From a virus: a stretch of DNA of 29,013 nucleotides. The stretch is from positions 1 through 29,013 of IMG/VR virus record IMGVR_UViG_3300042691_036113. The stretch is one strand, 5' to 3'. The first letter of the stretch is position 1; each line of letters begins with the position of its first letter. A program made the translations under genes and the position numbers. This document shows, one piece after another, positions 1-29,013 of this stretch. The notes under the pieces are model-generated. The model was not told the DNA's origin. It was given only the letters and a program-made list of their open reading frames with translations, and searched no databases.

Positions 1-1
1 T

Positions 2-247
2 TTAATCTTCGCCATAAAGTGAAAAACGTTTTACAGGAACTTCTACTTCTTCTTCTCTTATGATTTCAACAGTTCCTTTTCTTGCTTCAATGTAGAAATT
101 AGTATCGCCGTTTGATTGATACCATGCTTCCAAAGCATCAGTAAGCGATGGATAGATACTCTTACCACCATCGGCAAACACCCACCTATCGCCAGGTGGA
201 ACTCTTTTTAATACTAATTCTTTTTCTTGCTTAATTTCTTTTTCCAT
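2..247 (-). CDS. Small hypothetical protein, 81 aa
   Basis: I do not recognise this protein. It is acidic and charged, with a Lys/Glu-rich N-terminus (residues 1-15), a central stretch with Trp22 and Trp42, and an acidic Glu-rich run near residues 64-70. No membrane segment, signal peptide or metal-binding cluster is visible, so it is probably a small cytoplasmic protein. The stop codon (positions 2-4) is inside the window, so the gene is complete. Its ATG lies 2 bases after the stop of the DUF4494-like gene, so both are probably read from the promoter at 486-517. The coding call rests on this tight spacing and on shared orientation with all other genes. Confidence 0.75.
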   Translation of the reverse strand: MEKEIKQEKELVLKRVPPGDRWVFADGGKSIYPSLTDALEAWYQSNGDTNFYIEARKGTVEIIREEEVEVPVKRFSLYGED

Positions 248-249
248 TA

Positions 250-456
250 TTAAAATACTTCAATGATTTTAGTTTCAGAAACTTTAACCACTTCATACTC
301 TAAATTAACACCATCTGCTACAAACTTCTTAACCAACTTAGCTTCTGCTTCCGTTACTGATAACGCATCTACTAAATAGTTTTCTTTGTTCTTTTTTACT
401 TTACCTTTCGCATCTTCTACTTCTACTGCGACTAATACTGAATAATACTTTGCCAT
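250..456 (-). CDS. Short DUF4494-like protein, 68 aa
   Basis: The protein resembles the Bacteroidota-specific DUF4494 family of unknown function. Visible marks are the N-terminal KYYSV strand, the central ENYLVDALSVTEAEAK segment (residues about 25-40) and the C-terminal KIIEVF. By recall the cellular members are about twice as long, so this looks like a minimal phage version holding only the N-terminal domain. It is the first gene after a strong promoter (486-517), with a leader of roughly 25 bases, and is followed 2 bases later by the 81-aa gene. No function can be assigned. The match is from memory of the family pattern, not from a search. It is one pointer to a Bacteroidota host. Confidence 0.8.
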   Translation of the reverse strand: MAKYYSVLVAVEVEDAKGKVKKNKENYLVDALSVTEAEAKLVKKFVADGVNLEYEVVKVSETKIIEVF

Positions 457-485
457 AACTTTTGTTTTTATTGTTTACGATAATA

Positions 486-517
486 CAAATATAAGATTAA
501 TTTTTTAAATTACCAAA
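486..517 (-). promoter_or_regulatory. Bacteroidota-type promoter before the DUF4494-like gene
   Basis: Read on the minus strand: TTTG (517-514), exactly 20 bases, then TATATTTG (493-486). This fits the -33 TTTG / -7 TAnnTTTG pattern of Bacteroidota. The ATG is 29 bases downstream at 456. The same spacing recurs at four other sites in the window. It starts 3 bases beyond the hairpin at 520-546, so one unit ends where the next begins. Confidence 0.75.
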
Positions 518-519
518 TG

Positions 520-546
520 AAAATGGGAGAATTTATCTCCCATTTT
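520..546 (-). terminator. Hairpin, probable transcription terminator
   Basis: Perfect 11-bp stem AAAATGGGAGA / TCTCCCATTTT (520-530 and 536-546) with a 5-base loop. It begins 2 bases after the stop of the H1-like gene. On the minus strand the stem ends in four T and then CATTTGG, a weak U-tract. On the plus strand it is followed by a long T run, but there is no plus-strand gene to terminate. It most likely ends the iscU-to-H1-like unit. Confidence 0.7.
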
Positions 547-547
547 T

Positions 548-721
548 TTATTTTTTTGTTTCTTCAACCGAAGCCGTTCTATATTCGGTTACTAACTTTT
601 TCAAGTCACCAATTGCCGTGCGGGCATTCTTTTGAGATACTTTTGTTGTTTTGTTGTGCTCTTCTACAAATGTGTTCCATAACTTGCTCATTTGCTCAAA
701 CAACTCCTGCTTTTTGCTCAT
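548..721 (-). CDS. Histone-H1-like small basic protein (Hc1-type), 57 aa
   Basis: Translating the minus strand from the ATG at 721 gives 57 residues. The second half reads ARTAIGDLKKLVTEYRTAS followed by VEETKK. This resembles the short H1-like (Hc1-type) proteins common in Bacteroidota, whose core has the form ARKA..E..KL.KEFR..S and a Lys-rich tail. Such proteins are thought to bind DNA as nucleoid-associated factors. This one is mostly helical and lacks a long Lys/Ala tail. It is the last gene of the iscU-iscA unit and is followed at once by the hairpin 520-546. A role in compacting phage or host DNA is inference. The family match is by pattern only. Confidence 0.65.
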   Translation of the reverse strand: MSKKQELFEQMSKLWNTFVEEHNKTTKVSQKNARTAIGDLKKLVTEYRTASVEETKK

Positions 722-752
722 AGTTTAATTTTTATTTGTTAATAATAAGGAA

Positions 753-947
753 TTATCTTCCCCTCTTTCTCCTAAGTTCCATTTCTTTTATGTACTTAGC
801 TGTGTACTTGTTTTCAACCGAAATGGGCCCATTTGGTTGTTTATTCAAATCGTATTTCCAAATAGAAACACAATCTTCATCTTCAAATACATATTCGAAT
901 TTTTTCGGTTTTTCCGTTTTACTGTTATTTTCTTTAGTATTTCTCAT
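753..947 (-). CDS. Small charged hypothetical protein, 64 aa
   Basis: Not recognised. The N-terminus (residues 1-17) is rich in Lys, Asn and Glu and looks disordered. A central part contains one Trp and an acidic FEDED stretch, and the tail (about residues 48-64) is basic. The ATG overlaps the stop of the A-type Fe-S carrier gene in an ATGA arrangement, which supports translation coupled to that gene. Its only cysteine (in EDEDC) gives no sign of metal binding. A link to Fe-S assembly rests solely on position. Confidence 0.7.
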   Translation of the reverse strand: MRNTKENNSKTEKPKKFEYVFEDEDCVSIWKYDLNKQPNGPISVENKYTAKYIKEMELRRKRGR

Positions 948-1267
948 ACTGCAAATGATTCACCACAACCGCAAGTTCGGCTTGCATTCGGGTTTATAAA
1001 TTGAAATCCTTTACCATTTAAACCATCTGAAAATTCTAATTCAGTACCGAATAGGTATAGTAACGATTTATTATCTACTAATATTTTTACACCTTTATCT
1101 TCCGCAAGTGTATCTGATGGTTGCTGGTCGGTATCAAATGAAAGGTCATATGATAATCCACTACAACCACCACCCTTAACTGCCACTCTGACATAGGGTG
1201 TTTTAAATCCACTTTCTTCTATAAGAGAGTTTAATTTATTTGCTGCTGTTTCTGTTACTTTAATCAT
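944..1267 (-). CDS. iscA: A-type iron-sulfur carrier protein (IscA/ErpA/SufA family)
   Basis: 107 residues, the normal length for this family, which receives Fe-S clusters from a scaffold and passes them to apo-enzymes. The three cluster-ligand cysteines are present: Cys35 in GGGCSGLSY, and Cys99 and Cys101 in the C-terminal TCGCGESF. The NPNAS segment that precedes them is also typical. The ATG overlaps the iscU stop (ATGA), so the two are translationally coupled and likely made together. No cysteine desulfurase, HscA/HscB or ferredoxin gene is visible nearby, so sulfur and electrons must come from the host. IscA, ErpA and SufA cannot be told apart from sequence alone, so the symbol is approximate. 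Confidence 0.92.
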   Translation of the reverse strand: MIKVTETAANKLNSLIEESGFKTPYVRVAVKGGGCSGLSYDLSFDTDQQPSDTLAEDKGVKILVDNKSLLYLFGTELEFSDGLNGKGFQFINPNASRTCGCGESFAV

Positions 1268-1674
1268 ATATGACTTTCTTCAAATATTAATTCTTCTAAT
1301 CCTTGCTTCTTTCTATAATCGTTGATTGCTGATTTGATAGCATCTTCAGCTAATACCGAACAATGTATCTTAACAGGTGGTAAGGATAGTTCCTCTACCA
1401 ATTCCATATTATCCATTTTGATTGCATCATCTATTGACATTCCTTTCAACCATTCGGTTGCTAGGGATGATGCTGCTATTGCTGAACCACATCCAAATGT
1501 TTTGAATTTAGCATCAGTTATGATATTGTCATTTACTTCTATTTGTAATCTCATTACATCACCACACTCCGGTGCACCTACCAATCCCGTACCTACATTA
1601 GATTTACTTTTATCTAAAGTTCCTACATTTCGTGGGTTATTGAAATGGTCTATTACTTTATCTCCGTATGCCAT
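1264..1674 (-). CDS. iscU: Iron-sulfur cluster scaffold protein IscU
   Basis: 136 residues, full length for IscU, the scaffold on which Fe-S clusters are built. All key positions are visible: Cys37 and Asp39 in APECGDVMRL, Cys62 in FGCGSAIA, and His104-Cys105 in the LPPVKIHC segment. LPPVK (98-102) is the motif known to be bound by the HscA/Hsc66 chaperone, so this protein could plug into a host Isc pathway. The protein stands alone, not fused to a NifU C-terminal domain. It is the first gene after promoter 1691-1722, with a leader of about 10 bases, and overlaps the iscA-type gene by 4 bases. Fe-S genes are auxiliary metabolic genes when carried by a phage. Confidence 0.95.
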   Translation of the reverse strand: MAYGDKVIDHFNNPRNVGTLDKSKSNVGTGLVGAPECGDVMRLQIEVNDNIITDAKFKTFGCGSAIAASSLATEWLKGMSIDDAIKMDNMELVEELSLPPVKIHCSVLAEDAIKSAINDYRKKQGLEELIFEESHI

Positions 1675-1690
1675 ATTAATTTATTTACTA

Positions 1691-1722
1691 TAAATATACA
1701 ACAAATTCTTTACTTTACCAAA
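1691..1722 (-). promoter_or_regulatory. Promoter before iscU
   Basis: Minus strand: TTTG (1722-1719), 20 bases, TATATTTA (1698-1691), then the iscU ATG at 1674, 16 bases on. It lies just past the stop of the HddA-like gene. The last base of the -7 box is A, not G, as in the promoter at 27811-27842. The context gives the Fe-S genes their own start site apart from the sugar-kinase unit. Confidence 0.7.
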
Positions 1723-1725
1723 TTT

Positions 1726-2760
1726 TTATCCAATTTGCCAAGTCCTCATACCAAATTTATTCCAAGTAAATGGTTGATTATATCCCATTTTTAATTCATC
1801 CAATGCTTTAATCACATCGTACTTTGTATTGTTTGGGCAATAGAAGAACATAAATCCTCCACCGCCGGCTCCACTTATCTTACCACCGGTTGCTCCTGCT
1901 TTTAGTGCAGTTTTATATAGTAACTCTATTTCAGGTGTACTGATTCCTTTTGCCAATAATTTCTTTTGCTGAAATCCATAATCTAATATCTCTCCCAACT
2001 CATCTATATTTCCTTTGATAAGACAATCTTTAATCATCTTAGCTTGCTCTACCAATGCATGTAGTGAAAGTAACGATGTAGTATTATTATCAGCCATTTT
2101 TTGTACTTGCTCTTCTAATACATCTGAACTATTACGAGTAAAGTTAGTAAAATATAAAACAATATTATTTTCAATTTCATCTTGTACTCTATCTCTAATT
2201 CTGATTGGATTTACAATTACATCATTTCCTCTAAACTCCATATAATTGAATCCACCGAATGCTGCTGCATATTGGTCTTGCTTACCACCATTTTCTTTTA
2301 GTTCAACTCTTTCAATTTGGATTGCCATTTCGGCTATATCATACTCACCCAAAGGTAAATTGAATAATTCCATATAAACACCTATAAGAGAAACAATTAA
2401 CGTAGATGATGTTCCCAATCCACTCCCAGTTGGAACATCTTGATTTGTAACTATATCATATCCAATTGGCTCTATTTTGAATCGCTTGCATATGTGATTA
2501 TGGGTTGCTTTAAAGAGTTTTAATCCATAAGAACAATCTAACTCACTACCAAATTCATGCTCTTCGTATTCATCCTTATTTACCCATTTAAACGTAACTT
2601 TGTTATCATCTCTTAATTGTAAAGATGTATGAGTAAATAAACGAATTGTAGTATTGATTACCGCCCCGATATGGGATTTAGTATATTCTGGCATATCAGT
2701 ACCACCCCCACCAAAAGAAATTCTAAATGGAACTTTACTCCTGTATATTTTCTTCTTCAT
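1726..2760 (-). CDS. hddA: GHMP-family sugar kinase, D-glycero-D-manno-heptose 7-phosphate kinase-like (HddA)
   Basis: 344 residues, the size of HddA, which phosphorylates heptose 7-phosphate at C1 in the GDP-heptose route. GHMP marks are seen in order: the N-terminal substrate strand PFRISFGGGGTD (11-22), the ATP loop PTGSGLGTSST (110-120), a GGKQDQYAAAFGG segment with the likely catalytic Asp162, and motif 3 GKISGAGGGG (293-302). RISFGGGGTD is characteristic of the HddA/fucokinase branch. The first 26 bases overlap the end of the HTH gene upstream, so the two are probably co-transcribed. No GmhA or HddC partner is visible. The HAD phosphatase at 3802-4650 is not clearly a GmhB. Another sugar substrate is possible. 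Confidence 0.85.
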   Translation of the reverse strand: MKKKIYRSKVPFRISFGGGGTDMPEYTKSHIGAVINTTIRLFTHTSLQLRDDNKVTFKWVNKDEYEEHEFGSELDCSYGLKLFKATHNHICKRFKIEPIGYDIVTNQDVPTGSGLGTSSTLIVSLIGVYMELFNLPLGEYDIAEMAIQIERVELKENGGKQDQYAAAFGGFNYMEFRGNDVIVNPIRIRDRVQDEIENNIVLYFTNFTRNSSDVLEEQVQKMADNNTTSLLSLHALVEQAKMIKDCLIKGNIDELGEILDYGFQQKKLLAKGISTPEIELLYKTALKAGATGGKISGAGGGGFMFFYCPNNTKYDVIKALDELKMGYNQPFTWNKFGMRTWQIG

Positions 2761-3310
2761 CTAAATGATATCTTAATGGGATTTTTTTAATTTTGATTCT
2801 ATTATCACCTGCTAATAAAAAATAGCAGTTGTAACAAAGTGGTCTCACATTATCTATGTGTCTATTATCTATATTACCATCTAAGAAATCTAAAATTATT
2901 GGAGCTTTATTATCGGTAATTCTTCTTTCAGAATAGCTACAACAACTACATATTTCAGGAACCAATCCACTTTGAAATATTTTATTTTTATATTTCCAAA
3001 GCGGTATATGATTATGCATACCTTCTAATAATTCTTCCGCAGGATACTTTTGTTTTCTTGCTCCAAATACTTTTTTTATACCAACTCCGGTTGGATTTTT
3101 TAAATCTTCAAATATACCATATAGTTTGGCGTATTTTTTATAGGTATTATAAGATATACCCAATACTCTAGCAGCTTCCATTGCGGAACTAGAATTTTGC
3201 TGTGCTGCCTTAATTTGAGATTCTAAGATTGGTTTTGCACCCAATCCTCTTTTTGTAATACTTTGCTTTAGGTTCGGAAAGAACCCTTCATCATTATTTT
3301 CTATGTCCAT
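2735..3310 (-). CDS. Putative DNA-binding protein: helix-turn-helix plus degenerate HNH-type zinc domain
   Basis: I chose the ATG at 3310 (191 aa); an in-frame ATG at 3340 would run into the promoter and inverted repeat. Residues about 40-66 (AMEAARVLGISYNTYKKYAK) look like a helix-turn-helix. Residues about 121-162 hold CxxC, DFLDGN, an Asn-rich turn and LCYNC, the layout of a zinc-ribbon HNH domain. The usual DHIDGN has become DFLDGN and the usual NCH has become NCY, so both expected catalytic histidines are missing. Nuclease activity is therefore unlikely, and a structural zinc and a regulatory or DNA-binding role are more plausible. It is the first gene of its unit and has an inverted repeat (3318-3342) at its promoter, which suggests self-control. 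Confidence 0.7.
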   Translation of the reverse strand: MDIENNDEGFFPNLKQSITKRGLGAKPILESQIKAAQQNSSSAMEAARVLGISYNTYKKYAKLYGIFEDLKNPTGVGIKKVFGARKQKYPAEELLEGMHNHIPLWKYKNKIFQSGLVPEICSCCSYSERRITDNKAPIILDFLDGNIDNRHIDNVRPLCYNCYFLLAGDNRIKIKKIPLRYHLDEEENIQE

Positions 3311-3317
3311 AACATTA

Positions 3318-3342
3318 TTTTGATATACTATAAATATCAAAA
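3318..3342 (-). promoter_or_regulatory. Inverted repeat at the promoter of the HTH gene
   Basis: Perfect 9-bp arms, TTTTGATAT (3318-3326) and ATATCAAAA (3334-3342), with a 7-base spacer, 8 bases above the ATG at 3310. On the minus strand it overlaps a -7-like box GATATTTA (3338-3331), with ATTG 19 bases upstream, a weaker version of the window's promoter pattern. An operator for the adjacent HTH protein is a reasonable guess. The arms are AT-rich, so chance cannot be excluded. Confidence 0.5.
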
Positions 3343-3352
3343 AATAATATTT

Positions 3353-3799
3353 CTATACAATTATTGATATTAATTTTGAAAAAGTATCATCAGGAGATGC
3401 GGATGTATCTAAATCTACATAGAATTCAGTAGGTTTTTCATAATCTAATGCGAAGAAATCTTCTCTACCTCTAATTTTTTTAGTGTGACAATATATTTCC
3501 TGAACCTTACATTCCGATTTAAGTTCTTCTCTCATTTCTTTATATGGAGAAACTAAACTAATTACAACATCGTTTCCACAACTATGTAGGTATTTAGCAA
3601 TATCAAATGCTTTTTGGATATTTTTTTGTCTACCTTCTTTGGAATAATCTTTGTTTGGGAATAGTTCTCTTAATTGGTCACCATCGATATGAAATACGGA
3701 TTTTCTCCAATTTTTCTTTTCAGTTTGTAACCAATATTGTAACTTTTTAGCCAATGTGGTTTTACCACTTCCTGGCTGACCTGTAAATAGGTAAATCAT
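3353..3799 (-). CDS. Adenylylsulfate (APS) kinase-like P-loop kinase, 148 aa
   Basis: The Walker A loop GQPGSGKTT (7-15) is followed by HIDGDQLRE (38-46), the ENI-like GRQKNIQKAFDIAKYL segment (56-71) and ISLVSPYKEMR (80-90). This order and spacing is that of CysC-type APS kinases, which phosphorylate adenylylsulfate to PAPS, the sulfate donor. At 148 aa it is clearly shorter than the usual 170-200 aa; the segment after residue 100 is condensed. No ATP sulfurylase or sulfotransferase is visible nearby. It could therefore act on host APS, or phosphorylate another small nucleotide-like or sugar substrate. It follows the HAD phosphatase by 2 bases and is the last gene of the long carbohydrate unit. 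Confidence 0.8.
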   Translation of the reverse strand: MIYLFTGQPGSGKTTLAKKLQYWLQTEKKNWRKSVFHIDGDQLRELFPNKDYSKEGRQKNIQKAFDIAKYLHSCGNDVVISLVSPYKEMREELKSECKVQEIYCHTKKIRGREDFFALDYEKPTEFYVDLDTSASPDDTFSKLISIIV

Positions 3800-3801
3800 A
3801 A

Positions 3802-4650
3802 CTATTTCTTTTTTAATGCGAATTGTGCTGCTTTATATGCTTTTGTATCTTTATCGTATTTTAATGCTGAACCCAATTTAATCATTTTACCAGTTTCAGG
3901 ATTTTTGATTTTCTTTTCTAAATCCATTTTTGGTAATAAATTCTTTAGTTTCATATTTCCTTTTATATCGTTTTTATCTTTTATAAAATCTTTTTCTTTT
4001 TTAGAGCTCGTATCATCTTTTTTTGTTGGGGCTTTGGGAATTTCATGCTGAACATGTCTCACTTTTAAAGATATCTTTGGATACTTTTTAGCTAACTTCT
4101 TTACGGCTGCTACGTTTTTATGTGAATCATCTATAAAGAACACATCATTAACACCACCCTTTATTTTATCTTCAATCCAATCAGCCTTTTTTTGTGGGTC
4201 TGCATCTGCTAAAGCAACAACGAATATATCATCTATTCCAACATCTTTTAAATAATCTTTAACAGGTCTATATGAACTTCTTGCCGTTAAAATAACAACA
4301 TCCGAACCACCCACTCTTAGTATATTTTTAAGTAAACGAGTTACTCCTTTAATTTCTTGCGGTCTTTTAACACTTTCAAAATCGGAAAAATCAAATTTAT
4401 CTCCTTCTTTTGGTTCATATATTGCATATTCTCCAGGTGTTAACTTTGAGTTTTTTCCATCTTTATGGGTAATGTAAATATGCGATTTAGTCTTAACTAA
4501 TGTATCATCGAAATCAAATACTCTTAATTTTTTATCACCTTTAGCTTCGTTCATAGGTATGAAAGCAGATAGCATTGGATTGGAATATACTTTTCCAAAC
4601 TCAACTTCAAATCCGTTATACACACCTTTTGTGAATCTATTTCTAACCAT
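3802..4650 (-). CDS. HAD-superfamily phosphatase with a basic C-terminal extension
   Basis: The HAD motifs are in order: motif I DFDDT (Asp46, Asp48), motif II LTAR (121-124, Thr122) and motif IV FIDDSHKN (172-179, Asp174-Asp175). A short cap with an acidic stretch lies between I and II. The domain ends near residue 200 and is followed by an unusual Lys-rich tail of about 80 residues (KAPTKKDD... to the end), probably unstructured, perhaps DNA- or protein-binding. The first 40 residues are also an extension. It is followed directly by the APS-kinase-like gene, so the pair may handle a phosphorylated nucleotide or sugar, but the substrate cannot be read from sequence. It overlaps the coiled-coil gene by 8 bases. 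Confidence 0.8.
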   Translation of the reverse strand: MVRNRFTKGVYNGFEVEFGKVYSNPMLSAFIPMNEAKGDKKLRVFDFDDTLVKTKSHIYITHKDGKNSKLTPGEYAIYEPKEGDKFDFSDFESVKRPQEIKGVTRLLKNILRVGGSDVVILTARSSYRPVKDYLKDVGIDDIFVVALADADPQKKADWIEDKIKGGVNDVFFIDDSHKNVAAVKKLAKKYPKISLKVRHVQHEIPKAPTKKDDTSSKKEKDFIKDKNDIKGNMKLKNLLPKMDLEKKIKNPETGKMIKLGSALKYDKDTKAYKAAQFALKKK

Positions 4651-4957
4651 TTAATGTGGTCTTCTTTGGTTTAGCTTTTTTAGAAAGTTCTTCGTTTTCT
4701 TTTGTTAGATATTCAACTTTAACAGTCAATGCTGCTACTTGCTTAGTCAAATCTAATATCATATTTCTCATCTCATCTTTTTCTTTTGATGATTGAGCTA
4801 ATAATGCTTCTAATTTTGCAATACGGTCTTTACAATCATGTCTGATGAATTCATCATCTCTTTCTTTACGCATTGCTCTTTTTTCGTAAAATCTAAATGC
4901 AGTAGTCCCACCTAATACAGTGATTGCAGTTATTAAAACTGAATAAATGTTTTCCAT
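4643..4957 (-). CDS. Small membrane-anchored coiled-coil protein, 104 aa
   Basis: Residues about 4-22 (IYSVLITAITVLGGTTAF) form one hydrophobic segment close to the N-terminus, followed by a basic patch (RFYEKRAMRKER), which predicts an inner-membrane anchor with the rest in the cytoplasm. Residues about 43-93 have heptad-like Leu/Ile/Val spacing and many Glu/Lys, giving a coiled coil, and the tail is basic. No lipobox or enzyme motif is seen. Small anchored coiled-coil proteins occur among phage lysis and membrane proteins (holin or spanin types), but the topology fits neither well enough to name it. The ATG overlaps the previous stop as TAATG. Confidence 0.7.
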   Translation of the reverse strand: MENIYSVLITAITVLGGTTAFRFYEKRAMRKERDDEFIRHDCKDRIAKLEALLAQSSKEKDEMRNMILDLTKQVAALTVKVEYLTKENEELSKKAKPKKTTLNG

Positions 4958-5331
4958 TATTCTCCGTCTAATTTATGAAAGCCGGTATTGGCTTGGTTAA
5001 TATAATTTTGTGCTTGTGAGATATGGTCTTGTATCCAACCTGCTAAGTTTTTTTCATCAGTTCCAACCTTACCTTTAAGTTCGGTTGCATTTTTAATAAT
5101 ATCATCCAATAAATTTACAGCCATTCCAACTTCGTGGTCAGTAGTTTCAGGTCCTTCATTTATTTTGTGTTTAAGTAATTCAGTCATTTTATTGAATACT
5201 TGCTCACCGCCCGATTCTCCTAATCTGTATGCACCGCCTAATTTTTCATAAATTTGTATTTTATTTTTCATTGGCAATTCTTTTTCTGCCAATTTTTTCC
5301 AAATTTTTGGATGCGTTACTTCAAATTTCAT
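4957..5331 (-). CDS. Conserved phage-type small protein of unknown function, 124 aa
   Basis: An all-helical, charged protein. Its C-terminal part (about residues 93-119) reads AGWIQDHISQAQNYINQA and resembles the LxxWVQ.KI..A.DYI.. module that I recall from many small phage proteins and as a domain in larger phage structural proteins. No catalytic motif, membrane segment or cysteine is present. Its start overlaps the stop of the SGNH hydrolase gene (ATGA) and its stop overlaps the start of the membrane coiled-coil gene (TAATG). Its role is unknown; the module similarity is recalled, not searched. Confidence 0.7.
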   Translation of the reverse strand: MKFEVTHPKIWKKLAEKELPMKNKIQIYEKLGGAYRLGESGGEQVFNKMTELLKHKINEGPETTDHEVGMAVNLLDDIIKNATELKGKVGTDEKNLAGWIQDHISQAQNYINQANTGFHKLDGE

Positions 5332-5999
5332 ATTTTTTCTTTTTGTATATACGAATATAAATATTGAAAAAATTCAGAATGTCCAAATTTTGAGAAATGT
5401 CTATCACTATTTTTCTGCCACCATTCGGTTTTTTTATCAATATATGGTTTAAACCACGCATCACCACCATTTGGATTTGGTATAAAATGCTCTTTATATT
5501 GATTTTTCATAGTATCAAATGCATGAACTCCTTGTATAGAATCTAAGCACCAAAAATTAAAATTTATATTCATTTGTTTCATTATTTTGAATATAAACAA
5601 ATATTGTTCTAATAATTGCTGAATATATCTTTTATACCCATCTTCATCTTGTAAACGTTTGGTATAAAAATCTATTTCATAATCAAATATACCTTTATCC
5701 AATAGTTGCTCCTTTGTATTATGTAATATATCTACTCCACCATTTTTATAAAAGTCATATGTTCTATTAAAAAATGTTAACCCTATAATAACAGTATGTG
5801 CATCATTTGGATTAAAGTTTCTATAAATCATTTGTAATAACCCTTGATTCGATATTCCAGCGTGTCCTTGGTCAAATATTTCTAATTGTAATTCATCTCT
5901 AAGTAAATATGGCCAAGAGAATTCTTTTTCAACATTTGAGCCATCTGTTGAATAGTTTGTAGAAAAAGAATCTCCATAAATATATAATTTATTTTTCAT
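5328..5999 (-). CDS. SGNH/GDSL-type hydrolase-like protein, 223 aa
   Basis: Block I GDSFS (9-13) gives nucleophile Ser11, and the C-terminal SDRHFSKFGH (198-207) supplies the Asp-His block. A GxSN-type block II (GISNQGL, about 48-54) is also visible. SGNH enzymes are esterases or acyl hydrolases; in glycan clusters they often remove or transfer acetyl groups. No signal peptide or membrane segment is visible, so it should act in the cytoplasm. It sits beside two 2OG-Fe(II) oxygenase genes and a run of glycosyltransferases, so a glycan substrate is likely but inferred. A second, divergent SGNH protein is encoded at 14836-15615. It overlaps the upstream oxygenase gene by 11 bases. Confidence 0.78.
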   Translation of the reverse strand: MKNKLYIYGDSFSTNYSTDGSNVEKEFSWPYLLRDELQLEIFDQGHAGISNQGLLQMIYRNFNPNDAHTVIIGLTFFNRTYDFYKNGGVDILHNTKEQLLDKGIFDYEIDFYTKRLQDEDGYKRYIQQLLEQYLFIFKIMKQMNINFNFWCLDSIQGVHAFDTMKNQYKEHFIPNPNGGDAWFKPYIDKKTEWWQKNSDRHFSKFGHSEFFQYLYSYIQKEKI

Positions 6000-6702
6000 T
6001 TGGATATCCTATAAATGATAGTATGCAATATCTATTTTTGTCTCCGATTACTTCTGTAACAGTGTGTTCTATATCAAATTCTTTTAAATCTAAAATAGCT
6101 ATATTTCCAATTTTTGGTATAACTTTTTCAGATTTATTTAATATAAGTATTCCACCATTTTCTTCATCGTATTCTTCATTCAAATAAATTAAAACAACGC
6201 ACAACCTACCATCTACTTTTCCATCTTTATGGTTTTGTAAAAAACACCCTTTACCATACATTGTAAATTGTGAGTTAAATTTCAATGGTTGTGTATCATC
6301 TACATCGTAGAAATATCTGGCAATCTTATTAAAATATGGTTTAAAATAATTTTGTACATCCATTTTTTTATCAGCTGCATTCCAATACCAAATCTGAAAT
6401 AAATCTTCTTTCAAATATGAACTTCTTATATAGTTTTTTATTTTTTCAGCTTCTTCGTATGTATCAGCATCGTGCATTGACCCTCCTGTTCCATTAAAAA
6501 TATCCGATATTACGATATCATCCATTAAATCTCTGTTGGTTATATCAAGTCTAATACCTGACATTATTTTTTTGTATTCAGAGTCATCCGAACCTATCAT
6601 ATGCTTTTTTATACCAGATTCCATTTTTTCATCAAAATCTGAAATATGGAAATAGCAATATCCTTCCGTTTTTAATTTATTTTTTAATTCTTCTTTAGTC
6701 AT
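5989..6702 (-). CDS. 2-oxoglutarate/Fe(II)-dependent oxygenase (prolyl-4-hydroxylase-like), copy 2
   Basis: The double-stranded beta-helix iron site is seen: NHKD gives His158-x-Asp160, the distal His is 213 in IEHTVTEV, and Arg224 in NRYCILSF is the expected 2OG anchor. YLNEEYDEENGGILIL (173-188) is the hallmark strand between them in P4H-type enzymes. The N-terminal 140 residues are a helical extension. These enzymes hydroxylate side chains of proteins, nucleobases or small molecules using O2 and 2-oxoglutarate. It is a paralogue of the next gene upstream (6695-7387), sharing YFYDxDD and KGCFL, though strongly diverged. The position inside a glycosyltransferase cluster suggests hydroxylation of an acceptor before glycosylation; the substrate is not visible. 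Confidence 0.85.
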   Translation of the reverse strand: MTKEELKNKLKTEGYCYFHISDFDEKMESGIKKHMIGSDDSEYKKIMSGIRLDITNRDLMDDIVISDIFNGTGGSMHDADTYEEAEKIKNYIRSSYLKEDLFQIWYWNAADKKMDVQNYFKPYFNKIARYFYDVDDTQPLKFNSQFTMYGKGCFLQNHKDGKVDGRLCVVLIYLNEEYDEENGGILILNKSEKVIPKIGNIAILDLKEFDIEHTVTEVIGDKNRYCILSFIGYPNEK

Positions 6703-7387
6703 TTTTTACTAAATTTTTTTTATCAAATGGAAAACAAATTATAGTATATCTTTCTACATCGTTTACTACTTGCTCAACCTGGTGGTATATATCAAAATTT
6801 TGTAGGTCTATAATTGCCACAGTTCCAAATTCAGGAATTACTTTATAATCAATACCATCATCTCCTCTTAAAATTAAATTACCACCATCTTCTTCTTTCC
6901 AATTTTCATTAAGATACACTAACATAGATGCATAATTTTTAACAGGGCTCTTACCATCTATGTGGTCATTTAAAAAGCATCCTTTGTTATATAAAGAAAT
7001 ACTTATATCTAAGTTTAAATCGGTATCATCATCTATATCATAAAAATATTTGGTAAGTTCTTTGAATAGTTTTCTCAAACTATTACTTCCATGTGTTGGA
7101 TACCCATATAACCATATTTGAACTATATCTTCTTTTTTTAAAGATAAAATTTTTTCATCTTTAAGTTTACTAGCTTCTTCGAATGTTTTATAATCTCCAT
7201 TTATACCTTTTTCTTCTACTGATTCGACAAAATCGGCCCTAAGATAAGTCATATTTTCTCTTTGAGACTCTATTTTATTACATTTATATTTACTTACAAT
7301 ATCATATAATTCTGAACTCAATTCAGCAATATTAAAACTACAATATCCATTTTTATGTAGATGTTCTTTTGCTTCTAAAATATTCAT
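6695..7387 (-). CDS. 2-oxoglutarate/Fe(II)-dependent oxygenase (prolyl-4-hydroxylase-like), copy 1
   Basis: Iron ligands are His142 and Asp144 (NDHIDGK), distal His202 (IYHQVEQV) and the 2OG-binding Arg213 (ERYTIICF). The strand YLNENWKEEDGGNLIL (158-173) is characteristic of this fold. It is 230 aa with the same layout as the downstream copy at 5989-6702, so the two arose by duplication; overall identity looks low outside the core. Its ATG overlaps the stop of the glycosyltransferase gene upstream (ATGA), preceded by the A-rich leader AAATAAATTAAT. Both copies keep all iron and cosubstrate residues, so both are probably active, perhaps on different targets. Confidence 0.87.
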   Translation of the reverse strand: MNILEAKEHLHKNGYCSFNIAELSSELYDIVSKYKCNKIESQRENMTYLRADFVESVEEKGINGDYKTFEEASKLKDEKILSLKKEDIVQIWLYGYPTHGSNSLRKLFKELTKYFYDIDDDTDLNLDISISLYNKGCFLNDHIDGKSPVKNYASMLVYLNENWKEEDGGNLILRGDDGIDYKVIPEFGTVAIIDLQNFDIYHQVEQVVNDVERYTIICFPFDKKNLVKND

Positions 7388-8286
7388 ATTAATTTATTTA
7401 ATTCTGATTGAAAGTTATCAAATGCTTTCTTTTTAAATTCTTCTTTTCTATCAATTCTATTTATGATAGAGTCATAATGCTTTCTATTTCTATAAATATA
7501 GTTCTCACAAACAATATAATTTTTTAATTTAAACTGATATATGTTTGCACCACTTTGGTTTAATTTTTCAATACCCCACATCAAAAATGTATCATCCGGT
7601 CCATATGCGCCCATTGATTCTGGCAAAGGTATTCTATCTAATAAAGGTTTTGATAAAAGAGTGAACCAACCTGCTCCAAATTTTGTCTTTGGTTGGCCTG
7701 GCACATCATTGAATACTGTTTCCAATTCGACATCACCAACTTCACCACTTTCTGCAAATGGATTATTAGTTTTACAATAATCTAATGGTTTATTCATATA
7801 GTTTATATTAACTAAACAATCCCAAGTTGCATCCCAATATTTAACTATTTCAGGAGTTATAAAGTATTTATCAACAATAGGGTCGGTTTCTTTTAATCTA
7901 TCAATACTTGCTTCCAAATAATAAAGAATTTTATCATCAAAACAAATATCAGTATCTAACCAAATGAAGTGAGTTGCATCTTTGCATTCCATATGTGCAT
8001 ATCTTTTAGTTTGGAATGCGCCGAAGATTTCATCTCTAATTTGATAAGTTGCTTTTCCTGCCCAATCTGTGAGTGGTTTTAATGAATTGAATCTATCTAT
8101 AAAAAATTGCTTATCTACTTTAGAATTTTCCCAATCAAATAAGTAATCGGAAACTGAAAATGAAATGTAAAATTCATAATTGTTACCATCTACGAATTTA
8201 GATGCTTTATTCAAATCAACCAATACTCTTTCTAAATCATCCAACTCATGTGGCATTACGAAAGATGTTATAACTATTTTTTTCAT
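7384..8286 (-). CDS. GT-A-fold glycosyltransferase, 300 aa
   Basis: A Rossmann-like N-terminus (KKIVITSFVMP) leads to FIWLDTDICFDD, where Asp111-x-Asp113 is a DxD nucleotide-sugar/metal motif. Later, GAGWFTLLSK and AYGPDDTFLMWG (about 226-238) match the acceptor-side segment (usually xDD or ED) of GT-A enzymes of the GT2 type. It therefore probably transfers a sugar from a nucleotide donor in the cytoplasm. There is no membrane anchor. It overlaps both neighbours by 4 bases and belongs to the run of sugar-transfer genes between 7384 and 13618. Donor and acceptor are unknown. Confidence 0.8.
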   Translation of the reverse strand: MKKIVITSFVMPHELDDLERVLVDLNKASKFVDGNNYEFYISFSVSDYLFDWENSKVDKQFFIDRFNSLKPLTDWAGKATYQIRDEIFGAFQTKRYAHMECKDATHFIWLDTDICFDDKILYYLEASIDRLKETDPIVDKYFITPEIVKYWDATWDCLVNINYMNKPLDYCKTNNPFAESGEVGDVELETVFNDVPGQPKTKFGAGWFTLLSKPLLDRIPLPESMGAYGPDDTFLMWGIEKLNQSGANIYQFKLKNYIVCENYIYRNRKHYDSIINRIDRKEEFKKKAFDNFQSELNKLI

Positions 8287-9059
8287 TTGTATTTGTTTTC
8301 TATTAAATATTTCAATTCTTGTTTTCTATCATATTGATGAACTAATACATATGGTACTTCTCCATTCATAACAATTTCATTTTCGATAGAATATGTTTTC
8401 TTTTCAAATCTATTATCTTTTGTTAATGTATCTACTTGTAATGCAAAATCAGAATTAAGTTGGATTTTATTTGATAATAAACTATTATTGATTATTAGAT
8501 TTAATGCACTTTGGTCAGTAAAATGTCTTGTATCTCCTGCCTGTGATACCAACCACACTAATTGTAATAAGTCTTTTACTGATTGATATTTTCCGGCAAT
8601 AACACCAACATTTGCTACTACATTTTGTTTTATGGAATCCCAAAATATAGGCCCATATCCTTCGTGAATGTTTTTATGTGCCCAGGGTTCATCTTCATTT
8701 TTAATACATTCGGATGCAACTATGATTTCTGATTTCAAATTTTCAAATAACCAATTAGATGGATTAGTTTGCCATACAATATCTCTAACATCCGTTGTTA
8801 TAATACGATTCCATTTTCTTTCATCATTTTGTAAAAACCACCACATATCAATCAATCTTTTCATATGCGGATGTCCTTGCAATTCTGCACCATAGCATTC
8901 CCAACCCTTTGTTGTAAGATATTCAATTGTTTCAGATGGCAGATTATAACATATCATTATTTTATCACCTTCAAACCCACTATCATTTAGGGATTCTACA
9001 TATATCTTAATCTTTTCTGGCAGATAGTTTGCTATTGCTGATATAACTAAGTCTTTCAT
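8283..9059 (-). CDS. Glycosyltransferase-like protein (GT-A nucleotide-diphospho-sugar transferase type), 258 aa
   Basis: I start at the ATG at 9059, where TAATG joins it to the previous stop; an ATG at 9080 would add seven residues and a 22-base overlap. IITTDVRDIVWQTNP (86-100) is a DxRD motif seen in a GT-A-like transferase family often found in phage and capsule clusters. QLVWLVSQAGDTRHFTDQSALN follows and resembles the acceptor region (TDQ) of that family. No membrane segment is seen. The product is probably a cytoplasmic sugar transferase, but this family is poorly characterised and the activity is inferred. Confidence 0.72.
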   Translation of the reverse strand: MKDLVISAIANYLPEKIKIYVESLNDSGFEGDKIMICYNLPSETIEYLTTKGWECYGAELQGHPHMKRLIDMWWFLQNDERKWNRIITTDVRDIVWQTNPSNWLFENLKSEIIVASECIKNEDEPWAHKNIHEGYGPIFWDSIKQNVVANVGVIAGKYQSVKDLLQLVWLVSQAGDTRHFTDQSALNLIINNSLLSNKIQLNSDFALQVDTLTKDNRFEKKTYSIENEIVMNGEVPYVLVHQYDRKQELKYLIENKYK

Positions 9060-9799
9060 TATCTTCCGTATTTTTGCCAATCGTTATGCATAAATAATCC
9101 TTCATTATGCCCTACTTTATAATTTTGTTGAACCCACCATTTACCTATATTCCCTTCTAATGCAATCCCTTCTCCTGCAAATGGTTTAACAACATCTAAA
9201 TAAAACTGCTTCTTATACAAACATGGGTTGTTCGTCCAATTACCATATCGAGAAGTAGTCCAAAACATATCTTCTGATTTTTTAATAAACTCTGAAAACT
9301 CAATATCAGGTTCACACCAATGTAGTGAATCTAATAAATGTGGTGATTGTGCACCAATCTCATCATCATAATAAGTCAATTCTTGTCCTTTATGTCTAAA
9401 TGAAAAATGTGGGTTACCTGGATTCTTTCTATGTCTTAGACGAACTACATCCATTCCCATTTCAATCGCTGCTATACTTCTTTTTAATGTGTTGTATGTG
9501 GTTTCTTTATCTTCTATTAGATTCCAATCGTGCTCTAAAACCAAAACATAATTAGATTGTGCATTTTCAGTAAGTCTTATGAATCCCCTACCAATCCCAA
9601 TGTTAGATTGTAAAGCAATAAAATCTAATCCAAAATGTCTAGCTATTTCAATATCTTGCATAGTTGATTCTTGAAATAAAATAGTTACATCATTTACCAT
9701 ATCAAATAATCCATTATTATGATATGTTGTTAGGGTATCCACTAATACCTGTCCGCTATGCCAGGAAAGTATTCCGATACTAATTGGTAATTTATCCAT
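9059..9799 (-). CDS. GT2-like glycosyltransferase, 246 aa
   Basis: The N-terminus SIGILSWHSGQVLVDTLTTY is a typical GT2 opening (short strand, then a helix). VLVLEHDW (85-92, Glu89-His-Asp91) stands where the DxD motif would be, with His in place of the first acid, a variant seen in some phage and viral GT-A proteins. The C-terminal half is Trp-rich and contains WTTSRYGNWTNNP and KWWVQQNYK. Start at 9799; an ATG two codons upstream (9805) is equally possible. It overlaps the upstream GT2 gene by a few bases and its stop overlaps the next start (TAATG). Donor and acceptor are unknown, and the altered acidic motif leaves activity somewhat uncertain. Confidence 0.75.
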   Translation of the reverse strand: MDKLPISIGILSWHSGQVLVDTLTTYHNNGLFDMVNDVTILFQESTMQDIEIARHFGLDFIALQSNIGIGRGFIRLTENAQSNYVLVLEHDWNLIEDKETTYNTLKRSIAAIEMGMDVVRLRHRKNPGNPHFSFRHKGQELTYYDDEIGAQSPHLLDSLHWCEPDIEFSEFIKKSEDMFWTTSRYGNWTNNPCLYKKQFYLDVVKPFAGEGIALEGNIGKWWVQQNYKVGHNEGLFMHNDWQKYGR

Positions 9800-10430
9800 G
9801 TACAAATAATTTTAAAAAGTTAATTTGGTCTTGTTTTTTTCTTTCATCCCATTCCTTTTCATCGGATGTTGTACTCATTTCGGTTTCCACTTTAAAATTT
9901 CTTAAAATACCTTTTGGTGTGGGATTTATATCTTTAATAAAATTATCACCATACCATATTTTTATATTTTCAGGAATATCAATCCAATGTTTTTTATTTA
10001 AGATAATAAAGCATCCCCATCCCCAATCGTTTATGCCAGTCCTCCATACATCAATATATGGTCCTCTATCTTCATCAATAGGGTCTTTATAGTTTCCTTC
10101 ACCCATACCAATAATTCCGAATTGAGAAAGAACATCTTCGGTAATTACTCCAAAGATATTTGTATCAAAGTTAATATCATCGTTTAACAATGCTATATAA
10201 TTATTTTTAGCAAGTTTAATTCCTAAATTCCAAGCTGGGTTTACATATATGTTTTCACCTGTTTGAACTAATTTTACTTTATCCAATGCTTCAAAGTATT
10301 CGAAGAATTTACCACCATTATCTATTAGTATAATCTCATCAACATATTCACATTTTATTAAATCAAACAATAATTTATTAATTCGGTTTGATTTCCAAAG
10401 CGTTGGTATTACGATTGTGTATTTATCCAT
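9792..10430 (-). CDS. GT2-family glycosyltransferase, 212 aa
   Basis: The opening YTIVIPTLWKSNRINKLL and LIDNG (36-40) are GT2 signatures, and NPAWNLGIKLAKNNYIALLNDD gives the Asn-Asp84-Asp85 motif that binds metal and the nucleotide sugar. GWGCFIILNKKHW (about 137-149) is the usual acceptor-side segment. It is shorter than many GT2 proteins but has the whole catalytic domain. It overlaps the methyltransferase gene by 22 bases. No membrane helix, so a soluble transferase working with its neighbours on a common glycan is likely. Confidence 0.85.
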   Translation of the reverse strand: MDKYTIVIPTLWKSNRINKLLFDLIKCEYVDEIILIDNGGKFFEYFEALDKVKLVQTGENIYVNPAWNLGIKLAKNNYIALLNDDINFDTNIFGVITEDVLSQFGIIGMGEGNYKDPIDEDRGPYIDVWRTGINDWGWGCFIILNKKHWIDIPENIKIWYGDNFIKDINPTPKGILRNFKVETEMSTTSDEKEWDERKKQDQINFLKLFVHG

Positions 10431-11008
10431 TCAACAAAATTTTGTGGTGTAATAATATTCAACATTGTCCATTGGTTTATTCTGAAATATGAATATGTTT
10501 TATAATTTTCAGTTAGCGGATGATATGGTATATTTGTACCTCTACGAATGATTGCGCATCCATAATCAGTATTAATTACTTTTATATCTAAATCTATTCT
10601 TTCAACTCTTAATTCGGCAATTGCTTTCCACACATCTCCTGTCCATTCTCTTCCGTGGTCATCTCTTGCTTGCATATCTTCGGTAGATGGTAAACAATCG
10701 TGACAAACTATTGTACCATTATCTGATAAATGATTAAGTGAATTTTCAATATCTTTCAAAACCTGGTCATCGTGATGTAATCCATCTATGAAGATAATAT
10801 CATATTTCACATCATCTGAAATAGATTTAAAATATTCATCTGATGTTCCAACGAATGTTACCTCACCTCTGGGAAATGGGTCAATAGAAACTTTACATTC
10901 CGCATTTACTTTATCAAAATTGGATGTAGGGTCTTGCGTTCCAACTTCTAAATACGATTTGTATCCGTATTTTTGGATAAGTGCATTTATAATATCTGTT
11001 CTTTTCAT
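10409..11008 (-). CDS. Class I SAM-dependent methyltransferase, 199 aa
   Basis: The SAM-binding motif I is YLEVGTQDP (19-27), the acidic end of strand 2 is SIDPF (41-45), and FIDGLHHDDQVLKDI (73-87) is the motif of the Methyltransf_24-type family often found in glycan clusters. GTIVCHDCLP (98-107) follows. The HHDD and HDC residues could bind a metal. It probably methylates a sugar or other small acceptor. DNA-methylase motifs (DPPY/NPPY or PC) are absent. It is joined to the acetyltransferase gene by TAATG. Confidence 0.82.
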   Translation of the reverse strand: MKRTDIINALIQKYGYKSYLEVGTQDPTSNFDKVNAECKVSIDPFPRGEVTFVGTSDEYFKSISDDVKYDIIFIDGLHHDDQVLKDIENSLNHLSDNGTIVCHDCLPSTEDMQARDDHGREWTGDVWKAIAELRVERIDLDIKVINTDYGCAIIRRGTNIPYHPLTENYKTYSYFRINQWTMLNIITPQNFVEWINTQS

Positions 11009-11529
11009 TATGTTAAGGTGTTTAATTTTTCAATATCGTTTGAGCAAAGTATATCTGAAATTTCATTTATCTCATTTTCAGGTTTATCCCACCATTTTAA
11101 TTCTAAAAGTTTGTTGATAACTTCATCACTAAATCTTTTTCTGATTTGTTTTGCAGGATTTCCTCCTACTATCGTATATGGTGGTACATCTTTAGTAACT
11201 ACACTATTTGCAGCAACCACTGCCCCATCCGCAATTCTAACTCCACTCATTATTGTACACGATGTTCCTAACCAAACATCATTTCCGATAGTAACATCTC
11301 CCTTCGTTGACGGATGCCCATGGTCTTTTTTAACCTTTGGAAATTCAGTTTCTCTAATATGTCCAAATGGATAAGTAGTAAACCAATCCACTCTATGATT
11401 TGCTCCTAAAAATACGGTCACACCTTCTGCTATTGAGCAAAACTTACCTATTCTTAAAGTTTTACCTTCATTACCATGTATAATTTTAATTCCATCATGC
11501 CCGTATGTATTACTTCCTACTTCTTTCAT
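11008..11529 (-). CDS. Hexapeptide-repeat O-acetyltransferase (CatB/Vat-like)
   Basis: 173 residues with left-handed beta-helix repeats (IGKFCSIAEGVTVFLGANH, then VTIGNDVWLGTSCTIMSGVRIADGAVVAANSVV split by an insertion). His45 in GANHRVDWFTTYPF is the catalytic histidine position of the xenobiotic acetyltransferase subgroup. The end segment IVGGNPAKQIRKRF is the usual closing motif. These enzymes move acetyl from acetyl-CoA to hydroxyl groups. Within a glycan cluster the likely acceptor is a sugar, not an antibiotic, although CatB and Vat are close relatives. Start at 11529 overlaps the upstream glycosyltransferase gene by 20 bases. Confidence 0.88.
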   Translation of the reverse strand: MKEVGSNTYGHDGIKIIHGNEGKTLRIGKFCSIAEGVTVFLGANHRVDWFTTYPFGHIRETEFPKVKKDHGHPSTKGDVTIGNDVWLGTSCTIMSGVRIADGAVVAANSVVTKDVPPYTIVGGNPAKQIRKRFSDEVINKLLELKWWDKPENEINEISDILCSNDIEKLNTLT

Positions 11530-12376
11530 ATGCTGCTATTAATTTATCTACCACCTGAATTTGTGTGTAATTATGCAATACTTTCATCATACCATTATGT
11601 GCTATTCTTTCCCTCTCTTCTTCGTTTTCATTGTAGAAATTCATCTTTTCTATACAATCAAACATATCATCATAATAAACAATATCCACTCTATCTACAA
11701 AGATATCTCTTAATCCGGTTTCCGGTGGTAGGTTATCGGTTAGTACCATTTTCCCACAAGCCATACCTTCAAAAATTCTGCGAGTAATTTCTTTCCATCT
11801 GCTATTCTGAATTACCATCATACCACTATTTAAAAATTCGGTATGTTCTTTCGGTCCTAATCCATTTCTATTACCAACTGCTCCTTCTGCCCAATTTGTA
11901 AGATAATCCAAAAAATCAGAATTACCAAATCCTCTTGTGGTAACTGCAACATACTTAGGTTCTAAATTCATAGGAAATTGAACTTTGGTATCAGCAAAGT
12001 GATTTATCCATTCTGCATTAATACCTCTATTACGATACTCTATCGCCGATTGCTTATCCGGTGTGATTGTATAATGAAATCTATTTGCTTTTGGATAGTT
12101 TCTTTCAAAGTTTTGCGGGTCATCTGCACTTTCTTGTATCCAAAATGCAGAAACTAAATCTTTATTCAAATATTGCGAATCAAATCTACCCCAATCCATA
12201 AACAATACTATGTCCGTTTGTGGTTTGGAATCTACCCAATTCTTTAAATCGTTATCATTTGTTTTAATTATATCAACTATCCACCCTCTTTCTTTGAACT
12301 CATTTACCAAAGCCATTGGCGTAGACCAAACTTCACCATCTTTATAATCGTATATAAATGTTATCTTATTTTGCAT
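11510..12376 (-). CDS. GT-B-fold glycosyltransferase (GT1/GT4-like), 288 aa
   Basis: The N-terminal domain is short. The C-terminal donor-binding part contains SRWKEITRRIFEGMACGKMVLTDN (about 192-215), matching the E-x7-E region of group 1 transferases, with Glu203 as the donor-sugar contact. The N-terminal half has FIYDYKDGEVWSTPMALVNEF and AFWIQESADDP, typical of GT-B acceptor domains. At 288 aa it is smaller than the usual 350-400, mainly because of a reduced N-terminal domain. No membrane segment. It overlaps both neighbours. A nucleotide-sugar-dependent transferase is well supported; the specificity is unknown. Confidence 0.8.
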   Translation of the reverse strand: MQNKITFIYDYKDGEVWSTPMALVNEFKERGWIVDIIKTNDNDLKNWVDSKPQTDIVLFMDWGRFDSQYLNKDLVSAFWIQESADDPQNFERNYPKANRFHYTITPDKQSAIEYRNRGINAEWINHFADTKVQFPMNLEPKYVAVTTRGFGNSDFLDYLTNWAEGAVGNRNGLGPKEHTEFLNSGMMVIQNSRWKEITRRIFEGMACGKMVLTDNLPPETGLRDIFVDRVDIVYYDDMFDCIEKMNFYNENEEERERIAHNGMMKVLHNYTQIQVVDKLIAAYERSRK

Positions 12377-12995
12377 ATTCTTCTCTTTTAAATTCGATTA
12401 GATAGTGGTTTTCACCTTCTCTATTATATGGTGAGTATGGCTTCCAATTGATTCCATTTTGTATATACTCAACTTCTGCATTAAATCGATTATCTTTATT
12501 TTTTTCTATTTTTATTGTTTTAGCATATTCGGATTTCATCCACCAAAAGTTGCCTGAATATATTCTCCATTTTCCAGCTCTACCTAATAAAACACCATAT
12601 GTATTAAAATCGGTTTTTTCAAATATTTTAAATACATCCATTACCCTTTCTATATTAAAGTAATTCATCAGATGTCTCCAATTTTTAATATTTTCATTGG
12701 ATTGTTTAGATGCGCCTTTTGTGTGAAGATACAAAATATAATCAGAATCTCCAAATTTATCTTTATCTTTTTCTATCAAATCCAATGTAACAAATTCATT
12801 TCCTCTTACACGGACATCTCTTATATTGTCAAATTTTTCAAATAAATGAGATATAGAATAGTTATCTTCACCAATAGAAATTCCTATATTTAAATTATAA
12901 GGAAATTCAAAATGTTTTTTTATTAGATTGTACTGCTCATCTATTATGGATTCAACCCCATCTATTGCATATATGTGATAATATATGTGAACCAT
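12366..12995 (-). CDS. Putative glycosyltransferase-like protein (YLHTKG family), 209 aa
   Basis: Contains YILYLHTKGAS (86-96), WRHLMNYF (106-113) and YSGNFWWMKSEY (146-157). I recall this trio from a family of proteins in capsule and phage sugar clusters thought to have a GT-A fold, where YxHTKG stands at the usual DxD place and SGNFWW at the acceptor end. No classical DxD is present, so catalysis is uncertain. It is flanked by a GT2 (TAATG joined at 12995) and a GT-B enzyme. Confidence in the fold is moderate; it may also modify sugars in another way. Confidence 0.65.
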   Translation of the reverse strand: MVHIYYHIYAIDGVESIIDEQYNLIKKHFEFPYNLNIGISIGEDNYSISHLFEKFDNIRDVRVRGNEFVTLDLIEKDKDKFGDSDYILYLHTKGASKQSNENIKNWRHLMNYFNIERVMDVFKIFEKTDFNTYGVLLGRAGKWRIYSGNFWWMKSEYAKTIKIEKNKDNRFNAEVEYIQNGINWKPYSPYNREGENHYLIEFKREEYAK

Positions 12996-13618
12996 TATAA
13001 CGTATCGTAATAGTTATTTTGTTTTTCTTGTCTTTCTATTGTTTTTGGATGCTTAATGCAATAGATTTCATCTGTAGGAAATGCAGTATAGTTTTCAAAA
13101 CCACCTATTCTTTCGTGCACTTTACCAACCCACCCAATAGTTTTTTTGTTTTTATAGATACGGGTCTGAACATCAGGAAAGTTAACCCATCCCTTTTCAT
13201 TAACTTGCCATCCCCATTTTTGAATATGTGATTGGGTTAATCCTTCTACTGTGTTTATACGAGGAACTACTATTAAATCTTTATCTGTATTTGAATCTAA
13301 TAACATTTCCATATTTACAATTAAATCAGGCATAAGATATTCATCTGCATCTAATTGAAATATCCACTCACCCTTACATTGTGAGTTTAATAAATTTTTC
13401 CATTGTGCAAAATCGTTATCAAATTCGGATTCAATCAATGTGATGTGGTCTGCGTTTGCTTGTAACTCTAAATACTCTACCAATTCAGTAGGTGCTTTAG
13501 GAGTATCTAATAAAACTACGATTTCTGAATTTTCTTCTTTATAATTTAGTAATTGATTTACTAAACGAATTGTTTCTTCGACTTCATTACAAGCCGTTAT
13601 TGCGTAACTTAATTTCAT
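12995..13618 (-). CDS. GT2-family glycosyltransferase (WaaE/KdtX-like), 207 aa
   Basis: LSYAITACNEVEETIRLV (3-20) is the GT2 opening and FQLDADEYLMPDL (87-99, DADE at 90-93) is the DxD-containing motif. WVGKVHERIGG (about 163-173) is the acceptor segment seen in the WaaE/KdtX branch, which adds glucose to lipopolysaccharide core in enterobacteria. At 207 aa it is a little shorter than that group. It overlaps the end of the epimerase gene by 32 bases, an unusually long overlap, but the N-terminal motif fixes the start. Substrate unknown. Confidence 0.87.
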   Translation of the reverse strand: MKLSYAITACNEVEETIRLVNQLLNYKEENSEIVVLLDTPKAPTELVEYLELQANADHITLIESEFDNDFAQWKNLLNSQCKGEWIFQLDADEYLMPDLIVNMEMLLDSNTDKDLIVVPRINTVEGLTQSHIQKWGWQVNEKGWVNFPDVQTRIYKNKKTIGWVGKVHERIGGFENYTAFPTDEIYCIKHPKTIERQEKQNNYYDTL

Positions 13619-14450
13619 CTATATAACTTTTTAATTTATCAGTTGGTTGCCATCCTAATCTTTCGATAGCATCATTATTGATTCTTAATGTTTCTCTGTA
13701 ATTTCCTTTGACATCATCTACATATTCTTTTTTAATATCACCAAACATATCAGCAACTTCATTTAGGGAATAATTTTTTCCTGTCCCCAATTCCCAAGCA
13801 TCTTCATGCTTTTCATCACTTTCTGCTATTCGGATTAATCCATCAACAATATCATTGATGTGAGTAAAATCTCTACGTTGCTCACCATCGCCATGTATTA
13901 AAATTGGTTCTTCTTTTTTGATTGCTGCTCTCCACAATCCAATTACAGCAGCCATATGCGAATCTACTAACTCACCAGGTCCATATACATTATAGAATCT
14001 TACTATCTCTGCATTCAACTCATATACCCTCTTAAACATCTTTATCCATTCTTCACCCATATGTTTACTCATAGCATACGGTGATAACATTGGATTATGA
14101 TGACGAGATGAAGAACCGGCATAAATTAATTTAGAGCTATTATGATATGCATATTCAGTAACTTGCTTTGTACCATCTACATTACAACTAAAAGTTAAAG
14201 TTGGGTTTTTAAATGAGGGTTGAATTCTACTTAATGCTGCTAAATGAAAGATATAATCATATGATTTATCTTTAACATTATCCATAGCTCTAACATCACC
14301 ACCAATAAAATTCACAAATGGATGAATCTTAGCTTCCTTTCCAATAGATAAGTTATCAATAACATCTACATTATATCCTCTTTTAAGTAACTCTGATGAA
14401 AGGGCGTTACCAACAAAACCTGCTCCGCCTGTAACTAATGCCGTTTTCAT
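13587..14450 (-). CDS. NAD-dependent sugar-nucleotide epimerase/dehydratase (extended SDR)
   Basis: 287 residues with TGGAGFVG (7-14) for NAD binding, AALS (71-74), the catalytic GSSS (112-115) and YAMSK (Tyr125, Lys129), then RFYNVYGPGE and HGDGEQRRDFTHINDIVDG, characteristic of UDP-sugar 4-epimerases and related dehydratases. It is shorter than GalE (about 338 aa) but contains the complete fold, close to the WbpP/GalE-like bacterial and phage versions. It would supply an altered nucleotide sugar for the transferases around it. Whether it epimerises or dehydrates cannot be read from sequence. Joined by TAATG to the Pro/Gly/Ser-rich gene upstream. Confidence 0.88.
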   Translation of the reverse strand: MKTALVTGGAGFVGNALSSELLKRGYNVDVIDNLSIGKEAKIHPFVNFIGGDVRAMDNVKDKSYDYIFHLAALSRIQPSFKNPTLTFSCNVDGTKQVTEYAYHNSSKLIYAGSSSRHHNPMLSPYAMSKHMGEEWIKMFKRVYELNAEIVRFYNVYGPGELVDSHMAAVIGLWRAAIKKEEPILIHGDGEQRRDFTHINDIVDGLIRIAESDEKHEDAWELGTGKNYSLNEVADMFGDIKKEYVDDVKGNYRETLRINNDAIERLGWQPTDKLKSYIDEIKLRNNGL

Positions 14451-14839
14451 TAATCTTCGTTATGTGGTTTATTATTTGTATAATGCCATGCACTACCGCT
14501 TGGGTATCCATATGTAGTTGATGTGGATGGACTATATGTAATAGAACCATAACCGGGTGTAGTTGTAACTGCAAACCCAGGTGATGATGTTCCAAATGAA
14601 CCACTACTACATGTTATTTTGTATGGGCTATCCATTGGGTTAGGATAGTGAGGCCACTGCCAATGTGGTGCGGGAGTAATATTTGGAACTCCTATACCTG
14701 GTCCAATCGGTGTACCAACAAAATCATTCACCTCTTGTAATTTATCTTTGAGTGCATCCCATTGCTTTGGTGTGGGTGCGTATTCGTGGCAGGCTTCTAC
14801 GAAACCTTTAAGCCATATAACATATTCTTTTGAGGTCAT
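14450..14839 (-). CDS. Small protein with a Pro/Gly/Ser/Thr-rich tail, 129 aa
   Basis: Two parts are visible. Residues 1-40 (TSKEYVIWLKGFVEA, then PKQWDALKDKLQEV) form a helical module that I recall from many small phage proteins. Residues about 41-129 are low complexity, rich in Pro, Gly, Ser, Thr and Tyr (for example STSTTYGYPSG), with three Trp and three Pro close together at 55-70. No signal peptide. The tail is the kind of sequence that could be O-glycosylated or hydroxylated, and the gene lies among glycosyltransferases, so it is a candidate acceptor or virion decoration; this is inference. ATGA overlap with the SGNH gene, again preceded by AAATAAATTAAT. Confidence 0.7.
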   Translation of the reverse strand: MTSKEYVIWLKGFVEACHEYAPTPKQWDALKDKLQEVNDFVGTPIGPGIGVPNITPAPHWQWPHYPNPMDSPYKITCSSGSFGTSSPGFAVTTTPGYGSITYSPSTSTTYGYPSGSAWHYTNNKPHNED

Positions 14840-15615
14840 ATTAATTTATTTTTAATTATATATTCTTCTATCTTTTTTGCTACAACTATATTACCATATT
14901 TACTTATATGATTATCATCTACTACACCATTTGTTTCTTCATGTATTTGCAATTTTTCTTTTATACAAAAATGCTTTAAAGATAAATCATCAAACAATAG
15001 ACAATTTTCTGCAACTGAATTTATAGCTTCTAATTTTGTTTGGTAATCGCCCATTTCCCAAGCTGACCAAATTATTTTTGAACCTTTAGATTTGGCAAAC
15101 GAATCAAATAATTTTATATTTCTAGTTAATTGCTTTAATTCATTATTTTCATTATGAATGTATTTCAAATAATTTTCAAATAAATTATATAATGGTCTAT
15201 GAGATTCCTTATTTTCAAATGGATGTGCTGAAAATTCTAACATATTTAAATTGTGTTTTTTATTATCAACTTCATAATACCAATACCTACGATGTGATAA
15301 TGATAATATTACAAAATAAATTTCGTTAGAATTATTATCAATTTCTTTAAATAAAGTTTCCAATATACAATCGTTTGATGATTGTGATTTGGCTAAATTA
15401 ATTATTGGAATATTTAAAGAACGTTCTAATATGGATGTAAATCTATTGTACTCTCTGTATGAGTTCAAAAAATTAATAATATCTTTTCTTTGTTCGGGTG
15501 TAGAATTTTTTGGCCAATACCTTAAAGGAACTTCAGTATTTTCTATGTAATTATAATAATCAATATTATCTAATCCTCCACCCTGTGTAAAACTACAACC
15601 AAAAAACTTTATCAT
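14836..15615 (-). CDS. SGNH/GDSL-type hydrolase-like protein, 259 aa
   Basis: Block I is FFGCSFTQGGG (4-14), with Ser8 as nucleophile and Cys in place of the usual Asp, a variant common in phage SGNH proteins. Block II is near AKSQSSNDC (75-83). The C-terminal VDDNHISKYGN (about 231-241) carries the Asp-His pair. It resembles an esterase or acyl transferase for glycans. No signal peptide or membrane segment. It is not closely similar to the other SGNH protein (5328-5999) outside the blocks. It follows the 157-aa unknown gene by 6 bases. Activity is likely but substrate unknown. Confidence 0.75.
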   Translation of the reverse strand: MIKFFGCSFTQGGGLDNIDYYNYIENTEVPLRYWPKNSTPEQRKDIINFLNSYREYNRFTSILERSLNIPIINLAKSQSSNDCILETLFKEIDNNSNEIYFVILSLSHRRYWYYEVDNKKHNLNMLEFSAHPFENKESHRPLYNLFENYLKYIHNENNELKQLTRNIKLFDSFAKSKGSKIIWSAWEMGDYQTKLEAINSVAENCLLFDDLSLKHFCIKEKLQIHEETNGVVDDNHISKYGNIVVAKKIEEYIIKNKLI

Positions 15616-15621
15616 AACCTA

Positions 15622-16095
15622 TTATATGTTTCCTTTTTGTGATTTTTTATCTATACCAATTACATTCATATTTTTAGGAGTCAATTCATTTACATCCATA
15701 CTCAATTCTATAACTTTTCCAAACCCACTTATTTTATAAGTTCTATAAGCTTCATTTGTTATTATAGGTACTTTAGAGACTACGGATGAATAAAACTTTT
15801 TAGCCCCTCCTTTCATTTCTAATTTTTCAGTATCTTCATTTACAAATTTACCAAAAAATCTTTTAATTAGATTTGGATTTACGTTTGATACTTTAACGGC
15901 ATGTACTATATCTTTTGCTTTAGATACAAATAAAGTATAAATTATTGGAGCAGTTGTATCGCTATAATTTCCTTTAGTACCATCCACATATTCGTATTGT
16001 TTTATTAAATAAAATTTAGCTCTAACCATCTTTTCAGGAGCTATATAATTTCTATTATCTATAAATTTACGATATATAGGATTGTAATTACTCAT
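15622..16095 (-). CDS. Hypothetical protein, 157 aa
   Basis: Not recognised. It is basic and looks alpha/beta: SDTTAPIIYTLFVSKAKDIVHAV is followed by a helical VNPNLIKRFFGKFV, then YRTYKISGFGKVIELSMDV near residues 117-135. There are no cysteines, no enzyme motif, no membrane segment and no obvious repeat. Its start shares TAATG with the stop of the glycosyltransferase gene upstream, so it is translationally coupled to sugar-transfer genes, but nothing in the sequence shows that it takes part in glycan metabolism. Confidence 0.7.
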   Translation of the reverse strand: MSNYNPIYRKFIDNRNYIAPEKMVRAKFYLIKQYEYVDGTKGNYSDTTAPIIYTLFVSKAKDIVHAVKVSNVNPNLIKRFFGKFVNEDTEKLEMKGGAKKFYSSVVSKVPIITNEAYRTYKISGFGKVIELSMDVNELTPKNMNVIGIDKKSQKGNI

Positions 16096-17363
16096 TACTT
16101 ATTCAAAGGTTTTAATTTAGGTAATTGTAGTTGTTGGAATTTTGGTTGTATTTTAGTATAAATACCATAACCATTCAAAATACCATCAAACAATTTAGTC
16201 ATTTTTTCTAAACTGAAGTTTTGTTTGTTTTGCTTTCCTAATTGGAATGATGCTACTTTGTATTTATCATAATTCTTATAAACATCTTTGATTACAGGCA
16301 ATGCTTTCGAAACATTTACATTAAACCATTGTGATTCTTTTAATAAGAATTGGTCAGCGGCAGATTCATGTACAGGTTTTAATTCACCTTCTAATAATAC
16401 CGCACCACTCTTTAAGAAATCTAAATGCCCACTCCAATTAGAAACAATTACAGGCTTACCTGTTAAACTGAATTCTAATAATGGTCTACCAAATCCTTCA
16501 CCCTTTGTAAAGTTTAACATTGCTTTTACTTTTGGATGTTCGTATAACCCATTCATTTGAGATGGTGTCAAATCACCATGCAATAGATAAATTGGAACTT
16601 GTCCATAATCTTTACCCAATGCTTGTTTTATTTTTTTGATAGTAGTTTCTCTATCCATTACACTAAACCCAGCTGATGATGTTTTTAGAATCAATGCGGG
16701 CTTTACTTTTTCATTTTTGAAAGCCATTGCGAATGTTTTAATCATCATTCCCACATTCTTTCTATCTTCGCCCAAATCACCTCTTAACCAATGTCCTACG
16801 AATAAGAATGCAAAATCTTCTTTGATTTCATCTAATTCGGAAATATTAGCAACAACTTCAGTTCCAAAATCTTCTTCATCAAACCCTTCGAAAAGAACTT
16901 CAATTGGTTTTTGAATTTTATGCTGTGCTATTAACTGACCGGTTCTTTTATCTTGTTCATTATATACAGTATCTACTAAACTTTTTTTGGAATGTTCCGA
17001 TGGAGTAATAATTAAATCCATTCGATTACATCCATGTATCCAATCTAATGCACAATGTGTAGTTTCAATTGCTGCGGTGATTCCTATGTTGTAAAAACCT
17101 AATGGTTGAAATTCGTTTGGAACAGTAACCTGTATGTATATATCTGGTTTTTGCTGCGGTGATGGTATAATGTTATCTATAATCCATTTGTGAAATGGTT
17201 TATCATAATTAAGTGCATCCATCGGAGTATTTCCCCAACGAGTACTGATTACTTTGATATCAAATTTATCCAATTTATATAATGAATGCAACAAATCTCT
17301 AGCGTGGTCACCATATCCACTTCTCGTTGCAATTGGTGCTTGAAATACTAATGTTGGTTTCAT
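16095..17363 (-). CDS. GT-B-fold glycosyltransferase (GT4-like), 422 aa
   Basis: The start, PTLVFQAPIATRSGYGDHARDLL, is the Gly-rich N-terminal loop of GT4 enzymes. The donor-binding C-terminal half contains FTKGEGFGRPLLEFSLTGKP (about 284-303), with the conserved Glu pair that contacts the nucleotide sugar, followed by VIVSNWSGHLDFL. FLFVGHWLRGDLGEDRKNVG (about 187-206) marks the start of the second Rossmann domain. Full-length for the family. It follows a related gene (17365-18744) by a single base, so the two may act in succession on one glycan. Confidence 0.88.
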   Translation of the reverse strand: MKPTLVFQAPIATRSGYGDHARDLLHSLYKLDKFDIKVISTRWGNTPMDALNYDKPFHKWIIDNIIPSPQQKPDIYIQVTVPNEFQPLGFYNIGITAAIETTHCALDWIHGCNRMDLIITPSEHSKKSLVDTVYNEQDKRTGQLIAQHKIQKPIEVLFEGFDEEDFGTEVVANISELDEIKEDFAFLFVGHWLRGDLGEDRKNVGMMIKTFAMAFKNEKVKPALILKTSSAGFSVMDRETTIKKIKQALGKDYGQVPIYLLHGDLTPSQMNGLYEHPKVKAMLNFTKGEGFGRPLLEFSLTGKPVIVSNWSGHLDFLKSGAVLLEGELKPVHESAADQFLLKESQWFNVNVSKALPVIKDVYKNYDKYKVASFQLGKQNKQNFSLEKMTKLFDGILNGYGIYTKIQPKFQQLQLPKLKPLNK

Positions 17364-17364
17364 A

Positions 17365-18744
17365 TTATAACTCTATTAACTTAAATTTTTGTTTTGGTTT
17401 CCAATTTGCAAATGCACCTTCCATACCTTCTACCAATGCATCACACATTGCTTCTTTACTTAATTTACCCTCTCCTAAAAAATGTTTTCTACCTTTCAAT
17501 CCCGCTGCTTTTCTTTCCTCTCTACCCATTTGATAGAATTCCATAATTAAAGGAGATACATCCTGGAAATCAATCCTATCATCAAAAATATATGGAGTAG
17601 GAACTGAACCTGTTGTTGAACGGACTGGCCAAATTGGTCTTACCCAATCTCCCCAAACGTGTGTATTTTTTTTATACTTATCATGTAATGAGCCAATCTC
17701 CACATAATCTTCTGCAGTTAATAGTTTACCATTACCTTTTTCTCTAAATCCACATTGGTCTTGTAATCCACCTGTTACCGTTACAATGATTGGAGTTCCA
17801 GCCATTACCGATTCCGCAGTTGCTAATCCAAATCCTTCGTTAGAAGCCACATTGATTGTTACATCTGCCAAATTATAAAGATAATTAAGTTCTGCTTCGG
17901 TAAATTTATCTGGAACAAATATAACCTTTGAATCCGGCATACAATGTTCTATGAATGTAGGTAAATCAGTACCATGCTCTTGTACTGGTTCGGTATGCAT
18001 TAACATACAAACTTTATCCCATTTATCTTCTGATAAGTTTTTTCTAAACTCATCGAATGCCAACATAGCATCCATAGGTTGTTTTCTACGAATATTTCTA
18101 TTATTCCAATATAGAATAAATTCATATTCTTTATCTCCAAAAATTCTTTTCTTAAAATCAGTAGGAACATCTACTGGCTTATACAATTCGGAATTAATAC
18201 CATGTGGTACATAACTCACTTGCCAATCTTTAGCAGTATTCCAATGTTTTTCTTTATCCCAACCATATACTCTTTTAGTGATACCATAGGTTTGCTTTGA
18301 GATACAACCAATCCAATCACAACTTTCGTAATAATCTCTATTGTACTTTGGGTCTGGCAAATCATCCCAAATGTGATAAAAGAATAGTGGAACTGATTGA
18401 CGGATTTCATGCTCAATATCGTACAACCAAATCCAATATCTCGGGTCAGTAAAGTGTAGAATAGCATCTGGCTTTTCTGTCATTAATAATTGTCTGATTA
18501 CATCGGCATTACCATAACCATCAAATGGATATACTTTTACATTAGCATCAGCTACACCCGTTTGTTCCCTAACACTTTCATTTAAATCTAAGATTTTTCC
18601 AGCATCTGGATGTTTGATTGCTGCTCCTAGTTGAACCCAATCGTACTTATCTACTGTACCCAACACTAATTGTTTGGAAACATTAGCTATACCACTAGTC
18701 ATACGAAGGTCATCGGATAGTAATAGAATTTTCTTTTTTGCCAT
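17365..18744 (-). CDS. GT-B-fold glycosyltransferase (GT4-like), 459 aa
   Basis: KKILLLSDDLRMTSGIANVSKQL (3-25) is the N-terminal GT-B strand and Gly-containing loop. VSYVPHGINSELYKP (about 175-189) is the interdomain linker typical of GT4. ASNEGFGLATAESVMAGTPI (about 303-322) carries the E-x7-E donor motif. A tail of about 100 residues follows with an acidic WVRPIWPVRS region. It probably uses a nucleotide-activated sugar. First enzyme of the carbohydrate unit, 16 bases after the RHH regulator gene. Confidence 0.88.
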   Translation of the reverse strand: MAKKKILLLSDDLRMTSGIANVSKQLVLGTVDKYDWVQLGAAIKHPDAGKILDLNESVREQTGVADANVKVYPFDGYGNADVIRQLLMTEKPDAILHFTDPRYWIWLYDIEHEIRQSVPLFFYHIWDDLPDPKYNRDYYESCDWIGCISKQTYGITKRVYGWDKEKHWNTAKDWQVSYVPHGINSELYKPVDVPTDFKKRIFGDKEYEFILYWNNRNIRRKQPMDAMLAFDEFRKNLSEDKWDKVCMLMHTEPVQEHGTDLPTFIEHCMPDSKVIFVPDKFTEAELNYLYNLADVTINVASNEGFGLATAESVMAGTPIIVTVTGGLQDQCGFREKGNGKLLTAEDYVEIGSLHDKYKKNTHVWGDWVRPIWPVRSTTGSVPTPYIFDDRIDFQDVSPLIMEFYQMGREERKAAGLKGRKHFLGEGKLSKEAMCDALVEGMEGAFANWKPKQKFKLIEL

Positions 18745-18760
18745 AACTTATTTTGTTCTC

Positions 18761-18958
18761 TTAAAATTGCGAACCACTAATTTGTAATATAGTGTATTCG
18801 TTTAATTGTTTTCTAAATTCTTCGTTTTTAGTGTAAAGGTCTAAAGTTCTATTAACAAGTCTTTGAAAGTTTAATCCACCTTGAATTGTGGTTATTTTAA
18901 AATCCTCATCATATAACTTTTTTATAACCTTAACAGTTGTTAATTTTAAATCTGCCAT
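18761..18958 (-). CDS. Small ribbon-helix-helix (RHH) DNA-binding protein, 65 aa
   Basis: I start at the ATG at 18958, after the palindrome; an in-frame ATG at 18982 lies inside it. The sequence has the RHH plan: a short basic/hydrophobic strand (LKLTTVKVIKKLY, 4-16), then a first helix (FKITTIQGG), a turn (GLN), and a second helix (FQRLVNRTLDLYTKNEEF). GLNFQRLVNRTLDLY closely follows the GLSxxxLVNRALxxY pattern of Arc/CopG/MetJ-type proteins. Such dimers bind palindromic operators, and a perfect 10-bp inverted repeat (18970-18993) stands 11 bases before the ATG. It is therefore a likely self-regulator at the head of the carbohydrate unit. Assignment by pattern, not by search. Confidence 0.65.
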   Translation of the reverse strand: MADLKLTTVKVIKKLYDEDFKITTIQGGLNFQRLVNRTLDLYTKNEEFRKQLNEYTILQISGSQF

Positions 18959-18969
18959 AGTTAATAATA

Positions 18970-18993
18970 TTTGTATATACATATATATACAAA
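18970..18993 (-). promoter_or_regulatory. Perfect 10-bp palindrome upstream of the RHH gene, candidate operator
   Basis: TTTGTATATA (18970-18979) and TATATACAAA (18984-18993) are perfect inverted arms around a 4-base spacer, CATA, in the 38-base gap between the nuclease stop and the RHH start. The minus strand reads TTTG, then 20 bases, then TATTATTA, so a weak promoter may overlap it. RHH proteins bind such palindromes as paired dimers. The arms are AT-rich. Confidence 0.55.
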
Positions 18994-18996
18994 AAA

Positions 18997-19857
18997 TTAT
19001 TTTCCATCACAATGTGTTCCATAAAATTCACACCAGCCACATAGCTTTGATGGTTTCTTAGGGAATTGAACATCGGTTCTATAAGTACCATCGGTATTAA
19101 ACACATTATCAACAAAGGTATTAAACTCATTCCAAGCTTTATTAATAGATGGTTTACCATTTGCCGGAACGTGTCTACTAATACGTGGAATCACATAATC
19201 TGCATTTTCGGAAACTTTTCTTTTTAGAATAATAAATTCAACATCTATCATATCCATAGAAACTCCTAGCATTTCTGAATAAAACTTTTTGTAAAGAAGT
19301 ATTTGTGCGTTTTTTGTTGGGTCTTTCTTTTGGTACTTACTCCAACCTGATGTAGATGTTTTGAAATCTATGATTCTATATTTGTTATCAAACTTACTTC
19401 TAACTACCAAATCTATAAATCCTAAAAAATTAATGTGTTCTCTGATTTTAGTATTGATTGGTTGTTCGATAGCAACTAACTCATCGTACTTTAGAGAAAA
19501 GAAATTATTAAAGTTTTTAGATTTTTGAAAATAATCTAATATAAGATTTCCATCTTCTAAAAATTCTACTAATTCTTCTTTGGTGCAAATCGGGTCTTTA
19601 CCTTCATTGGATTCTTTGAGATACATCTCTCTCATCTTTTCTTTAAGAAATGCTTTCGTATCCATTCCCTTATCAGCTTGTGATTTGGAGATACGAAGGC
19701 ATTTACTTAAATACTCTTGCAATGTTTCGTGCATTGCTGACCCAAATACTGAATGTATATTGGATGTGGATTGCGATAACCCATCTATGTAACTTAGTTT
19801 ATATTGTTGTGGGCAACTGCTCCACATACTATATTGTGAAAATGATACTCTAGCCAT
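18997..19857 (-). CDS. PD-(D/E)XK exonuclease of the Cas4/RecB/AddB-like group, with four cysteines
   Basis: Motifs in order: FSQYSMWSSCPQQYKLSY (6-23; Cys15), the HE motif AMHE (41-44), GFIDLV (146-151; Asp149), IIDFKTS (162-168; Asp164, Lys166), QILLY (185-189), and a C-terminal KLCGWCEFYGTHC (271-283; Cys273, Cys276, Cys283). One N-terminal plus three C-terminal cysteines is the 4Fe-4S arrangement of Cas4 and AddB-type nucleases, where the cluster pins the domain. The role is DNA end processing or recombination, in cytoplasm. Length 286, somewhat longer than Cas4. It has its own promoter (19862-19893) only 4 bases before the ATG. No Cas1 or CRISPR array is near, so it is not adaptation machinery. 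The Fe-S proteins at 944-1674 might supply its cluster. Confidence 0.88.
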   Translation of the reverse strand: MARVSFSQYSMWSSCPQQYKLSYIDGLSQSTSNIHSVFGSAMHETLQEYLSKCLRISKSQADKGMDTKAFLKEKMREMYLKESNEGKDPICTKEELVEFLEDGNLILDYFQKSKNFNNFFSLKYDELVAIEQPINTKIREHINFLGFIDLVVRSKFDNKYRIIDFKTSTSGWSKYQKKDPTKNAQILLYKKFYSEMLGVSMDMIDVEFIILKRKVSENADYVIPRISRHVPANGKPSINKAWNEFNTFVDNVFNTDGTYRTDVQFPKKPSKLCGWCEFYGTHCDGK

Positions 19858-19861
19858 ATGA

Positions 19862-19893
19862 CAAATATACGAAATTTATTTAAAAAAACCAAA
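19862..19893 (-). promoter_or_regulatory. Promoter abutting the nuclease start
   Basis: Minus strand: TTTG (19893-19890), 20 bases, TATATTTG (19869-19862), then four bases (TCAT) and ATG at 19857. With a start site expected about 4-7 bases after the -7 box, the transcript would begin at or just before the ATG, giving a leaderless or nearly leaderless mRNA. It lies in the gap after the gp62-like gene. Confidence 0.72.
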
Positions 19894-19896
19894 GAT

Positions 19897-20349
19897 TTAT
19901 ATCTTTAATTTGAGTTTCGTAATTTGTTTTTTCTCTATTCCGTATTTTTCACAAATGTATTTTATGTTCTCTCTACCTTCTCTCGTAGAGTATAAAATAT
20001 CAATGTATTCTAGTGCCTGTGATTCTGGCACTGTAAATTCTTTTTTGATTAACTCAACTAAAAATTCTTCGTATTTTTCATCGGATTTTCCTTTTGTATA
20101 TTTTAGATACTGCTTTCCTTTTGGGAGAACATTAATATACAATTTATACATCTCCTTTGGTTCTAAGGTTTGAGTTAATGGTAACAACGATGCAACAAGC
20201 TCAACCCATTCCGGCTTCATTGAAAGGAATCGATTAATCATAAAGTTACTCCACGATTTCTTATCCTCTTCCGATAGTTTATCGAAATAGTTTGGGTCTT
20301 GCTCTGCGGTAATCGCATTAAGATGGTCGAATAACTTTTTAGCTGCCAT
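19897..20349 (-). CDS. Clamp-loader small subunit (T4 gp62-like)
   Basis: 150 residues (T4 gp62 is 187). Resembles gp62 in LPKGKQYLKYTKG (about 85-97), matching the T4 segment VPRGKRYGKWAK, and in a helical block KKSWSNFMINRFLSMKP (about 29-45), matching KDYSKFMVENALSQF. gp62 forms the pentameric clamp loader with four gp44 ATPase subunits and loads the sliding clamp for the polymerase. Catalytic residues are not expected. Its start shares TAATG with the stop of the zinc protein, and gp44 lies just above, matching the usual T4 neighbourhood except for that insertion. Weak overall identity, but position and the two segments support it. Confidence 0.8.
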   Translation of the reverse strand: MAAKKLFDHLNAITAEQDPNYFDKLSEEDKKSWSNFMINRFLSMKPEWVELVASLLPLTQTLEPKEMYKLYINVLPKGKQYLKYTKGKSDEKYEEFLVELIKKEFTVPESQALEYIDILYSTREGRENIKYICEKYGIEKKQITKLKLKI

Positions 20350-20585
20350 TATTTTTCTTCTTTTGGAGTTCTTAATTCTTCTGGTAAAAACTCATCCATT
20401 GGCTTACCACAATTAGTACATAATGGTACTTCAAATGGCATTACAGTATCTCTATCACCACCTGTTAATAATTTAGATGCCTTACGGAATCTATATCCTA
20501 ACATAAAAAGTAAGTTACCACATTCGCATGGAATATCACGCGTATCTTTTAAATCGATTTGTGGTTGTTGGAATTGGTCTATCAT
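20349..20585 (-). CDS. Small zinc-binding protein between clamp-loader genes, 78 aa
   Basis: Four cysteines, Cys20-x-Cys22 (PCECGN) and Cys56-x-x-Cys59 (CTNCGK), separated by about 33 residues, make a plausible zinc ribbon. The ends are acidic and flexible. No enzyme motif. It is wedged between gp44-like and gp62-like genes with 4-base and 1-base overlaps, so production is tied to the clamp loader, and it may be a replication or transcription accessory factor. I do not recognise a named family. Confidence 0.75.
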   Translation of the reverse strand: MIDQFQQPQIDLKDTRDIPCECGNLLFMLGYRFRKASKLLTGGDRDTVMPFEVPLCTNCGKPMDEFLPEELRTPKEEK

Positions 20586-21529
20586 CTTATAATATTTAAA
20601 ATTTGAATAATTGTGCTCATAAACACTATTTCTTTATCTACTACTAACGCATCTTTAGATAATCCATCTGCGATAGTTAGTATTACATTTGCCGTATTTC
20701 CACTTGCGTAATCATCTACCTTATCATATAACATCGAATACATTTCCGAATAATCGTTTAATCGGTTATCTGCTACCGCCTGTCTGATTTTCATAAATAG
20801 ATTACGCTTATCATCGGATGATTTTAGTAAATCAATCAATTTAGTTTGGAAGTTTGATTCCACCATAATTGCATGGTCTACTTTTAATTCACCTTTAGCG
20901 GATTGTAATTGACAGGTATTTAAGATTCTACGAATATCAGGGTAATATGAGTTGATAATATCAGCCATATTCTTTGGTTCGTATTTAATCTTTTCTGCAT
21001 CCAAAATTTTAGCAACCTGTACGGCTACATCTTTTTTTGTTGGTGGTGTAATTGCAAATGATTGACAACGGCTTTGTATTGGGTCAATAATTTTCTCAAT
21101 ATAGTTACACGTCAAAATGAATCGGCAATGTTTACTGAATGTTTCCATTAAGTTACGAAGGATTGCTTGTGCGTTTGGAGTCATATAATCAAACTCATCC
21201 AAAATCACAACCTTAAATCCTGCAAACCCTACCGATGATGCGAAGTTCTTTACTTTGTTACGAACGGTATCCACATTGTTCTCATCCGATGCATTGATAA
21301 TCATAAAATCACATTTGATTGTGTTTACGATTAACTTTGCTAATGTAGTTTTACCTGTTCCAGCTTTACCATACAACAATAGATGTGGAATATCGTTATT
21401 CTCTAAATATTGCTGAATAGTTTCTTTGATGGTTTCATTGCCAACATAATCAGCAAGTGTTTGTGGGCGGTATTTCTCCACCCACAAACTATGCTCTCTT
21501 TTGTTTATATCGTTTGCGAAAAAACTCAT
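20582..21529 (-). CDS. Clamp-loader large (ATPase) subunit, T4 gp44-like
   Basis: 315 residues (T4 gp44 is 319), an AAA+ RFC-type ATPase that opens and loads the sliding clamp. WVEKYRP (16-22) is the RFC opening motif, Walker A is GKAGTGKTT (54-62), Walker B VVILDEFD (107-114), and IQSRC (151-155) holds the SRC arginine finger that acts across subunits. The C-terminal third is the helical collar. It is followed by the small zinc protein and the gp62-like subunit. All catalytic residues are present. Confidence 0.95.
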   Translation of the reverse strand: MSFFANDINKREHSLWVEKYRPQTLADYVGNETIKETIQQYLENNDIPHLLLYGKAGTGKTTLAKLIVNTIKCDFMIINASDENNVDTVRNKVKNFASSVGFAGFKVVILDEFDYMTPNAQAILRNLMETFSKHCRFILTCNYIEKIIDPIQSRCQSFAITPPTKKDVAVQVAKILDAEKIKYEPKNMADIINSYYPDIRRILNTCQLQSAKGELKVDHAIMVESNFQTKLIDLLKSSDDKRNLFMKIRQAVADNRLNDYSEMYSMLYDKVDDYASGNTANVILTIADGLSKDALVVDKEIVFMSTIIQILNIIR

Positions 21530-21531
21530 AA

Positions 21532-21831
21532 TTAATTTTTTATGAAAACTCCGTTTTCGGTTTTACCTTTTCTATCTTTAATTTCGTTCCAAGCTGCCTC
21601 TAAACATTCAGCCGGCTCTAAACCCAATTGCTTTGATAAAATAATCAGAGTTACAAATGAATCACCAATACCATCTTTTATTTCCTCATCTTTAGATTTT
21701 AGTAAAGCACCTGCGGTTTCACCCACTTCTTCTAACACTTTTAACATTTGTTTTGGTGCATTATCTGCAACTAAAATACCTTTATCGTGTGCCCATTGGG
21801 TCACATTTTCTATTAAATTATCAAACGTCAT
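21532..21831 (-). CDS. MazG-like nucleotide pyrophosphohydrolase, 99 aa
   Basis: A single four-helix MazG domain: EEVGE (34-38) and EIKDGIGD (50-57) supply the acidic ExxE and ExxD metal-binding set that hydrolyses nucleoside triphosphates to monophosphates and pyrophosphate. At 99 aa it is a stand-alone small domain, as in many phages, in contrast to the two-domain cellular MazG. Its place among replication genes suggests control of the nucleotide pool, removal of unusual dNTPs, or action on ppGpp; the substrate is not known. It overlaps the 101-aa gene by 11 bases and precedes gp44 by 2. Confidence 0.88.
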   Translation of the reverse strand: MTFDNLIENVTQWAHDKGILVADNAPKQMLKVLEEVGETAGALLKSKDEEIKDGIGDSFVTLIILSKQLGLEPAECLEAAWNEIKDRKGKTENGVFIKN

Positions 21832-22126
21832 TTTCTTTTTGTTTTGCTCTTTCTAATTTTGTTTCTTCCGAAATGTGGCGAGGAAACACTCTAAACATCA
21901 TCCCATTTTGTTGGAACGTCAATCCATCGCCTTCCACGGGCTGAACTGTCAATGTTAATGCACTTGCAGTTTCTCCTTCATCAGAATACGCAAATACGAT
22001 TGGTTCATTATTAAAAAACTGAAAACACCATTCCGCATCTAATATTTGTTCTTTTTGAGGAAGATTTACACTACCTTGCTCTTGTGGAAACAATTCTAAT
22101 TGTTCTAATTCTGCCTTCTTTGCCAT
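21821..22126 (-). CDS. Hypothetical protein with a QLELF clamp-binding-like motif, 101 aa
   Basis: Not recognised as a family. Near the N-terminus is ELEQLELFPQ (6-15). QLELF (9-13) matches the bacterial sliding-clamp-binding consensus QL(S/D)LF, and it lies in what looks like a flexible tail. The rest is mixed strand and helix with two Trp/Phe-rich stretches (WCFQFF, 33-38) and an acidic/basic C-terminus. The gene begins 4 bases after the clamp gene and overlaps mazG by 11. The motif plus this position suggest a clamp-associated factor, acting on the phage or host clamp; this is inference. The motif is short and could be accidental. Confidence 0.72.
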   Translation of the reverse strand: MAKKAELEQLELFPQEQGSVNLPQKEQILDAEWCFQFFNNEPIVFAYSDEGETASALTLTVQPVEGDGLTFQQNGMMFRVFPRHISEETKLERAKQKENDV

Positions 22127-22130
22127 TTTA

Positions 22131-22844
22131 TTAATTTTGAATTTCTACTAAATAATATTTACAAACGAACTCATCGATAATAAATTCAACGTGCGCTAAT
22201 CCATCAGCGGATACTTTAAGTTTAGCTGCAGTTGCTTCTTTGTTAGCCGTTAAGATTTCCTTCAAATACTTAGCAGAGAATGAGATTGGTTTAACTTCGC
22301 CATCGAATCCTTTTTGGCAAGTGAATGTTACTCTATTTGTAGAGATAGTTGAATAACCGATAGCCATTTTCAAATCACCACCTTCGGTGAATACAGTGAA
22401 TGTATCGATATCACTTAATGCACCTTTTGCTTTGATAAATTTATCAATCATAGTTGATGCCATTTCGATTGAGATACCAAATTCTGGCAACTGCTTCAAA
22501 TCAGGCACCGCAGGTATTACACCTAAATCAGCCAATTGATAAGAAGTTTCAGTTTCTTCTGAATTTAATTTCAATACAGTTGCTTTATCACCTATTGTAT
22601 CTACATTAAGATTAACATCGTTATCTAAAATACCAATAAGGTTTTTCAATAATGATGTGGTATAAATACCAATGTTGAATGGTTTTGATGTAAAACCATT
22701 AAAATCCACTTCACCAAGCATAGTTTTATCATCAGAAATAAAACGAACTGAAAGTTTGTTACCTTCTGCGTTCCAAGCTACTGATTCAATAACTCCACCC
22801 AATGAATACTTTTGAATGAATCGTGTCAAATTGTTTTTGTTCAT
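22131..22844 (-). CDS. DNA polymerase sliding clamp (T4 gp45-like)
   Basis: 237 residues (T4 gp45 is 228), with alternating strands typical of a clamp monomer that forms a trimeric ring around DNA and tethers the polymerase. It shows no nucleotide-binding motif, as expected. KLSVRFISDDKTMLGEVDFNG (30-50) and the final HVEFIIDEFVCKYYLVEIQN region have the strand pattern of gp45. The N-terminal FIQKYSLGGVIESVAW and the central DLKQLPEFGISIEM region suit the clamp fold. The first gene after promoter 22876-22907, directly downstream of the polymerase and upstream of the clamp loader. The call leans on position and length as well as on residues. Confidence 0.88.
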   Translation of the reverse strand: MNKNNLTRFIQKYSLGGVIESVAWNAEGNKLSVRFISDDKTMLGEVDFNGFTSKPFNIGIYTTSLLKNLIGILDNDVNLNVDTIGDKATVLKLNSEETETSYQLADLGVIPAVPDLKQLPEFGISIEMASTMIDKFIKAKGALSDIDTFTVFTEGGDLKMAIGYSTISTNRVTFTCQKGFDGEVKPISFSAKYLKEILTANKEATAAKLKVSADGLAHVEFIIDEFVCKYYLVEIQN

Positions 22845-22875
22845 AATCTAGTTTTTAAATTTTATTTTATTGTTA

Positions 22876-22907
22876 CAAATATAAGAAAATATTTTGAATG
22901 TTCCAAA
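22876..22907 (-). promoter_or_regulatory. Promoter before the sliding clamp gene
   Basis: Minus strand: TTTG (22907-22904), 20 bases, TATATTTG (22883-22876). The clamp ATG is 31 bases on, leaving a leader of about 25 bases. The TTTG abuts the polymerase stop. It would allow clamp and clamp loader to be made at higher levels than polymerase. Confidence 0.75.
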
Positions 22908-25463
22908 TTAAAAGGAGAAAAACTTTTTAGCAGTTTGAGCTTCCGTACTTGCTTTTTCCCACTTTAAAGCCCTATAAAAATCATCAATTTTATTCTCCAA
23001 TTCAGCTTTGTATATACCATCTCTATCCACATACTGCTCTACGAAATCCATAACCTCCTTTGGGTCATTATAATCTTTAAATGCTAATCCATCCAATCCC
23101 AATGGGTTTGTTTTAAGATATACCCATTTAACTTTATCACCATCTCTGATTGGTTCATGCTTATATGGACAATTAAAGAATTTCAGTAATCGATTGTATG
23201 CTATTCCAGCTTTTACGTGTGCCGGAGTTCCCTTATCAAAATCTGCTATGGATTTACCCTTTACCCAACTACCATTATCGTACTTACTCAATTCTTTGAT
23301 TGCCCCACCCTTTGCTATTTTATTAACAGGCAAAGTACTCATAGATTTTTTGAAATTTAATAGTGATTCATCTATTTCAGAATTAGATTTACCCATTAAG
23401 ATATCTTTCAATAACTTAGCCATAAAGTCCTGAAATGCTTTTGGAAACGATGAACGAACTACATCCAACCCCTTTACATCTAATTTATCGCAAGGGATAC
23501 CATTTTTCAAAATCATCCATTGTGCGTATCGTTTTTTTGCTACCCAAAACCCCGCCTTACTGATATACTCTTTCTTAATTTCGAATCGATGTTTATCTTT
23601 TGAGATAAAGAAGAATCTTTCTGCTAATAAATCGTAAAACTTATTTAAGAATGATTGAGTTTCTTCGGCGATAGTATTTACCTCTTCGGCCATTCGGTTT
23701 TGGTCAAACTCTTTGTAGTTTGGATAACGATGTTTTACCAATGGTTCTGCCATCATATAGATTGAATCGGTATCTATATAAACATTGTAGTCGTCTCTTG
23801 TTCCGAGTTCTTTCCAGTATTTGATGTTTGCCATTTCTGCTGTTTTTTTGATAACAGTCTGTCCGGTGATTGTAACCGCCTCTGCATTATCAATATCATA
23901 AAACCGAAAGGCAGGCAAACCAAGAACACCATACATAGAGTTAAGAAGAATCTTCTGAACCAATTGTCTTTTTGCATAAAATTCATATTTTTCTGTATCT
24001 TTTTCTTCACCATATTTCTTTTCTAACTTTCTAAACTCCACACGCTTTTGAAACCAATCATTTAGAATATCTGCAATAAGACCTGGTTTGTCTTGGTTAT
24101 ATAAAACACCATTAGCACCCACCCCTAAGTTACTATCTTTAATAACTTCTTCTAATTCTTTCCGATTGTATTCGTATGTATCCCCATCTTTGCCAACCAA
24201 ATTGTAAATCTTATCTTCACCTCTAATCCATTCTTCCGCATCCCAATTTGAAATCTTACCAACTTTGGTTTCGGGACTGATGTTTAGTGTCATAATGATT
24301 GATGGATATAGAGATGTTAAGTCCAAATCGTAAATCCAATCATACTTACCAACGATAGGTTCTTTTACATATGCTCCGATAAACTTCTCTTCATTGTTAT
24401 CTCTAAGAGCCTGCATCCTTTCTTTCCTATCCTTTGGTTTATTAGTTGCTACCAATCCTTTCTTTTTAAGATACCCCAAACATGCTCCTTCTAACCACTT
24501 TGATGAAAATATATAATCCTCATAAGGAACATAGCCAGCGTGACAAACTGCTCTACATAATTCAATAAACTGAAGTTTATTATCCATTGCTACAACCAAG
24601 TCCACGTCGACAATGTTATACTCAATGAACTTTTCCAAATCAGTTTCGAATAGGTCATCTAAATTACCTTCATACTCAACCTTACCTCTACCCAATTCTT
24701 TTGTGGCAATATAGTTCAATGTATAAGATGATTCCAATGAGTATGTATATGTCTTATATAGGTTTAGATAATCTAAAATACTCACACCACCAAATTGCCA
24801 CTTATCTCTATATGGTGAATAGAATGTTTGGCCTACTGGCGATAATCTTTTAGCATTACCTTCACCACATACATTTTTAATACGATTATAAAGGTATGGG
24901 ATATCAAAGAAGTCAATATTCCAACCTGTTAATATTGTTGGATTGATTTCTTCATAATAATTTAGAAAAGATTGTAGTAAGTTTCTTTCATTATCAAAGA
25001 TATGAATCTTTGCTTCTCTACCATCTTTATTAAACTGATTTGAATTATTTTTTATTTTACGTTCCTTATCTAAAACGAATACATCGAATAGTTTAGTTGC
25101 TCCATCATGTGCGGCAATAGCTGTAATTTCATTTTTAGCTTCCTTTGTATTTGGAAGCCCACTAATCATTTCAACCTCAATGTCAAATGTTAAAACTCTA
25201 TGTCCTTTTGATGGTAAATCTGATTCATAAATATCAACTAACACTCTCGTTGTTTCAGGCACATCCGATTCAAACAAATCTTCTGCATCATCTTTTTCCC
25301 ACTTTGATATTTTAGTTAATCTATCACCATACATTGAACGAAATTCTCCATATGGGTCTTTCTTATAGGCATACTTACGATAAGGAAATGTTGTATATCC
25401 TCTTTCATCATCCCACAAATGTATTAAATTTCTCTGCCTCTCGTAATAAATGTTTTGATACAT
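22908..25463 (-). CDS. Family B DNA polymerase with 3'-5' exonuclease (T4 gp43-like)
   Basis: 851 residues (T4 gp43 is 898). Exonuclease motifs: Exo I FDIEVE (93-98; Asp94, Glu96), Exo II GWNIDFFDIPYLYNR (180-194), Exo III EYNIVDVDLV (281-290, Tyr282 and Asp286). Polymerase motifs: A DLTSLYPSII (381-390), B KILLNSMYG (504-512), C YIDTDSIY (562-569, Asp564 and Asp566). The C-terminus ends in KKFFSF, placed and shaped like the clamp-binding tail of T4/RB69 polymerase. All catalytic residues are intact and there is no intein or split. It is the replicative polymerase, working with the clamp and loader encoded just downstream. Its ATG shares TAATG with the stop of the glycosyltransferase gene upstream. 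Confidence 0.98.
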   Translation of the reverse strand: MYQNIYYERQRNLIHLWDDERGYTTFPYRKYAYKKDPYGEFRSMYGDRLTKISKWEKDDAEDLFESDVPETTRVLVDIYESDLPSKGHRVLTFDIEVEMISGLPNTKEAKNEITAIAAHDGATKLFDVFVLDKERKIKNNSNQFNKDGREAKIHIFDNERNLLQSFLNYYEEINPTILTGWNIDFFDIPYLYNRIKNVCGEGNAKRLSPVGQTFYSPYRDKWQFGGVSILDYLNLYKTYTYSLESSYTLNYIATKELGRGKVEYEGNLDDLFETDLEKFIEYNIVDVDLVVAMDNKLQFIELCRAVCHAGYVPYEDYIFSSKWLEGACLGYLKKKGLVATNKPKDRKERMQALRDNNEEKFIGAYVKEPIVGKYDWIYDLDLTSLYPSIIMTLNISPETKVGKISNWDAEEWIRGEDKIYNLVGKDGDTYEYNRKELEEVIKDSNLGVGANGVLYNQDKPGLIADILNDWFQKRVEFRKLEKKYGEEKDTEKYEFYAKRQLVQKILLNSMYGVLGLPAFRFYDIDNAEAVTITGQTVIKKTAEMANIKYWKELGTRDDYNVYIDTDSIYMMAEPLVKHRYPNYKEFDQNRMAEEVNTIAEETQSFLNKFYDLLAERFFFISKDKHRFEIKKEYISKAGFWVAKKRYAQWMILKNGIPCDKLDVKGLDVVRSSFPKAFQDFMAKLLKDILMGKSNSEIDESLLNFKKSMSTLPVNKIAKGGAIKELSKYDNGSWVKGKSIADFDKGTPAHVKAGIAYNRLLKFFNCPYKHEPIRDGDKVKWVYLKTNPLGLDGLAFKDYNDPKEVMDFVEQYVDRDGIYKAELENKIDDFYRALKWEKASTEAQTAKKFFSF

Positions 25464-26575
25464 TAACCTATTAATTTTTCGTTTAAAACTTTAATCATTT
25501 TACTATCGTTTAGCGATAGTTCTTTTGCTCTTTCAATTGCTTTATTGGATATTTCTAATCTATGATTATCATCATCCAATATTTTATCTAACATATCAAA
25601 CAAATCCTTTTTATATTTAAAAAATAAACCATTTGGGTCTATCTCTTTGTAACAATCTGATTCCTGAAATATCATAGGAGTTCCATTCATCATACAATCG
25701 GTTGCCGCTACACTCCATCCATAATTCGTTTGCCTCATCTGAATACCTACCATACATTCTTGTAATCGTTTATAGTAGTCATGCTTAGCTACTTTGGTAT
25801 TATCAACCCAACTAAATTCTGGCTTACCATCTAATTGTGGCACCCATACTTTAAAATCTTGTCTACGTTCTCTATACTCCTCCATCAATTTAATAAAAGA
25901 TGGATATCCTTTATATGCAGCTGCTCGATGATTGAATACAATAATCTTTTCCTTTGATTTTGGTTCTTCTATAATTTTAGTATTATCTATACCCAAATTC
26001 CAAACTACTAATATACTATTTAATTTTTGAATAAACAAATCATTAAACCATAATTTTGCTTCTTCTAAAACTCTATCTTTTTGTTCTTGTGTATTTAAAA
26101 AGCAAGTATCCATTTGTGATACCCCTAACAATTCTACTGGCATCCATCTCCATTTATTTTTTCTATCTTCGGAATTACAAGATTTCATTTCCCACCAATG
26201 GCAATATCCAATAATCTTTGTTTCAAAATTATTCTTATATCTACCAACTTGTGGCCAATCGGGTAAATGCGAATAGATTACATCGTATTCTAATGTTTCT
26301 AACAACCTATTCATATCAGGCGGATACGTTCTCATTTTAATCATATCTCCTGAAAATGGTAATATATGCTGTTTTACATTAATTAGATTTAGCTTCTTAA
26401 CTGCTTGTGGTAATATGATATTCCAATAAAACTCACCATGTTCTTCCAATGCTTTTATGTGATTATAGATTACATCTACAAATGAGTCTTTCTCAATATT
26501 TCCGGAATTAGTAATGTTTGGAATAACTAAAACCTTCCTTGCTTTTTTATAATCTATTGAATCCCAAAATATCAT
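25463..26575 (-). CDS. GT-B-fold glycosyltransferase, 370 aa, upstream of the polymerase
   Basis: A GT4-like layout: N-terminal Rossmann domain with RKVLVIPNITNSG (13-25), then the donor domain with KIIVFNHRAAAYKGYPSFIKL (about 213-233), typical of the second Rossmann opening, and SVAATDCMMNGTPMIFQES (about 294-312), the conserved donor-binding segment with Asp in place of the first Glu of E-x7-E. It lies between a DUF4338 gene (1 base) and the polymerase (TAATG), away from the main glycan cluster. A role in glucosylating modified DNA, as in T-even phages, is a possibility raised by position, but protein or glycan targets are equally open. Confidence 0.78.
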   Translation of the reverse strand: MIFWDSIDYKKARKVLVIPNITNSGNIEKDSFVDVIYNHIKALEEHGEFYWNIILPQAVKKLNLINVKQHILPFSGDMIKMRTYPPDMNRLLETLEYDVIYSHLPDWPQVGRYKNNFETKIIGYCHWWEMKSCNSEDRKNKWRWMPVELLGVSQMDTCFLNTQEQKDRVLEEAKLWFNDLFIQKLNSILVVWNLGIDNTKIIEEPKSKEKIIVFNHRAAAYKGYPSFIKLMEEYRERRQDFKVWVPQLDGKPEFSWVDNTKVAKHDYYKRLQECMVGIQMRQTNYGWSVAATDCMMNGTPMIFQESDCYKEIDPNGLFFKYKKDLFDMLDKILDDDNHRLEISNKAIERAKELSLNDSKMIKVLNEKLIG

Positions 26576-26576
26576 T

Positions 26577-27806
26577 TTATCTACCTACTTCTTTTAAATA
26601 ATTTTCTTTCATACCTTCCCACGTCATTCCAATTGCATCTACATAAAATAGAACCTCTGGTTTTATTTTATTTTCATCAAACAATTTTTCATATCGTTTA
26701 ATTGCTTTATCTTTCCACCATTTAATGGTATAATCATTGCCTTGCTTAAACTTATCTTTTAGAATCAAATCCTTCTCTTCAATTTTATCACATAAGAACT
26801 GATTACCATTCTCATACATTTGTGCAAAATATACACCTCTTTGAAATCCGTGGTCATACTCATTACCTTTAATCCCCAATTCTTTGAATATTGCCTGAAT
26901 AATCTTTTGTTTGATTCCACTTACAGGTCCATTCTTTTCGTATCCCATATTAGCACCATTACGTTCTCTCTCATCCATAATGTGTTTCTTATACCAATCT
27001 GCACGATTCTCTTTTAACCATTGATGCCACGGGTCATAAACTTCATCATCTGGTTTAATACTGATTTTACCTTTAGATTCTCCCAATGTTTTGAAATGCG
27101 GAATACCATTATATTGTGAGTGAATTCCGTATAGAGATGTTGTTCCTATACCAACTAATGGATTTTCGTATTTTTGCTTCCAATAATCTCTAATTTCAGG
27201 TGCAGTTGCTAATGCTGCGATTAACTTACCACCTAAAAAGTTATATCCAAATGGTTGGGTTGATACGATGGTTGTAGCAATTGATGTACAATTCAATTTA
27301 CCTTTCTCAAACTTATCTTCTTTAGTCCAGCCAATAAACTCATCTCTAACACCCAATGATGTGATATCTGACCCTAAACAAATCTGTCCTAATATCTTTC
27401 CGCTTGTTTTATCTTTTACATAGATTTTTACATTTCTACCAGGGTTAGCTGAAAATTCCATAGTATGTATTAACTTACGAATTTCAGTCCAACGAGTAGA
27501 TTCTTTTGGGTCATCATCTACAATTTCTACATATGGTTCAATGGATTGGATTTCTTTAATAGTTAGTTCTTTATCAAATATATTAGTTGGTTTCCACAAT
27601 GAATCGTAATAAGATTGTAATACTGGCAAACGTTTCATATTAGAAACCCTATCCATATTCCACTCTATCCATTTTTTATATAGAGTTTGTTCTTGTACTG
27701 ACATTGTTTTAAGATAGTTCAAATTATCAATGAACTTCTTTTTCATTATATGATAGTCGAATGTGGCGGTATTTGTTTCTTCGCCTGTATCCCAAAATTT
27801 ATTCAT
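26577..27806 (-). CDS. DUF4338 (DruA-like) protein, 409 aa
   Basis: The centre matches the DUF4338 pattern: a strand pair with GKILGQICLGSDI (136-148), then LGVRDEFIGW (151-160), matching the family's LxxRDxWIGW, an FLGGKLIAAL segment (190-199), DYWKQKYENPLVGIGTTS (207-224) and a closing YNGIPHFKTLGESKG (232-246). DUF4338 occurs in transposon-linked genes and as DruA in Druantia defence systems; its fold is thought to be GNAT-like. Residues 1-120 and 250-409 are extensions without a recognised domain. It follows the two Mom-like genes and precedes a glycosyltransferase and the polymerase. Biochemical function unknown. First gene after promoter 27811-27842, only 4 bases before the ATG. Confidence 0.75.
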   Translation of the reverse strand: MNKFWDTGEETNTATFDYHIMKKKFIDNLNYLKTMSVQEQTLYKKWIEWNMDRVSNMKRLPVLQSYYDSLWKPTNIFDKELTIKEIQSIEPYVEIVDDDPKESTRWTEIRKLIHTMEFSANPGRNVKIYVKDKTSGKILGQICLGSDITSLGVRDEFIGWTKEDKFEKGKLNCTSIATTIVSTQPFGYNFLGGKLIAALATAPEIRDYWKQKYENPLVGIGTTSLYGIHSQYNGIPHFKTLGESKGKISIKPDDEVYDPWHQWLKENRADWYKKHIMDERERNGANMGYEKNGPVSGIKQKIIQAIFKELGIKGNEYDHGFQRGVYFAQMYENGNQFLCDKIEEKDLILKDKFKQGNDYTIKWWKDKAIKRYEKLFDENKIKPEVLFYVDAIGMTWEGMKENYLKEVGR

Positions 27807-27810
27807 ATTG

Positions 27811-27842
27811 TAAATATACTAAAAATAATTCAGATTACCAAA
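27811..27842 (-). promoter_or_regulatory. Promoter abutting the DUF4338 gene start
   Basis: Minus strand: TTTG (27842-27839, inside the end of the Mom-like gene), 20 bases, TATATTTA (27818-27811), 4 bases (CAAT), then ATG at 27806. The start site should fall on or next to the ATG, giving a leaderless transcript, as at 19862-19893. Confidence 0.68.
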
Positions 27843-28638
27843 ATTTGGTATCTATTTCCGTTTCAGGTGCGATTGTTTCCCAATGTTGAATATCCTTATT
27901 ATACGCACGGGCATCCTTTGGATAAGGTCTGATTTCGTGTTTGAAGGATTTCATAATTGCTTTCTTTTCCTTCTTATCAGCTGTAATGATTTGTAAATAT
28001 CTATGCTTTGGTGGTTCTTCCCTTCTCCAAAACTCTTTATATCCTTGCTTTCCAATTTCTCTACGAAGATGTTCTAAGTTACCACTACCCCATTTTGTAA
28101 ACACAGTCCGACTATGAATCCATTTGTATGGATTATTTGAAAGTGAAATACCATAGTTTGGCATTAGAGCGATATCGGTATTTAATCCCTGATAAATCCA
28201 ATTTGTTGCTTGGTAAATACCACCTAAGTGTTCTTGCCCATTATCTGCATAAGAAATAAGTGCTTTGATTGCCTGGTCATTCTCTCTGAACCATTTGAAT
28301 GATTGTCCCATAGCATACGATTCGATATTAGAACCATATCCATCATCACAATAAAGACGGGTAAGTTCTAATACATTATCTTTTGTAAGTAAATCCGAAA
28401 TGGAAGTTGCTGCTCTTGCTCCAACGGGAAATCCGTAAACTAAACACCCAATCAATTTGGTATCTTCACCCAATGCATTGGTTTCATCCATTTTATAGAA
28501 TATTCCTAATGCATATCTACACGCAGTCCAAGCGTGAGTATAGTGTTTCTTTACGATGATATCTTTTGCTACATCTTTACCGATTGGTGCTATAAATACT
28601 TTTGATGTATCGCAGTAGTTTTTACCTTCTACTTTCAT
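27835..28638 (-). CDS. Mom-like GNAT-fold protein (putative DNA-modification enzyme), 267 aa
   Basis: Resembles the phage Mu Mom family, which converts adenine in DNA to a carbamoylmethyl-type derivative and protects phage DNA from restriction. Seen in order: HYTH (32-35), GCLVYGFPVG (64-73), ELTRLYCDD (91-99), SNIESY (103-108), SYADNGQEHLGGIYQATNWIYQG (129-151, cited in two parts: SYADNG and HLGGIYQATNWIYQG) and a C-terminal PPKHRYLQI with RPYPK. These match the Mom pattern ELnRl..., YAD... and GtiYqA.n. It shares the YAD/GIYQATNWIYQG and KHRY segments with the gene just upstream (28643-29013). Donor, base and product are unknown. Cellular role inferred from family. Confidence 0.75.
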   Translation of the reverse strand: MKVEGKNYCDTSKVFIAPIGKDVAKDIIVKKHYTHAWTACRYALGIFYKMDETNALGEDTKLIGCLVYGFPVGARAATSISDLLTKDNVLELTRLYCDDGYGSNIESYAMGQSFKWFRENDQAIKALISYADNGQEHLGGIYQATNWIYQGLNTDIALMPNYGISLSNNPYKWIHSRTVFTKWGSGNLEHLRREIGKQGYKEFWRREEPPKHRYLQIITADKKEKKAIMKSFKHEIRPYPKDARAYNKDIQHWETIAPETEIDTKFW

Positions 28639-28642
28639 AACC

Positions 28643-29013
28643 TTAATTTATTGGTTCTAATTTATGGATTTCTTCTACAAATTCCTCACTTACTTTTGGG
28701 TATGGTAATGATGGATATTTTAGATTTTTTAATAATTGCTTTCTTTCTTTTCCGTTAACCAAAATGTAAACATAACGATGTTTTCTCGGTTCTTTTTTAA
28801 TCCAAAATGGCGATGTTACCATTGTCTGAATTATCTTCGGGTCATTCGTTCCATACTTTACATATGAAGTTCTACTATGATGCCACTCATCAATTTCACT
28901 CCATTTAAAACTCCAACTGTCATTTGGTCGGATTCGGTTACCCTGATATATCCAATTCGTTGCCTGATATACAGTTCCTAAATGTCCTGCTTTTGGGTCT
29001 GAATAGGATACCA
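28643..29013 (-). CDS. Mom-like GNAT-fold protein, partial (5' end beyond window)
   Basis: Reading in from the edge gives 123 residues ending at the stop at 28643-28645; the N-terminal half is outside. It opens with VSYSDPKAGHLGTVYQATNW and then IYQG, the same motif as the next gene downstream (SYADNG...GIYQATNWIYQG), and later has RTSYVKYG, PFWIKKEPRKHRYVYIL and YPSLPYPK, matching PPKHRYLQI and RPYPK there. The two genes are thus diverged paralogues, 4 bases apart. The putative active Asp of YSD is kept. The function proposed is the same as for its neighbour. The missing N-terminus prevents checking for the HY..H and ELxRL parts. Confidence 0.72.
   Translation of the reverse strand, partial: VSYSDPKAGHLGTVYQATNWIYQGNRIRPNDSWSFKWSEIDEWHHSRTSYVKYGTNDPKIIQTMVTSPFWIKKEPRKHRYVYILVNGKERKQLLKNLKYPSLPYPKVSEEFVEEIHKLEPIN

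What the first reader, a model, noticed from the sequence alone, without database searches (positions are those of the whole stretch)
26577..29013. Tandem Mom-like paralogues followed by a DUF4338 gene: a candidate DNA base-modification module next to the polymerase
Two adjacent Mom-like genes share SY(A/S)D and the TNWIYQG ending, and a DruA-like DUF4338 gene follows. Both families are thought to be GNAT-like, and the block leads directly into a glycosyltransferase and the replicative polymerase. Two different Mom-like enzymes plus DUF4338 in a T4-like phage would be an unusual combination; they could act in succession on one base or on different ones. The modification chemistry is not known from sequence.
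Basis: partly seen in the sequence, partly recalled or inferred. Interest (0 to 1): 0.75.

Follow-up and report, generated by a model that had tools for sequence, protein, structure and literature searches.

The report
Twin Mom genes beside phage polymerase
A T4-like phage family carries, right next to its DNA polymerase gene, two intact copies of the Mom family (enzymes that chemically disguise phage DNA from bacterial defences) and a relative of DruA, a part of the bacterial anti-phage system Druantia, which makes it a good place to ask whether DruA also modifies DNA.

Summary
On the minus strand lie the last 122 codons of one Mom gene (28643-29011, cut by the contig end), a complete second Mom (27835-28638), a DruA/DUF4338 gene (26577-27806), a glycosyltransferase-like gene and PolB. 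It is not a one-off: the same genes recur in dozens of IMG/VR contigs of related T4-like phages. MomA and MomB are old paralogues, each one clade, under purifying selection. In 51 MomA and 70 MomB sequences the Mom active-site columns are invariant except for D134N in two MomB, so both are probably working DNA acyltransferases. Twenty fixed A/B differences, some beside the active site, suggest different targets. The third gene is a full-length relative of DruA from a real Druantia type I operon. Its model is GNAT-like and Mu Mom is its best PDB match, but it lacks Mom's H-Y and D residues. Mobile bacterial DruA proteins do share Mom's motifs (profile E 1.5e-9), which links the two families. 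Phages with many Moms are known and DUF4338 was already called GNAT, so this is a new variant of a known kind. New here: the replisome setting, the DruA-Mom link, and a neighbouring slot holding varied nuclease-like genes.

The parts
28643..29011 (-). MomA, C-terminal 122 aa of a Mom-family DNA acyltransferase, cut by the contig end
   Evidence: Pfam Mom E 7.2e-16, profile 107-202; complete 251-aa homologues at the same place, e.g. L004:6409-7164
27835..28638 (-). MomB, complete Mom-family DNA acyltransferase, 267 aa
   Evidence: Pfam Mom E 2.3e-41; Mu Mom 8bv8 is the only PDB hit of the MomA+B profile, E 1.8e-13; active-site columns invariant except D134N in 2 of 70 MomB
26577..27806 (-). DruA-like protein (PF14236, ex DUF4338), 409 aa, GNAT-like core about residues 85-355
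   Evidence: Pfam DruA E 2.1e-20; PADLOC DruA 1.8e-22; BLASTP to a Druantia operon DruA E 7e-18; model pLDDT 83.7, best PDB match Mu Mom Z 10.8
25463..26575 (-). glycosyltransferase-like gene (GT-B type); conserved neighbour, role in the module not shown
   Evidence: Pfam Glycos_transf_1 E 9.1e-5 and Glyco_transf_4 3.6e-4, below cut-off; recurs next to druA or polB in most relatives
22908..25463 (-). family B replicative DNA polymerase (gp43-like), context
   Evidence: Pfam DNA_pol_B E 1.6e-35; nearest isolate Microcystis phage Mel-JY01, 49% identity

Best explanation
This is a DNA-protection module built into the replication gene cluster of a T4-like phage family. MomA and MomB are two working Mom-type GNAT enzymes that attach an acyl-CoA-derived group to a base of new phage DNA (in phage Mu, a carbamoylmethyl group on adenine N6), most likely at different sequence contexts, so that more host restriction enzymes are blocked. 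The DruA-like protein is a third GNAT-fold protein, of the Druantia-DruA type. Placed among replisome genes, it most likely also acts on new DNA, as a modifying or DNA-marking enzyme with its own active site. Shown here: gene identity, fold relation, intact Mom active sites, purifying selection, conserved synteny. Inferred: catalytic activity, adenine as target, different specificities, and the DNA-directed role of DruA.
For: Families. Folds: the MomA model matches Mu Mom at Z 20.9 over 193 of 222 residues, next entry 12.4; the DruA model's best match is also Mu Mom, Z 10.8, next 9.5. Active site: H, Y, E, R, N, E, S, S, Y, D, H, Y, N columns are invariant in 51 MomA, 70 MomB and 9 MomC except two MomB with D134N. 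The invariant Ser of N-x-E-S aligns with an Ala in the chain of the Mu Mom 'inactive mutant S124A'. Two functional genes: median dN/dS 0.11 (A), 0.12 (B), 0.15 (DruA); A and B are separate clades (99/98 and 100/95) with 20 fixed differences, including S34T beside H-Y and S133A/P135N beside the Asp. Synteny: 52 of 52 MomB loci with 7.9 kb downstream hold DruA; 44 of 53 with upstream DNA hold MomA. DruA-Mom link: IS-type DruA profile against Mom profile 96%, E 1.5e-9, with H-Y and (E/D)..G..Y.A.NW..G.T shared; best of 100 column shuffles E 0.005. Window-type DruA against IS-type DruA E 1.3e-13.
Against: No chemistry can be measured here. T4-type DruA has lost Mom's H-Y and Asp, so it cannot be assumed to do Mom chemistry or to act on DNA. 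DruA occurs without Mom in cyanophages and pelagiphages, and in some relatives Mom and DruA lie about 20 kb apart, so they need not be one pathway. All the Mom-DruA synteny comes from one broad phage lineage, so the loci are not independent. Direct profile comparison of T4-type DruA with Mom is not significant; the link goes through IS-type DruA and through the fold.
Confidence: 0.58

Rival explanations
1. MomA and MomB modify DNA, but DruA does not: it acylates a replisome or host protein, and its place among replication genes reflects that.
For: DruA sits between the clamp-loader genes gp44 and gp62 in several cyanophages, and most DruA-bearing isolates have no Mom. Most GNATs acylate proteins or small molecules (general knowledge). 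T4-type DruA lacks Mom's H-Y/D.
Against: The best structural match is the DNA-modifying Mom rather than a protein acetyltransferase, although by only about 1.3 Z units. Its IS-type relatives carry Mom's own motif.
Confidence: 0.2
2. The phage DruA is a counter-defence or superinfection protein: a Druantia DruA taken over as a decoy, or used to tag DNA so that Druantia-like systems spare it.
For: Full-length homology to DruA of a true Druantia type I operon. Phage-encoded DruA-like proteins were noted independently in PMC12774648.
Against: The gene is old and conserved in the replication cluster of several phage groups, under purifying selection, which fits a core function better than a recent decoy. 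What DruA does in Druantia is unknown.
Confidence: 0.17
3. The two Moms act in succession on one base, MomA laying a group that MomB extends or changes, perhaps capped by the glycosyltransferase.
For: Tandem, co-directed genes and a conserved glycosyltransferase neighbour.
Against: Both keep the same full active site. Some relatives have MomB without MomA. The thymidylate synthases found keep the dUMP-type LPFNIASY motif, so there is no sign of a T4-like hydroxymethylcytosine route for the glycosyltransferase.
Confidence: 0.1

Closest known systems
Phage Mu Mom (PDB 8bv8)
   Same: MomA and MomB: same family, same fold (Z 20.9), same active-site residues including the Ser whose mutation gives the inactive S124A form.
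   Different: Two tandem copies, about 24% identical to Mu Mom, in a T4-like replication cluster instead of a single gene of a transposing phage; specificity unknown.
Multi-Mom jumbo phages such as vB_PaeM_PA5oct (PMC7824862)
   Same: Several momylating enzymes in one phage, read there as a way past several restriction systems.
   Different: There the jumbo-phage Moms are typically fused to nucleases. Here they are free-standing, paired with DruA and next to polB; in some relatives nuclease-like genes sit in a neighbouring slot.
Druantia type I DruA
   Same: Window DruA aligns over 300 residues with DruA of an operon holding DruD1 and DruE1 (22% identity, E 7e-18); the T4-type and Druantia-type proteins share GGKL and TT..YG..S.Y.
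   Different: No Druantia partner genes; the gene sits among phage replication genes.
Cyanophage and pelagiphage DruA-like genes (S-PRM1, S-SM2, HTVC008M, Mosig)
   Same: Same DruA subfamily and also in T4-like replication gene clusters.
   Different: Mostly without Mom (8 of 9 records), and in several between gp44 and gp62 instead of before polB.

Membership tests
Mom (PF25680) | Profile match above the curated cut-off | tested here: met
   MomB 142 bits, MomA fragment 58.9 bits, cut-off 27.1
Mom (PF25680) | GNAT fold closest to Mu Mom | tested here: met
   Full-length MomA homologue (L085) model: 8bv8_A Z 20.9, 193 residues, rmsd 3.2
Mom (PF25680) | Conserved Mom active-site residues | tested here: met
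   H-Y, E-x-x-R, N-x-E-S, S-Y-x-D, H-x-G, Y, N invariant except D134N in 2 of 70 MomB; aligned to Mu Mom
Mom (PF25680) | Binds acetyl-CoA and iron; makes carbamoylmethyl-adenine in DNA (own knowledge of the literature on Mu Mom) | not testable with these tools
   needs biochemistry or mass spectrometry
DruA (PF14236) | Profile match above the curated cut-off | tested here: met
   73.5 bits, cut-off 27; PADLOC DruA 78 bits
DruA (PF14236) | Full-length similarity to DruA of a verified Druantia operon | tested here: met
   BLASTP E 7e-18 and profile E 4.8e-18 to L319 DruA
Druantia defence system | Partner genes (DruB-DruE) beside druA | tested here: not met
   Neighbours are Mom, glycosyltransferase, PolB and other replication genes; no gene of DruE size in the window or in the relatives' flanks shown
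Mom-type chemistry in the window DruA | H-Y pair and Asp of the Mom active site | tested here: not met
   H-Y not kept and the acidic position is Leu in 15 of 15 T4-type DruA; Thr and one Tyr kept
T4-like glucosyl-hydroxymethylcytosine pathway | dCMP hydroxymethylase (thymidylate-synthase relative that prefers dCMP) | tested here: inconclusive
   4 of 11 related contigs have a TS homologue, all with LPFNIASY (dUMP-type Asn; reading from own knowledge); contigs may be incomplete

The most novel reading that the evidence does not exclude
DruA proteins, in phages and in Druantia, are a second family of DNA-modifying acyltransferases descended from the same stock as Mom. The phage uses one, coupled to its replisome, to mark its own DNA with a group different from Mom's, and Druantia uses the same kind of marking to tell self from non-self.
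Probability: 0.22. Interest if true: 0.8.

Novelty: new variant of a known kind. Interest (0 to 1): 0.52.

Why it matters
What DruA does in the Druantia system is not known to me and no paper in the library searched explains it. A demonstrable sequence link between mobile bacterial DruA proteins and Mom, together with a phage lineage that keeps DruA and two Moms among its replication genes, turns this into a simple test: look for a modified base that depends on DruA. For phage biology, it shows that paired Moms with intact active sites and diverged surroundings are a stable, widespread solution in T4-like phages, probably to defeat several restriction systems at once. Relatives offer a natural series to test this: MomA plus MomB, MomB only, a third Mom, DruA only.

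Tried and rejected
Window-type DruA against Mom by direct profile comparison: not significant, so the link is made through IS-type DruA and through the fold. PDB sequence search with DruA: nothing of note. Foldseek alone on the DruA model gave only weak GNAT hits (best E 1.9e-3); Mu Mom came first only in the realignment. Glycosyltransferase as part of a T4-like hydroxymethylcytosine pathway: no support. Decay of one Mom copy: rejected by dN/dS and intact active sites. Chance likeness of IS-type DruA and Mom: 100 column shuffles (best E 0.005) and other gene families of the loci give nothing comparable. Literature with DUF4338 and Mom together: no paper in the library; the main Mu Mom mechanism paper is not held. 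Pfam searches with wrong coordinates failed and were repeated.

Full report
CHECKING THE OBSERVATION. Pfam assigns Mom to 27835-28638 (E 2.3e-41) and to 28643-29011 (E 7.2e-16), and DruA, the current name of DUF4338, to 26577-27806 (E 2.1e-20), all far above the curated cut-offs; PHROGs agrees. The upstream Mom is only its C-terminal 122 residues, because the contig ends inside the gene. A closely similar neighbourhood in L004 shows the whole protein, 251 aa. Gaps between the genes are 4, 28 and 1 bp, and the glycosyltransferase-like gene overlaps polB by one base, so the set is laid out like one transcription unit. The shared TNWIYQG is an internal motif, not the end of the proteins.

HOW WIDESPREAD. 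Searches of IMG/VR with the DruA and MomB proteins brought in about 160 loci, some of them two views of one contig. Among MomB loci with at least 7.9 kb held downstream, 52 of 52 carry DruA. Among those with at least 2.5 kb upstream, 44 of 53 carry MomA. Of 50 DruA loci with upstream DNA, 38 carry a Mom in the locus. On 16 larger contigs with DruA, 15 have Mom: twelve have two copies, two have three, one has one. In two of these, G005 and G006, the Moms lie about 20 kb from DruA. The usual order is momA-momB-druA-glycosyltransferase-polB, with rearrangements. The nearest isolate by PolB, Microcystis phage Mel-JY01 (49%), has neither gene.

THE TWO MOMS. The profile of MomA and MomB finds one chain in the whole PDB: Mu Mom, 8bv8 (E 1.8e-13). 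The AlphaFold model of a complete MomA (from L085, pLDDT 85) matches it at Z 20.9 over 193 residues, far above the next GNAT at 12.4. In 51 MomA, 70 MomB and 9 MomC sequences the H-Y, E-x-x-R, N-x-E-S, S-Y-x-D, H-x-G, Y and N positions are invariant, apart from two MomB with D134N. The invariant Ser of N-x-E-S aligns with an Ala in the 8bv8 chain, whose title names an inactive S124A mutant; the entry's own numbering runs to 241 while the chain has 232 residues, so that Ala should be residue 124 (the numbering step is inference). MomA and MomB form two separate clades (99/98 and 100/95), so the duplication is older than the whole set. Both are under purifying selection (median dN/dS 0.11 and 0.12). 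Twenty positions are fixed differently in A and B, several next to the active site: S34T beside H-Y, S133A and P135N beside the Asp. The simplest reading is two active enzymes with different targets.

THE DRUA GENE. Three lines of evidence place it. First, family: it matches PADLOC DruA and aligns over 300 residues with DruA from an operon that also holds DruD1 and DruE1, i.e. a true Druantia type I system (22% identity, E 7e-18; profile E 4.8e-18). Second, fold: the model is good (pLDDT 83.7), the leading matches are nearly all GNAT-fold acyltransferases, and after realignment the best is Mu Mom, Z 10.8, over 177 of 222 residues; the margin over other GNATs (9.5) is small. Third, a bridge: DruA proteins of bacterial mobile elements and a short phage DruA carry an invariant H-Y and the motif ETFV(E/D/Q)...G..Y.A.NW..G.T, the same layout as Mom's H-Y and SYAD...G..YQATNW..G.T. 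Their profile matches the Mom profile at 96%, E 1.5e-9. Column-shuffled controls reach only 0.005 and other gene families give nothing. The window-type DruA matches the IS-type at E 1.3e-13, but has not kept H-Y, and the acidic residue is Leu in 15 of 15; it keeps the Thr and one Tyr and has its own conserved TT..YG..S.Y, shared with Druantia DruA. So DruA and Mom are related, but the window DruA should not be assumed to do Mom chemistry.

PLACE IN OTHER T4-LIKE PHAGES. In cyanophages S-SM2, S-CREM1, S-SSM6a and S-SCSM2R the DruA gene lies between the two clamp-loader genes (gp44 and gp62); in S-PRM1 it follows the clamp-loader gene. In pelagiphages it is within about 7 kb of UvsW, the recombination endonuclease genes and the clamp. 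Only one of nine such records has a Mom. The annotators of S-SCSM2R named their DruA 'methylcarbamoylase mom'. DruA is thus a recurring replication-cluster gene that can do without Mom.

VARIABLE SLOT. In 46 of 117 loci (some of them the same contig fetched twice) a gene of 90 codons or more stands between momB and druA, the glycosyltransferase or polB; in the window the slot is empty. The inserted proteins differ greatly, but several have nuclease signatures: GmrSD_N (DUF262) with HNH in L155 (6.7e-8 and 9.3e-11), GmrSD_N in L135 and L152, ParB-like in L113 (3.5e-9), and a homing-endonuclease match in L107. Others show DGQ(H/T)R or nuclease-like motifs by eye only. Mom next to ParB-like genes also occurs in Microbacterium phages and a Lactobacillus plasmid. 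These may be restriction partners that spare modified DNA, or homing endonucleases; not resolved here.

WHAT IS KNOWN. Multiple Moms in one phage, and Mom as a way past several restriction systems, are described (PMC7824862). DUF4338 was called a GNAT domain (PMC10853773). DruA-like proteins in Synechococcus phages were noted by structure (PMC12774648). No paper in the library joins DUF4338 and Mom.

VERDICT. A real, conserved, very probably functional pair of Mom enzymes with a Druantia-type DruA beside the polymerase. The Mom part is known in kind. The DruA-Mom relationship and the replisome setting are the points worth following.

Noticed in passing
L155:8957-10525, L092:8988-10508, L113:8855-10018, L127:2578-3897, L107:8551-9939, L134:3430-5271: A slot between momB and druA, the glycosyltransferase or polB holds very different, often nuclease-like genes in 46 of 117 loci (GmrSD_N+HNH, ParB-like, homing-endonuclease-like, unknown 600-aa proteins); possible restriction partners or homing genes.
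   Followed up: partly
L317:3284-7400 and L318:2894-7000: DruA followed in both genomes by a gene of about 395 aa and one of about 570 aa (HerA/mads_8-like in L317), with no Druantia partners seen: a possible separate DruA-HerA system.
   Followed up: no
L251 and genome G017 (Candidatus Accumulibacter ACC003): 83 DruA-family matches in one genome; many copies share an identical stretch of about 1.5 kb (4360-5907 of L251), so this DruA rides on a mobile element.
   Followed up: partly
L058:6645-7256, L072:6640-7251, L113:4043-4648, L115:4018-4647, L117:2786-3424: A third, shorter Mom (about 203 aa, MomC) in some relatives, with the same active-site residues.
   Followed up: partly
L107, L109:7274-8026, L114:7273-8001: A short DruA-like protein (242-251 aa) with Mom-like H-Y and NW motifs stands where momA would be.
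   Followed up: partly
L144:14406-15420: DruA is split into two open frames (182 and 123 aa): frameshift, insertion or sequencing error.
   Followed up: no
L047:624-2826: Two genes that look by eye like a phosphate porin and a PstS-type binding protein, inserted near the module; the signal-peptide style suggests a Bacteroidota host.
   Followed up: no
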